The notes under the pieces were generated by a model. It did no database searches. It saw only the letters and a program-made list of their open reading frames with translations, and was not told where the DNA came from. This document shows positions 1-47,811 of a DNA stretch of 47,811 nt, piece after piece (position 1 is the first letter of the stretch; each line of letters opens with the position of its first letter). The stretch comes from a virus. Made by a program: the position numbers and the translations under genes. Location of the stretch: positions 1 through 47,811 of the IMG/VR virus record IMGVR_UViG_3300005253_000498. One strand, written 5' to 3'.

Positions 1-207
1 ACATGATGTCCCAGTGTGGGGAGCCTCAAGGATGCATCCCAGTTCACATTTCTTCTCCCCCCCACCGCTTGTATCGCTTTCGGTGGCTGCTGGGGGCTTG
101 GGATCAATCCTGGGCATCCACGGGTGACCGCACACTCCACACTGTTTGCCGTAGCCGCCGAATTTCATGAGTGTACTGTCGCAGGTACCGCATCGCTCAC
201 CCATCAT
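1..207 (-). CDS. N-terminal part of zinc-finger protein cut by the window edge
   Basis: This frame is open from an ATG at 207 (second ATG at 204) to base 1 with no stop, 69 codons. An AGGAG sits five bases upstream of the first ATG. The visible part has two CxxC pairs (CGTC near residue 6 and CGVC near residue 23) followed by a Pro/Ser/Gly-rich linker, so a zinc ribbon is likely. If the molecule is circular, the frame continues exactly into the open frame at 47811, giving one 252-residue protein. It lies 25 bases after the stop of the 233-565 gene, in the leftward early operon. No specific function is recognised. Confidence 0.75.
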   Translation of the reverse strand, partial: MMGERCGTCDSTLMKFGGYGKQCGVCGHPWMPRIDPKPPAATESDTSGGGEKKCELGCILEAPHTGTSC

Positions 208-232
208 CCTGGCTCCTGCTCGGTGGGAGGAA

Positions 233-565
233 TCATGCGAAACCTTCGTTCTTCTCAATCAACACCCAAAGGTTGCGACCCTGACGTTGGTAGGTTTCGC
301 CGTGAAGGGGACCGTGCATTACCACTTCCCAACTGTGGTCGGGGTCCTTACGAGCCATGTTCTCGAACGTCATCAGCGTGGGCATATCCGCCCACTCCTC
401 GTTACCGTTCTCCGTCCAAACTTGTTCGCCCCCTTTTGACACACCAGCGAATCCGAAGCCTACAGCAATCCGTCTGTGCATTTTGAGCTTGGGATAAATC
501 GGGGGACAGTTCCGACATGGATTATTCCCACCCTCTAAGGGCTTTAGCTTTGTCCAAGTGCTCAT
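233..565 (-). CDS. Conserved phage protein of unknown function
   Basis: 110 residues. It begins MSTWTKLKP, has a CRNC pair near residue 17, and then a GFGFAGVSKGGEQVW stretch, a FENMARKDPDHSWEV segment and a C-terminal WVLIEKNEGFA. The arrangement (Gly-rich strand, DPDHxW, gPLhGxxYQRxG, WVLxEkxxGFA) resembles a small hypothetical protein seen widely in phages; no function is known to me. The start overlaps the stop of the upstream gene (562-882) by four bases, so translation is probably coupled. Confidence 0.75.
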   Translation of the reverse strand: MSTWTKLKPLEGGNNPCRNCPPIYPKLKMHRRIAVGFGFAGVSKGGEQVWTENGNEEWADMPTLMTFENMARKDPDHSWEVVMHGPLHGETYQRQGRNLWVLIEKNEGFA

Positions 566-882
566 GTCTCCTCCTTCGCTGGGGGCTCGGCGGTGAGGAC
601 ATACATGTGCTCTTGTTCCTCGCCATCAGCTGAGACGATGCGCATCGTGATGAAGCCGGGTACCATTTGACCGTTTATGGTTCTGCTGTCAGCATGAGCA
701 CCACCCGCCATGCTATCGCCCAACTCCCACCGAGAGCCATCGTCAAATTCCCACACCCGCTCGTTCTTCGGCTCAGTTTGCTCCGCCCGTTCTTGACGGG
801 CCGTCTCATATTCTTTTTCAAGTTCATCTATAGACTTCCTGGGCGTGCGATATAGAGGGTGTCTAGTTAAATCATCACTCAT
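562..882 (-). CDS. Hypothetical acidic early protein
   Basis: 106 residues starting MSDDLTRHP. The frame is open further to 918, but the ATG at 882 overlaps the stop of the upstream gene and has GGAG nine bases upstream, so 882 is preferred. The N-terminal half is charged and helical (a KSIDELEKEYETARQ stretch); the C-terminal half looks beta (VPGFITMRIVSADGEEQ). No family is recognised. It is flanked on both sides by overlapping stop/start junctions, as expected within a translationally coupled operon. Confidence 0.7.
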   Translation of the reverse strand: MSDDLTRHPLYRTPRKSIDELEKEYETARQERAEQTEPKNERVWEFDDGSRWELGDSMAGGAHADSRTINGQMVPGFITMRIVSADGEEQEHMYVLTAEPPAKEET

Positions 883-1090
883 CAGCCTTGTCTCCTTGAG
901 GAGAGACGGTCGTGCCACACCCTACCAGTCTTTCATCCCCAAAGTCCCATTGCCAGTCCCTTGCTCCGATATACAGGAAGACAGAATCATCTCTGATCTC
1001 TATTTTGATCGAGCAGGGATCTGGTAGGTCTAGGGTTGGAAGGATCAAGTCCATCATTTCAAACTTCTTGTTAGGTACTTCAATTTTCAT
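875..1090 (-). CDS. Small hypothetical protein
   Basis: 71 residues starting MKIEVPNKK. It is rich in beta-type residues with aromatic clusters (FLYIGARDWQWDFG). An AGGAG lies about 11 bases upstream of the ATG. It overlaps both neighbours by 8-11 bases in the leftward operon. No conserved motif is recognised, and function is unknown. Confidence 0.65.
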   Translation of the reverse strand: MKIEVPNKKFEMMDLILPTLDLPDPCSIKIEIRDDSVFLYIGARDWQWDFGDERLVGCGTTVSPQGDKADE

Positions 1091-1394
1091 TGTCTTCTGG
1101 CTCCTGGGGATTCTTGAGGATGAGGAGGGGGATGGCGTGGGAATGACTTGAGTGTTGGTTGGTCATAGGATAAACCGTCAACGCATAATCCGGTCCTTCC
1201 CTGAATGCCCGGAACGCCTCGGGCCACGCCCACCCCTCAATCACCGTCCCCTCGAACTCACGCAGGCGAGCGATGATCTGCTGGATTTCGGGTGGTTCTG
1301 TTCCATCGAGGCGTTCTAGGCGATAGCCCAAGCCCACCAGCCATGGAATCATCTGCCGATCTTCAAATTCCCCCAGCGGTCTTCGCTCAGCCAT
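1080..1394 (-). CDS. Hypothetical protein
   Basis: 104 residues starting MAERRPLGEF, with AGGAG five bases upstream of the ATG. The N-terminal half predicts helices around a PPEIQQIIARLREFEG segment; the middle has WAWPEAFRAFREGP and the end is Pro/Glu/Asn-rich and probably disordered. It overlaps the 3' end of the methyltransferase gene by eight bases, so it is likely co-translated with it. No family is recognised. Confidence 0.65.
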   Translation of the reverse strand: MAERRPLGEFEDRQMIPWLVGLGYRLERLDGTEPPEIQQIIARLREFEGTVIEGWAWPEAFRAFREGPDYALTVYPMTNQHSSHSHAIPLLILKNPQEPEDNEN

Positions 1395-2739
1395 CTTTCT
1401 CCTGCCCTGCTAAGTGATGCTGCTTGAGAAGCATATTACCTATAGACGCAGCCTCTGGGTTTAACTCGTACCCTTTGAACTCACACTCGCGGTTAAGTGC
1501 TCCAAGTCCAATCGAACCTGATCCGGCGAAAGGGTCGAGTATTCTACCCCCAGAAAGGCTAACCATGCTAACAACCTCCGTGCAGAGGTCCGCTGGCATT
1601 TGCATACTATAATCACGCTCTGACCCAGAGAGGGAGTCGTAGATAAAGACATTGTTCCGTCCCTGTTTCATGAGAAAGGCACCACCTTTCGATGCCAAGA
1701 CCATCGCTTCGGCAGCTACAATCATACCTTTTCTCGGATCACCTATCATACCCTGAGTCTTGTTTGGCTTAACCCAGAGAGCAGGGACAAGGGTGACATA
1801 CGAGAAGCCGGCTTCTTGAAGCCAGAAGTTCAGGCCCATCGAGTCGAAGAACAACTTCTTGTAATCAGCCAGCTTCGTCAAGCCTGCCAGCTTCTTATAC
1901 AACTGGAGCTGGGCATTGGAGTACGTGATCTTCCTGATGTCGAACCAGGCTGCAAACCAGCTGTCATCTTTGAGGACTCGAAAGGACTCGACCACGACAG
2001 TTTGAACTAGGTCGATGATGAGCTGCTCGTCATCTTCGTAGGGCTTATGACCACCCTTGAACTCAAGGTCTATACCGAAAGGAAGGTTGGTAACTATAGC
2101 ATCGAAGCTCTCATCAGGCTCCAGCTTGATTAGCTCAGCCGCGTCTCCGACTATAATCTCGGCCCGTAACGATGGGGTCAGTCCCTTCGCCCTCCTTTCA
2201 ATGTCTTTCCTCTTCTCGACCAGCTTCTTCTTGACGTCCAGTTTCTGGAGAGCACCACGAAGGGTCTTCTCAGTCTTCATCTCAGGGTTGGTCTTCACCT
2301 CATCCCGAAGCTGGACTGATTGAGAGACCGTGCCGAGAGCCTCGCCTGTCATCTCGGCTGTCTTTCTCATATTCCAGGTGGGGTCTTGACTCATGCGAAG
2401 CTCGTGAATCTCAGCGACAGCCTCAGCTTTCTCCCACCACTCGAGATCAGTTCGCTGAATGTTCTCCTCCAACTCCATTTCCTTGATAGTGATCTCATCT
2501 GCTTCTTCGTACAAGGTGTATGGAATCTCCTCCCACTTTAGGTACATCATACCTTGCAAGCGAGTGAACCCGGAGACGAGTTGTACCTTTCCTGGCTCAG
2601 ACCCAGGCACCATGACAGGAGGACTGAACAGCCCAAACTTCTCGATGGAGGCCGCCATCTTCTCAATTTGAGGCAGGGTTAGGATCTTTCTCTGCCGTGG
2701 CTTGATTTCAATATCTGCAGGACTGATAGTTTGGGTCAT
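1387..2739 (-). CDS. ParB-like domain fused to DNA methyltransferase
   Basis: 450 residues. Residues about 1-110 carry a ParB/Srx-type domain: a VSGFTRLQGM box and an ELEENIQRTDLEWWEKAEA box, followed by a helix-turn-helix-like region. Residues about 190-445 are an adenine/cytosine amino-methyltransferase. Motif IV is TNLPFG at N218, where the family usually has (D/N/S)PP(Y/F), and the SAM-binding motif I is DPFAGSGS at D402. Motif IV therefore precedes motif I, the beta-class circular order. ParB-methyltransferase fusions are known in phages and often protect DNA from host restriction; that role and the target sequence are inference. The start follows GGAG and overlaps the upstream stop as TGATG. 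Confidence 0.92.
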   Translation of the reverse strand: MTQTISPADIEIKPRQRKILTLPQIEKMAASIEKFGLFSPPVMVPGSEPGKVQLVSGFTRLQGMMYLKWEEIPYTLYEEADEITIKEMELEENIQRTDLEWWEKAEAVAEIHELRMSQDPTWNMRKTAEMTGEALGTVSQSVQLRDEVKTNPEMKTEKTLRGALQKLDVKKKLVEKRKDIERRAKGLTPSLRAEIIVGDAAELIKLEPDESFDAIVTNLPFGIDLEFKGGHKPYEDDEQLIIDLVQTVVVESFRVLKDDSWFAAWFDIRKITYSNAQLQLYKKLAGLTKLADYKKLFFDSMGLNFWLQEAGFSYVTLVPALWVKPNKTQGMIGDPRKGMIVAAEAMVLASKGGAFLMKQGRNNVFIYDSLSGSERDYSMQMPADLCTEVVSMVSLSGGRILDPFAGSGSIGLGALNRECEFKGYELNPEAASIGNMLLKQHHLAGQEKDG

Positions 2740-3335
2740 CAGTACTCCACTCTAGAGATAATTTTATTCGGCTTGGTCACGTAGAAAAGGGCTTGTTCGT
2801 CGTCTTCGTTAAGGAAGAAGAACATAAAGACTGGAACGTAGGTGAGACTGTAGATAGGGTTAGCCATCTGGCCTATCTGCCAATCTACCACATCTGAGCA
2901 ATTGAATGAGATCGACCCGTCAACTCTGGTGTCCTTTAACGAGATAGTACTGTCCAGTCCTCCACCTTGTCGGAACGTAGATACGTGCTCTCTGATTACA
3001 GGCTCGACCTCGATCTCAGCCCAGATTGTTTCGAGACTTCCGTCTCCCATGCGCAGTATGATCTCGAACATGTCATAGTACGTATGGTCAATATCTACTC
3101 CCTCCTCCTCAATCAACACGAAGTCGCCTACAGATAGCTCTTCTTGAACTTTTGGGCCGAGTGCGAATACCCACCCTGAGGTAGGGTATACTTCTGCGGC
3201 CTCTAATGGAATATGAAGACTACCGATCATCAAGTCATTCTGATTACACTCGATCAGTACATACTCCCCGAGCATACTAAGTGTGTCAGCTCTGCGGGTT
3301 AAGTCTTCTGCTATCTGAACAGGACGATCTAGCAC
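2739..3335 (-). CDS. GroES-like (Cpn10-fold) protein, tentative
   Basis: 198 residues with a GTG start. Residues about 22-115 follow the layout of co-chaperonin GroES: a GEYVLIEC strand, a GSLHIP turn where GroES has GGIVLP, a SGWVFALGP strand matching the GEVxAVGxG region, then LSVGDFVLIEEE matching VKVGDxVLF. The segment between the first strand and GSLHIP, which would correspond to the mobile loop, is short. About 80 further residues at the C terminus are not explained. Phages such as T4 carry GroES substitutes (gp31) that work with host GroEL. That role here is inference from pattern only. No chaperonin gene was seen in the window. Confidence 0.55.
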   Translation of the reverse strand: MLDRPVQIAEDLTRRADTLSMLGEYVLIECNQNDLMIGSLHIPLEAAEVYPTSGWVFALGPKVQEELSVGDFVLIEEEGVDIDHTYYDMFEIILRMGDGSLETIWAEIEVEPVIREHVSTFRQGGGLDSTISLKDTRVDGSISFNCSDVVDWQIGQMANPIYSLTYVPVFMFFFLNEDDEQALFYVTKPNKIISRVEY

Positions 3336-3360
3336 GTTAACTGAGAAGGAGGGAGAAGGG

Positions 3361-3753
3361 TTACGCCGCGCGAGCGGTCGACTTCACACCGGAACGAATG
3401 TCGCCCGAACCCTTCGGGTACTCTTCGTTCTTAATGTTGATGATCAGCTCTGCACCGATCAATTCATCGGTGTCGAAGGCGAGTTCCTCCAAGTCGTCAA
3501 CGTCGTAATCAGTGTCGAGGCACTTGTTGATAAAGTCGACGAAGATCCCAGCCCCCTTACCCTCAATGGGCAGGTTGACGTAGAACGTCCGCCCCTCACA
3601 CTCGCCTTCGGAGATCGCAACCTTCACGGGGACATAGTGAGCCTTCGGCCCCTCGGCCAGCTCTCCACACTCCATTACGGTAGCGGGATAAGCATCTTCT
3701 GGGATCGGCTTTAGGCTCTCGGCCTCCGTCAGGTTTAGATTGACTCTCGGCAT
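3361..3753 (-). CDS. DUF669-like protein, possible ssDNA-binding
   Basis: 130 residues. The layout PIPEDAYPATVMECGE, then VKVAISEGECEGRTFYVNL, and a C-terminal GAELIINIKNEEYPKGSG matches the DUF669 type of phage protein, usually encoded beside a RecA-like ATPase and suspected to act with single-stranded DNA in recombination or replication. Here it lies directly downstream of the Sak4-like ATPase and the Cas4-like nuclease, which fits. The start has AAGGAG nine bases upstream. Binding activity is not shown by the sequence itself. Confidence 0.7.
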   Translation of the reverse strand: MPRVNLNLTEAESLKPIPEDAYPATVMECGELAEGPKAHYVPVKVAISEGECEGRTFYVNLPIEGKGAGIFVDFINKCLDTDYDVDDLEELAFDTDELIGAELIINIKNEEYPKGSGDIRSGVKSTARAA

Positions 3754-3808
3754 ACTGCAGCTCCTTGATATTAAGTTTAATTTTTGTTCCTTCGGTCAAC
3801 AGGTACTT

Positions 3809-4759
3809 CTAAGCCATCACCGCATTCTCGACCTCCTCCTCGGCGAACGCCCTAGCCTCTGCAGTACCATGCGAGGCGATCCACAGGTCGTCTACGTGAA
3901 CACCGTAAAACTCCGCCACTTTACTTTTTATCTTCCCGAAGTCCCCTTCTTCCATCGGGTCGAGGCATCCGAGGCGAGAACGACACCGCCTCATTGGGTC
4001 AGCAGCGGTTTGGAGGACACCTCGATTGTCCTTCACTGTCCCTTTGATGCGGGAGTACCAGACCTCGTCAAAGTCCTTTGGGACTGTTTGGCGAAGCTGT
4101 CCTGAGAGGAGGGGTTCGACCCCTTGGAGGGCTCCCTTCTTGTTCACGTTCTGATATTCATGGCAGATGAGGACGATGTTCTTCCCTGTGCCAAAGCACA
4201 CAGTCATGAACTTACTGAAGAGAATGTTCACAGCGCCGCGATCTTGAATCATCACAGGAGTCAATCCCTTCTTGTTCCGCTTAGACCAACTCTTGGACAA
4301 CTCAAGACGGTGTGTTTCTTGCAGTGCCTTGACAATAACCCCGGTAGTTAGACTGGTACCAGAGTCAATTATCAACGTGTCCCAGAACTGGTTGAATACG
4401 CGGCCATCGTTCTTCTCCGCGCAGTACTCAGGCCAGTCCTTCGGATCGACGTCCTCGTCCGCTACCCACTCGTCGATCTTATCGTTGGCATAATCGAATG
4501 TCACGTTCTTCGATTCGTCGAGGGAGGGAGGCGGAGTGATTGTCTCGTAGACGATGTCGTCCAAGGTACGATTGAGCTTGCCAGCCAAGATCGCCCACTC
4601 GACAGACTGCATACCATCGTCGAAGTCAAGAGTTCTGGTGTGAGGCAGGCCGTGTGCGATAGGCGTCTTCCGAGTACCGAACGGGCCGTATATCATGAGA
4701 TGCAGGCGCTTGCCTAGCGTCCCACTACTCAGTCCGGAATATGCCAGGGTCGTTGTCAT
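3809..4759 (-). CDS. Sak4-like RecA-fold ATPase (AAA_24 type)
   Basis: 316 residues. Walker A is GPFGTRKT (K31 and T32 after the chosen start) and a Walker B-like strand is TLIIDSGTS near residue 130. Proteins of this fold beside an exonuclease and a DUF669-type partner act as phage single-strand annealing or recombination ATPases. The frame is open to 4798, but the ATG at 4759 overlaps the upstream stop as ATGA and has GGAG nine bases upstream, so 4759 is preferred. The Walker A deviates slightly (GTRKT rather than GxGKT/S). Confidence 0.88.
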   Translation of the reverse strand: MTTTLAYSGLSSGTLGKRLHLMIYGPFGTRKTPIAHGLPHTRTLDFDDGMQSVEWAILAGKLNRTLDDIVYETITPPPSLDESKNVTFDYANDKIDEWVADEDVDPKDWPEYCAEKNDGRVFNQFWDTLIIDSGTSLTTGVIVKALQETHRLELSKSWSKRNKKGLTPVMIQDRGAVNILFSKFMTVCFGTGKNIVLICHEYQNVNKKGALQGVEPLLSGQLRQTVPKDFDEVWYSRIKGTVKDNRGVLQTAADPMRRCRSRLGCLDPMEEGDFGKIKSKVAEFYGVHVDDLWIASHGTAEARAFAEEEVENAVMA

Positions 4760-5724
4760 TGGTCTGTCTCCTCTCCTGCGACTGCTGAAGGATCCCATCT
4801 GCTTATGTCGAAGTTATCTCTCAACTCAAGGAGTCTACCTTCACCCCGGGGATTGAGAGAGTGAACAACGAAGAATCTGCACTTACCGTACCGCGTGCAG
4901 TCACCCCAGTTCTTGTCCCACATCTCAGGCTGATAGAGATGGTTCTCGAGCATGAAGTGAATCCGATCGACGATGCGCTTGACGTTACGTTGCCACTCAG
5001 CCAGGCGGAACTCATCGTATCGGAAGGTACGCTCAAAGAAGTTAAACGACTTGGAGATAGTGTACATCACGTCGACAGTTATCTCCCAAACGTCGTCAGT
5101 CATCATCTGCCCGGCAGACCAGACGTACCCCGGGAACTGAAAGGAGATCTCGAACTGATCGAAGTACGTGTCTCCCATCGCCTTGGTAGTTTTGTAATCC
5201 CACACTCTGACCTTTTTGTTACGAAGCACTCGACGGATAGAGTCCATCCGACCACACCAGCGAAGGCCGGTCTCTTCATCTAGCACATCGAAGTACTGCT
5301 CATTCCGAAGGACCTCGTACTCATTCTCCTTCTTGAGCCACCTCTCGACATAGGCAAAGAACTGCTCGATCATCCGATCCTTCGACCGCTTCACCTTATC
5401 AACGTCAGGTGTGAGATAGACAGGATAGGTCTCGTCAATCGCTTTTAGGCCAGCGATTATTCGTGCCTCTTTCCCTTCGTCAGCGGTTTCCATGAAGGCG
5501 AACATTGCTTCGTGCCAGCAAGTGCCCCAGTCAAGGTTACCGTCTTTGGTGGGGTCCTTTCGCTTTGGCCGAAGGCCGAGAACGTAGCGAAGGTAGAACT
5601 TGGAAGGGCAGTCCATAAAAGTAGATAACATAGATGCATCTATAACGGGGGGCGGCTTAGGAATTAAGCCGAATTTCTGCAGCAAATCCTGTCCTTTGGT
5701 TGAGACTACTGGAAGATCAGTCAT
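4756..5724 (-). CDS. Cas4/RecB-like PD-(D/E)XK nuclease
   Basis: 322 residues. Core motifs are C39 in DCPSKFYLRY, H71 in WGTCWHEAMF, an Asp in CGRMDSIRR, the DxK core in RVWDYKTTKAMG, and the following Gln/Tyr helix (ISFQFPGYVW). C-terminal cysteines in CTRYGKCRF could, with C39, hold an iron-sulfur cluster as in Cas4 and AddB, but only three clear ligands are seen. It likely resects DNA for the Sak4-like ATPase downstream, with an ATGA overlap. The frame is open to 5823, but the ATG at 5724 overlaps the stop of the HNH gene, and its first 34 residues match the N terminus of that gene at 30 of 34 positions. So 5724 is the real start and residues 1-34 belong to this protein. Confidence 0.92.
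   Translation of the reverse strand: MTDLPVVSTKGQDLLQKFGLIPKPPPVIDASMLSTFMDCPSKFYLRYVLGLRPKRKDPTKDGNLDWGTCWHEAMFAFMETADEGKEARIIAGLKAIDETYPVYLTPDVDKVKRSKDRMIEQFFAYVERWLKKENEYEVLRNEQYFDVLDEETGLRWCGRMDSIRRVLRNKKVRVWDYKTTKAMGDTYFDQFEISFQFPGYVWSAGQMMTDDVWEITVDVMYTISKSFNFFERTFRYDEFRLAEWQRNVKRIVDRIHFMLENHLYQPEMWDKNWGDCTRYGKCRFFVVHSLNPRGEGRLLELRDNFDISRWDPSAVAGEETDQ
5623..5724 (-). repeat. Duplicated 5' end, copy 2 (functional nuclease gene)
   Basis: The first 102 bases of the Cas4-like gene. They align without gaps to 6153-6254: 72 of 102 bases are identical by hand count, 25 of 34 codons differ, but only four residues change. The similarity stops exactly after the codon for Ser34. Confidence 0.9.
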
Positions 5725-6254
5725 GTTGTCCAGACCTTGCCGGACTGAATACGGCTGATATGAGATTGATTTACTCCGTAAGTTTTGGCGAGTTCTCCTT
5801 GCGACCTCTTTCCCTTCAGCCAACGTATTTCATTCGCTTCATTTCTTGTTAGTTTAGTAGCTAATATTTCTGAAGAGATACGTCCCTTAAATATCGCGTC
5901 TCTTATATTATCTGACTGTGACCCTATAAATAAATGGGCTGGATTTATGCAGATCCTTACATCGCATCGGTGAAGAACAAAGAGACCTAGAGGGATATAC
6001 CCTACGAATATTCTATATGAAACCCTGTGGGCGTTGTCCATCCTACAGTTGAACCAAAACGCTCCGTAGCCGCTTGAGTGTTTGGAAGCAATCCAGAGCC
6101 AACAATCAGTGTCTTTATCAAGAATAGCTTTACTGAGTAACCTCTCTGAAGCGCTGAGCATGGACGCGTCGATGACGGGAGGGGGTTTAGGTATTAAGGC
6201 AAATCGTTCGAGCAGATCTTGTCCCTTAGTCGAGACGACTTGTAGATCTGTCAT
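5721..6254 (-). CDS. HNH homing endonuclease fused to duplicate N terminus of the Cas4-like gene
   Basis: 177 residues. Residues 1-34 are a second copy of the N terminus of the Cas4-like nuclease (30 of 34 identical). From residue 35 an HNH_3-type endonuclease begins: WLWIASKHSSGYGAF, AHRVSYRIFVG, then LHRCDVRICINPAHLFIG and SDNIRDAIFKGR. Residues about 140-177 form a helix-turn-helix (RSQGELAKTYGVNQSHISR) typical of homing endonuclease DNA-recognition tails. The stop overlaps the ATG of the intact nuclease gene as ATGA. The arrangement looks like a homing gene that landed after codon 34 of the nuclease gene while a complete copy was kept or rebuilt downstream. Confidence 0.93.
   Translation of the reverse strand: MTDLQVVSTKGQDLLERFALIPKPPPVIDASMLSASERLLSKAILDKDTDCWLWIASKHSSGYGAFWFNCRMDNAHRVSYRIFVGYIPLGLFVLHRCDVRICINPAHLFIGSQSDNIRDAIFKGRISSEILATKLTRNEANEIRWLKGKRSQGELAKTYGVNQSHISRIQSGKVWTT
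6153..6254 (-). repeat. Duplicated 5' end, copy 1 (fused to HNH gene)
   Basis: Matches 5623-5724 at the protein level (30/34) with mostly synonymous base changes. After it the reading frame goes directly into the HNH endonuclease. See the entry for copy 2. Confidence 0.9.
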
Positions 6255-6257
6255 AGT

Positions 6258-6274
6258 TGTTCATTGGTTGAACA
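6258..6274 (-). promoter_or_regulatory. 17-bp palindromic boundary motif, site 1
   Basis: Read on the minus strand it is TGTTCAACCAATGAACA, a perfect 6-5-6 palindrome. It ends three bases before the ATG at 6254, in the place where a ribosome binding site would be. Confidence 0.8.
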
Positions 6275-6436
6275 TCTTACCCGCTTCATACTTTTAGTCC
6301 TCTGAGCTAGAGCAAGCCCCCGGCCTGTGCTTCTGAAGCTTAAACGGCTCACACCGTTCACAGGCTGCTACTGCATCCACAGTGGCTTTCTCAGATCAAG
6401 GCGCCGTGTTAAGACCTTGCTGAGACGAGGACGGAT

Positions 6437-6519
6437 GAAGGGAGGCTGCGGTGGCGACCCGCTGTCCGCCTCTCGTTGCCGTTAATAGGTACCGGCTGTG
6501 TCATTGGACACCTCCCTTC
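6437..6519 (-). repeat. Inverted repeat closing a multi-hairpin region
   Basis: GAAGGGAGG at 6437-6445 and CCTCCCTTC at 6511-6519 are perfect complements. Inside are smaller pairs (GTGTC/GACAC around 6498-6511, GCCG/CGGC around 6478-6496, GGCG/CGCC around 6453-6470). On the minus strand the right arm is also the ribosome-binding stretch of a 31-codon frame. Confidence 0.55.
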
Positions 6520-6571
6520 AAAGTAAAGTCCCGAAGCAAGAAACTACCGTGTGGGAGATATCTTAGCAGGA

Positions 6572-6673
6572 TAACCCATCACAATCGGCTCAGGGACAGT
6601 ATATCAAACAGCAAGGTGAACAAGTTGGCGCTTGTGGGTTCTTTCCTCTAGGTAACCCATCAGCATCGGCTCA
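6572..6673. repeat. Two imperfect 21-bp direct repeats 81 bp apart
   Basis: Positions 6572-6592 and 6653-6673 both read TAACCCATCA-NN-ATCGGCTCA, differing only in the two central bases (CA versus GC). They lie in the non-coding gap just downstream of the 6682-6894 gene. Confidence 0.7.
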
Positions 6674-6681
6674 CCTAATTC

Positions 6682-6894
6682 TCAGATCTTGTTCTCGTCC
6701 AGCTTGTGGTCACCGCACCAATCGTGGGCGAATACAGCTGGATAACCGTTCATCGTTGGACAACGCCGGCGACAGCGACCGAGAGGTGCCTGCTCTTCAG
6801 GGGCAGGATTCGTCCTTGCTTTCTCCACGAACCACATACAACTGTAGCAGCTCATGTTCTCGCTCCGGTGTTTCCACGGATCGACGTCAGTCAT
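6682..6894 (-). CDS. Small zinc-binding phage protein
   Basis: 70 residues with CYSC near residue 16, CRRRC near residue 41 and a C-terminal DWCGDHKLDE. The arrangement CxxCxW...GRCRRxxPTxNGxP...DWCGDHK is common in small phage hypothetical proteins and suggests a zinc site. The role is unknown. It is the last gene before the 400-base non-coding gap and starts at the stop of the 6894-7109 gene. Confidence 0.8.
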   Translation of the reverse strand: MTDVDPWKHRSENMSCYSCMWFVEKARTNPAPEEQAPLGRCRRRCPTMNGYPAVFAHDWCGDHKLDENKI

Positions 6895-7109
6895 CAGCTT
6901 GCCATCCTTTTCATTGCTTCGAGAGAGGCCAGCCGAGCGTATTCACTCTCGGGCGGTAACTCTCCTGTAGTCAGAACGTGACGCAGTGAGTCAAAGCACT
7001 GGTGCATGAATCGTTGCTTGAACCCACGCGGAAATTCCTCATTCACCCAATCTCCAAGCTCTTTCGGAAGCCTAGCGGTGATAGTGACAACGTCTGCCTC
7101 ATCCTCCAT
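6894..7109 (-). CDS. Possible ribbon-helix-helix small protein
   Basis: 71 residues. The first part, VVTITARLPKELGDWVN followed by helices, resembles the strand-helix-helix pattern of ribbon-helix-helix DNA-binding proteins. This assignment is weak because no invariant residue can be checked. GAGAGG precedes the ATG. It could be a small regulator of the early arm. Confidence 0.6.
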   Translation of the reverse strand: MEDEADVVTITARLPKELGDWVNEEFPRGFKQRFMHQCFDSLRHVLTTGELPPESEYARLASLEAMKRMAS

Positions 7110-7110
7110 C

Positions 7111-7479
7111 TCACCTCTCTACGTGCCGCTGCAGAATCCTCGCTAGGTTCTCTCGCTCGACTGTGGAGATAATGTATTCACGCTTCTTCGCGTCCCAGAG
7201 AGCGAGTCGTACCATCGGAAACATTTGCAGCCACATTGTTAAAGCCAGCGCGTTCACTATGGGAGTACCGCTGATCAGTAAACAGTCGGTCTCCTTCACG
7301 AACTTCGCTATACCATTGCCTAAGTGCCACGCGATACGGTCAGTTCGGAGAGGGTTTATGTCTCCAAGGCTGAGTGGTTTGATAAGTACATCGTCACCCA
7401 GCTTCTCTCTTACTTTGTGGTAAGGGTGACCTGCCTCGTTGGCGATCCAAACGGTGATGACATCCTTTTTCTCGTTCAC
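7111..7479 (-). CDS. Conserved hypothetical protein behind an early promoter
   Basis: 122 residues with a GTG start (GAGG five bases upstream). The order VWIANEAGHPYHKV, LSLGDINPLRTDRIAWHL, DCLLISGTPIVNALALTM, then a C-terminal beta/alpha unit, resembles a hypothetical protein family in phage early regions. The D(C/Y)LLxSG core suggests an alpha/beta fold. Function is unknown. It is the first gene after the promoter at 7510-7539, giving a leader of about 25 bases. Confidence 0.75.
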   Translation of the reverse strand: MNEKKDVITVWIANEAGHPYHKVREKLGDDVLIKPLSLGDINPLRTDRIAWHLGNGIAKFVKETDCLLISGTPIVNALALTMWLQMFPMVRLALWDAKKREYIISTVERENLARILQRHVER

Positions 7480-7509
7480 ACTCGCCTCGAGGGTGGGGAT
7501 TGGTTTATG

Positions 7510-7539
7510 AATATAACCCCCAGAGGGCTATCTTGTCAA
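7510..7539 (-). promoter_or_regulatory. sigma70-type promoter for the 7479-leftward genes
   Basis: On the minus strand: TTGACA (7534-7539), a 17-base spacer, then TTATAT, or 18 bases to TATATT (7510-7515). The -10 region, GTTATATTC, resembles those of the promoters at 12111 and 16403. Confidence 0.8.
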
Positions 7540-7555
7540 CCCAGACTCGGGATGT

Positions 7556-7801
7556 TCAGGGCTGAAATTTAGTTTGGCGGTGATAGTGATAGAGCTTGGC
7601 CAGTCTACGTATAGACACCCTACTAAGAGATCCCTTCATTATCTGAGTACGCAGAAAGGTCATACGAACCTGGTCGAAACCTCTAAGAGCAAGGAAGAAC
7701 AGATCATCTTCATCGCTCACGAACTCCCGCAGCTCGTCCATAGTCTCAGGCTGAGGTGCTTCTATCTTCATGTTATGAATCTTCATCCGTCGAGTCTTCA
7801 T
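7556..7801 (-). CDS. Small hypothetical protein
   Basis: 81 residues, basic at both ends with an acidic centre (EFVSDEDDLFFLAL). AAAGG lies upstream and the ATG at 7801 overlaps the previous stop as ATGA, which supports this start over the internal ATGs at 7786 and 7771. No family is recognised. The promoter at 7510-7539 lies just downstream of its stop. Confidence 0.65.
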   Translation of the reverse strand: MKTRRMKIHNMKIEAPQPETMDELREFVSDEDDLFFLALRGFDQVRMTFLRTQIMKGSLSRVSIRRLAKLYHYHRQTKFQP

Positions 7802-8277
7802 TTCTTAGCCTTTCTATTACGCCGTCCCCGCTTCTGCACCTGCCGAGGAGCGACGAGTAGAGGGAATCTCTTCGCGAAGGTACAGTCCGCAGGATCCCTG
7901 CCAGGTGTCTCCTCTTTCTCCCATTTGTAGCACAGTTTACGCAAGGCTCTCATCAACGAGTTGGCCTCTTGCCAAGTATACTCAAGCATAGGCTTTAAGT
8001 GCAACTGCCTGTCTTCGTTGATCGCCTCATCGTACATAAGGTGGATCTCACAGTGATGCCAGTTGCAGATCCTGATGATGTCCCGCTCATCGAAGGAAGC
8101 ATAGCGTTGGACGAGAGCCTTGTACGTCTTGGTTCTCATCTTGGCGTGACGGTCGCCGAAAGCGTTGATGAACAAGCTCTCGTTCTGGCGGTGGTGACGG
8201 CTAGTCGGTTCCATCCGCCTTTGACACCCAGGCTTACGACACCCAACGTCTTTCAGTTCGAGGTTAATCTTGGGCAT
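7798..8277 (-). CDS. HNH-like zinc protein
   Basis: 159 residues. The N terminus has CRKPGCQRRMEPTSRHHRQNES and the middle has RDIIRICNWHHCEIHLMYDEAI. Paired cysteines with His-His and ICxxHHxxIH are the pattern of compact HNH/zinc nuclease-like proteins frequent in phages. Whether it cuts DNA is not clear: the central Asn of HNH is not obvious. The C terminus is very basic (RGRRNRKAKK), which fits nucleic acid binding. It overlaps the downstream gene by ATGA. Confidence 0.7.
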   Translation of the reverse strand: MPKINLELKDVGCRKPGCQRRMEPTSRHHRQNESLFINAFGDRHAKMRTKTYKALVQRYASFDERDIIRICNWHHCEIHLMYDEAINEDRQLHLKPMLEYTWQEANSLMRALRKLCYKWEKEETPGRDPADCTFAKRFPLLVAPRQVQKRGRRNRKAKK

Positions 8278-8278
8278 C

Positions 8279-8437
8279 TTACCTTCGGTTTCTCTTTCGA
8301 CTAACCTTCGTCCGCTTGCGGTTCTTCCTCTTACTCAACCTAGCCTTCGGGCTCTTATGCTTGTGAAAGAACTTGTTCCCAGACTCGTTGTCAAGAACAG
8401 TGACACCGTCGATCATCTTCGTTGGGGCTCTAGTCAT
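8279..8437 (-). CDS. Small very basic protein (52 residues)
   Basis: Begins MTRAPTKMIDGVTVLD and ends in a Lys/Arg tail (about 18 K/R in the last 27 residues). The ATG at 8437 overlaps the upstream stop by eight bases and the stop is one base before the next gene, so the operon spacing supports it. Nucleic acid binding is likely from charge alone. Confidence 0.7.
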   Translation of the reverse strand: MTRAPTKMIDGVTVLDNESGNKFFHKHKSPKARLSKRKNRKRTKVSRKRNRR

Positions 8438-8795
8438 CGTTCTCCTCTCTTGAAAGAACGTAGAAGGTGTCGATCACCCGTCGTGCACTCTCGATAGAGA
8501 ATTCCTTATCCTCAAGATGCAGCTCAGCCCAGCCCGGGAGGCCGTGGATCACCTGTGCAACAGCATCAACGTGACTTTCGTTGTCACGTTGAAACTCCTC
8601 AAACTCAGGACCTTCTGTCTCTTCAGCGAGTAAGAATGTAGTAACTTGTTTGTCGCACTCTCCACATATCACCTCTAGGGTGCGACCTTTCACACGTGCC
8701 CATGTTGGTTCACTGTCATGACACTTGGAGTGCAGGTACATCCAACCGCCGTCAGACTCGTGACCACAAGTCTCTACATCACGCAGCTCAGCCAT
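8430..8795 (-). CDS. Zinc-ribbon hypothetical protein
   Basis: 121 residues. Two cysteine groups, C10xH and HSKC near residues 10-25 and CGEC near residue 45, suggest one zinc site in the N-terminal half. The C-terminal half is acidic and helical (ESARRVIDTFYVLSREEND). Gene spacing and overlap fit the leftward operon. Function is unknown. Confidence 0.7.
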   Translation of the reverse strand: MAELRDVETCGHESDGGWMYLHSKCHDSEPTWARVKGRTLEVICGECDKQVTTFLLAEETEGPEFEEFQRDNESHVDAVAQVIHGLPGWAELHLEDKEFSIESARRVIDTFYVLSREENDD

Positions 8796-8806
8796 CGTCT
8801 TTCTCC

Positions 8807-9190
8807 TTACAAATATTCATACAGAGAAGTAAACCACCACGCTAAAAACTGTCTGGACCACTCGTTATTACTAAGTGGCACAACATTGTGGGTGCGGACG
8901 ACTCGATCTTGACCAAAAGGTATCCAAGTCCCTAGACACTCTTCACCTGCCAGCTTGCTCACAAAAAGGTACTGGTTTGATTCTCTAGAAAGAATACCGT
9001 AGTCACCTAGATAAGGGGCTATGCCAGTACCTAGAGGGACCAACAGTAAGACATACCTAGTCGCGTCTCCAGGCTCCAGGATCACTACCTGGGGTGTGCC
9101 TCGGTACAACAGTTGAACCACTCTCAAGACAGAGATATTGGTTGGGTCGAATGTCATCGGCTTACCTTGATACTCGATTGGACTAGCCAT
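8807..9190 (-). CDS. Hypothetical protein
   Basis: 127 residues from MASPIEYQG. The frame is open to 9229, but GAGGAGGAGG directly precedes the tandem ATGs at 9193 and 9190, and the stop of the 9183-9341 gene overlaps here. The protein is rich in hydrophobic strands (VVQLLYRGTPQVVILEPG, YVLLLVPLG) and ends in an aromatic segment (FLAWWFTSLYEYL). No family is recognised. Confidence 0.7.
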   Translation of the reverse strand: MASPIEYQGKPMTFDPTNISVLRVVQLLYRGTPQVVILEPGDATRYVLLLVPLGTGIAPYLGDYGILSRESNQYLFVSKLAGEECLGTWIPFGQDRVVRTHNVVPLSNNEWSRQFLAWWFTSLYEYL

Positions 9191-9341
9191 CATCCTCCTC
9201 CTCGTTAAACTTCCCAAAGTACATCTCATACTGTCTATGTATCTCGTAAGACCTGATCGCGCGACAGACCCAGGCTGTAAGCAGAACTATCACGGCGATG
9301 CAGACCAGCCCGAACAGAATGAAGACCTCGTCCTTACTCAT
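9183..9341 (-). CDS. Small single-pass membrane protein (52 residues)
   Basis: Begins MSKDEVFILFG. Residues about 6-26 form one membrane helix (GLVCIAVIVLLTAWVC), followed by a charged tail ending NEEEDDG. The ATG at 9341 overlaps the upstream stop as ATGA and its stop overlaps the start of the downstream gene. The short charged N terminus before the helix is typical of small phage membrane proteins. Confidence 0.75.
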   Translation of the reverse strand: MSKDEVFILFGLVCIAVIVLLTAWVCRAIRSYEIHRQYEMYFGKFNEEEDDG

Positions 9342-9511
9342 ACTTTCCTCTTTAGTAGTGGGTCCTTCATCTCATCATTGATACGATCAGCGAGCGCAGC
9401 GTAAGCGTCTCGTTGTCGATCAAAGGCCATTTCTACCGCCTCATCCTCGGTCAGCTCAGGATGATCGGCAAGTACTTCTTCGTAGTGTGCGAACCAATCT
9501 TCCTTATTCAT
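9338..9511 (-). CDS. Small acidic helical protein
   Basis: 57 residues from MNKEDWFAHYEEVL, nearly all helical and acidic. The frame is open to 9571, but the ATG at 9511 overlaps the stop of the upstream gene and gives a compact protein starting MNKEDWFAHYEE. No family is recognised. Confidence 0.7.
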   Translation of the reverse strand: MNKEDWFAHYEEVLADHPELTEDEAVEMAFDRQRDAYAALADRINDEMKDPLLKRKV

Positions 9512-9716
9512 GGCTATGCGGCCTCGTGCCACAGCAGACAGACAAGAATCCATCGTCCTCATCCCACTCAAACTCAGCGTGCTCTCCGCACTTCGAGCAG
9601 AAATCTATCTCAGGCTGCGGCGGCTCTTTCAGTGGCCCGTCGACAGCCGCGTGCTCTTCGAGGATCGCGCGCTGGTCCTCCTCAGCGATCGGCTCGATCT
9701 CGCGTGTCTCCCACAT
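9504..9716 (-). CDS. Zinc-ribbon protein
   Basis: 70 residues from MWETREIEPIAEEDQ. CSKCGEHAEFEW and VCCGTRPHSHE form a likely zinc ribbon in the C-terminal half. AGGAGG six bases before the ATG at 9716 decides this start over the open frame to 9878. It overlaps the next gene. Confidence 0.75.
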   Translation of the reverse strand: MWETREIEPIAEEDQRAILEEHAAVDGPLKEPPQPEIDFCSKCGEHAEFEWDEDDGFLSVCCGTRPHSHE

Positions 9717-9717
9717 A

Positions 9718-9897
9718 TCAGTCCTCCTTATCCACCTCAGATTCAACCGTTGGGGTGATGATGGTAAGAACAGCGGCGGCCATCTTACCCGTGCAGTGTC
9801 CACAAGTGTCACCTTGCTCTGGTGTCTTACCCATCTGACAGACGATGCACCAATATATCTGCGCCGTCTCAGTCTCAACTCCTATTTTCATCCTCAT
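9718..9897 (-). CDS. Zinc-ribbon protein
   Basis: 59 residues from MRMKIGVETE. CIVC near residue 17 and CGHC near residue 32 make a four-cysteine zinc site. GGAGG five bases upstream of the ATG at 9897 supports this start; the frame is open to 9933. The next gene begins one base after its stop. Confidence 0.75.
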   Translation of the reverse strand: MRMKIGVETETAQIYWCIVCQMGKTPEQGDTCGHCTGKMAAAVLTIITPTVESEVDKED

Positions 9898-10195
9898 GTG
9901 TGCCTCCACATATTGGACAGTGGGTACTGCCAAAGAATAGAACAGGGCAAGGGTCCTGTTTGAAGTGAAGTGTAAACTCTTTACGTCCTTCTCGAACTTG
10001 AGTCGTTACCATCTTAACCTCATGTGGCTTGGGCCCATTGACGTGGAGAATGCAACCGGCAAGGTGTTCCTTTCCCTCTTCTGAATTACCCCACTCATCA
10101 GTACACTCAGCATGAGAGAGGCGAGTAAGTGAGACGACAACCCGATCGTAGCCTGACTCAGGTTTAAGTGCTTCATTCCAGAGATCAATTTTCAA
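9875..10195 (-). CDS. Hypothetical protein with C-terminal zinc motif
   Basis: 106 residues with a TTG start overlapping the upstream stop. The N-terminal part predicts beta strands (YDRVVVSLTRLSH, HLAGCILHVNG). A CP...CPICGG motif ends the protein. No family is recognised. It is followed with overlap by the 9718-9897 zinc-ribbon gene. Confidence 0.7.
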   Translation of the reverse strand: MKIDLWNEALKPESGYDRVVVSLTRLSHAECTDEWGNSEEGKEHLAGCILHVNGPKPHEVKMVTTQVREGRKEFTLHFKQDPCPVLFFGSTHCPICGGTHEDENRS

Positions 10196-10431
10196 CTACC
10201 CCGCCCCTCCAGCTCATCTGCCATCTTCTTGAAAGCACGGAAGCCCATGGCCTTGAACGAGAAGTAATTTGCTAGAAAGAGGAGGAAGAGGAAGAAGAGA
10301 AAAGCGGTGAAGGCTCGAGCGGTAGCATTGCCGAGAATCACGGCAGCGATGGTCACCGCTCCGAGGACGAAGGAAGAGATCCGAGCCTTGATGGTCTCCC
10401 TCCTACGTGCCTTTAAGTAAGCTTGACTCAT
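10192..10431 (-). CDS. Two-helix membrane protein
   Basis: 79 residues. A basic N terminus is followed by two hydrophobic helices (about 20-37, ISSFVLGAVTIAAVILG, and about 40-60, FTAFLFFLFLLFLANYF), then a charged C terminus. It lies three bases after a 27-residue membrane protein gene. The role is unknown; a holin-like role is possible, but it sits in the early arm. Confidence 0.75.
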   Translation of the reverse strand: MSQAYLKARRRETIKARISSFVLGAVTIAAVILGNATARAFTAFLFFLFLLFLANYFSFKAMGFRAFKKMADELEGRGS

Positions 10432-10434
10432 AAC

Positions 10435-10518
10435 TCACTCCCATAATGAGAAGAAAAGAGCGAACAGATTAACGAGAAGAAACATGATGAGAGAGAACCA
10501 TCTATGTCCTCGCTTCAT
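10435..10518 (-). CDS. 27-residue membrane microprotein
   Basis: MKRGHRWFSLIMFLLVNLFA followed by LFFSLWE: a basic N terminus and one hydrophobic helix. The ATG overlaps the stop of the 10515-10727 gene as ATGA, and the stop is followed after three bases by the next ATG. Exact operon spacing on both sides argues that it is translated. Confidence 0.65.
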   Translation of the reverse strand: MKRGHRWFSLIMFLLVNLFALFFSLWE

Positions 10519-10727
10519 CCTCCATCGCCATCAGCTTGTGCTATGGGGGATCTCTTAAGCCAGGCCTCTAGTTGACCAAAAAGATCTTGCGCGGTGTCTG
10601 CAGGCAAACTTACTGTCAAGTCTGGAGTATGTCTACCTTTAGGATCGAAGAGAATAACTACCGGACAAGAAGGCAATCCACTAGATCGGACCACCGCTCT
10701 CTCCGCTCGACATTGAACCTTGAGCAT
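10515..10727 (-). CDS. Small hypothetical protein
   Basis: 70 residues from MLKVQCRAERAVVR. GAGGAGGAG precedes the ATG. The protein has a beta-rich N-terminal half and an amphipathic C-terminal helix (DLFGQLEAWLKRSP). The palindromic boundary motif (10742-10758) lies 14 bases upstream of its start. Confidence 0.65.
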   Translation of the reverse strand: MLKVQCRAERAVVRSSGLPSCPVVILFDPKGRHTPDLTVSLPADTAQDLFGQLEAWLKRSPIAQADGDGG

Positions 10728-10741
10728 CTCTCCTCCTCAGT

Positions 10742-10758
10742 TGTTCATGTGTTGAACA
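10742..10758 (-). promoter_or_regulatory. 17-bp palindromic boundary motif, site 2
   Basis: TGTTCAACACATGAACA on the minus strand, a perfect 6-5-6 palindrome in a 129-base intergenic gap, 14 bases upstream of the ATG at 10727. Confidence 0.85.
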
Positions 10759-10856
10759 AGGGTGAGACTGGCTGCCTGGTCGTTCAAGCCAGCAGGACAG
10801 GAGTAGAAGCCCTGTGCACTTGGATCACGGTTCGAGCAGTACAACAGCCAGCCCCA

Positions 10857-11060
10857 CTATCTTTCGATTACCTTCTGATGTATGAGTATTGAAAGATCAC
10901 CTTGTGGTCCTTGAGGGCTGACGTGAACAAACAGATAATACTTCTCGTTCACTGTAGCGTCAGGGACGTCGAAGGCTTCGTCACACTCTAAACACTCTAC
11001 AGTCACACCAAGGGCGTTGAAGCCTTTGATGTGTAGGGTTTTATGCTTGCACTGACTCAT
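10857..11060 (-). CDS. Zinc-binding small protein
   Basis: 67 residues. CKHKTLHIKGF at the N terminus and ECLECDEAFDVP near residue 22 give a C/H plus CxxC zinc site; the rest is beta-rich (YYLFVHVSPQG). It overlaps the upstream gene by 20 bases. The gap downstream of it holds only a 7-bp inverted repeat (10768-10774 with 10845-10851) and the palindromic motif. Confidence 0.7.
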   Translation of the reverse strand: MSQCKHKTLHIKGFNALGVTVECLECDEAFDVPDATVNEKYYLFVHVSPQGPQGDLSILIHQKVIER

Positions 11061-11433
11061 CTTTGTTACCTTCTAACGGTCTCTCAAGGGACTGGATGAA
11101 CTCATCGTACATCTCCTTCGTGAGAGTACGCTCGAGATAGGCTGCCCACTTCATAATGTGACTCTTCAGTTCGGTAACCTGCATGGCTCTCTTACGTGTC
11201 TCAATCAGATCGAACTCGACAACAGCGTCGAGCACGTGGTCTATCATCTCGAATGGATTGCCCGTCACGGCGTATCTCAGCTTTATCTTGATCTCAAACC
11301 TGTTGACCCAGTAGTCGCCCTTGAGACCGGGATAGACGTTAATCTGCCTACGCCTGAGAGGTATCAGCCTCTCCCGTGCTCTGTGCTGCGTCACTCTTCT
11401 GACGATTGCGTTTACGTCTTGCCCTTTTGGCAT
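11041..11433 (-). CDS. Hypothetical protein
   Basis: 130 residues from MPKGQDVNAIVRR. AGGAG eight bases before the ATG at 11433 supports this start over the TTG at 11454. The N-terminal 28 codons overlap the end of the 11348-11608 gene in another frame. The middle is beta-rich (YWVNRFEIKIKLRYAV) and the C-terminal half is helical. No family is recognised. Confidence 0.65.
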   Translation of the reverse strand: MPKGQDVNAIVRRVTQHRARERLIPLRRRQINVYPGLKGDYWVNRFEIKIKLRYAVTGNPFEMIDHVLDAVVEFDLIETRKRAMQVTELKSHIMKWAAYLERTLTKEMYDEFIQSLERPLEGNKDESVQA

Positions 11434-11608
11434 TAGTGCTACTCCTATAGACAATGGTTGTCCTGCCTGAGGCGTGAACGGTTACCTCAGCTGTTTGAAG
11501 CTTTCCCCTTCTAACTCGGCGCCAGTTGATGAGTCTACCTCGTGAGTAGAGAGGCTTGAATCCTCCACGGTACAGATCGTCAACTGCATCCTTGAGAGTT
11601 AGCTTCAA
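11348..11608 (-). CDS. Small basic protein
   Basis: 86 residues with a TTG start; no in-frame ATG is available before a stop. The N-terminal domain is MKLTLKDAVDDLYRGGFKP followed by basic strands, and the C terminus is a K/R-rich then S/T-rich tail (NAKRARRKRNRQKSD). An 86-base overlap with the next gene in another frame means both frames code there. Nucleic acid binding is suggested only by charge. Confidence 0.6.
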   Translation of the reverse strand: MKLTLKDAVDDLYRGGFKPLYSRGRLINWRRVRRGKLQTAEVTVHASGRTTIVYRSSTNAKRARRKRNRQKSDAAQSTGEADTSQA

Positions 11609-11622
11609 GGCTCTTCATCTTT

Positions 11623-11820
11623 TCATTTAGGTATCTCTCCTCCTTGCTGTAGCCGCCCACTCAGTATACGAACCGGGACATGACTAGGACAGAAAAAGTG
11701 AACGCGCTCGGTTAGAGAATCAGCGTACTGCGTTCGCACTTTGAGTACAGCAGGCTTATCACAACGAGCGCAATCGAAGTTGAGTCGACTGACCTCAAGG
11801 ATCTTACCGTCGAGGCTCAT
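11623..11820 (-). CDS. Zinc-ribbon small protein
   Basis: 65 residues. CARC at residue 17 and CPSH at residue 44 form a C2-CH zinc site of the sort seen in small phage nucleic-acid-binding proteins. The start overlaps the preceding stop by ATGA. Function is unknown. Confidence 0.75.
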   Translation of the reverse strand: MSLDGKILEVSRLNFDCARCDKPAVLKVRTQYADSLTERVHFFCPSHVPVRILSGRLQQGGEIPK

Positions 11821-12056
11821 CGGTCGTCCACTATATCAAGACGGGGGATCTGGCAGACTCTCAAGACAGTCATTCCATCCACGTGAACCCATAGGACTTT
11901 ACCGTCCCCGCGAATCTCAATCTGCACACCGTGCTTAGGGGCAGTGATGTCTTTGAGAGGTGGGTGATACCTGAGGGGCATCGAGAGCAAGTCGATCTGG
12001 TCCATCAACTCTTGATTCTCCACTCGGAGTCGAGTAATCTGCTTGGCTTGGTTCAT
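11817..12056 (-). CDS. Hypothetical protein with N-terminal coiled coil
   Basis: 79 residues from MNQAKQITRLRVENQELMDQ, a short coiled-coil start, followed by a beta-rich domain (HGVQIEIRGDGKVLWVHVDG). AGGAG eight bases before the ATG at 12056 fixes the start; the frame is open to 12170. It is the first gene of the transcript from the promoter at 12111-12139, with a leader of about 45 bases. Confidence 0.7.
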   Translation of the reverse strand: MNQAKQITRLRVENQELMDQIDLLSMPLRYHPPLKDITAPKHGVQIEIRGDGKVLWVHVDGMTVLRVCQIPRLDIVDDR

Positions 12057-12110
12057 GAGATCTACTCCTAGGTCAGATGAACGAGTTGGATGGGCATATT
12101 CCCATGAATG

Positions 12111-12139
12111 AATATAACAGGTATGGCCCGAAGATGCAA
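12111..12139 (-). promoter_or_regulatory. sigma70-type promoter with extended -10
   Basis: On the minus strand: TTGCAT (12134-12139), 17-base spacer, TATATT (12111-12116) preceded by TGT, an extended -10. It drives the genes from 12056 leftward. The palindromic motif at 12174-12190 lies 34 bases upstream of the -35. Confidence 0.85.
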
Positions 12140-12173
12140 GGGTCTTGGGAAAAGTCGAGGGACCTGCCACAGG

Positions 12174-12190
12174 TGTTCAACGGATGAACA
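12174..12190 (+). promoter_or_regulatory. 17-bp palindromic boundary motif, site 3
   Basis: TGTTCAACGGATGAACA on the plus strand, a perfect 6-5-6 palindrome. It lies one base after the stop of the 12192-12368 gene and upstream of the promoter at 12111-12139. Confidence 0.85.
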
Positions 12191-12191
12191 A

Positions 12192-12368
12192 CTACTCTTT
12201 GGAGAAGTCCACCGTCAGCTTCACTACTCCAGGGTGAGGCTCAGGGGTGTGAGTCTTCTGAATGTAGACAGCAAGCACGGCTGCCTCGTCACCGCTATCA
12301 ACATCGTAGCGGACCGTGCGCTTCGTCTCCTTGACTTTATAAAGGAGCACTGTGTGGGGTTGAGTCAT
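12192..12368 (-). CDS. Small conserved phage protein (58 residues)
   Basis: MTQPHTVLLYKVKETKRTVRY begins a beta-rich protein with a VLAVYIQKTHTPEPHPG centre and VVKLTVDFSKE end. The pattern LYKxKxTKxTxRY...LYIxK is common in small phage hypothetical proteins. GAGG lies upstream of the ATG. The gene is shorter than 60 codons and easily missed. Confidence 0.75.
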   Translation of the reverse strand: MTQPHTVLLYKVKETKRTVRYDVDSGDEAAVLAVYIQKTHTPEPHPGVVKLTVDFSKE

Positions 12369-12405
12369 GTTCTCAGCCTCATAATTTAAGTAACGGCGGG
12401 AAGGC

Positions 12406-12429
12406 CAGTTTAGCCACTTAGCCAGGTGA
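12406..12429. repeat. 24-bp repeat, copy A
   Basis: Matches 16762-16785 at 21 of 24 bases. Starts CAGTTTAG and ends CCAGGTGA. Lies in the gap upstream of the 12192-12368 gene. The 12369-12543 gap otherwise shows only weak hairpins and no gene. Confidence 0.7.
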
Positions 12430-12543
12430 GTTAGTTAACGCTCCCCAAGCGCCAGTTCAGGTCAAGGTGACCACCACTTGATTTATAGACCGGCAGTGGC
12501 ACACCCGGTAGCTCGACCTAGTGGGCTGAGCCTTGGTTTAGGC

Positions 12544-12903
12544 TTAGGCCTCGGCCTCGACCCGCATCCCAGCCTGCCGCAGGAAGGCGAGCTGCTCTTC
12601 GGTAAAGGCCTGACTCACCGCGTCCTCGGCACTGACCATCGGAGCAGAGATTCCACCAGTCCGCGCGCCGTACTTGTACTGCTCGACGTACGCTTGGACT
12701 GCGGCTGCGCCTTGATCGAGCCTGGCACGAGCACCGGCCTGGCACTTCACGATCAGCGCCTGGAGCGCCAACTCGTGGATGTCCTCAGACGGGTTGACCA
12801 CGATGTCCTGCCACCGCGGGTCTTCGACGTTGTCGGGAACCTCTCGGCTTACTTCGATGGCTTCGACGCCCGTCTTGGACACCTTGAAGGTTTGTGTCGC
12901 CAC
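12544..12903 (-). CDS. Early protein, paralogue of 17145-17495, strong promoter
   Basis: 119 residues. Its layout matches the 17145-17495 product: an N-terminal FKVSKTGVEAIEVSREVP strand pair followed by SVED/NVED, a helical middle, and the C-terminal EEQLAFLRQAGM versus EGQLTFLKAKGM. Both are the first genes behind strong promoters. Function is unknown; expression is expected to be high because its promoter is a perfect sigma70 consensus. Confidence 0.8.
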   Translation of the reverse strand: MATQTFKVSKTGVEAIEVSREVPDNVEDPRWQDIVVNPSEDIHELALQALIVKCQAGARARLDQGAAAVQAYVEQYKYGARTGGISAPMVSAEDAVSQAFTEEQLAFLRQAGMRVEAEA

Positions 12904-12985
12904 AGTGCTTCTCCTTTGTTTTTGGGCCAGACTCTCGACGCCTGTACCCGATTGAAGTGGGGGGTATGATTACCCCTGTGATACC

Positions 12986-13014
12986 ATTATACCCTATCTG
13001 GCCCCCATTGTCAA
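12986..13014 (-). promoter_or_regulatory. Perfect-consensus sigma70 promoter
   Basis: On the minus strand: TTGACA (13009-13014), 17-base spacer, TATAAT (12986-12991). The -35 overlaps the stop codon (13011-13013) of the 13011-13607 gene. It drives the 12544-12903 gene. Confidence 0.93.
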
Positions 13015-13607
13015 CCATCTTGCGACATGTCACCTGATTTCTCAAATGCACTGAGAAGAGCGAAGCCGGATGGGGTCTTGTCTGTCATTCGAGCGACGGC
13101 GTAGTCTACCTCTCCTTCGTCCCCGACTGGTCCTCCTATCCATGAGTCTGGATCGTCAGGGTTGGGGACCAGATTGAATCCAATTGTCTGGAGAGCAATC
13201 TGCCATGTCTCAGCGGAGAACTCAGGTGTAGGGAGAAAGTGGACGAGATCCATCTGCCCCTCAAATTGCTTGAGTCGTTCGAGGACATCATGCTCGTTCT
13301 CTCGATAAGGAGTGAGAACAGTGGAAGAACGGTGAGCGGTGACTGGTCTGACAATGACAGCCATCAAGTCCCAGTCCTCACATATCTTTACCTTAGAGTG
13401 GAGATCGACAAAGAGGCCATCACACTCATCTTTGAGTAGACGCGTGGCCCTGAGGATACGGAGAAGTTGATACCGCTGTGCGTTCATGTCGTCAGGGTTG
13501 GAGCAATCGAAGCGAAGGTCTCCTCCACCTACAGCGACGGCGATGTAGATGCGTTGGAGAAGCTTAGCGTGCTTCTCAACTAGACCAGTTCGAATGTTGT
13601 AGCCCAT
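13011..13607 (-). CDS. Hypothetical protein
   Basis: 198 residues from MGYNIRTGLVEKHAKLL. Mixed alpha/beta with a DECDGLFVDLHSKVKICEDWDL segment in the middle and no recognised catalytic motif. The start overlaps the stop of the 42-residue gene upstream as TGATG. Its last codons overlap the -35 box of the next promoter. Confidence 0.75.
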   Translation of the reverse strand: MGYNIRTGLVEKHAKLLQRIYIAVAVGGGDLRFDCSNPDDMNAQRYQLLRILRATRLLKDECDGLFVDLHSKVKICEDWDLMAVIVRPVTAHRSSTVLTPYRENEHDVLERLKQFEGQMDLVHFLPTPEFSAETWQIALQTIGFNLVPNPDDPDSWIGGPVGDEGEVDYAVARMTDKTPSGFALLSAFEKSGDMSQDG

Positions 13608-13735
13608 CAGGCGTTATCTCCAAAGCAAAGAGATATACGGAAAGGACCGGCACTCACTCCAATATCTAAGCACTCAAAGTCAATGGCTATTCCAAGGCCC
13701 CAGAATCTTATGTCAAAGGAGAAATAGATTGCCAT
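13607..13735 (-). CDS. Small hydrophobic protein (42 residues)
   Basis: MAIYFSFDIRFWGLGIAIDF begins a strand-rich, hydrophobic peptide ending FRISLCFGDNA. The ATG overlaps the upstream stop as TAATG and its TGA overlaps the downstream ATG, so it is fully embedded in the coupled operon. Confidence 0.65.
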   Translation of the reverse strand: MAIYFSFDIRFWGLGIAIDFECLDIGVSAGPFRISLCFGDNA

Positions 13736-13965
13736 TAGTCCTTTGAGTGTTTAAGTGCAGGGCCAAGATACTCGAACGCTGCCTCTTGTTCGAGAGCAGT
13801 GAGTTGATCGAGAGTGAAGGTAACTAACTCTCCACTCTTCATGTCAGTGAAGTTGAAGCAGGCGGGGGCGTCCTCAGGGAAGTCTCGGCTGACATAGACG
13901 AGGGTCCTCGAGTTATCACCAATGCCTACTCGATAGCGCCTGTTACGTTCAAGAGCCGTATACAT
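13735..13965 (-). CDS. Small hypothetical protein
   Basis: 76 residues from MYTALERNRRYRVG; beta-rich (SRTLVYVSRDFPEDAPACFNF) followed by a helix (LDQLTALEQEAAFEYLG). The frame is open to 14142, but that part is the zinc-protein gene read in another frame, so the ATG at 13965, overlapping the upstream stop, is preferred. Confidence 0.65.
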   Translation of the reverse strand: MYTALERNRRYRVGIGDNSRTLVYVSRDFPEDAPACFNFTDMKSGELVTFTLDQLTALEQEAAFEYLGPALKHSKD

Positions 13966-14290
13966 CGTCTTCCATGATAGTATAACCCGGCTGCTGTATG
14001 ATATGAGTAGGGTGTTGGACTTTGAAGATTCGAGGATATCGCTTGGGTATAGACGGCTGACCCACGCAATAGATGCATTGCTGTTGCTTACATAGCTCAA
14101 CTCGAAAGAAATCGTAGCATGTCCATAGGGGGAGACACTCACACTTGATAGGCCAGGCGTTGTGTCTCTCTCCGCATCGCAGGCACCATACCTTCTTGAT
14201 GCGTGTACCTTTGGCTGGATCGTGGACTCGTATTATCTTCCCTGCATGTCCGAACTGTAGTAGATGTCCAAGCCTTGATTGAGCCTTCAT
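13949..14290 (-). CDS. Zinc-binding hypothetical protein
   Basis: 113 residues. WCLRCGERHNAWPIKCECLP and CKQQQCIYC give six to seven cysteines, likely one or two zinc sites. The C terminus contains IIQQPGYTIMEDDVYG. ATGA overlap with the upstream gene supports the ATG at 14290. Function is unknown. Confidence 0.7.
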   Translation of the reverse strand: MKAQSRLGHLLQFGHAGKIIRVHDPAKGTRIKKVWCLRCGERHNAWPIKCECLPLWTCYDFFRVELCKQQQCIYCVGQPSIPKRYPRIFKVQHPTHIIQQPGYTIMEDDVYGS

Positions 14291-14511
14291 CTGCCTCGAC
14301 TCCCGTAAACACCTCGCCAGTCGTCTATGTAAAAGCGGATATGTCTGAGTCTTATTGGAGTGAAGGCGAAGGCGTACTCATATCTCCACACGACGAACTT
14401 TGGGCACCACATGAGCTGGCGATTGAAGAAGTACCAGTACATCTGCGAGGTGGGTGTGTCTTCAAGTCGGACAAGAGCGGTCACTTCTTCATCGCTAAGT
14501 AGAGTGTCCAT
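14287..14511 (-). CDS. Small aromatic-rich protein
   Basis: 74 residues from MDTLLSDEEVTALVR. It is rich in Trp, Tyr and Phe (QMYWYFFNRQLMW, RYEYAFAFTP) and ends basic. It overlaps the metallopeptidase-like gene by 31 bases. No family is recognised. Confidence 0.6.
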   Translation of the reverse strand: MDTLLSDEEVTALVRLEDTPTSQMYWYFFNRQLMWCPKFVVWRYEYAFAFTPIRLRHIRFYIDDWRGVYGSRGR

Positions 14512-14894
14512 GCTAGGTCTTCAACAGCACCCTCCCATGTCTCCTTGAACCTCGCCCATGCGAAGTCTCTGAACTGCTCGTCTTGACCAGCAATCGCATC
14601 GGAGAATACATTTCGGATAGGTTGAGTGTGGGTGTGAGTGATTTCGTGAAGGAGTACCCGCTCGCGGTCATCAGCAGTCTCCATAAACCAGTTTGGTCTG
14701 ACGAACATGTTGATGTGGCGTCCTTCATAGTTCGTTGAGACTGCGGCTGCTTGCCTCTCTGTTGGTTCGTTCTCAAAGTAAATGAAGAGAGAACGACACC
14801 AGCTTGGGAGGAGGAATACCATCGGGTCGAACTCGAGGCTTATGGTCGCCTTCACATCATCAGGCCAGTCGCCCATGTAAGTAACTTCAACCAT
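14481..14894 (-). CDS. HExxH metallopeptidase-like protein
   Basis: 137 residues. H83-E-I-T-H87 in VLLHEITHTHTQPI is the zinc-binding HExxH motif of zincin peptidases, placed on a helix after strands that fit the fold (LFIYFENEP, HINMFVRPNWF). A third ligand may be in the downstream acidic helix (EGAVEDLAW). This is a small early metalloprotease candidate; the substrate is unknown. The assignment rests on the motif and its context. Confidence 0.7.
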   Translation of the reverse strand: MVEVTYMGDWPDDVKATISLEFDPMVFLLPSWCRSLFIYFENEPTERQAAAVSTNYEGRHINMFVRPNWFMETADDRERVLLHEITHTHTQPIRNVFSDAIAGQDEQFRDFAWARFKETWEGAVEDLAWTLYLAMKK

Positions 14895-15057
14895 GTTTGA
14901 ACATCACCTTGCATTGAGGGGAGATCATCAAGTCGAGAACGTTAGGTTGCTGGTTCTCGTGAGTGCGGATATTCCAACGGTACCCGGCGTGGATGGTGTA
15001 CTTAGCTCGAGTACGCCTGCCTTTGCGGTGGTACCTACTCCGACGCTTCTTGCTCAT
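14887..15057 (-). CDS. Small basic protein (56 residues)
   Basis: MSKKRRSRYHRKGRRTRAKY begins a strongly basic protein with a more neutral C terminus (VLDLMISPQCKVMFKHG). GGAAG precedes the ATG at 15057, preferred over the open frame to 15096. Nucleic acid binding is suggested by charge only. Confidence 0.65.
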   Translation of the reverse strand: MSKKRRSRYHRKGRRTRAKYTIHAGYRWNIRTHENQQPNVLDLMISPQCKVMFKHG

Positions 15058-15181
15058 AGTCTTCCTTAACCTTACTGGTAAAAAGGAGGTGCCCAATGAG
15101 GATGCCCCAACCAGTGCCGAGAGTGAACGCTACTGTAAACCATATAACTAGCCCCAACGCGGTTTCCTGCCAGATATTCAT
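15035..15181 (-). CDS. Small membrane protein (48 residues)
   Basis: MNIWQETALGLVIWFTVAFT begins a long hydrophobic stretch (about residues 7-35) able to span the membrane once or twice, then a charged tail (SKVKEDYEQEASE). GGAGG five bases before the ATG and ATGA overlap with the upstream stop fix the start. Confidence 0.7.
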   Translation of the reverse strand: MNIWQETALGLVIWFTVAFTLGTGWGILIGHLLFTSKVKEDYEQEASE

Positions 15182-15444
15182 CTGTTCCTCCCAGCCTGAA
15201 CATTCTTTACCTTCCAACTAGCTCGATTGATCATCCACGCAGCGGCTTCAGAGTTGAGATCGAAGTAGTCTCTCATCTCTCCACGTGGAACTTCGACGAT
15301 GCTTTTGGTAGGGAAGAGAGTACACGCTACGCAGAGCGGGCAGTCCATCAATCTGACCAAGGCACGCTCTCTCGGCACGCCTGAAGTCATTGCGTCAAGG
15401 TATGTTCGGTGACGGGGAAGGTCTAGGGTGGGTAAGTTGTTCAT
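15178..15444 (-). CDS. Hypothetical protein with CxxCxxC motif
   Basis: 88 residues from MNNLPTLDLPRHRTYL. CPLCVAC near residue 35 may bind metal; the C-terminal half is helical and basic. The frame is open to 15501, but the ATG at 15444 overlaps the upstream stop as ATGA, and this ATG lies inside the palindromic motif (15438-15454). Confidence 0.7.
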   Translation of the reverse strand: MNNLPTLDLPRHRTYLDAMTSGVPRERALVRLMDCPLCVACTLFPTKSIVEVPRGEMRDYFDLNSEAAAWMINRASWKVKNVQAGRNR

Positions 15445-15454
15445 CGGTTGAACG
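15438..15454 (-). promoter_or_regulatory. 17-bp palindromic boundary motif, site 4
   Basis: CGTTCAACCGATGAACA on the minus strand, 11 of 12 arm bases as in the consensus. It contains both the TGA stop of the upstream gene and the ATG of the downstream gene. Confidence 0.75.
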
Positions 15455-15659
15455 CCTGCGCTTCCATCTTCCACCGTCTTAGGTTGCCTTGATAGTTCCA
15501 ATCGTGTTGCTCGACAGTTAAGTAGATACCTGGACAGATATCAAGGAGGGCTGCTTCTCCTCCATGACAAACTGTGCAAAAGGATAGTCCTCCTTCACAG
15601 TATTGACACTGACCAAGGTTAGAACAAGGGCCAGGACACTTAAAGAATATGTGCTTCAC
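15441..15659 (-). CDS. Cysteine-rich zinc protein
   Basis: 72 residues with a GTG start. CPGPCSNLGQCQYC and FCTVCHGGEAALLDICPG give eight cysteines, enough for two zinc sites, a layout seen in small phage zinc-finger proteins. The stop codon lies within the palindromic motif. Function is unknown. Confidence 0.75.
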   Translation of the reverse strand: MKHIFFKCPGPCSNLGQCQYCEGGLSFCTVCHGGEAALLDICPGIYLTVEQHDWNYQGNLRRWKMEAQAFNR

Positions 15660-15663
15660 TCGG

Positions 15664-15789
15664 CTATGGGTTTGCTTGAGGAAAGAGATATTTCTTCTGT
15701 CTCTTCCAACGCCACCAACCTACTGTTACTCCAAACCCTACCCCAAACGCAAACTGAGCGATTAGGATAACAACGAGAGACAAGGTCAC
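15664..15789 (-). CDS. Small single-pass membrane protein (41 residues)
   Basis: GTG start overlapping the upstream TGA as GTGA. One hydrophobic helix (about residues 3-25, VVILIAQFAFGVGFGVTVGW), then a basic tail WRWKRQKKYLF. It lies four bases before the next gene. Confidence 0.65.
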   Translation of the reverse strand: MTLSLVVILIAQFAFGVGFGVTVGWWRWKRQKKYLFPQANP

Positions 15790-16127
15790 GGATCTACTAT
15801 CGGTCCATGAACCACGTCTGCCTCACCCTCGTCCACTCCTCCCTTATCCACATCAGCCCCAACCATCCGACTGTCTCCCTCATAGAACGGAGACTCCTGA
15901 ATACCCGGAGCGGGCTTGCGGTAGGCGTCGGTGAGCTGCCCTACGTCACACTTAGGACAGTAGGTCATCTCCTCTACTACTGCGACGATGGCGGATGGTG
16001 AGGCGTAGTCCCCTACGCTAAACGTCGTCTCGGACCGGAAGTAGTATCCTGTCCCTTCATCCGTCAACGGCCATCCATTAGCGCAGGTCTGGCAGAAGAT
16101 CTCTGTACTGCTATTCGCTAGACTCAT
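15786..16127 (-). CDS. Zinc-ribbon hypothetical protein
   Basis: 113 residues. CQTC near residue 12 and CPKC near residue 57 make a likely zinc ribbon separated by a beta-rich insert. The C terminus is acidic and Gly-rich. It overlaps the upstream gene by 17 bases. Function is unknown. Confidence 0.75.
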   Translation of the reverse strand: MSLANSSTEIFCQTCANGWPLTDEGTGYYFRSETTFSVGDYASPSAIVAVVEEMTYCPKCDVGQLTDAYRKPAPGIQESPFYEGDSRMVGADVDKGGVDEGEADVVHGPIVDP

Positions 16128-16335
16128 CTTCCCTCCTTCGTTCGGCTATCATGGCATTAGCGACTCTATACGCTCGTGTTGCACAGCCATCAGGGCTGAA
16201 CTGAGGGTTAACAATGAGTCCTAAGAGCGCCTGTGCTGCGAAGTAGTCACGGAGAGACATGCCGAAGTGATCGGCCTTCTTTTGACCGTCCCAATACCTA
16301 CCAGGGAACGCAGGTCCTCCATCATTCTTATCCAT
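16111..16335 (-). CDS. Conserved phage protein (GGPAFP/GMSLRDYFAAQAL type)
   Basis: 74 residues from MDKNDGGPAFPGRYW. The pair GGPAFP ... GMSLRDYFAAQAL is a common small phage protein signature with no known function. GGGGAG six bases before the ATG at 16335 decides the start; the frame is open to 16431. It is the first gene behind the promoter at 16403-16431. Confidence 0.85.
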   Translation of the reverse strand: MDKNDGGPAFPGRYWDGQKKADHFGMSLRDYFAAQALLGLIVNPQFSPDGCATRAYRVANAMIAERRREDESSE

Positions 16336-16402
16336 GCCCTTCTCCCCGACCAAAATGATCGTCTGTCTGATATAGGTCTCTCCCCAAAATTGGCTTACCT
16401 GG

Positions 16403-16431
16403 AATATAACACAACTGGGATGAGAGCGCAA
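16403..16431 (-). promoter_or_regulatory. sigma70-type promoter with extended -10
   Basis: On the minus strand: TTGCGC (16426-16431), 17-base spacer, TATATT (16403-16408) preceded by TGT. Its -10 region matches the promoter at 12111. Confidence 0.8.
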
Positions 16432-16437
16432 GGGGAC

Positions 16438-16733
16438 TTGAACATGTCAAGGTGTTCAACAGGCCGGCCAACAACCACCAACCTCCAACCAGTCGGGTCT
16501 GGGGGTGGTTACGGACGACTGGTGGTGTGCGAAGCTCGACGAAGAGGGGGGAAGCAGGGCAAGAAGTAGTCCAACCCTCTCTTAAATAAAAAGTATATAT
16601 ATATAGAGAGAGAACTACCTCACGAACTCGCCCAGACGCCGAGATGCCGAGACGAGGACTTTCACACCCCTCTACGCGTGGATAATGACCCCAAATCTCA
16701 ATGGTTGGAGGTTGTAGGTTGGACTGATGAACA
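16438..16733. repeat. Inverted-repeat element with half-sites of the palindromic motif
   Basis: The gap 16432-16792 holds no convincing gene. Its arms at 16472-16491 and 16702-16721 are inverted copies (18 of 20). Each arm has a TGTTCA half-site outside it: 16453-16458 on the left, and TGAACA at 16728-16733 on the right. At the left edge TTGAACA and TGTTCAA (16438-16459) form a further 7-8-7 inverted pair. Inside are an 8-bp hairpin (ACCAGTCG/CGACTGGT, about 16489-16523) and an AT-rich TATATATATATA run near 16594. It may be a structured transcript, a replication or control site, or the remnant of a small mobile element. Confidence 0.55.
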
Positions 16734-16761
16734 ACTTAGCCTTGATCAGGCGGAGGGAGGA

Positions 16762-16785
16762 CAGTTTAGTCACTTGTCCAGGTGA
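16762..16785. repeat. 24-bp repeat, copy B
   Basis: Matches 12406-12429 at 21 of 24 bases, same orientation. Both copies lie in non-coding DNA of the leftward arm. Confidence 0.7.
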
Positions 16786-16792
16786 TGATCCT

Positions 16793-16867
16793 CTAAAGGA
16801 ACGCTAGCATGATGATCCAGAAGAGGATGACGAGCCCAAAGGCGAAGGCAGTTGCACCGTTACGCAT
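16793..16867 (-). CDS. 24-residue membrane microprotein
   Basis: MRNGATAFAFGLVILFWIIM then LAFL: one hydrophobic helix after a short N terminus. GGAG seven bases before the ATG, which lies four bases after the upstream stop, supports translation. Very short, so moderate confidence. Confidence 0.55.
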   Translation of the reverse strand: MRNGATAFAFGLVILFWIIMLAFL

Positions 16868-16871
16868 GAGC

Positions 16872-17057
16872 TTACTCCAGGTAAAGTGTGACTTGCTTGA
16901 CCTTCTTCTTACTCCCGACCTGTTCGTAGACAGGGTAGTCATCGAAGTCTACAGAGGTGACATCTCGTGAACCTGAGCCGTCAGGCATCCACACTCGTAC
17001 AACTAGGTTCCCGTTCTCAATAGCCTCGAGCTGACGTACTAGCTCTGCTAGGGTCAT
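16872..17057 (-). CDS. Small hypothetical protein
   Basis: 61 residues from MTLAELVRQLEAIENG, a helix followed by strands (NLVVRVWMPDGSG, KVKQVTLYLE). AGGAG six bases before the ATG at 17057 is preferred over the ATG at 17084. No family is recognised, though the helix-then-strand layout is common in small phage proteins. Confidence 0.7.
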   Translation of the reverse strand: MTLAELVRQLEAIENGNLVVRVWMPDGSGSRDVTSVDFDDYPVYEQVGSKKKVKQVTLYLE

Positions 17058-17126
17058 AGCATACTCCTGCTTAGGGTGAGACAAGAGGAACCGAGACCTT
17101 TGACGGTCTAGACTCCTACACCGTTA

Positions 17127-17542
17127 GTGGTTGCCCTGAAGGTGTCACGCAATCATACCTTTAGCCTTGAGGAATGTCAACTGGCCTTCGTCGAAGTCCT
17201 GTTCCTCCATCTGCTCAGGTGTGATCTGAGGCTGTACCCAAGTATCCCGCGAACCGTTGTCACAGTACCCGTCGGCATACCCTTGCGCTACCTTCGTATC
17301 GGGTAGGCGCTTCCGTATACCAGGTGCCACGTCCACAGTCCACTGGGCGTTAGCCCTGTCGATCATCCTGTCCACGGAGCCGTAGCGTTTCACGATCAAG
17401 TCAGTGTCCTCGACTGAGGACGGCATCTCTGCCTTGAACTCTACTGCATCCGCGTGTTGATTCTTGCGAACCTTAAAGGGGTGTTTGATAGCCATAATTC
17501 TACTCCTATCGAAAGGAAAGGGGTGCGAATCAGGGCAACCAC
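17127..17542. repeat. 13-bp inverted repeat flanking the 17145-17495 gene
   Basis: GTGGTTGCCCTGA at 17127-17139 and its exact reverse complement at 17530-17542. The pair encloses the whole coding sequence, so a transcript of this gene could close on itself by pairing its leader with its 3' end. Confidence 0.75.
17145..17495 (-). CDS. First leftward early protein, paralogue of 12544-12903
   Basis: 116 residues from MAIKHPFKVRKNQHADAV. AGGAG precedes the ATG at 17495, so the longer open frame to 17546 is not used. It shares an N-terminal FKVRK...AVEF strand pair, a SVED motif and the C-terminal EGQLTFLKAKGM with the 12544 product. It is the gene next to the divergent control region, with a leader of about 200 bases containing strong hairpins. 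Function is unknown. Confidence 0.75.
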   Translation of the reverse strand: MAIKHPFKVRKNQHADAVEFKAEMPSSVEDTDLIVKRYGSVDRMIDRANAQWTVDVAPGIRKRLPDTKVAQGYADGYCDNGSRDTWVQPQITPEQMEEQDFDEGQLTFLKAKGMIA

Positions 17543-17640
17543 ACACGATGTCTACTACTGTCAGACCCCGGGGTTTCCGCCCCGTTGGTTTGGGACTGAC
17601 ACCCTTCTATGTGGCAGGTTGCGTGCCCCGTTTTTGGGAT

Positions 17641-17677
17641 GCGCTGTAACTCCATGGGCTGCAACGAGTTACAGCGC
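17641..17677. repeat. Perfect 12-bp inverted repeat
   Basis: GCGCTGTAACTC, 13-base loop, GAGTTACAGCGC. In the leftward transcript it lies in the leader of the 17145-17495 gene. The sequence CTGTAACTCGTTG at 17752-17764 repeats (inverted) the bases at 17663-17675. Confidence 0.85.
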
Positions 17678-17698
17678 TCATGTTAGAAACTTGCGATT

Positions 17699-17727
17699 AA
17701 GATATGTACCCTAAAGTGGACACTCAA
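17699..17727 (-). promoter_or_regulatory. Candidate leftward early promoter
   Basis: On the minus strand: TTGAGT (17722-17727), 17-base spacer, TATCTT (17699-17704), four of six in each box. It would give a leader of about 200 bases before the ATG at 17495. Confidence 0.5.
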
Positions 17728-17754
17728 AACAGCCGATATTAACCTGTGACCCTG

Positions 17755-17779
17755 TAACTCGTTGTCTCCCAACAAGTTA
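17755..17779. repeat. Second hairpin related to 17641-17677
   Basis: TAACTCGTTG, 5-base loop, CAACAAGTTA: a 10-bp inverted repeat with one mismatch whose left arm is shared with the 12-bp hairpin. Confidence 0.7.
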
Positions 17780-18089
17780 GGCGGTGTCCCTTAAATAGGA
17801 CGGGGGTGTCACCAAAGAGGGACACTCATTTACCTGCCAGAATGACAGGGAGGGACATGTCAGCCTGCCACTTTGGCATACCCACTGCCCACGCGTCCCA
17901 GGCAACACACCAAGGAGTATGGTATGGTCTGGGCCGGTCAGGACGTACTAAGGGGAATGGTATGCTGCAGATAAGGTGAGGGGGCACCCCATAGCCCCCC
18001 ATTGGCTAGGCCACCCCCAAGAATACCGCTCTAACAATTTACAACTTTTCTCACTTGCCTCAGTTGATGCTCGCTCTGGTTGATCGAGG

Positions 18090-18106
18090 TGTTCAACGGC
18101 TGATTA
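18090..18106 (+). promoter_or_regulatory. 17-bp palindromic motif, site 5 (degenerate)
   Basis: TGTTCAACGGCTGATTA: perfect left half, weak right half. It lies 22 bases before site 6 (start to start), forming a tandem pair in the control region. Confidence 0.6.
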
Positions 18107-18111
18107 GCAGG

Positions 18112-18128
18112 TGTTCAACGGCTGAACA
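18112..18128 (+). promoter_or_regulatory. 17-bp palindromic motif, site 6
   Basis: TGTTCAACGGCTGAACA, perfect 6-5-6 palindrome, 124 bases upstream of the late promoter -35. Confidence 0.85.
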
Positions 18129-18157
18129 AGATTTATCAGACCAAGATTTATCAGACC
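18128..18157. repeat. Perfect 15-bp tandem repeat
   Basis: AAGATTTATCAGACC occurs twice head to tail (18128-18142 and 18143-18157), starting on the last base of the palindromic motif. Confidence 0.9.
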
Positions 18158-18251
18158 GACGGGACGCGGGGACTCGCTCCGCTCGCTGCTGCTCATAACC
18201 CGCTCAGCGCTGATTGGCTTGGTACTGATTAGGGGACTTGTGGTTCCTCTC

Positions 18252-18280
18252 TTGACATTTTAGGTGACTTCTGTTATGGT
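18252..18280 (+). promoter_or_regulatory. Late promoter
   Basis: TTGACA (18252-18257), 17-base spacer, TATGGT (18275-18280) preceded by TGT (extended -10). The leader of about 45 bases contains a GTCAG-TAT-CTGAC hairpin (18299-18311) before the first late gene at 18333. Confidence 0.85.
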
Positions 18281-18332
18281 ATGAGAGAGAACTGTTTAGT
18301 CAGTATCTGACCAGTTTACAGGGTGACGTTTC

Positions 18333-18890
18333 ATGGGTGTTGATCTTCTTCCGCAGCTAGATGGCGATAAGGCCTGGAGCCCGGATAAGTGGAGTCCGAG
18401 GCACAGGTTAATGGTCGCTCTGCATCTAGGAGGAGATAAGAATAGAGAGATAGCCGAGAAACTCGATGTCTCCCTTTCTCACGTATCTGTGGTCCTGAAT
18501 GACCCAAGGGCCTTGTATGACGTTGAGAGACTTGCTCAAAACATCGCAGACAGGACGGTTGACACAGCTCTTCGGATTAGACTCTACGCGAACGAAGCGT
18601 TGGATGAGATTGTAGAGGAGCTTCGGACTTCTCGGAATGAAAAAGTCAGGCAGACAGCTGCGTTCGGCTTGCTCGACAGGGCAGGCTACACGCCTATAAG
18701 AGACGTGACAGAAGAGGCTGCTCCGATGCTTCCTCAGGAAGTTGTTGACCGAATGGAAGAGACAACGAAGGAGCTGGTTGAGTATAGAGGTGTCTATCGT
18801 GAGGTAGAGCCGAAAGAGCTCGAACCAGACGAAGAGCCGCCTGCTGTTGGTTTGGAAGTAGGCGAGCCTGTAGGGGCGACAGATGACTGA
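18333..18890 (+). CDS. terS: Terminase small subunit
   Basis: 185 residues. A helix-turn-helix (NREIAEKLDVSLSHVSVVLND, about residues 33-53) near the N terminus is the DNA-recognition part of small terminases. A long helical middle would form the oligomerisation core, and the acidic C terminus would meet the large subunit. It is the first gene of the late arm and overlaps the large-subunit gene by eight bases. Assignment is by helix-turn-helix, size and position. Confidence 0.85.
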   Translation: MGVDLLPQLDGDKAWSPDKWSPRHRLMVALHLGGDKNREIAEKLDVSLSHVSVVLNDPRALYDVERLAQNIADRTVDTALRIRLYANEALDEIVEELRTSRNEKVRQTAAFGLLDRAGYTPIRDVTEEAAPMLPQEVVDRMEETTKELVEYRGVYREVEPKELEPDEEPPAVGLEVGEPVGATDD

Positions 18891-20604
18891 TCTTCCTCTT
18901 GATTACATTGGTGAGTCTGACGAGGACCCTTATGTAACTACCCTTCCTGAGAATCTCCCCTCCAAGCCAGTCGAACCGACTAAAGAGCTTCGGGAGAGTA
19001 TGCGAAAGATGGGCCGAGATAATCTATACTATCTCTGCAAGGTCATCCTTGGGTACTCGAAGCTCGTCCCTCATGTTCACATGCCTATGTGTGAGTTTGC
19101 GGACACTGTGAAGTCCCGCAGACGTCTCAAGCTCATGCCTCGGACTCACTACAAGACCACAATCTGGACGATTGCGCTGACGATTAAGGATATTCTAAAC
19201 GACCCCAACATTACTATCCTTATCGTAGCGGATACAGGGACGAATGCCTCTCGGTTTATGCGGGAGATCCAGCAACACTTCCAGATGAATGAGCTATTTC
19301 GGTGGCTCTACTCTGAGATCATCCCCAAAAACTTCACAAAAGCCACCTGGTCGCAGACAGAGATGATTGTTCCTCGGACTCAGGTGCGTCGAGAGCCTAC
19401 TGTTGATGCGATTGGAGCCGGTGGAGGTGTTGAGTCTCGGCATTACGACGTTATCCGTCCAGATGACCTCGTAACTGAGAAATGTATCCGCTCTGCAGTT
19501 GAGATGGAGGCCCTTAACGTCTGGGCAGGAGGTCTAGAGTCCCTTCTGAACTCCGAGATTGAAGGTTTGATAGATTTCACGGGGTCTCGGAAGCAGAAAG
19601 GCGATCTCTACGAAGTTCAGATGAAGCGGTATGGAGATGGCTTCGAAACACAGGAGCTTGGGCCTCACGCAACACAGATAGGCGAGATGGCAGTCTTCTG
19701 GAGGCGGGATATTGAGAACGGGAAGCCGATCTTCCCTGAGCAGAACTCGATGGCCTTCCTGATGCGAATGAAGAAGTGGGACCCGCAGCGGTATCATGCT
19801 CAGTACGCGAATAGTCCGAAGGGAACGGGCCTCAACACGTATGATTCGGAGGATCTCCGTTACTGGCGCTGGTCTCCAGACGGTAATCATATCATCTGCG
19901 CCCATAAAGGGGAGATGTTCCTCCGAATGTCCCCTTGGGCAGGTGAGCGGATCATTCTTTACGATCCTGCCCAAGCGAAGAAGGTTGGGAACTCACAGAA
20001 CGCGATTCTGGTCCTTCTAAGAGGCTACCCTCTTCCGTTCCGCATAGTTCTCGAGGCGCACATAGGTCACTACCCTGCAGAAGAGGCGATTCAACTGCTG
20101 TTCGATCTAGATAAAAAGTGGAATCCGTCCTTTATCTCTGTCGAGTACCGAGGATTCCAAGGAGCGATCAAGAACTGGGTGCATGAGAAGGCGGAGAGGG
20201 AAGAGATCTCGGTTCCTCCAATGATTCTCTGGCCGCCTGAAGGCTCACCGAAAGCACAGTGGGCTAAGGATCAACACATACAGGCAGTTCAGCCTCTCAC
20301 CCGAACAAACCTCGTTTGGCTTCATGAGAATCAGATTGAGCTAGTTGAACAGTTCGAGTTTCACCCGAACGTTCGTTGGGATGACGGGGTGGACTGCTTC
20401 TCACAGTCGCTTGACTACTGGCCTGCGATGATGAGTGAAGCAGAGCACATGGAAGGGATTCAGACTGAGAGAGATTACATTGAGGAGAATATAGGTATCA
20501 TTCCTCTCTTTAGAGACTCAGACATGAAGGAGAAGGCCTGGGACGAGATGGCGTATCTAAGCCAGCTCAACGCGACAGGTTACCGTCAACACATGGGGAG
20601 ATAA
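18883..20604 (+). CDS. terL: Terminase large subunit
   Basis: 573 residues. The ATPase has a divergent Walker A MPRTHYKT (K91) and a Walker B region HYDVIRPDDLVT. The C-terminal RNase H-like nuclease has D361 in IILYDPAQ, a Glu in FISVEYRGFQG and an Asp in WDDGVDCFSQSLDYW. It packages DNA into the prohead and cuts the concatemer. Packaging type (pac or cos) cannot be decided from sequence alone; a circularly permuted map would favour headful packaging. Confidence 0.95.
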   Translation: MTDLPLDYIGESDEDPYVTTLPENLPSKPVEPTKELRESMRKMGRDNLYYLCKVILGYSKLVPHVHMPMCEFADTVKSRRRLKLMPRTHYKTTIWTIALTIKDILNDPNITILIVADTGTNASRFMREIQQHFQMNELFRWLYSEIIPKNFTKATWSQTEMIVPRTQVRREPTVDAIGAGGGVESRHYDVIRPDDLVTEKCIRSAVEMEALNVWAGGLESLLNSEIEGLIDFTGSRKQKGDLYEVQMKRYGDGFETQELGPHATQIGEMAVFWRRDIENGKPIFPEQNSMAFLMRMKKWDPQRYHAQYANSPKGTGLNTYDSEDLRYWRWSPDGNHIICAHKGEMFLRMSPWAGERIILYDPAQAKKVGNSQNAILVLLRGYPLPFRIVLEAHIGHYPAEEAIQLLFDLDKKWNPSFISVEYRGFQGAIKNWVHEKAEREEISVPPMILWPPEGSPKAQWAKDQHIQAVQPLTRTNLVWLHENQIELVEQFEFHPNVRWDDGVDCFSQSLDYWPAMMSEAEHMEGIQTERDYIEENIGIIPLFRDSDMKEKAWDEMAYLSQLNATGYRQHMGR

Positions 20605-20605
20605 T

Positions 20606-20833
20606 ATGCCTAAGCGTAGACGCGCACGAAGACAAGGCCCTTCAAGGAAGCCGGGTCCTACTACTCCGCCAGGGACTAGACAAGTTGGCCCAACAGTCTC
20701 TCCGGGAAGTAGACAAGTAGGACCTACTACCCCTCCTGGAACTAGGAAGGTCGGCCCAACGACTCCACCTGGGACGAGGAGAGTAGGACCGACAGTCCCT
20801 CCAGGCCCGAGACGTAAAAAAGGAGGAAGATGA
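20606..20833 (+). CDS. Basic proline-rich tandem-repeat protein
   Basis: 75 residues: a basic start (MPKRRRARRQGPSRK), five 11-residue units of the type VGPTTPPGTRK, then RKKGGR. The units differ at many synonymous base positions, so selection acts on the peptide. It starts right after the terminase stop. An extended, polyproline-like, DNA- or capsid-binding protein is suggested; the function is not known. Confidence 0.75.
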   Translation: MPKRRRARRQGPSRKPGPTTPPGTRQVGPTVSPGSRQVGPTTPPGTRKVGPTTPPGTRRVGPTVPPGPRRKKGGR

Positions 20834-21105
20834 TGGACTTTCTATCTATTCTTGGTGTTGTAGGTGGAAGTGCTCTACTCGGTGGGCTGAAGAGTCTCAC
20901 AGGGTCTCTCGACGGGAAGATTGGCAGGGCCGTGAAGCCTCTACAGCCGGCTCTGTTGACACTGGCTGGAATCGGCCTTCCGGCGGCTGCACAAGCTCTC
21001 GGAATCGCAGAGGTCGATCCTGCTATGTTCGTGACGGCTCCGACAGCAACAGTTGTGATGGTCTCCATCCGAGAAGCAATGCTCCGGCTTCGGGGTAAGA
21101 AATAA
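20830..21105 (+). CDS. Membrane protein, possible holin
   Basis: 91 residues. Two hydrophobic segments (about residues 4-24 and 40-75) with a short charged linker and a basic end (LRLRGKK). GGAGG lies before the ATGATG. Phages often have such a protein beside the terminase; a holin role is possible but unproven, and the endolysin lies 12 kb away. Confidence 0.65.
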   Translation: MMDFLSILGVVGGSALLGGLKSLTGSLDGKIGRAVKPLQPALLTLAGIGLPAAAQALGIAEVDPAMFVTAPTATVVMVSIREAMLRLRGKK

Positions 21106-21111
21106 CGCAGA

Positions 21112-21128
21112 CGTTCATCGGTTGAACA
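21112..21128 (-). promoter_or_regulatory. 17-bp palindromic boundary motif, site 7
   Basis: On the minus strand TGTTCAACCGATGAACG, 11 of 12 arm bases. It lies between the membrane gene and the ATG at 21132, three bases away, in the place of a ribosome binding site. Confidence 0.8.
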
Positions 21129-21131
21129 ACT

Positions 21132-21923
21132 ATGGTCAACAAACCACTCATCGCAGGCCATCAGTTTGAGTATGCCGCGGCAACGCTGATAAGTACTCAC
21201 GTTGATGGTCAGCAGATAAACCCCTGGATAGATTCCAAGCCGGGTGGTGGAACTAATGCTACCGCAAGCCAGGGCGTTGTTAGGTTTGGGGCTATAGGTG
21301 GCTTGAATCAGTGGGATGATAACGAGCCTGGGGTCGTCTTTGATCGGTTAGATGGTCTAGCGGATACTCTAAGCTTCTCGCCTGGGGGTATGCTCTTATC
21401 AAGTCTTACCTTCTTTGCTGTAGTTGAGACTACTGTTTTAGATACAGGATGTGCCATCATCGGGACCACAGATGGGATTGACCCTGCTACTGGTCTTTAC
21501 CTGGTAGTCTATCCTGATGGCTCACTTCACTTCATTGTCGGGAAGAATGGAGTGCTACCAGCTCTGGATGTAGCATCTGCTGCTGGTCTCTTTGTTGATG
21601 GCACTCGGGCAATCATCACGGCTCGACTAGATGTCCCAACAGGTGGAGCGGTCCTTCGGGTCAATAGAGAGCAGGTGGCAAGCTTCTCTGGTGTTGATCT
21701 AGGATCAGACTTCTGGTTCGCCCCGAAGATTGGACAGGCTAATCTTCCTATCGGGAATCTTACAGGTGATGACAGGAACATGCCGTTCATCAGTGGTTAT
21801 AACACTGCTGCTTCAGATTCTCGGGTTGGACAGATGGAAGCTTGGCTACATCAGGAATTTTTCAGTACTCCCTGGACTCCATGTAATCCAGATCCAGGGA
21901 CTGTGTGGGCGGCCTGTAACTAA
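21132..21923 (+). CDS. Concanavalin A-like (LamG-type) virion protein
   Basis: 263 residues. The beta-rich core with TFFAVVETTV, GLYLVVYPDGSLHFIVG, RAIITARLDVPTGGAVLRVN and the closing VGQMEAWLHQEFF follows the LamG/glucanase-like jellyroll found in phage decoration and receptor-binding proteins. The position between terminase and portal is unusual for a fibre. No ribosome binding site is visible because the palindromic motif occupies that place. Confidence 0.7.
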   Translation: MVNKPLIAGHQFEYAAATLISTHVDGQQINPWIDSKPGGGTNATASQGVVRFGAIGGLNQWDDNEPGVVFDRLDGLADTLSFSPGGMLLSSLTFFAVVETTVLDTGCAIIGTTDGIDPATGLYLVVYPDGSLHFIVGKNGVLPALDVASAAGLFVDGTRAIITARLDVPTGGAVLRVNREQVASFSGVDLGSDFWFAPKIGQANLPIGNLTGDDRNMPFISGYNTAASDSRVGQMEAWLHQEFFSTPWTPCNPDPGTVWAACN

Positions 21924-21937
21924 GAGGAGGAAGAATC

Positions 21938-22150
21938 ATGGGAAACATCACTCATCACAACATCGTCGAGAAGAACCTTCAGTATCGCCAGCTGCTCGAT
22001 GACGACCAGTCGGCCTCTGTCGACTTCGCAAGCGAGCGGGCAGGTGAGGTTGCTGCCGAGCTGGGCTTCACTGCGAGTCGTCTGGAGGGACGAGAGGGAT
22101 CTGGCAAGGACGGGGCGATCACGGTGGCCGACGTTCGGGACTGGGTCTGA
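21938..22150 (+). CDS. Small hypothetical protein
   Basis: 70 residues from MGNITHHNIVEKNLQYRQ, acidic and helical, ending DGAITVADVRDWV. AGAGGAGGAAG precedes the ATG. It lies directly before the portal gene; a head-associated role is possible from position only. Confidence 0.7.
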   Translation: MGNITHHNIVEKNLQYRQLLDDDQSASVDFASERAGEVAAELGFTASRLEGREGSGKDGAITVADVRDWV

Positions 22151-22166
22151 GTTAAAGGTAACCTAA

Positions 22167-24260
22167 ATGCCTGATCCTATCATACCACAGCCGGTAGATC
22201 AGCTGAAGGTTCTTACTAAGGAACCTGAGGCTGAATCGGAAGCTCCTATTCAGGAGACTCCTATCGCGGCGAAGATCCCCGACTCGATGTGGGACCCTAT
22301 CGAGGAAGATATAACGACCTTCGTTCGGGATGAGATCTACCAGGCACTGGCTGAGAGGTCTGAATTCGAGCGTAAGCTGGCTCGGTGGAGACTGGTGTAT
22401 GACGTGCCCATGCCTGAGGGGCCTAAGACCTTCCCGTTCTTTGGTGCCTCGAACTTGACTCTTCCTGTTGTGAAGGAGGCGGTCAATACGCTGGTGGCGC
22501 AACTGGTTCAGGCGACGTTGACTGCTCGACCCCGTTGGGTGTTGCAAGACCTTGCAGAGGAGTGGGAGCCCTTTGTTGACGAGATCGAGACTTTCCTCGA
22601 CCTTGCATCTGATCGGGACATGAAGATCAACAAGACTGCCGTGCCTTGGATTATCGAGGCGGCTAAGTTCGGCACTTCGATTCTGGAGGTCGGGTACGAG
22701 GTTATCGAGAGGGAACACTTCCGCATCACTTCTGATGGTAAGAGCGTATACCCGAAGAACTTGGTGAAGCACGACGGGCCGATCACTTACAACATGGCCC
22801 TGGAAGACTTCCTTATTCGGTTTGGAGAGAGTGACATCCAGAGGGCCCGTTGGTGTGGTAAGAGACTTCGTCTCAATGAGACAGACATTCAGGACCAGGA
22901 ACGGAATGGCCGCTTTGTAAAAGGGACTTGGAAGGCTATTAAGGGCCTAGCGAAAGAGACGGACATTCCAGAAGGGAAGGAAGTGCAGGAGGATATTGAG
23001 TCAACTGAACCGACTGAGCGGCTTGAGTATGCTTTCTATGAGATTTGGTTGACTTACAATCTGAGAGCGAAAGAGAACGGCGCAGCGCCTAAAATGAACG
23101 AGATCGTCGTTTACTACAGCGACGCACTGCAGAAGATTGTCGGTCGTCAGTTTCATCCGTACTGGCACGGTAAGCGACCTTTCATCAAGTTGGGATACTT
23201 CCCTGCTGAGAACAGGTTCTACGATCAGGGTCTGTGTGAGATGCTGGAGCAGATCCAAGAGGCAATCTCCTCTCGGTACAATCAGAGATCGGACAATATC
23301 ACTCTGGCGAGCTTGAAGATCTTCTTGAAGCGAAGGGGAGTAAAGGCCTTGCAGCCTGGAGACCCACTTTACTCGGGTAAGGTTTTGGAAGTGCTGGACG
23401 TGCATAACGATATTCGCGAGATGAAGATCTCGGAGATCTATCCGTCAACGGTCAATGAAGAGTTGATGCTTCGAGACTATGGAGATCGTCTAGCCGGGAC
23501 GAATGAGGTGACAGCAGGCTCGGCTCAGCCAGTCTCCCGAACAACTGCAAGTGCGCAACTGGCATTGCTCCAGGAGCAGGCTAAGAGGATCGATCTGACT
23601 GTCAGTGCTATCCGGGACGGGATGAATGAAGTTGGTAGTCAAGGAATCGATCTCTACTTTCAGCACGGAGTGAACGGAAAGGGCATAGCCTGGATGGGGG
23701 CTCGAGGTAGAACTGTGGAAGCCGTGTTTAGACTTCCGATGCGTGTAGTGGAGCTGGGCTTGGCTGTTCGAGTGCAGGTCCCAACATCACTACAGAACCG
23801 ACAGGTTAAGCGCGAGAACTCGATTGCGATGTTCAACCTATTGGTGAATCTATATCAACAGATGCTACCTCTCGCGCAGGGGCTAGCTCCGGAGGCATTG
23901 CCCAGTGTGGTTCAAGCGATGGTTAAAGGATCTCAAAAGTTCCTTGGTGACGTTCTGGAGACGTTTGACATTTCCGATCCGGAAGAGGCGCTTGCAGGCC
24001 TTACGGTTCTTGAGCGTCTACTTCCTCGGGCCGAAGACATGGGGGGACTGGAATCTTTCGCCAGAGGAACTGAGAGTGCTGAGATCCTTGAAAAGCTCAG
24101 CAGGCTGGACACTCTACTGCGAGAGGCTGAAGCTCTTAGGAGTCGAGATAGTGGAGTACCTGAGCTTAGCGGAGACGCACCAAGACTTCCTCCGTCGACA
24201 GGGAGCACTAGAGAACTGGACCCGGGTCTACTCTTTGGTGGAGAGCCTCAGCGAAGTTAA
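22167..24260 (+). CDS. Portal protein
   Basis: 697 residues. Large, helical, with the portal-type core: a DEIYQALAERSEFERKLARWR start, FPFFGASNLTLPVVKEAVN, the SRYNQRSDN helix and an ERLLPRAEDMGG end. Size, the position after the terminase and the following scaffold and capsid genes support the call. It forms the dodecameric DNA gate of the capsid. The last 70 codons overlap another open frame, and a run of six G (24041-24046) lies where the frames may exchange, so the true C terminus is uncertain. Confidence 0.9.
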   Translation: MPDPIIPQPVDQLKVLTKEPEAESEAPIQETPIAAKIPDSMWDPIEEDITTFVRDEIYQALAERSEFERKLARWRLVYDVPMPEGPKTFPFFGASNLTLPVVKEAVNTLVAQLVQATLTARPRWVLQDLAEEWEPFVDEIETFLDLASDRDMKINKTAVPWIIEAAKFGTSILEVGYEVIEREHFRITSDGKSVYPKNLVKHDGPITYNMALEDFLIRFGESDIQRARWCGKRLRLNETDIQDQERNGRFVKGTWKAIKGLAKETDIPEGKEVQEDIESTEPTERLEYAFYEIWLTYNLRAKENGAAPKMNEIVVYYSDALQKIVGRQFHPYWHGKRPFIKLGYFPAENRFYDQGLCEMLEQIQEAISSRYNQRSDNITLASLKIFLKRRGVKALQPGDPLYSGKVLEVLDVHNDIREMKISEIYPSTVNEELMLRDYGDRLAGTNEVTAGSAQPVSRTTASAQLALLQEQAKRIDLTVSAIRDGMNEVGSQGIDLYFQHGVNGKGIAWMGARGRTVEAVFRLPMRVVELGLAVRVQVPTSLQNRQVKRENSIAMFNLLVNLYQQMLPLAQGLAPEALPSVVQAMVKGSQKFLGDVLETFDISDPEEALAGLTVLERLLPRAEDMGGLESFARGTESAEILEKLSRLDTLLREAEALRSRDSGVPELSGDAPRLPPSTGSTRELDPGLLFGGEPQRS

Positions 24261-24366
24261 TGAGACCTCGTTTGAGGAGTATATGAATAGAAAAATCAAG
24301 GAGGCGCAGGATGCACTCACGAAGGAGCAGCCTGAGCTGGCCGCGATGTTGAGTGGAGAGAAGTAA
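23992..24366 (+). CDS. Overlapping gene at the portal 3' end (start uncertain)
   Basis: A frame +1 to the portal runs from 23905 to 24366 and its C-terminal 95 residues look like a real small phage protein: NLSPEELRVLRSLKSSAGW, a helical LSLAETHQDFLRRQGALENW and a Glu/Lys-rich end. No ATG lies near the likely start. A TTG at 23992, a GTG at 24076 (AGAGGA upstream), or a one-base change in the GGGGGG run at 24041, which would create ATGGGGGAC, could start it. A frameshift from the portal is also possible. Function is unknown. Confidence 0.6.
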   Translation: MQALRFLSVYFLGPKTWGDWNLSPEELRVLRSLKSSAGWTLYCERLKLLGVEIVEYLSLAETHQDFLRRQGALENWTRVYSLVESLSEVNETSFEEYMNRKIKEAQDALTKEQPELAAMLSGEK

Positions 24367-24394
24367 CCTTAACCCTCGTCGATGAGAGGTGGAT

Positions 24395-25174
24395 ATGTTG
24401 AGACAGTGGCCGTTTTATTCATTGCAGGAGGAAGAAGGCGGAGGTGGTGGAGGGGGAGATCCTCCTAAGGACCCTCCTAAAGACCCTCCTAAGGAAGAAG
24501 AGGGAAAAGATCCTCCGAAGGAGCCAGTAACGATTTCGCTGGACGCACTTCCAGAGGATCTGAGGGACAAGCCTGAAGCTGAGATTAAGTTCCTGCTCGA
24601 GCACATGATCACGAGTCTGGGCTCGAGAAATGATCAGGTAGAGAAGTTGCAGGATCAGGTAGCTGAGCTGAGGGGTGCTGTAAGCGTGAAGCCCCCGGCT
24701 GAGCCGGACCCTGACGACGAAAAGTCCTTGGAAGAGTTGATGCTCGAGGATTCTGGCAAGGCCATCGAGCGGTATCTACAGTCCAAGGGCTACATCGAAG
24801 CGGTTGGTGGGTTGTCCAGCCAGGTTGGGGAGGCGGTCTTCACGATAGTCTCTAAGGATGTCGAAGGCTTCGATGAGCATGAGGAAGCAGTTCGTAAGCT
24901 TCTCAAGGAGGGCAAGCTTCCTCTGACGAAGACGAATATTATGGGAGCGTATACGATGGTTCTGGGTGAGGAACTACTCGCGGAGAAGGCTCGGGAGACC
25001 AGAGCCAAGGGTGGATCTATCCCTCCCAGCAAGCCGCCTCCTCCTGAAGAAGAGGGGAAGGACGAGGAGCTGAGCGCTCTGGAGACCGAGATCATGAAGG
25101 CTCACGGTGTTACCGATCCGAAAGAGTGGATCAAGTACCGTGACGACCCTCCTGCGTTAGTACTCCCTACTTGA
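24395..25174 (+). CDS. Scaffold protein
   Basis: 259 residues from MLRQWPFYSLQEEEG. The Gly-rich stretch is followed by DPPKDPPK repeats, a coiled-coil segment (RNDQVEKLQDQVAELR), an acidic helical middle and a SALETEIMKAHGV end. An acidic, helical, low-complexity protein between portal and capsid is the usual internal scaffold of capsid assembly. The ATG at 24395 (AGAGG upstream) is preferred over the GTG at 24389. Confidence 0.8.
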   Translation: MLRQWPFYSLQEEEGGGGGGGDPPKDPPKDPPKEEEGKDPPKEPVTISLDALPEDLRDKPEAEIKFLLEHMITSLGSRNDQVEKLQDQVAELRGAVSVKPPAEPDPDDEKSLEELMLEDSGKAIERYLQSKGYIEAVGGLSSQVGEAVFTIVSKDVEGFDEHEEAVRKLLKEGKLPLTKTNIMGAYTMVLGEELLAEKARETRAKGGSIPPSKPPPPEEEGKDEELSALETEIMKAHGVTDPKEWIKYRDDPPALVLPT

Positions 25175-25181
25175 GGACGAA

Positions 25182-25727
25182 ATGATGCCGAGAACATCTG
25201 ATGGAGATACGAGAAGGACTCCGGAGAAAGAGGAGAAGAGAACTGCTCCTGTCACTCGAGTGAGGAGTGGAGGGAGGGTCTCTCGTCGTCTGGAGGTGAT
25301 CGCAGAGATGTACCTCAAGACACGGCCAGATATGGCTGTGCGCTTCGTTTACTCTCCGGAGCACAAACCTGAACTTTCAAACGTGACCAGTCGACATATC
25401 GACGGATATAGGACGATCTACGTGAAGGACCTTGGCGACGACGTCGGTGAGATGATGCCAGGGATAAAGCCTGAAGATCCTGTGCGAGTAGGTGACGTGA
25501 TCATGATGTCTATCGCTGCAGACGTCAGACAGGAGATTCAGGACGACCTCGATCGAGCTTCTGCTGATGAGATGTCTCGGGTTGAGGAGGAGTTTCACCA
25601 CGCAGTTGAGGATATGAAGCTCGAATCAGGGATGCGTGAGGAGTACAAGTCGCGTCCTCGAGGCCGAAGCCTTACTGAGGTGGTGGAACGAGAAGTGGAT
25701 GTACCTGAGACTCACAAGGAGTCTTAG
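25182..25727 (+). CDS. Head-module hypothetical protein
   Basis: 181 residues from MMPRTSDGDTRRTPE. A basic disordered N terminus, then a beta-containing middle (MAVRFVYSPEHKPE, YRTIYVKDLGDDVG, VRVGDVIMMSIAADVR) and a helical acidic end. GAGG precedes the ATG. The position between scaffold and decoration genes implies a head role, not identified. Confidence 0.7.
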   Translation: MMPRTSDGDTRRTPEKEEKRTAPVTRVRSGGRVSRRLEVIAEMYLKTRPDMAVRFVYSPEHKPELSNVTSRHIDGYRTIYVKDLGDDVGEMMPGIKPEDPVRVGDVIMMSIAADVRQEIQDDLDRASADEMSRVEEEFHHAVEDMKLESGMREEYKSRPRGRSLTEVVEREVDVPETHKES

Positions 25728-25750
25728 GACCTTTACCGTCAGGAGACATA

Positions 25751-26194
25751 ATGGCTCTTCCTGCAATCCCTAACAAGGGAAGGAGGATTCGTCGGTTTCC
25801 GCTCAAGACTGGAGAGACCTACGTCGAGGGTGCTCCCGTTCTGTTGGATGCGAACGGTGAGATCGTCGAGGCAGGCGCTGATCCGGCAACGATCCTTGGC
25901 TTCGCAGCCTCGGGTGCGGTGTTGACCGATCTGGACCCCGATCCGGGGTTCAAGTTGGTCTTCGTTGCTTATCCGGACAGCACGTTCTTCCTTGAGGGAA
26001 CAGATACGGATCCAGTGGCCGGAGATGTCGGAGAACCTCGGGATCTTGATGTGGATGGAAACGGTGTCGGTACGTGTGCGCTGACTACAGCTTTTACGCG
26101 GCTGCTCATCGAAGATATCTACGTGAAGGGTGCAGGACCCGTCGGCTTCTACGAGATCTCTATCTTGGCGGCGAACCGGCAGTTCCAGGTCTAG
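25751..26194 (+). CDS. Capsid decoration-like protein
   Basis: 147 residues from MALPAIPNKGRRIRRFP. Beta-rich with GAPVLLDANGEIVEAGADP and VGFYEISILAANRQFQV; the KTGETYVEGAPVLLD start resembles small decoration or stabilisation proteins encoded just before the major capsid gene in many phages. Function is inferred from position and fold impression. Confidence 0.65.
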   Translation: MALPAIPNKGRRIRRFPLKTGETYVEGAPVLLDANGEIVEAGADPATILGFAASGAVLTDLDPDPGFKLVFVAYPDSTFFLEGTDTDPVAGDVGEPRDLDVDGNGVGTCALTTAFTRLLIEDIYVKGAGPVGFYEISILAANRQFQV

Positions 26195-26203
26195 GAGAGA
26201 ACT

Positions 26204-27130
26204 ATGACTGTGGTGCGAGAGCAGTTTGACAGCCTCTTGCGGCCTGGCGCTCGTAAAGTCTTCGTTGATGACTACAACGAGCTTCCAGCGATTTACCCGG
26301 GCATCTTTGATGTGAATACGTCTGGTAAGGCGTATGAGGATGAACTGGTAATGACCGGTATGCCCATCGCCGTTAAGAGGCCCGAAGGTGCGTCGATTGC
26401 TATGGATCGGCCGAAGTTCCGCGCGAGAGTTCGTTACATCCACACTGGGTTTGGTCTCGGTTACGAGATCACCCGTGAGGCTGTGAGGGACGATGTATAC
26501 GGTGCTCTGAATAGCCAGGGTGCCGCGAATCTGGCCCGTTCGATGAGAGAGGCCGAGGAGGTTACTGCTCATGCAGTTCTGAACGGTGCCTTTACGACCA
26601 TTCTGTCGTATGACGGAGAATCTCTTATCGGTGTCGCTCACCAGGGCGTCGGTGGACTCGTGTTCACCAACAGGCCGGCTGCAGATGTAGACCTTTCGAC
26701 GACTGCCCTGAAGGGGTCGTTGGAGCGGTTCATGGATCTCCGGACGGACCGAGATCTGAAGATCAACGTGATGCCTTCTCGGTGTCTCGTTTCGATCTTC
26801 GGCTGGTTCCAGGCCCTGGAGATCTTGCAGACGCAAGTCGTGACGACCACGCTTGCTGCGGACGGTATTGAGTCTCTGGAAGCTGCGAACGTTGTCAGCC
26901 GACAGGGTCTGATGCCGATGAGGTCCCAGTATCTGACGGATGCCGATGCGTGGTTCACGCTCGTGCCGAAGACGACCAAGTCGTATCCGTTGCGTTTCTT
27001 CTGGCGCGATCCTCCTGAAGATGTAGGCGGGTTCGACGGCCGGGAGCAGGTCGCCTGGTTTGGTATCCTCGCTCGTTTGAGTGCGGGTGCGACTGACTGG
27101 AGAGGGATCGACGGAAGTAGCGGAGCGTAG
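26204..27130 (+). CDS. Major capsid protein (HK97 fold)
   Basis: 308 residues. The order is N-terminal arm, an E-loop region (RPKFRARVRYIHTG), a long spine helix (ANLARSMREAEEVTAHAVLNG), then P- and A-domain strands ending WRDPPEDVGGFDGREQVAWFG. Size and position after the scaffold and decoration genes fit. It builds the icosahedral shell. The start has AGGAGAG upstream. Confidence 0.9.
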   Translation: MTVVREQFDSLLRPGARKVFVDDYNELPAIYPGIFDVNTSGKAYEDELVMTGMPIAVKRPEGASIAMDRPKFRARVRYIHTGFGLGYEITREAVRDDVYGALNSQGAANLARSMREAEEVTAHAVLNGAFTTILSYDGESLIGVAHQGVGGLVFTNRPAADVDLSTTALKGSLERFMDLRTDRDLKINVMPSRCLVSIFGWFQALEILQTQVVTTTLAADGIESLEAANVVSRQGLMPMRSQYLTDADAWFTLVPKTTKSYPLRFFWRDPPEDVGGFDGREQVAWFGILARLSAGATDWRGIDGSSGA

Positions 27131-27137
27131 TTGTAGG

Positions 27138-27154
27138 TGTTCATTCGTTGAACA
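27138..27154 (-). promoter_or_regulatory. 17-bp palindromic boundary motif, site 8
   Basis: On the minus strand TGTTCAACGAATGAACA, perfect 6-5-6 palindrome, seven bases after the capsid stop and ten bases before the next ATG. Confidence 0.85.
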
Positions 27155-27164
27155 AGGTAGATCG

Positions 27165-27434
27165 ATGACTGCCGTTTTGCTTCATAGTAGTAGCATGGGA
27201 CTAACAGGCTGGATCTGTCTCCGAAGAGGAAACAGGCTGAGAGTCTCGGGCATGGAGGATGGAGATAGGCTGATGGCCTTCTTCAAGCCTCAAGGAGAAG
27301 AGCTGTCCATCGCTGAGGACGGCCTCTTCCCCTTCCCTGTTGAAGCGGAGCACGTTCTCATTGAGCATCAAGAGACAGGGGCGAGACAGAACGGTGGCGG
27401 AGTTGACATAGACCTCGTACGAGTGAAAGGCTGA
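27165..27434 (+). CDS. Small head or connector protein
   Basis: 89 residues from MTAVLLHSSSMGLTGW. Beta-rich (GWICLRRGNRLRVSGM, EHVLIEHQETGARQNGG) and resembling no family I can name. The frame is open to 27081 inside the capsid gene, but AAGG at 27154-27157 supports the ATG at 27165. It overlaps the next gene by one base. Confidence 0.7.
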   Translation: MTAVLLHSSSMGLTGWICLRRGNRLRVSGMEDGDRLMAFFKPQGEELSIAEDGLFPFPVEAEHVLIEHQETGARQNGGGVDIDLVRVKG

Positions 27435-28075
27435 TGGGTATTCTGACACTGTTACAGATGCGCACTGAGCTAGCGTCTACTATGGGGGATAGAGCGAATG
27501 TAGACGGTGATCGTCGAGACCTTTGGCTCAACTTGGCTTATACTGACATTGCGAGTGGAATCGACTTCACGGAGCTGGACGGCGAGTTGGACATTCCGAC
27601 CGTTGTTGACCAGCACAACTATACAGGCCCAGTAAATCCTCTGATCGTACAGATGGTACGTGACGACGATAACGATAATCTTCTGACCTGGGTACCGGAG
27701 ACTGAGTACTTTAGGTTGGATCGAAGTGCTTCAAGTGACGCGCCTCGACGCTGGACTAGGAGAGCAACGGAGATACTGGTCTGGCCGAACCCAGATGCAA
27801 TCTACGCCCTCGTAGCATATTTCAAGATCACGGTGGCGGCTCTGGCAGCGGACGGTGATGTGACTGTTCTGCCTCCGTTTGTCGATAACGGGTTGATTCT
27901 CCTAGGTGCGGCGTATGGCTTTCTCGCTGTAGGGGAAGATCAAAGAGGAATTATCTGGGCTAACAGAGCAGTGAACTACTTGAGTAGTAGGTTGACTGGA
28001 CAGGACTTTTCCTTCCTTCTTGCAGGACTGACGCAGACCCAGCCTACAGTGACTCGACCAGCAGGGGCCAACTAA
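27434..28075 (+). CDS. Head-tail adaptor-like protein 1
   Basis: 213 residues from MGILTLLQMRTELAS. Layout: N-terminal helices (RRDLWLNLAYTDIA), a beta middle (ELDIPTVVDQHNYTGP, TEILVWPNPDAIYALVAYFKI) and C-terminal helices after TVLPPFVDNGLILLGAAYGFLA. This is shared with the next gene and with podoviral adaptor (gp4/gp6-like) proteins. It would sit between portal and tail. The two genes appear to be a tandem duplication. Confidence 0.75.
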   Translation: MGILTLLQMRTELASTMGDRANVDGDRRDLWLNLAYTDIASGIDFTELDGELDIPTVVDQHNYTGPVNPLIVQMVRDDDNDNLLTWVPETEYFRLDRSASSDAPRRWTRRATEILVWPNPDAIYALVAYFKITVAALAADGDVTVLPPFVDNGLILLGAAYGFLAVGEDQRGIIWANRAVNYLSSRLTGQDFSFLLAGLTQTQPTVTRPAGAN

Positions 28076-28755
28076 TGGGACTTGAGACGCTTAGCGGCTT
28101 TCGGGAGAGCGTTAATCATGCTCTCGGCGAGAAGAGACAAGGCAACGAGAGGCTGGACCGCTGGATCAACGATGCTCATGTTGAGCTCTTTGCGGAGCTA
28201 GAGATAAATGGACAGCGGTCTTGTGGGACTGCGCCTACTGTAGTTGGTGAGAGAGAGCTTAATCTCCCGACTGACTTCGTTGCTCTCCTAGTGTTGAAGA
28301 ACCTTACGAGTAAGAAGAGGGTTATCAAAACTTCGCTGGAGAACTTTCAGTTGTTGAGCGCGACCGCGGAAGGGAGTCCCTCTCGGTACACTCGAGTAGG
28401 AGACTTGCTGAGTGTTCACCCTCTACCGAAAGTGATCGAGACGATTCAGATGTTCTACGTGAAGGAGCCTACTCCTCTATCAGCAGGGTCTGATGTGACA
28501 GAGCTGCCTGCAATGTACGATAGGGTGATACATCTAATCGGTCTGAGGAATGCTCTGATTGATCTACAGGTAGATGAGAGAGCGACTTTCATTTACCAGA
28601 TTGCTCAGAATAAGTTGGGGAAGCTTCCGACTGAAGACTGGCTTGAGGCTCAGACCCCTCAGGAAGGTATCCAGATTGCTCGGACGTTTAGAGACCTTCA
28701 GAGAGATGCAAGAGAGGGCTTGGATGAGAACTTCTCAGGAAGGATTCTACTGTGA
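28075..28755 (+). CDS. Head-tail adaptor-like protein 2
   Basis: 226 residues from MGLETLSGFRESVNH. It has the same arrangement as the preceding product: DRWINDAHVELFAEL, RELNLPTDFVALLVLKN, DLLSVHPLPKVIETIQMFYV, then ELPAMYDRVIHLIGLRNALI. It starts on the last base of the preceding gene. Assignment follows fold layout and position. Confidence 0.75.
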   Translation: MGLETLSGFRESVNHALGEKRQGNERLDRWINDAHVELFAELEINGQRSCGTAPTVVGERELNLPTDFVALLVLKNLTSKKRVIKTSLENFQLLSATAEGSPSRYTRVGDLLSVHPLPKVIETIQMFYVKEPTPLSAGSDVTELPAMYDRVIHLIGLRNALIDLQVDERATFIYQIAQNKLGKLPTEDWLEAQTPQEGIQIARTFRDLQRDAREGLDENFSGRILL

Positions 28756-30017
28756 CCTCTCGCTTCGACGCTGAAGAGGTCCTCCGGGCCGCTGCATCAG
28801 GGGCTATCCCCGCAGAGGGGGAGACTCTCATCCGTGGAGAGGACGGGTGGCAGTTTGGTAGCCCTGCTGTCAGCGATCTAGACATTGACTTTGGGGACAT
28901 CAGTGGAATCATAGATGACAGGAATCAACTGCCGGCTGAGATTGCATATGAGGATGAGGTTAACACCTTTGCTCTACTACAGACCTTTACGTCAGGGGTT
29001 GTAATAGCGGACGGTCAGTCGCTCTCGTGGTCGGACATAGCACTCTCTCGCGGCGCTGCAGGTCGGTTAGATCTTGCTAGCGGCGATGACTTTCGGATAG
29101 TCTCAGGCCAGCTTCAGTTCGGTGCCGATGTAAATCTCTACCGTGTCTCTGCGAATGTACTCAAGACTGATGACGCTTTCGTAGTCGAGGGCAATCTGGA
29201 TGTTACGGGCACGAGCGCATTCACGACGGTAGGAATAGGAACAAACGACCCCGCCAGGGTGATGGAAATAAGGGTAGTTTCTCCCATATTAAGACTCAGG
29301 GCTACAGGTGACACTGAAACGCAAACTGCTGCATATGTTGAATTTGGAGGAACAACAGCGGCGGCTTGGTCCAGAACTGGTTACGTCGGAGATGACTCAA
29401 GTGGGAATACAGATATAGCTCTACGTGCTGAACAGAGTGATTTGCATTTAGGTGATTCGAGTGGTCCTTATGTCCTTAATTTACAGGGCGGCAACGTAGG
29501 AATTGGTGAAACCGCCCCCAGCTATAAACTCGAAGTTAGCGGGACATTCCACGTCACCGGTGCCGCGACGTTCTCTAGTGTCGTCACTATTGATGATCCG
29601 GATGAATGGTTGTTGCTGACAGATACAGCAACAAGTGGTTCAGTGGATTTGACATTCCAAAACGCTACGACTGGCACTGGTGCTGCCGGTTTTCAGGTGG
29701 GCATCACTGCCAGTGAAAAGGCGATACTACTGAATTACGAGAACACCGACATGTTGTTTTACGTGAACAACGCGTTAGCTGCAACACTGGCTCCTGGTGG
29801 AGGCTTGACATTAGCTGGCGGTCTCACTATCGCAGACGGTCAAACGCTTGCATGGTCAGATGTGAATCTCTATCGTGTCTCTGTAGATGTCCTAAAGACG
29901 GATGATGACTTTGTTGTCGATGGAGACTTCTCTGCCGTTGATGGAACATTCTCGGGTCTGATCTCAGGAATTATTGAGTATCAAGCGGGTATTCACTTTC
30001 TCATGATGGGGGCTTAA
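28752..30017 (+). CDS. Tail fibre or spike with internal repeats
   Basis: 421 residues, GTG start overlapping the upstream TGA. Repeated units VVIADGQSLSWSDIAL / LTIADGQTLAWSDVNL and NLYRVSANVLKTDDAFVV / NLYRVSVDVLKTDDDFVV flank a beta-helix-like middle. The VGIGTNDPARVMEIRV and VGIGETAPSYKLEVSG segments are typical of S74-associated fibre shafts. It lacks the C-terminal chaperone that the second fibre has. Likely a host-recognition appendage. Confidence 0.8.
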   Translation: MTSRFDAEEVLRAAASGAIPAEGETLIRGEDGWQFGSPAVSDLDIDFGDISGIIDDRNQLPAEIAYEDEVNTFALLQTFTSGVVIADGQSLSWSDIALSRGAAGRLDLASGDDFRIVSGQLQFGADVNLYRVSANVLKTDDAFVVEGNLDVTGTSAFTTVGIGTNDPARVMEIRVVSPILRLRATGDTETQTAAYVEFGGTTAAAWSRTGYVGDDSSGNTDIALRAEQSDLHLGDSSGPYVLNLQGGNVGIGETAPSYKLEVSGTFHVTGAATFSSVVTIDDPDEWLLLTDTATSGSVDLTFQNATTGTGAAGFQVGITASEKAILLNYENTDMLFYVNNALAATLAPGGGLTLAGGLTIADGQTLAWSDVNLYRVSVDVLKTDDDFVVDGDFSAVDGTFSGLISGIIEYQAGIHFLMMGA

Positions 30018-30347
30018 GTGCCGGAAGAGAGGAAGGTTTTAGGGCAGTTAAACCCTGGGGCTGCAGCACTCACGGCTTTGTATACTGTACCTGGAGGGGC
30101 AGAGGCAGTTATAAGCACTTTTACTGTGGCTAATCGAAGTGCTGTAGCTACAGCCTTTCGTATGAGCATAGCTGTTGCAGGTGCTGCTGATGACCCGAAA
30201 CAGTATACTTACTACGACATCCCGATTCCAGGTAATGATACCTTCGCAGCGACCTTAGGGATTACACTAGGTCCTGCAGATGTTATAAGAGTCTATGCAA
30301 CCCTTGCCACGTTGTCGTTTGGTCTGTCCGGTGTTGAGTTAACTTAG
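30018..30347 (+). CDS. Small virion protein between the fibres
   Basis: 109 residues, GTG start directly after the fibre stop. Pattern GQLNPGAAALTALYTVPGG, ISTFTVANRSAVATAFRMSI, YYDIPIPGNDTFAAT, GPADVIRVYATLATLSFGLSGVEL: the small beta-sandwich type seen in phage structural modules, where it is thought to be a fibre-attached or decoration protein. Confidence 0.7.
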   Translation: MPEERKVLGQLNPGAAALTALYTVPGGAEAVISTFTVANRSAVATAFRMSIAVAGAADDPKQYTYYDIPIPGNDTFAATLGITLGPADVIRVYATLATLSFGLSGVELT

Positions 30348-30356
30348 GGAAGATAG

Positions 30357-32006
30357 ATGAGCCAAGGTTTTGCCCAACAGTTTGGTGTCTCCTTCGACGC
30401 GGGAGCGTTGACAGGGGCCACTCTTGCTGCGAATGTAGTAAATTCGAGCTTGGAGAACCTAGGGACACTTATAGGTCTATTCTTCGAGTCCGGGGCAGTT
30501 ATCGACTGGGACGCCGCTGACATTACCCTCACGCATTCCGCAGGCAGACTCGCTATGTCTGGCGGAACGCTCGAGCTAAATTATACCGCCGACGCGAACG
30601 ACATTCATGCAGTAGAACTCAATGTCGACGTGGCTGGGTTTGGAGACGTCAACGCTTTCCACATAGCTTATAAGACTGGAGCCATCTCTACTGGTGAGGA
30701 CGAGGCCGTTATTCTTCTCAGCGTAGACGAGAGCCTTGCTGCAGGCGGCGACATTACGGGCTTCGAGATGCTCTCTACTGCAGGCTCTGCAGCTGTGCAT
30801 GCTATAGGGGCAGGCGTCGGCGTCGCACCAATCAAGCACCAGTCTGGTGTGTTCGGCAATATGGACTCAGCACTGGTCAACGCAGTGGATCGCCTCGCGG
30901 AATTTACGTCGACTGGTAGCGACATCCAGATGTTCGTGGCGGATAATGACACCGTGACGATCGGCGACGCCGCGAAGTTCCAAGAGCTTGAGTTTCTACT
31001 GGCAATCGTGGCAAGTGGTGCTGGTATCGCGCCTGTGTTCGAGTTTTCTACTGGTGTAGGCACCTGGGCCTCGTTCTCGCCTACAGATGGTACGGCTGGG
31101 ATGCGAGACTCCGGCGTGATCGCTTGGGAAGACTCAGACATTCCTGGCTGGGTTGTGGGTACTGGCGGTGAGTACTTGATTCGGATTACAAGAACCCGAA
31201 ACACGCTCAGTACCCCGCCGACCGAAGACCTCGTTCAAATCTCGGCTGTTACAGAGTTCAGTTGGGACAAAGACGGGAATGTAAGCATCAACAACCTCAC
31301 CCTCGCGGCCTCCAAAAGGCTCTACCTCGATGGCGGGGACAACACGTATTTCCAGGAGGTCGCCGACAACCAGATCAACGTGGTCGCTGACGGAACCGCG
31401 GTGATGGCGTGGAAGCCCACCGAGGCGATTTTTGGGGGCGGCATCGACGTGAAGATCGCGGCCACGAAGAAGCTCTACCTCGACGGTGGCGGCGACTCGT
31501 ACATCCATGAGGACACGACCAACCGCATCTTGATTGTCGCGGGCGGGACGCCGACCGCGTATTTTACCGGCAGAGATGTCTATCTGACACCCACGGGGAA
31601 ACTCTACCTCGACGGCGGCGGCAACACCTACATTTTCGAGCAAGCTGGCGACGTACTCCAGTGCGTTTCCGGCGGCTCCGGCGGCGTCAAGCTCACCTCG
31701 GGCGCTACGTCGTGGGCGTCCGTCTCCGACGAACGCATTAAGACTATCATTGAGCCGATCTCAGACGCGCTTGCAGGTGTTAATCGACTCCGGTCTGTGA
31801 TTGGGCGCTTCAAGGACGACGACATCAGCCGCCGGCGTTCATTCCTCATCGCGCAAGACGTCCAGAAGGTGCTCCCGGAGGCTGTGACCGAAGGCGAGGA
31901 TGGTATACTCAACCTAAGCTATACCGACGTGATCCCGCTCCTCGTCGCGGCGATCAACGAACTCAAAGTAAAGGTGGAAGACCTGAAACTGGATAAGGCT
32001 GCATAG
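30357..32006 (+). CDS. Tail fibre with S74 self-cleaving chaperone
   Basis: 549 residues. The shaft holds three repeats of KLYLDGGGxTYI type (about residues 321-430). The C-terminal 93 residues are a peptidase S74 intramolecular chaperone: S457-D-E-R-I-K462 is the catalytic Ser-Lys pair, followed by the FLIAQDVQKVLPEAV and LSYTDVIPLLVAAINELK helices. In this family cleavage occurs just before the Ser after trimer folding. The 3' half is GC-rich compared with neighbouring late genes, so the tip may be acquired. Confidence 0.92.
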   Translation: MSQGFAQQFGVSFDAGALTGATLAANVVNSSLENLGTLIGLFFESGAVIDWDAADITLTHSAGRLAMSGGTLELNYTADANDIHAVELNVDVAGFGDVNAFHIAYKTGAISTGEDEAVILLSVDESLAAGGDITGFEMLSTAGSAAVHAIGAGVGVAPIKHQSGVFGNMDSALVNAVDRLAEFTSTGSDIQMFVADNDTVTIGDAAKFQELEFLLAIVASGAGIAPVFEFSTGVGTWASFSPTDGTAGMRDSGVIAWEDSDIPGWVVGTGGEYLIRITRTRNTLSTPPTEDLVQISAVTEFSWDKDGNVSINNLTLAASKRLYLDGGDNTYFQEVADNQINVVADGTAVMAWKPTEAIFGGGIDVKIAATKKLYLDGGGDSYIHEDTTNRILIVAGGTPTAYFTGRDVYLTPTGKLYLDGGGNTYIFEQAGDVLQCVSGGSGGVKLTSGATSWASVSDERIKTIIEPISDALAGVNRLRSVIGRFKDDDISRRRSFLIAQDVQKVLPEAVTEGEDGILNLSYTDVIPLLVAAINELKVKVEDLKLDKAA

Positions 32007-32041
32007 TATAGAGTCTTTGGTTTTCAAAGGAGAAACAAAGA

Positions 32042-32395
32042 ATGGACACGCTTTACATTTTCGCTTTGCCTGCCTCGGTAGATGGAATGACTCATGTCGC
32101 AGTTGTGGAGGAGATCCGGGACGGGCGACGGTTTGGTATCTCTGGTGTTTATGGCAGAGACCTTGTAGGTGGCTTCAGGCCTGCAGAGTTTATGAGGCCC
32201 TTCCATATCGACATCTCAGGTGATGAGCTGATCGACCTTCAGGAGCTGTCTGAGACCAACGGTCGTCCAGCTGATAAGAAGTGGTACGAGATGTCTCAGT
32301 CTGACGTCGCTGAGTGGTTGGAGGATGATCTAGGCGCTATTCAGGAAAGGATTATCGCCAGGCAGCCTGATCCTGAGGAGGCAGTTGATGCCTAA
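32042..32395 (+). CDS. Hypothetical late protein
   Basis: 117 residues from MDTLYIFALPASVDG with AAAGGAG upstream. Beta-rich N-terminal half, helical acidic C terminus (DVAEWLEDDLGAIQERI). It overlaps the next gene by eight bases. No family is recognised. Confidence 0.7.
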   Translation: MDTLYIFALPASVDGMTHVAVVEEIRDGRRFGISGVYGRDLVGGFRPAEFMRPFHIDISGDELIDLQELSETNGRPADKKWYEMSQSDVAEWLEDDLGAIQERIIARQPDPEEAVDA

Positions 32396-32942
32396 GATCA
32401 AGAACGGCCGTATCCCTCAGACGGCCCTAGGGATTGCAGGTCTCTGTCAAGCACATCCTGCTCCTTTCTTGGCACTGAAGTTGAGGCGGATACGAAGGGC
32501 TATCACTACAGCTCTTGAAGATCAAGAGGCTATTCGTCAAGAGTGTCTAGATGAGCACGCGCAGAAGGATAAGAACGGGAAACGGAAGCTCGTGTTTCGG
32601 CTGGAGAAGGGAAAGAAGGTGAAGGGCGAGGACGGCGAGTTCGTTCAGAACGTGGTCTTCAAGGATAAGAAGGCTTTCGAGGAGGCCTTCTTAGATCTCG
32701 TCAACACTGAGGTAGACTTTGTTGAGTTTATCACTTCAGACGACATTGAAGACGAGCGGCACCCTAAAGGCTTCAGTGTCAGCGCTGACGAGCTGGACAG
32801 TCTTGGCCCTCTCTTTGTGGATTCAGCGGATACGAAGCTGAAGAAGAAGCCTGGGCCCAAGAAGGGTAAAGGGGCCCCTAAGGGAAGAATGAGTAAGAGC
32901 AGACCGAGGAAGCCAAGAGTATCCTCAGACAAACCGAACTGA
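32388..32942 (+). CDS. Hypothetical late protein with basic tail
   Basis: 184 residues from MPKIKNGRIPQTALG. An N-terminal helical region with LALKLRRIRRAITTALEDQEA, then strands, then a Lys-rich tail (KKKPGPKKGKGAPKG). The ATG at 32388 overlaps the upstream stop and is preferred over the TTG just before it. A tail-assembly role is possible from position; function is unknown. Confidence 0.65.
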   Translation: MPKIKNGRIPQTALGIAGLCQAHPAPFLALKLRRIRRAITTALEDQEAIRQECLDEHAQKDKNGKRKLVFRLEKGKKVKGEDGEFVQNVVFKDKKAFEEAFLDLVNTEVDFVEFITSDDIEDERHPKGFSVSADELDSLGPLFVDSADTKLKKKPGPKKGKGAPKGRMSKSRPRKPRVSSDKPN

Positions 32943-32944
32943 CT

Positions 32945-33391
32945 ATGCCTCTTCTTACCGATGGACCGCTAGACAACATCGAACCTGAGTTCGCCAAGTT
33001 GGATCATCCTATTTGGAGACAAATATATCCTGAGTTCAAACCTGAGGAGTTCGAGGACCCGGAGAATATGGATGTCGGCTTCTTGATTCTGTTTCACAAA
33101 GCAAGGATCATGGCAGGCGTTCCTTTCCGGGTCCTCGATACTCTCCGAGACGATAGTCGATCTGCTCATGGAGAGATCCCTGGCATCGCTGCGGATCTCC
33201 AGACGATAAATAGCCGAGAGCGGTCTCGAATCGTTCGTGCAGGATACGCCGTTGGGTTTACTCGAGTTGGGGTCTATCCTGGCTCGTCTGGGTTGTATAA
33301 GGGCTTGAAGAAGAAGGATGGTGGTGGTGTGCATCTAGATGCAAGCAGGAAAAAGTCGTCTGATCATCTGTGGACAATGAGACTTCCCTGA
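32945..33391 (+). CDS. Endolysin, M15-type peptidase
   Basis: 148 residues. The M15 zinc peptidase core has S73-A-H75, D84 in IAADLQTI and H130 in GVHLDAS as the likely zinc ligands, with a VPFRVLDTLRD strand before them. These enzymes cut the peptide cross-links of peptidoglycan and release phage. There is no signal peptide, so export depends on a holin. It starts three bases after the preceding stop. Confidence 0.88.
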   Translation: MPLLTDGPLDNIEPEFAKLDHPIWRQIYPEFKPEEFEDPENMDVGFLILFHKARIMAGVPFRVLDTLRDDSRSAHGEIPGIAADLQTINSRERSRIVRAGYAVGFTRVGVYPGSSGLYKGLKKKDGGGVHLDASRKKSSDHLWTMRLP

Positions 33392-33395
33392 AAGG

Positions 33396-33782
33396 ATGAG
33401 AAGAGTGGCGGCGCTACTCAAGGATAAGAACAATGGAAGGCACGCTTTGAAAGTCACGGTGCAAGGAGTCATCGGTGCTGTTGTTCTTGTAGGTATAATC
33501 GGTGGAGGGTTCCTTGCTTTTGGTTTCGAGCTGGATACTCCTGCTGACCATATTGAGGAGTTCGATGTTCACGTTGACAGCTTCGACGACCATGTTGATA
33601 ACTTCGAGGGCTTTCAAGAAGTCTATATCGAAAACGAAGAAGAGAAAGAGGAGTCTAGAGATAGACGGACTCAGATGGTGGAGGCTCAGGCTAAACTCAC
33701 CTGTCTACGGACAGGGGTTGATACTTTAGTCATGCTTGACATGATCGACGTTTGCGACGAACTTGGGGTGCTTAGACCATAA
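33396..33782 (+). CDS. Single-pass membrane protein, candidate spanin or holin
   Basis: 128 residues. A basic N terminus, one membrane helix (about residues 22-43, VQGVIGAVVLVGIIGGGFLAF), then an acidic coiled-coil-like outer part (HIEEFDVHVDSFDDHVDNFEG). The position directly after the endolysin suggests a lysis role. It could be an inner-membrane spanin, but no partner lipoprotein was seen. Confidence 0.6.
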   Translation: MRRVAALLKDKNNGRHALKVTVQGVIGAVVLVGIIGGGFLAFGFELDTPADHIEEFDVHVDSFDDHVDNFEGFQEVYIENEEEKEESRDRRTQMVEAQAKLTCLRTGVDTLVMLDMIDVCDELGVLRP

Positions 33783-33788
33783 TCAAGG

Positions 33789-33805
33789 TGTTCATTCATT
33801 GAACA
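33789..33805 (-). promoter_or_regulatory. 17-bp palindromic boundary motif, site 9
   Basis: On the minus strand TGTTCAATGAATGAACA, perfect 6-5-6 palindrome, six bases after the preceding stop and just before the GGGAGGAT of the next gene. Confidence 0.85.
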
Positions 33806-33817
33806 AGGGAGGATAGG

Positions 33818-34111
33818 ATGAGGTTGCCAGATCTAAAAATTCTAAACGGGCAGACAAACGGTGTTTCAATCGACGTTGCGGAGATCGACGAGCTGACGAT
33901 CTACGGGCCGGCTGCTCTGACCGGGGTTATCTCGACTGAGGTTAGCCCTGATGGTGGAACAACGTGGTATCCTTATGCTGGGGCACCTGCGATCAACGTT
34001 AGGGTAACCTACAGCACTATCCACGCTCACAAGATGCGGCTGGTGAGCACTCTAGCTGAGGGAGCCGAGCGGGTCTTCCCTGTTCACGGGAGTTCTCTAG
34101 TCACTACGTAG
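33818..34111 (+). CDS. Small structural protein
   Basis: 97 residues from MRLPDLKILNGQTNGVS. Beta-sandwich-like (SIDVAEIDELTIYGPAAL, GTTWYPYAGAPAINVRV, HAHKMRLVSTLAEG). GGGAGGAT precedes the ATG. It lies next to the nozzle gene; a tail role is likely from position. Confidence 0.65.
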   Translation: MRLPDLKILNGQTNGVSIDVAEIDELTIYGPAALTGVISTEVSPDGGTTWYPYAGAPAINVRVTYSTIHAHKMRLVSTLAEGAERVFPVHGSSLVTT

Positions 34112-34113
34112 AA

Positions 34114-36036
34114 ATGGCCAACAAATTCAAGAATCTAGAGCCTCTCCCTCCTGGGGAAGATTCCGTCCGCCCTGTGTTCATGGGGATGGATGGAGGGTTT
34201 AGGGGAGACATCTCTCCACGTCTTCTTAAGCCAGGGGAGAGTCCGTCTCTTGATGACGTCCGCTTCGAGCGAGGCGCCGTCCGGAAGGACTTCGGTTGGC
34301 AGTCTGTCGGTACAGCTGCCCCGAGCACTATCCTTGGTCTGATCGAGCACAAGTTCATCGACGGTCAACTGACCTTCCATCGTCTTATTCGAGTGACTAG
34401 GAACATCGGAGGATTCGCCGTTCTTGATGCCTGGGATGGGGCGAACTGGGTTGTGACAGATACATCGTTAGTCACGATCAACGATGTGTACCTGTCAATG
34501 GTATCAGCCTTGGGCGCTCTGTACATCGCTGAGGGTTCTCAGATTCTTGAGTGGGGAGAGGAGCTGGAGAAGACTGACCAGGAAGATGACTTCCTGGATA
34601 GTAATAAACTGGAGAATAGAGGAGAGACTACCGTTGCTACGGTCTCTCCCGCAAGCGCTGATATTCTTGATTATGCTATCAACTACGACGTGATAGTCAA
34701 CTCTAGCCCAACTCAAGATACTGATATTATAGTGGAATTCTTGCATTTGGCTACTATCCTTGGGGAGAAGGCCTTCTTTGTTGCTCGTACTGAAACTTTC
34801 CCGTTCTCCTTCATGAATGAGGAGTTTGAGTTCACTCGTTTGGTTGATGATGGTGATGAAGTTACTATTAGAGTGAAGTCAGCTGAGGGGGGTGGAATCT
34901 CAACTGAGATTGACCCGATTCAGACTGCGGGCGGAGGGGGAGAGCCAGATATAGTTGGAGACAAAACTCCTGCCTTACAACCTGCTATCAATGATCAGTA
35001 TGAATTCAATATCTTTGTCTCTAATGATGCAGTAGATAATTGTACAGCTACTGTTGGAATCTATACTGATATTGGAGCTGGGTTTGTTCTTAAGGCTACC
35101 GTAGAAATCCAGTTAGTAGGGCCCTCAGGTTCTAGAGATCTTACTCTTACCCTTCCCGGTTTAACAGTCGCCAACACGAGATTCGGTCTTAATATGGAGA
35201 GTGTCACCGGCGCAGGCTGTATTCTTGGAGATACCTTCTTTAGTGTAGGGATTAATTCCGTCACCTGGATTCGTACCAATGCAGACTTTGAGATTCACGG
35301 GCATAATAAAACGACTCAATTTGACGATCCAGCAGGCGTGACTTACCAGACTACGGGAGCGGCAATTACTACGTTCACCCCGATTGATCCTGGGCCTGGC
35401 GCACGCTACTTGTTCTACTTCGCTCGTCGGTTGATTGCCCTGCACGATTCTGGAGATTCTCAGATCTTTGCTTTTTCGGTAGATGGAATCTTAGACGATT
35501 TCGACGGGGTCGGGTCAGGGTCTCTTCCTCTTGTGTCGTCAAGAAGTGATGCGATAGACGCGCTTCAGGGTGGGGCAGTCTTGAGTTCTAACTTCATGGC
35601 TGTATTTCGGAAGCGCTCAATCATGAGAGCGTTCGAGACTGGAAATGTAAAGATTGCAATAGGTGTGGTAGACTGGATCGAAGACTTAGGGACAAACTGT
35701 CCCTTCTCGATTCGGAACGTGAGAGGAGGAGTAATCTTCCTTGGCCACGACGACATGGTTTACTTCCTTACAGAGCAAGGGCCCCGAGAGATTGGTCTAC
35801 CTATTCATCAAGACTTGATCGAGAACTTGACAGGGGACCTGAGCTTGGTCGATTCAGGGTATGATCCAACGTTCGCGGAGTACTATCTTGGCTACCCTGT
35901 AGGAGCAGCGGCGACGATTACTCGAGTGTGGATCTTCGATGTAGATAAGTTCCTTCGGGACGGGTCTTTGATCTGGAGAAGAAAGCCTATGGCTATTGCT
36001 AGGTTTGCTTCTGCTGGAATTAGTGAGGTCGAGTAG
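34114..36036 (+). CDS. Tail nozzle-like protein with inserted domain
   Basis: 640 residues. The N terminus GGFRGDISPRLLKPGESPSL ... VRFERGAVRKDFGWQ is the opening typical of podoviral nozzle (P22 gp10 / T7 gp12-like) propeller proteins. The C-terminal half continues with FRKRSIMRAFETGN, VRGGVIFLGHDDMVYFL and EYYLGYP propeller-type strands. Residues about 175-405 (34640-35330) are AT-rich and look like an inserted beta-sandwich module. It closes the tail channel and may contact the receptor. Confidence 0.75.
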   Translation: MANKFKNLEPLPPGEDSVRPVFMGMDGGFRGDISPRLLKPGESPSLDDVRFERGAVRKDFGWQSVGTAAPSTILGLIEHKFIDGQLTFHRLIRVTRNIGGFAVLDAWDGANWVVTDTSLVTINDVYLSMVSALGALYIAEGSQILEWGEELEKTDQEDDFLDSNKLENRGETTVATVSPASADILDYAINYDVIVNSSPTQDTDIIVEFLHLATILGEKAFFVARTETFPFSFMNEEFEFTRLVDDGDEVTIRVKSAEGGGISTEIDPIQTAGGGGEPDIVGDKTPALQPAINDQYEFNIFVSNDAVDNCTATVGIYTDIGAGFVLKATVEIQLVGPSGSRDLTLTLPGLTVANTRFGLNMESVTGAGCILGDTFFSVGINSVTWIRTNADFEIHGHNKTTQFDDPAGVTYQTTGAAITTFTPIDPGPGARYLFYFARRLIALHDSGDSQIFAFSVDGILDDFDGVGSGSLPLVSSRSDAIDALQGGAVLSSNFMAVFRKRSIMRAFETGNVKIAIGVVDWIEDLGTNCPFSIRNVRGGVIFLGHDDMVYFLTEQGPREIGLPIHQDLIENLTGDLSLVDSGYDPTFAEYYLGYPVGAAATITRVWIFDVDKFLRDGSLIWRRKPMAIARFASAGISEVE

Positions 36037-36482
36037 TGCCTGTACCTTATCTTCCGCCTGGTCAAGCTGACCTACCAGCTGAGAGGTTTATCCTCTTCGC
36101 TGACACAGGCGATCTTGTCCAGCGTATTGATGAGTCTCAAGTACAGCAAGACGGGGCAAGCTTCGATGGGATATGGGAAAGTGGAACACTGAACCAGGTG
36201 GATGAAGGTAAGGTGTTCGAGCTTTCCGTCCTTGAGATATGGTATGCTGGTCCGGCCACGACAATTAGCATCTCAGCAAGTGGAGACGGTGGAGAGACAT
36301 TCTCAACTCCAGAGGTAGTAACTCTCCCTGTGACAACTAAGGAAGTTGCTGTAGTAGCAGTAGGTCTTGGTGTAACTGGACGGGATCTAAGATTCAAGAT
36401 TGAGCTAGACACGAACGTTCTGGTGAATATCTACGGGTATCGTCCTCACCTTGTTGATAGAGGAGATCTGATCTTTTCATGA
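36036..36482 (+). CDS. Small tail protein
   Basis: 148 residues, GTG start sharing a base with the upstream stop. Beta-rich (FELSVLEIWYAGPATTISIS, FSTPEVVTLPVTTKEVAVV), without recognised motifs. It lies between the nozzle and acetyltransferase genes and overlaps the latter by four bases. Confidence 0.65.
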   Translation: MPVPYLPPGQADLPAERFILFADTGDLVQRIDESQVQQDGASFDGIWESGTLNQVDEGKVFELSVLEIWYAGPATTISISASGDGGETFSTPEVVTLPVTTKEVAVVAVGLGVTGRDLRFKIELDTNVLVNIYGYRPHLVDRGDLIFS

Positions 36483-37051
36483 CTGAGTTTCTCCGGATGG
36501 GCTTGGACGAGGAAGGCGGGAGAAAGGAGTACTCTATTCGGCTGCTCCAGAAGTTTGGTAAGACTGATCCTTATCTCACGCCGCAGAAAGTTCAAGAGCT
36601 GTGGATTGAGTACAGCAAGCATGATACTCTCTTCTCGGATTATACTCGAGGACGAGTGGAGCCATTCTTGGATATCCTCCTTGCCCCAAACGCTATTGTC
36701 GCTGAGATATATAGCATGGACGAGGAAGCTCCTTTAGGGTCCATGATGCTTACTAGGGTCCTAGTAGACTTCGACGCGCTTGCGCACTTCACGCTGTGGA
36801 ACGGCCGTGCAAGAGGAAAGGAGCCTCTCTTCCTTGAGATGATGAGAATGTGGATGGACGAGTTCCGTCTTCATCGACTCTCTGTAGAGGCGACGGGGCT
36901 CAGCAAGGGGCTTCTGAGGATGATCGAGCGGTTAGGGTTCTATCATGAAGGCACAAGACGGGAAGGATCTATTCATAGAGAGACTTGGGTGGATTTGGAG
37001 ATGTATGGAATCTTGAGAAGTGAACTTCAAGATAAACTGCAGGAGGCCTAG
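36479..37051 (+). CDS. GNAT-type acetyltransferase
   Basis: 190 residues. The C-terminal half has the GNAT pattern: LHRLSVEATGLSKGLLRMIE, then LGFYHEGTRREG and VDLEMYGILRSE, close to RimJ/RimL-type acetyltransferases. The N-terminal part is less clear. Phages in this group often encode such a protein among tail genes; the substrate is unknown. Confidence 0.75.
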   Translation: MTEFLRMGLDEEGGRKEYSIRLLQKFGKTDPYLTPQKVQELWIEYSKHDTLFSDYTRGRVEPFLDILLAPNAIVAEIYSMDEEAPLGSMMLTRVLVDFDALAHFTLWNGRARGKEPLFLEMMRMWMDEFRLHRLSVEATGLSKGLLRMIERLGFYHEGTRREGSIHRETWVDLEMYGILRSELQDKLQEA

Positions 37052-37052
37052 T

Positions 37053-37631
37053 ATGAGCGACGTTCTATTTGGAGGTGAGGTTTCTGGGACTCCTATCGAG
37101 ACGAGAGAAGGGACTGGGCAGCTAGCGACAGACCTTCTCAGTCCGAGTGGAGGACGGCTCCAACGCGGAGCTACGACAGGAGCGCTTGGGTTTGACCCAA
37201 GCATGACTGGAGTAGAGGCTGCGTCGAGGAGACTTCTTGCTGATCCGACAGACCGATTGAGAGGACTATTCGCAGCCCTTGAGCCTTTCGAGGAGAGACA
37301 GACCGAGGAGGCAGTAGCAGGTGTACGTGGAGGTTTTGGTCGACTGGGCGGACGGTTCAGCGAGAACTTGTTAGAGGCTGAGACTCAGACGAGAGGAGAG
37401 CTGGCTGGGCAGTTTGCTCGGTCGCGTGAGCAGAGCGTCCTTGAGGCCGGAGGGCAGCAGACTCAATTGATCGGTCTTCTTCTCAACGCACTTCTTCAAG
37501 GCCGAGGTCAGACGCTTGACTTCTTCGCTCCCGGTGGACCTAACTTTCAGGAAGGCATTCTGGCTGATCTCATTGGAGCGGCTGGTGCTGCTGCGGCTGC
37601 CACGGTTGGTGGTCCAGGAGCGACAGGCTAA
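37053..37631 (+). CDS. Internal virion/ejection protein A
   Basis: 192 residues from MSDVLFGGEVSGTPIE; AGGAGG precedes the ATG at 37053 (frame open to 37020). Ala/Gly/Gln-rich helices (FSENLLEAETQTRGELAGQF) and a hydrophobic Ala-rich C terminus (DLIGAAGAAAAATVGG) resemble the small internal proteins that enter the host with DNA in podoviruses. Assignment by composition and position. Confidence 0.65.
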   Translation: MSDVLFGGEVSGTPIETREGTGQLATDLLSPSGGRLQRGATTGALGFDPSMTGVEAASRRLLADPTDRLRGLFAALEPFEERQTEEAVAGVRGGFGRLGGRFSENLLEAETQTRGELAGQFARSREQSVLEAGGQQTQLIGLLLNALLQGRGQTLDFFAPGGPNFQEGILADLIGAAGAAAAATVGGPGATG

Positions 37632-39082
37632 TGGGTACCGGCGGAAGAAATATCCCGAGTGCGTCTGGAGGGGGGATTACTCGAGCAGCCGAACTTATCT
37701 TTCAGGCTCTGGAGGCTAAGAGAGGCAGGGCTTTGCAGACCAGGCGTCTCGACATCGACGAGCAGATCGCTGCGGTCAACCAGTTCACTACCTTGGCGAA
37801 ATTCCTTCCTCCAGGTTCGAGACTAGCGGACATTGGAGAGAGTGGTGGACGACTCTTCGAGGATGCTTTCGGGATCGCTGCAGGTGACTTAGGCGATCTG
37901 GAGTTGAATCCTCAGACGTTGGCGACTATAATCGACGCTCGGGGACGAGAGTTGGTCGAGACCGAAGAAGGCCAGAGCTTGCTTCTTCCTTCTATCCGTG
38001 CTCAGTTGGGGATAGAAGAGAGTGAGAGCGTTGAGGGTCTTCGAAATCTCAATGCTCAGATGCAAACTCAGGCGCTCGAGGATATCTTGAAGAGCCCTGA
38101 TATGATGAGGGAGTTCACTACCCGGGCGCTTGGCCGTGAGCCTGTTAGTCTCAGGATACCTGGAGTGCCTGGGGAGATAAGCTTCGACAGCCCCATAGCT
38201 GCGAATATCTACGCTCAGTTTCTTCTCGCCCGAGAGCGATTCAGTTTTGAGTTGGATCTAAAGGACGAAGAAGGGATGAGTGGGCTCATCGAGGAGATCC
38301 AGAAGGCTGTGACTGCTGCAGGTCAGAGTGTTAGCACTCCCGCCTTGCAAGGGCGGATCTTTCGGATCTATAATCAGGCGGTGGAGTCAGGTGACTCAGC
38401 AGGGATTGCTGCGTTCTTGAATGACCCAGGAGTAAGCCAAGGCGAGAAACTCGCTATGGAGTTCATGATCGGGTCTATTGGAGTTGGTGAGAACGTGGTG
38501 ATGAATCAGCTACCTCCTGCGATGCGCAACTTCCTTGTTTTAGGCCAGGTCGTTCGGGACATTCTTGGGCCTGAGGCTGCGGAGAAGGTACTGCCTAGCA
38601 TTACGGAGGCACTCGACCCGACACAGTTTGGTGTCTTCCGTGATCCATTCTTCGGTAGCATTGAGTTCACTATTCCAGGAGTGGAAGGCGGGACTCAGGC
38701 CTTGCCTAACGCTCCTGTAGAGCCAGCGTTTAGTGCAGCTAATGTGCCTCGAGATATTAGGCTACGAGCGGCAGCAGAAGTTCTGGCTAGTGGCAGTATG
38801 AGCCGTGCGGATCTGATCGCTACAGTAGGGGAGGATGTTGTTGTTGAGGTTGAGGCTACTACAGTCCCAGAAGAGCCAGCTATCGGAGTGATTAAGATTC
38901 CAGAAGAAGGTATTGACCCTGAGACCTTGCCGAACTCATTGAAAGCCGACGCCATGCGCTTGAACCGTCTCTTGCAGACTCTAGAGACCACCAACGGTGA
39001 GATTGCTCGACGGAATCTTCAGACTGTCATTGATAGCACCCGAGCGAGGATCACTCGAAGGATGGGGCAAGGGATCAGATGA
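37631..39082 (+). CDS. Internal virion/ejection protein B
   Basis: 483 residues from MGTGGRNIPSASGG. Long helical, Gln/Glu/Ala-rich with coiled-coil segments (KRGRALQTRRLDIDEQIAA) and a helical end (ADAMRLNRLLQTLETTNGEI). No enzyme motif is seen. It lies between the other two internal proteins, in the usual order of podoviral ejection proteins. Confidence 0.65.
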   Translation: MGTGGRNIPSASGGGITRAAELIFQALEAKRGRALQTRRLDIDEQIAAVNQFTTLAKFLPPGSRLADIGESGGRLFEDAFGIAAGDLGDLELNPQTLATIIDARGRELVETEEGQSLLLPSIRAQLGIEESESVEGLRNLNAQMQTQALEDILKSPDMMREFTTRALGREPVSLRIPGVPGEISFDSPIAANIYAQFLLARERFSFELDLKDEEGMSGLIEEIQKAVTAAGQSVSTPALQGRIFRIYNQAVESGDSAGIAAFLNDPGVSQGEKLAMEFMIGSIGVGENVVMNQLPPAMRNFLVLGQVVRDILGPEAAEKVLPSITEALDPTQFGVFRDPFFGSIEFTIPGVEGGTQALPNAPVEPAFSAANVPRDIRLRAAAEVLASGSMSRADLIATVGEDVVVEVEATTVPEEPAIGVIKIPEEGIDPETLPNSLKADAMRLNRLLQTLETTNGEIARRNLQTVIDSTRARITRRMGQGIR

Positions 39083-42000
39083 GTAACGGGGTGAATCCTG
39101 CTGAGGCTGCAATTCTCCAGATTCTCGACGAGCGAGTGAATACTCTTGCAGCGGAGTTCAATCCTGCTGAGAGAGCTATTCAAGAGTTCATGGCGAATCA
39201 GGTACCGTCTCGGCCTGAGCCATCAGCCGGTGTTGGTGCAGGCATCGCGGGGTTCCTTGGGAATATCTTTACCGATCCTGAGTTGTCCATTGAGGATCCT
39301 ACCTTTGGAGAGACAGTTCGCGCCGGTATGGCCCAGAATCGAGCTGTTGCTACAGCGTTTCTCTCCCCTACCATTCGAGGTGTACAAAGTCTGGCTGAGA
39401 TTCCAGGCATATTCACTTCTCGAGATCTACCTACAGACAAGGCAGCTGACTTCCTTGAACGGCTCAATGAAGGACTGGTCTCCAGCTCTGAACGCGCTGC
39501 TCTCGAGGCAGGCTTGACTCCTGAGGCTGTTGCCGACTCTCACTTGTTTGGCGAGATGGTAGGCTACACGGTTCCGGTCGTCGCGGCACTCAAAGCGGCT
39601 CGTCTCGCTACTGGTATTCAAGGGTCAGTCACTGGTCTCGCCCGTAACTTTAAGCTTGATACAGTGGCCGGGGGGATCTTCGGTGCTTTACTTACTCCTG
39701 GTGAAGAGCTTGGAGACCGAGCGGTTAATGCTCTACGTGAATCTGTGATCTTCGGAGTAGGTGGACTGCTGATAAACGGTCTCATCTTTGGTCTGACCGG
39801 GATGAGATTCTCCAGACTCCGTGCTCATGCTGGAGACGAGAGCTTGGATGGTACTCTTCGTCGAATTCAGAACGGTGAGCAGGTGATCATCGGTGAAGAG
39901 GAGTGGCTCCCACTTGTTCAATTGATGAACGAGGAGGGATTTTTAGCTAACAGCCCTGAGGCTCAAGCTCTCTTATCAAGTATGGAATTTGAGATGAGCG
40001 CAGTTGCTGGGGTTCGTAATGCTGCTGAGGCAGGGCAGAGTCGAGGGTTCATTCTTGACATTGGAAGTAACTTCACTGAGGTGATGAATAACCTGCCGAA
40101 GATCCAGGAAGGGTTTCCTGGTCTCAAGTTCGACGTCATTGCTCGAGATGTCGGCAAGCGTAGGACCTTCGATCTTCACTTTGGGATGAGAGGGCTGAAC
40201 AACAACCAGCGGGCTCAGCTCGCTCGAGAAGGAAGGTTTGCTGGTCAGATCCTTGAGAAGAGTGGAGTGACTTACCGCTATGTCAGACCAGCAAAGGGTG
40301 ATCGAATCACGGTTATCAACGCTGATGGAAAGACCACGACGATTAAGGATAAAGGAGTCTCGAACCTTCCTTACGCGAATGAGGAGATTGTTCTTCCGAC
40401 TGCCGGTCAAGCGATGTACGAAGACTTTCGCGAGTTTACTTTTGGGAGGATGGGTCAGGCTTCTGGGGTTTCAGGGTCTATTCCAGAAGAGGAGATTATC
40501 CGAGGTATTCGTGAAGGGACCCTCGATCTTACCGATGATGCTCGACGCACGTTCGACATCGGAGGAGCGATCACTCATCCTGAGGAGTTGGGGCAGACTG
40601 GAGCAGGGACGGCTGAGCAGTTTGTCCGAGGGTTTACTCAGGAGGGCAAGATTGCAGGTGATCTACTCGAGCCTACTCCTATCCGCAAGCTGGACGATGC
40701 CTTCGAGTCGTGGGTAGCTGAACGAGGCTTCGACCCAGGTGCTACTGATATCGAAGCGTTCCGTCAGAACTTCGCTCAGCGGTTCCGGGACGACATTTGG
40801 GCACTCGTTCCAGAGGAGGACATGGCGATCTTCCGGGCTATTCGAGAAGAGACGAACGCTCTGATCGACGAGAGAGGGTTGAACCTTACTCAGCGTGCTG
40901 CGGTGAAAGGCTTCCACACGGATGCTCTGCCTGCTGAGAGAGTGGCCCTTCGAGATATTAACACTGGAGCTAGGCTCGAGTTCGGAAGCGAGAAGTTCGC
41001 GTCGGACTTCGTGGATAACGTGGTACGCTCTGAGAAGGACCCCTTCGGTCTATTCCTCTCTCCTGGCCCTCACGGGATGCCGGCCTTAACTGGAGGGTTC
41101 CCAGGGTCAGATGGAATCTTCACGCTCGAAGGTAACATTGCGTCTAGAGAGTTCCTCCGTGATCAGCCTTTTGGGTTCTCTCAGAATCGAAGAGACTACT
41201 TCAGGTCAGTTGAGGACCTGACCGGTATGCCTCTCTTCTCTAAGGGCTTCGCTTTGATGGATGAAGCGATGATTAAGATGGAGGCCGCGCTCGAGCCGAT
41301 CGGGCGTAGGATCGAGGCTGCATGGAAGGGAGTCTCTCGAGAAGATAGAATTGCAGTAGCTGAATTCTGGACTGAGATCGAGGGTACACAGTTGACCGGA
41401 ACTGGACTTACCCGAGCGGCTAAGGCAGCAGGGCTGAGCAGTAAACAGATTAGAGCCTTCACTCAGAGTCGGGTGATCTTCGATCTCGGCGCTCAGATGT
41501 TAGGCCTCCCAGAGAGCCGTTACATCTCAACGTACTACTCTCGGATCAGGCCCGCGTTCGAGGCTGGCGGAGACGTGAACATCGCACGTCTACTCTCAAA
41601 CGATCCCTCTGCGCTGAAAGAAGCCGAAATGTTCTGGGCCTTGCAGTCCCGCACTGGAGAGATGGCCCGCATTGAACTGGATCCTGAGATTGTGATGCAC
41701 AGGTACTTCCAGGCGCTGCTCAAACATCGAGAGGTAGTACCTCTTGAGGCCGAGTTCCGAAACATGCTGGATATGAGGATTCGGGATCTGCCTCAGGCTA
41801 ACCAGACCCAGATCCTTCGCCGCGCCATGTCGGGGACTACTAAGGATAGCTTCGTTCTACCTGAAGAGATTCGATCCGTCGGACAGGAGTATCTCGTTAA
41901 TATAACTGGTGACATTAGCCCTGGTTTCGCTACCGCTCGTCGCTTTACGATGAGAATGTTTAAGATGCTTGGTATGGAGACTGATGCCAAGCTATTCGAC

Positions 42001-43167
42001 GAGCTTCACTCTACTTATCTCTCAGCTCAGTACGGCGCAGCGATTGGAGTTCGACTCTCTCTCACGAATCGTAACGCTATTCAGAACATGTGGACTCAGT
42101 ATACTCGAGTAGGAGGGAAGCACGGTACTGAGTCTCTCCGCAGAGCTTTGACCCAGACTGGGTTCGATGAAGCGATGGGGGCTCAGGCTATCCGCCCTGC
42201 CCGGGTATCTGTGCCTCAAGGAGACGCAATTTACGAGGCGTTTTGGGCAGGAGAGCCAATAACAGGAACCGGCCCGGCTAGCAACGCAATGGCCTCAGCC
42301 TTGAGGCACCTAGTTAGGCTTGGGCGGGTATCCCGTAACTTGTCTCAGAAGTCCCTTATACCGTATGGGTCTAGTGAACAAGTGAATAGAGCGTGGGCTT
42401 ATCACTGGCAGAAGATGCATACCACTGAAAAGCTAACCGACTTCAATGCAGGACGCATTGACTGGGATAAGTTCCTGGAGGATGGACTTCCTTTCTTCTC
42501 GCAGACGATCAAGAAGGACTTCCGAGCACGGTTTGACAGGTTCGGTCGAGAGGCTGCTCTTCAGTGGATAGGGAAGCAGGCGGCAGATGAAGGTCACTTT
42601 ATCTATGGAGCGGCAGCGAGCCCTAGCTGGATGCAACGTCCGTTCGGCCGGTTGTTTGGTGTCTTTGGGCAGTGGCCTCTCTGGGCCTTTGAGCTGTATG
42701 CGAGGAGAACGAGTCACGCAACTGCGAAACAGTTAGGCCAGTTCTGGGCTCGGACTCTGGCTCTCACCGGCGCCTTTGCCAATATGACTGCTCAGAGTGG
42801 GATTAACATGTGGAGCTGGGTAGCGCCGGCCTCGTTGGAGTTTGGTGGTGGCCCGTTCACGGACATCCTTGTTGACATGAAGAACATCGTCGACTCTCCT
42901 CTAGATCGAAGAGCCGCAGCGCTCAAGCGGATGGCAAAGGATATTGGAAGCCTAGCTCTTCCCGGCCAGGTGTTCTACTCTGAGTTCTCTCGTGCTATGG
43001 ATGAGAGTGATCCTCGGCAAGCGGCTCTTCTTCTTGGTCTTGGGAGACCAGTAGACCAGGGGAACTTCGCTTACGACTTCGTGATCAATCCGAAGGCGAT
43101 TCCTCAGGTTCCCGAGCCACGGGTTCAGAACCTCCCTTCGATTGACGAACTACTCGGAAGACCGTAG
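39079..43167 (+). CDS. Large internal virion/ejection protein C
   Basis: 1362 residues, the largest gene. The N-terminal region has membrane-inserting candidates (about residues 160-250, VVAALKAARLATG, TVAGGIFGALLTPGEEL, FGVGGLLINGLIFGLTG). The long helical centre ends with a C-terminal hydrophobic stretch (LFGVFGQWPLWAFELYARR). A giant helical protein at the end of a podoviral late operon usually forms the trans-envelope DNA channel. No catalytic motif was found. Its 3' end overlaps the convergent DUF3987 gene by 83 bases. Confidence 0.75.
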   Translation: MSNGVNPAEAAILQILDERVNTLAAEFNPAERAIQEFMANQVPSRPEPSAGVGAGIAGFLGNIFTDPELSIEDPTFGETVRAGMAQNRAVATAFLSPTIRGVQSLAEIPGIFTSRDLPTDKAADFLERLNEGLVSSSERAALEAGLTPEAVADSHLFGEMVGYTVPVVAALKAARLATGIQGSVTGLARNFKLDTVAGGIFGALLTPGEELGDRAVNALRESVIFGVGGLLINGLIFGLTGMRFSRLRAHAGDESLDGTLRRIQNGEQVIIGEEEWLPLVQLMNEEGFLANSPEAQALLSSMEFEMSAVAGVRNAAEAGQSRGFILDIGSNFTEVMNNLPKIQEGFPGLKFDVIARDVGKRRTFDLHFGMRGLNNNQRAQLAREGRFAGQILEKSGVTYRYVRPAKGDRITVINADGKTTTIKDKGVSNLPYANEEIVLPTAGQAMYEDFREFTFGRMGQASGVSGSIPEEEIIRGIREGTLDLTDDARRTFDIGGAITHPEELGQTGAGTAEQFVRGFTQEGKIAGDLLEPTPIRKLDDAFESWVAERGFDPGATDIEAFRQNFAQRFRDDIWALVPEEDMAIFRAIREETNALIDERGLNLTQRAAVKGFHTDALPAERVALRDINTGARLEFGSEKFASDFVDNVVRSEKDPFGLFLSPGPHGMPALTGGFPGSDGIFTLEGNIASREFLRDQPFGFSQNRRDYFRSVEDLTGMPLFSKGFALMDEAMIKMEAALEPIGRRIEAAWKGVSREDRIAVAEFWTEIEGTQLTGTGLTRAAKAAGLSSKQIRAFTQSRVIFDLGAQMLGLPESRYISTYYSRIRPAFEAGGDVNIARLLSNDPSALKEAEMFWALQSRTGEMARIELDPEIVMHRYFQALLKHREVVPLEAEFRNMLDMRIRDLPQANQTQILRRAMSGTTKDSFVLPEEIRSVGQEYLVNITGDISPGFATARRFTMRMFKMLGMETDAKLFDELHSTYLSAQYGAAIGVRLSLTNRNAIQNMWTQYTRVGGKHGTESLRRALTQTGFDEAMGAQAIRPARVSVPQGDAIYEAFWAGEPITGTGPASNAMASALRHLVRLGRVSRNLSQKSLIPYGSSEQVNRAWAYHWQKMHTTEKLTDFNAGRIDWDKFLEDGLPFFSQTIKKDFRARFDRFGREAALQWIGKQAADEGHFIYGAAASPSWMQRPFGRLFGVFGQWPLWAFELYARRTSHATAKQLGQFWARTLALTGAFANMTAQSGINMWSWVAPASLEFGGGPFTDILVDMKNIVDSPLDRRAAALKRMAKDIGSLALPGQVFYSEFSRAMDESDPRQAALLLGLGRPVDQGNFAYDFVINPKAIPQVPEPRVQNLPSIDELLGRP
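39915..39931 (+). promoter_or_regulatory. Palindrome-like motif inside a coding sequence
   Basis: TGTTCAATTGATGAACG, 11 of 12 arm bases. It lies inside the large ejection gene, so it may be chance; kept because a match this close is not expected often in a window of this size. Confidence 0.3.
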
Positions 43168-44344
43168 GGGCTCCTTTCTTCACTTCTCTCATAATCACGC
43201 CTTGAGAGATGAGCATCTGGATCATCTTCCCTATCTGATCCACGTCTCCAGCAGCGGAGAAGCGTCGGTGGATCTCCTCAGAGGTTAACTCTCCACTCTC
43301 CATGATAGCTTCGAGCAAGCGTTCTGTGTCAGCTGCGTGATCATACTTCCCGACAGCGGAGAACGTCTTGTGCATGGATTCCTCGATGGCAGATAGCGCA
43401 GCGTACGCAGTGGTTATATCCCCTGGATACATAACCAGATCATCACTGCGTGCTATCGACAGGAGCATCGCCACTTTTAGGGTGTAGATATCCTTTCTGT
43501 TGTGGAATCCTTCGACCCGATAGTCCTTCGGCTTGGTTCTATCTATCTCTTCGTAGATCGCCTTGTACGTGTCTTTTGACCCTTCTCCCCATTGAAAGGT
43601 ACCTTCAATCCGGCTGATATGGTCGAGATCTGCGCGGAGGTTCTTGGCCAACTCTGCATCCAACTGACCAGGGAACGGTTTCAGGAATCGTCTGTCCGCA
43701 CCGTAGACAAAAAGTACACGAGAAATGAACCCGTGACCTACTATGTCTGCAGGTAAACCGTCTGCGATCCATGTCGGGGTGGTAGCCGCTAGAATGTTGA
43801 GGACTGGATTCTCGATGAGATCCTTCCCTTGGTGCTTTGTGCTGTATTGCCACTTGATATCTCCGTCGAAGATGTCAGTCAAGAACTGGATCATCTTGAT
43901 TCCACTCGGCTCTATCAGACTGGAGAGCTCAGTCGAGTGAATAGTCATCGCCGCTTGCTTGGCCATTACACTGATCTTGCCCAGCGACTTGATCAGGTCT
44001 TCTCTTGTGCAGGAGTCTGATCCGAAGTGGATACCATCGAGGCCTAGGAGAAGGTGTCGGCCTAGCCGAATTGATGTAGACTTCCTCACCCGTCCGGGCG
44101 GACCGATGAGGATGACGTACATGTTGGGGTAGAGGATATGGGTACCTTGGTTCAACCAGACGTTACGTCTGACTGCAGAGCCTAGAATTGAGAGACCGGT
44201 CCAGAGATGGAACTGTTCAGGGCTTTCTGACTCGATAGTGTACTCACCATACTTCATCAGCCAGTTGTCCAACACCCGCTCTGTTTTCTTCTTAGGCTTT
44301 TCAGGTTCCTCTTGTTGTACCCTACCGTCCTTAAATACAACCAT
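43085..44344 (-). CDS. DUF3987-type ATPase (replicative helicase/primase-like)
   Basis: 419 residues. Walker A is GPPGRVRKST, preceded by WTGLSILGSAVRRNVWL and ILYPNMYVILIG as in DUF3987/YfjI-type proteins, and followed by NILAATTPTWIADGLP. The C-terminal 75 residues look like a winged helix (LTSEEIHRRFSAAGDVDQI). Such proteins probably act as helicase/primase with a phage polymerase, encoded upstream here. The last 83 bases overlap the convergent late gene; no terminator is seen between them. Confidence 0.8.
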   Translation of the reverse strand: MVVFKDGRVQQEEPEKPKKKTERVLDNWLMKYGEYTIESESPEQFHLWTGLSILGSAVRRNVWLNQGTHILYPNMYVILIGPPGRVRKSTSIRLGRHLLLGLDGIHFGSDSCTREDLIKSLGKISVMAKQAAMTIHSTELSSLIEPSGIKMIQFLTDIFDGDIKWQYSTKHQGKDLIENPVLNILAATTPTWIADGLPADIVGHGFISRVLFVYGADRRFLKPFPGQLDAELAKNLRADLDHISRIEGTFQWGEGSKDTYKAIYEEIDRTKPKDYRVEGFHNRKDIYTLKVAMLLSIARSDDLVMYPGDITTAYAALSAIEESMHKTFSAVGKYDHAADTERLLEAIMESGELTSEEIHRRFSAAGDVDQIGKMIQMLISQGVIMREVKKGAPTVFRVVRQSKGGSEPVAREPEESPSD

Positions 44345-44350
44345 AGCAGT

Positions 44351-44367
44351 TGTTCATTCGTTGAACA
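44351..44367 (-). promoter_or_regulatory. 17-bp palindromic boundary motif, site 10
   Basis: On the minus strand TGTTCAACGAATGAACA, perfect 6-5-6 palindrome. It contains the stop codon of the 44354-44530 gene and lies six bases upstream of the next ATG (44344). Confidence 0.88.
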
Positions 44368-44530
44368 CCTGTTCGGTGGTCTCCCGGGTTAAGTAACGAA
44401 TACCCTCAGGGTTTACAAGCCACACTTCTACTTCTCCACTCTCAAAGATCTTCAGCTCGACTCTTACCCTAATGGTTCCTCCCATGTAAGGCTCTCTCAT
44501 CTTCGACTCGAAGTACTTCTTCTTGTACAT
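44354..44530 (-). CDS. Small hypothetical protein (58 residues)
   Basis: MYKKKYFESKMREPYMGG begins a compact beta-rich protein (TIRVRVELKIFESGEVEVWL) ending TTEQVFNE. AGGAG eight bases before the ATG; the stop lies in the palindromic motif. It sits between the polymerase and the ATPase in the leftward block. Confidence 0.75.
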   Translation of the reverse strand: MYKKKYFESKMREPYMGGTIRVRVELKIFESGEVEVWLVNPEGIRYLTRETTEQVFNE

Positions 44531-44560
44531 GATCTCTCTCCTATCGAGTGTAGAAATCCC

Positions 44561-46888
44561 TCAGTGCATCTCTCCCCAAGAGTAACCCATCTTACCATCG
44601 GCCTTGACTGTTACTTCTTCCTTCCCTACACGAATAGGCCAGACAACCTCATGCATCATGACCTCATATGCCTCATCCTTCTTCTCCTCAGGAACTTGGA
44701 ACATTCCTCCATCATGCATGTGTAGTAAGACTTGAGCATAGGGCAGAGCGCGACAGACTTTGACTATGCTCTGAGTACATAGATCTCCAACCGTACTTTG
44801 CGGCTCGTATGATACCATCTCTCGATGTAGATCATCTGTCAGCCGGCCTAGAATGTATCGTCTGCGGCCGAAAGAGTTGTCAATATACTTTCGGTCATAT
44901 AGAGCTTTCTTAACTTGCTTCCACCAGATCTCTAGCCCAGGATTCAGTTCGAGGTACTTTCTTCTGATGGTCCGAGCCTCAGTCCGTGAGATTCCAATCT
45001 TCGTATCAACCCACCCTCTGTTGATACTCAGCGCAAAAGTATCTGGACCTTCCACGTAATTAAAAGCGTGACGGGACTTCTTCGAGAGGAACCTTTCGCG
45101 ACAGTCGTCTTTCCCTTTCCCTTCCGCTGCTAGCTTCACGATCTTTGCAAGCAGCTCCTCTTCCGTCAGGTTGAATATTCCTAAGTCAGCAGCCAGACGA
45201 GTGTGAATATCTACTCCCGCTGCGAGGTCATCGAGCAGATCGTGGTTGTACGTGAGGACTGCTACTACGACTGCCTCGGCCTGTCTATAATCAAAGCCAA
45301 TAAACACGTGGCCAGGGTCTGCGATGAAGATTTCTCGAGCGTCTTCTGGAACAGTCTGAAACGGCAAGCCCGGCCACCAGGGTATCGTACTAGAAAATCT
45401 ACCTGATCTCGTTCCTGCAAGATTCCAATTCGTACGGGCTCTGCCGTCAGCGTCGACAACTCCATCATGAAGATACCTCGAGACTATGTTCCGGTTCTGT
45501 CTGACCCGAATGATCGAACCTAGGATCAACTGCACTGCTTCAACATTGGTAGACCCAGCGATGTCCATTAAGTACTCTTGCCTCGACGTGCGCTTAGTCC
45601 TTTTGATTCCGTAGGCAGGGAGAAGCTGGTCATGCACTAGAGCTATAACTTGCTTGGATGATCGGCAGTTGATGGTATAGCCAAGTGTTTGAGATAGTGC
45701 ATCCTCGAGTTCGTCTGCTTTCTCGAGATGTATATCTTTGAGCTTGATACGCTGCTCATTGTCAATAAGTATTCCCGTCTTCGTTGCTTCAATGAAGAAA
45801 GGAGCTGCTGACTTACTTATCGCATAGCCTACATTCCCGTTCGTGATTGGGAACTCTTCTTTATGTACTCTGTCTAGTGCTTCGAACTGAACTACACAGT
45901 CTGTTCCACAGTAGTACTGCCCTTTCTTCTCGTCCACCCCTACAAACTCCAACTCGTCCTTGTAGTATGGTTGATCAGTGAGAATAGAGCAGATTGTGTC
46001 TAGTCCCTTTGCCCTAAGACTAGCCCAACAGCTAGCCCATGCTACCATTAGATCATCCCCAGGGTTTACTACTTCTATCCCCTGTCGAGACAGTGCAGGG
46101 ATGTCAAAGGCCCATCCATTCTGGGAGTCCTTCGGTATATCAGAGCCGAGGATAGCTCTGTAAGCGCGTAGCGCTGCCATCGAGGTATTTGGGATAACGA
46201 CTGCATAGTCCTTGCTGTCTGCGAAACCGATGTAAGCGAGACTGTTAGGGTTGTACCACTCAGTGTCGATCATAAGAGTGTCGCAGTGAGTGAACTGCTC
46301 GACGGCGTCCTCAATCTCTTGAGGGGTAGGGTCTACCAGGATAGTAGGGGTAGGCAGTCTGATCTCGGGGAAGGCGGACTCTCGAACTACCCGTTGAAAG
46401 TCCCATTCGAGAAGGGCTACTCTATGCCACATGTTTCTGGCGTTGATGAAGAACGCAGGATGGAGAGAGGGGATAACCTTCTGACCCTCAACTGTCTTAG
46501 ACTCGAGGATAGAGCCACGCCACCTGGAGATGTTCTCATACTGCATCATGGCCCATAGAGCATAGTTGCCGAGCGGCATGACTACGTTCGGTTGAACGTC
46601 TCTGATCTCCTGCATGACTCCAATGATGCCGTCGAGATAGGCTTTGGTGGGATGTCCTGCCTGGAAGAAGAAGCCGCGCTTCTTGTCTCCCCAAGGAGGG
46701 AGATGGTCTTTGATTACATTGGTTATGTAGATATCAGACCTGGGCACGCCTCCTGCTTGGAATACATCATTGATAAGATCGCCAGACTCGCCTATAAAAG
46801 GCTTCCCTCGCTTCCACTCGTTGTTTCCTGGGCTCTCACCTAAGACCATAATCTTAGCGTTCTTCGGTCCCTCAGCAGGGACTCTCAT
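44561..46888 (-). CDS. Uracil-DNA glycosylase/DNA polymerase A fusion
   Basis: 775 residues. Residues 1-190 are a family-4-like uracil-DNA glycosylase: G17-E-S-P-G-N-N-E24 and SLHPAFF near residue 141. Residues about 200-345 are the 3'-5' exonuclease (IDTEW, NGWAFD, YYCGTD). The rest is the polymerase: motif A FDYRQAE, motif B KKSRHAFNYVEGP and motif C MHDGG, where D726 is followed by Gly727 instead of the usual Glu. SPO1-like polymerases also carry such a glycosylase domain. It should replicate the phage genome. Confidence 0.9.
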   Translation of the reverse strand: MRVPAEGPKNAKIMVLGESPGNNEWKRGKPFIGESGDLINDVFQAGGVPRSDIYITNVIKDHLPPWGDKKRGFFFQAGHPTKAYLDGIIGVMQEIRDVQPNVVMPLGNYALWAMMQYENISRWRGSILESKTVEGQKVIPSLHPAFFINARNMWHRVALLEWDFQRVVRESAFPEIRLPTPTILVDPTPQEIEDAVEQFTHCDTLMIDTEWYNPNSLAYIGFADSKDYAVVIPNTSMAALRAYRAILGSDIPKDSQNGWAFDIPALSRQGIEVVNPGDDLMVAWASCWASLRAKGLDTICSILTDQPYYKDELEFVGVDEKKGQYYCGTDCVVQFEALDRVHKEEFPITNGNVGYAISKSAAPFFIEATKTGILIDNEQRIKLKDIHLEKADELEDALSQTLGYTINCRSSKQVIALVHDQLLPAYGIKRTKRTSRQEYLMDIAGSTNVEAVQLILGSIIRVRQNRNIVSRYLHDGVVDADGRARTNWNLAGTRSGRFSSTIPWWPGLPFQTVPEDAREIFIADPGHVFIGFDYRQAEAVVVAVLTYNHDLLDDLAAGVDIHTRLAADLGIFNLTEEELLAKIVKLAAEGKGKDDCRERFLSKKSRHAFNYVEGPDTFALSINRGWVDTKIGISRTEARTIRRKYLELNPGLEIWWKQVKKALYDRKYIDNSFGRRRYILGRLTDDLHREMVSYEPQSTVGDLCTQSIVKVCRALPYAQVLLHMHDGGMFQVPEEKKDEAYEVMMHEVVWPIRVGKEEVTVKADGKMGYSWGEMH

Positions 46889-47127
46889 ACCGCTCTCGGT
46901 CCTATCTGGAAGTTAGGGTCTAGAATCTCTCGTTCCATAACAAGAACGAACCGAGTGACACGCATGATCTGGACTGCCATCTCTAGCTTCACTCCATGTT
47001 GGACTTCTTCAACGTCTGCAGCTACGAGAGAGTGCACCCGCCAGGCCGGGTCTTCACTCTGACGATCCTCAATAGCCTTCGCAACATTGAGATGGCCGAG
47101 GCAGTTTACTATTCGGTACTCAATCAC
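46885..47127 (-). CDS. Small hypothetical protein
   Basis: 80 residues, GTG start with an AGGA upstream, overlapping the stop of the 47-residue gene and, at its other end, the start of the polymerase gene. Contents: MIEYRIVNCLGHLNVAKA, a SLVAADVEEVQHG centre and VTRFVLVMEREIL. No family is recognised. Confidence 0.65.
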   Translation of the reverse strand: MIEYRIVNCLGHLNVAKAIEDRQSEDPAWRVHSLVAADVEEVQHGVKLEMAVQIMRVTRFVLVMEREILDPNFQIGPRAV

Positions 47128-47263
47128 CTTGATTTTTCCTTATTCGAGCAAGAGTGCTACGAGCAAACTGTTGAATCTTAAAGTTATCTAGTCTCTCAGG
47201 AGAATTGGCAATCTCCTTCAATGTTCTTGTTAACTCACGTAAGGTATATCGAGTGACTTTCAT
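47120..47263 (-). CDS. Small basic helical protein (47 residues)
   Basis: MKVTRYTLRELTRTLKEIAN begins a basic all-helical protein ending RSTLARIRKNQGD. The ATG overlaps the upstream stop as ATGA, AAGGGG lies five bases upstream, and the stop overlaps the next start: full operon spacing on both sides. Confidence 0.7.
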   Translation of the reverse strand: MKVTRYTLRELTRTLKEIANSPERLDNFKIQQFARSTLARIRKNQGD

Positions 47264-47811
47264 CCTTTCCCCTTAGGGTGCAGAGTGTCGTGAGCGAGCT
47301 GAGCGGGCTCCTCAACGTCGTGACTGGAGATGCGGTCTAGGGCCCCGCGATATCTTTCAAGAAGGCTGTTATCCGTCTTTCCTTTGTCGAGAGCGGTGCG
47401 GGCGATCTTCCATACCTTGTTCAGTAGCCTGACGACAGACTGTTGGTCGTGAGGGAGACTCAGTATGGGTTCGAGCGCCTTGATCTCCTCCAACGCCTCC
47501 CGCAGCCCATCGTCTAGCTGCTCGCGGCTATGATCCGCGTCGATCAGCCCCGTGGCATCACCACGTCTGTGGACCTCACAAATCCCAGCGCCACTCCCAG
47601 CAAACCGTACGCACTGCCGTCCAGTTTCCCGCGATACAGCCTTGCACCTCACCACATTTTCCCGCAGCCCATCGCTGGGCGCTGGTGGGTGGGTGAAACG
47701 ACGGTCCCCCTTGCGTTTATCATTCGGCCCACAGTTGCATGGACGTGGGGGCCATTCGTGGGGCACCCCGTCGCGACACGTTGTCGGTTCACCCGTCACG
47801 CCATTGCGGTC
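47260..47811 (-). CDS. C-terminal part of the split zinc protein
   Basis: The frame is open from the window edge (codon at 47809-47811) to a stop at 47260, 183 residues. A GTG at 47799 could start it, but joining it to the 1-207 frame across the edge gives a continuous 252-residue protein. The visible part has PCNCGP, then a zinc-knuckle-like CKAVSRETGRQCVRF...ICEVHRR and a helical end (DDGLREALEEIKALEPI). Function is unknown; it heads the block leading to the polymerase. Confidence 0.7.
   Translation of the reverse strand, partial: DRNGVTGEPTTCRDGVPHEWPPRPCNCGPNDKRKGDRRFTHPPAPSDGLRENVVRCKAVSRETGRQCVRFAGSGAGICEVHRRGDATGLIDADHSREQLDDGLREALEEIKALEPILSLPHDQQSVVRLLNKVWKIARTALDKGKTDNSLLERYRGALDRISSHDVEEPAQLAHDTLHPKGKG

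Follow-up and report, generated by a model that had tools for sequence, protein, structure and literature searches.

A phage HNH endonuclease gene that begins with the native start of the nuclease gene behind it: the probable footprint of one-sided homing

The virus record IMGVR_UViG_3300005253_000498 was analysed over its whole stretch of 47,811 nucleotides, referred to here as the window. On its minus strand, the open reading frame of an HNH endonuclease is directly followed by the gene of an exonuclease, and both begin with a version of the same 34 codons. The features of the locus are as follows:

4756..5724, minus strand: intact gene of a PD-(D/E)XK (PDDEXK_1) exonuclease, 322 aa (Pfam, PHROG, relatives L003 and L004)
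5623..5724, minus strand: copy B, the first 34 codons of the nuclease gene, foreign and apparently re-supplied (synonymous codons, GC3)
5721..5724, minus strand: ATGA overlap of the HNH stop and the nuclease start (sequence)
5721..6254, minus strand: open reading frame of an HNH_3 homing-type endonuclease, 177 aa, fused in frame to copy A (Pfam, PHROG)
5721..6152, minus strand: HNH body, comprising the endonuclease and a C-terminal helix-turn-helix, with its left junction at 6152/6153 (alignment of relatives, GC3)
6153..6254, minus strand: copy A, the native first 34 codons of the nuclease gene, stranded and now the HNH N terminus
6259..6273, minus strand: inverted repeat GTTCA-N5-TGAAC just 5' of the native start codon (same arms and same place in L003 and L004)

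Copy A (HNH codons 1-34) and copy B (nuclease codons 1-34) are alike at 30/34 residues and 72/102 bases, and 25 of the 34 codons are unlike, 21 of them synonymously. The likeness ends at codon 34/35, and the TGA of the HNH frame (5723-5721) overlaps the ATG of the nuclease gene (5724-5722) as ATGA, through which the nuclease is probably translated by translational coupling. This duplicated start had been described in the original prediction, and all of its figures were obtained again on recomputation. The match between the copies scores 152, whereas 93 was the maximum when HNH upstream regions were paired with the downstream genes of other loci in 3,750 mismatched combinations; chance is thereby excluded as its origin.

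As such, both genes encode ordinary proteins. The nuclease gene matches Pfam PDDEXK_1 (2.5e-19) and the PHROG exonuclease family (3e-22). It had been taken for a Cas4-like nuclease, but PD-(D/E)XK (PDDEXK_1) exonuclease is a better name for it than Cas4 proper. The HNH frame matches Pfam HNH_3 at residues 75-116 (1.6e-8, 34.5 bits, cut-off 24.8) and PHROG HNH (1e-26). It keeps the invariant residues of the family alignment (C51, W54, H76, R77, H95, C97, D98, C102, P105, H107, N116, and D119), and all of the conserved His, Cys, Asp, and Asn residues of the HNH_3 family are found in it. The closest solved structure is I-HmuI (1u3e, E 9e-4), with modest similarity. When the HNH protein alone was used as query, no relative was found among the viral contigs searched, and the sequences covered contain no copy of the window HNH gene that lacks a fragment. 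The HNH protein of Myxococcus phage Mx9 (L013 1735-2835) carries several tandem C-terminal helix-turn-helix-like repeats.

The 34 residues at the head of the HNH protein could in principle form a functional N-terminal domain with a likeness to the nuclease, serving for instance in targeting or regulation. No stop interrupts the in-frame fusion, and apart from codon 1, only Met32 offers a good start; translation of the fusion may begin at either. An HNH family having this segment as its normal N terminus was therefore a possibility raised at the outset, but in the alignment the HNH relatives begin near residue 35 of the window frame and have no such segment, so that the 34 residues are not part of the HNH family. 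The AlphaFold model points the same way, with confidence of 56-66 at residues 1-30, rising to mostly above 89 as the chain continues into the core, and a domain of this kind is regarded as very unlikely. An endonuclease borne by an intron or an intein was also considered and rejected. No Rfam match occurs anywhere in the window, hence no intron was seen, and splicing is not needed because the nuclease gene 3' of the HNH frame is complete with its own start.

The native and foreign copies were distinguished with the only two uninterrupted relatives in the data, the virus contigs L003 and L004, which contain the same genes, have nucleases 81% and 80% identical in amino acids to that of the window, and lack the HNH gene. 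The HNH gene is thus polymorphic for presence and absence at this site, and the nuclease gene of both contigs is uninterrupted. Copy A shares 76/102 and 70/102 bases with L003 and L004, respectively, and copy B shares 63/102 and 57/102. Codon identity was then counted at conserved residues, with Met and Trp excluded. Codons identical to L003 number 12/25 in copy A and 104/218 in the nuclease body, but only 4/24 in copy B (B versus body, p=0.004; A versus B, p=0.03). With L004, copy B again falls below the body (p=0.011), and the difference between A and B is not significant (p=0.32). In the 30 codons past the junction, identity to L003 and L004 is already normal (12/28 and 15/28), and the boundary between copy B and the nuclease body is sharp when judged by codon identity to relatives.

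The surroundings of the two copies agree with this result. The inverted repeat GTTCA-N5-TGAAC lies directly 5' of the nuclease-start ATG in L003, in L004, and at copy A in the window, and a homologous small gene is located upstream of the copy A start and of the nuclease in both relatives. The non-coding stretch between the native start and the small gene shows weak similarity, in keeping with native surroundings. These comparisons identify copy A as the old nuclease start in its old place and copy B as the newcomer, since A has both its native upstream context and a normal level of codon identity to L003 and L004, and B has neither. The uninterrupted relatives, whose 5' ends had been proposed as the deciding check, resemble copy A in DNA and in upstream context. 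The original prediction had placed the recoded copy in the HNH gene, which is the wrong way round: the HNH gene holds the native copy and the intact nuclease gene the recoded one. The nuclease gene would accordingly be a chimera of foreign codons 1-34 and native codons 35-322.

The arms of the inverted repeat are kept among the window, L003, and L004, and its loop is changed; it is possibly an operator or a translational control element. A small cysteine-rich gene ending in CGDHKLDENKI is located upstream of the HNH gene in the window (6682-6894, minus strand) and downstream of the nuclease in L003 (2222-2527). Its position on opposite sides of the locus indicates that the local gene order differs between the two. 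The closest nuclease relative, L005 (95% in amino acids), ends before reaching the 5' end of the gene. A search for further nuclease relatives with a degenerate 5'-end pattern returned L003, L004, one chance match, and one distant family member, and no nuclease gene starting with copy B, the putative donor, was found among the sequences searched.

Base composition links copy B with the HNH gene. GC3, the GC content at third codon positions, is 0.53 in copy A, 0.40 in the HNH body, 0.41 in copy B, and 0.65 in the nuclease body, and the difference between copy B and the nuclease body is significant (p=0.009). Because copy B shares the low GC3 of the HNH body and not that of the nuclease body, the HNH gene and copy B look like a single imported cassette. 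The divergence between the copies lies in the tail of the family distribution: of the 34-codon family windows that agree at 30/34 residues, 2.5% share as few bases as A and B do, and 0.9% share as few codons. A donor of different composition would explain this divergence without selection for recoding.

Such selection belongs to another reading, in which copy B is a local duplicate, or comes from a near relative, and has been recoded to escape cutting by the HNH endonuclease and recombination with copy A. The rarity of such pairs among the family windows speaks for this natural rescue, as does the fact that A resembles B more closely in protein (30/34) than it resembles L003 (27/34), and yet A and B share just 7/28 synonymous codons. 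The shift of copy B follows the composition of the HNH body, however, as expected of an import, and composition by itself raises synonymous change, which leaves recoding under selection an unlikely origin. It is still plausible that the divergence of copy B, once imported, guards against self-cutting and against loss by recombination, as had been suggested. A tandem duplication of the nuclease 5' end within one genome, followed by HNH insertion and ordinary drift, would yield the same order of parts. It does not fit with the codon divergence and composition of copy B, which are unlike the rest of the same gene, nor with L003 and L004, which carry no A/B duplication; no HNH-less relative with a duplicated N terminus, a finding that would have told against invasion of the gene, appeared among the relatives examined. 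As the same layout also recurs beside endonuclease genes elsewhere, this history has very little probability.

This recurrence was surveyed in 249 HNH loci, drawn from viral contigs and bacterial genomes, by asking whether the N terminus of the downstream gene has a second copy upstream of or within the HNH frame. Tandem HNH genes (L292, L319, L230, and L095) and low-complexity and GC-rich frames were removed from the hits by hand. After curation, 12 loci in eight genes keep the layout: the window nuclease (score 152), an N6/N4 methyltransferase (L303, 131), a cytosine methyltransferase (L093, 116), SSB (L300, 70), a helicase (five loci, 60-66), NinB (L108, 61), a DUF6440 small gene (L074, 59), and a DUF3799 PDDEXK-like exonuclease (L098, 56). 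The helicase, NinB, DUF6440, and DUF3799 cases are individually modest, with null frequencies of 0.001-0.006. Like the window, L074 and L098 have the fragment joined in frame to the HNH gene. GC3 of the new 5' end is below that of the gene body in six of the eight genes (window, L303, L093, helicase, L074, and L098), significantly so in five, and near that of the HNH gene in most of the six; NinB is neutral and SSB shows the opposite pattern. HNH genes at or fused to host-gene 5' ends and followed by a complete gene, a search the original prediction had proposed, therefore exist, and its central claim, that the nuclease gene was invaded and its lost 5' end supplied from a diverged source, is supported both by these loci and by the uninterrupted relatives.

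Run on 3' ends, the test produced nothing convincing in 241 HNH loci. Its top hits were the 5' fragment of L303 again, structural paralogues, and low-complexity frames, and L261 was checked as a candidate and then dropped. From the top hits, eight phage HNH neighbourhoods were inspected, and none contained a duplication. That the window, being a metagenomic virus record, is an assembly chimera is extremely improbable: the frames are unbroken, the two genes overlap exactly at ATGA, and both independent contigs and bacterial genome assemblies show the layout again.

The helicase group was followed up in 80 loci (L323-L402), some of whose contigs are near-duplicates. In uninterrupted genomes, the helicase gene is overlapped or abutted by an exonuclease gene, annotated as Cas4-domain or YqaJ-like in GenBank phages. 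In 17 loci, the first 13-18 codons of the helicase are stranded upstream of an endonuclease gene, which is of the HNH_3 type in fifteen, Endonuclease VII in one, and GIY-YIG in one (L377, labelled by its motif and NUMOD domains); 29 further loci have an endonuclease gene without a helicase fragment. Every element at this site, whether HNH_3, Endonuclease VII, or GIY-YIG, has a sharp left boundary and is joined to helicase codon 13-18, and the HNH_3 insertions comprise two element types, one of them fused in frame to the fragment (L325, L344).

The GenBank phage MW202867.1 has an uninterrupted helicase with a fragment-type start. Compared with it, the stranded fragments share a mean of 30.1/36 bases and the new starts 21.5/36, the fragment being the better match in 17/17 loci. 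A comparison with all helicase loci lacking a homing endonuclease gene did not separate the fragment from the new end, because the search pattern had excluded fragment-type starts. The whole downstream helicase is often of another clade in this group, which fits a longer repair tract than in the window. The deposited start of the MW202867.1 helicase (L403 1294-1500) is extended by about 69 residues upstream, and the true start is probably the methionine of MLRDYQQR. The junction of Cas4-like exonuclease and helicase is a hot spot entered by HNH_3, Endonuclease VII, and GIY-YIG genes in different phage contigs (examples are L336, L348, L350, L354, L360, and L377), and another HNH-type gene probably enters it as well.

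Taken as a whole, the window locus is most probably the footprint of a one-sided homing event. The ancestor of the window phage would have been in co-infection with a donor phage whose version of the nuclease gene was more AT-rich and had the HNH gene just upstream. Close to codon 34, within the conserved VIDASMLSTFMDCPSKFYL region, the HNH endonuclease would have cut the ancestral nuclease gene. From the right-hand end, which would have found homology in the donor gene, copying would then have run leftwards through donor codons 34-1 and the HNH gene, and the left-hand end would have been joined illegitimately to the HNH gene, as no usable homology lay upstream of that gene. In the product, the HNH gene would continue the frame of the old codons 1-34 (A), and donor codons 1-34 (B) would follow on the old body, with the HNH gene using the native start site and the nuclease probably relying on ATGA coupling. 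The cutting, the repair route, the coupling, and the working of both proteins are what we infer; the anatomy of the window fits a homologous right and an illegitimate left junction, with sharp left boundaries seen in the helicase group and the donor being putative.

Since the same kind of scar is found in other phage genes, 5'-end swap looks like a recurrent way for such elements to spread. Free-standing homing genes are usually thought to need intergenic gaps, introns, or inteins, or to split the host gene. We give roughly even chances to a general mode of entry into genes, used by free-standing phage homing endonucleases of several families, in which the first 13-67 codons of the recipient are stranded, frequently turning into junk or a new N terminus, and a cut-resistant replacement start is delivered. 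Repeated swaps of this kind would explain harmless entry into essential genes, and would be natural counterparts of engineered cut-and-rescue gene drives. The scar may also be readable: the fragment would end at the probable cut site, and the new end would point to the donor by its composition, so that old transfers and target sites could be predicted from sequence.

In the literature searched, which included few subscription journals, no phage 5'-end case was found; relative to it, the 5'-end swap, the fusion of the stranded start to the endonuclease, and the recurrence over genes and endonuclease families appear new. Integrating elements are known to restore the gene they enter, such as SXT in the 5' end of prfC and e14 and phage 21 in icd. 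These likewise bring a diverged replacement for the displaced gene end, but use site-specific recombinases, whereas endonuclease homing is proposed for the window. The seg and mob genes of T4 are also free-standing endonuclease genes beside replication or recombination genes (PMC2988022); insertions of mobA and mobE split the host gene in two, and in the window a new 5' end instead restores the gene. According to the account given in a review, T4 experiments established that homing can be one-sided, with illegitimate repair at microhomologies (Parker et al. 1999, reviewed in PMC2988022). In that account of the td intron, homology serves to repair one side of the break and the other side is joined illegitimately, as proposed here; it is a laboratory observation, whereas the phage cases are deduced from natural footprints of free-standing endonuclease genes.

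The nearest precedent appears to be the mobile ORFs of fungal mitochondria that replace gene 3' ends, in atp6 of Allomyces macrogynus and in atp6, atp9, cox2, and nad3 of Glomus (PMC3630166). There too an endonuclease ORF lies in the gene, the displaced native end is kept, and the gene is completed by a foreign copy that has diverged. For Glomus, base identity to relatives is 91-98% in the native copy and 64-81% in the inserted one, and protein identity between the two atp6 ends is 91% (PMC3630166). The same signature is found in the window, where copy A is native-like and copy B is diverged and completes the gene. The fungal elements encode LAGLIDADG or GIY-YIG endonucleases and replace the 3' end; in the window, as if in mirror image, it is the 5' end of the gene that is replaced, and a phage HNH gene continues in frame from the stranded native start.
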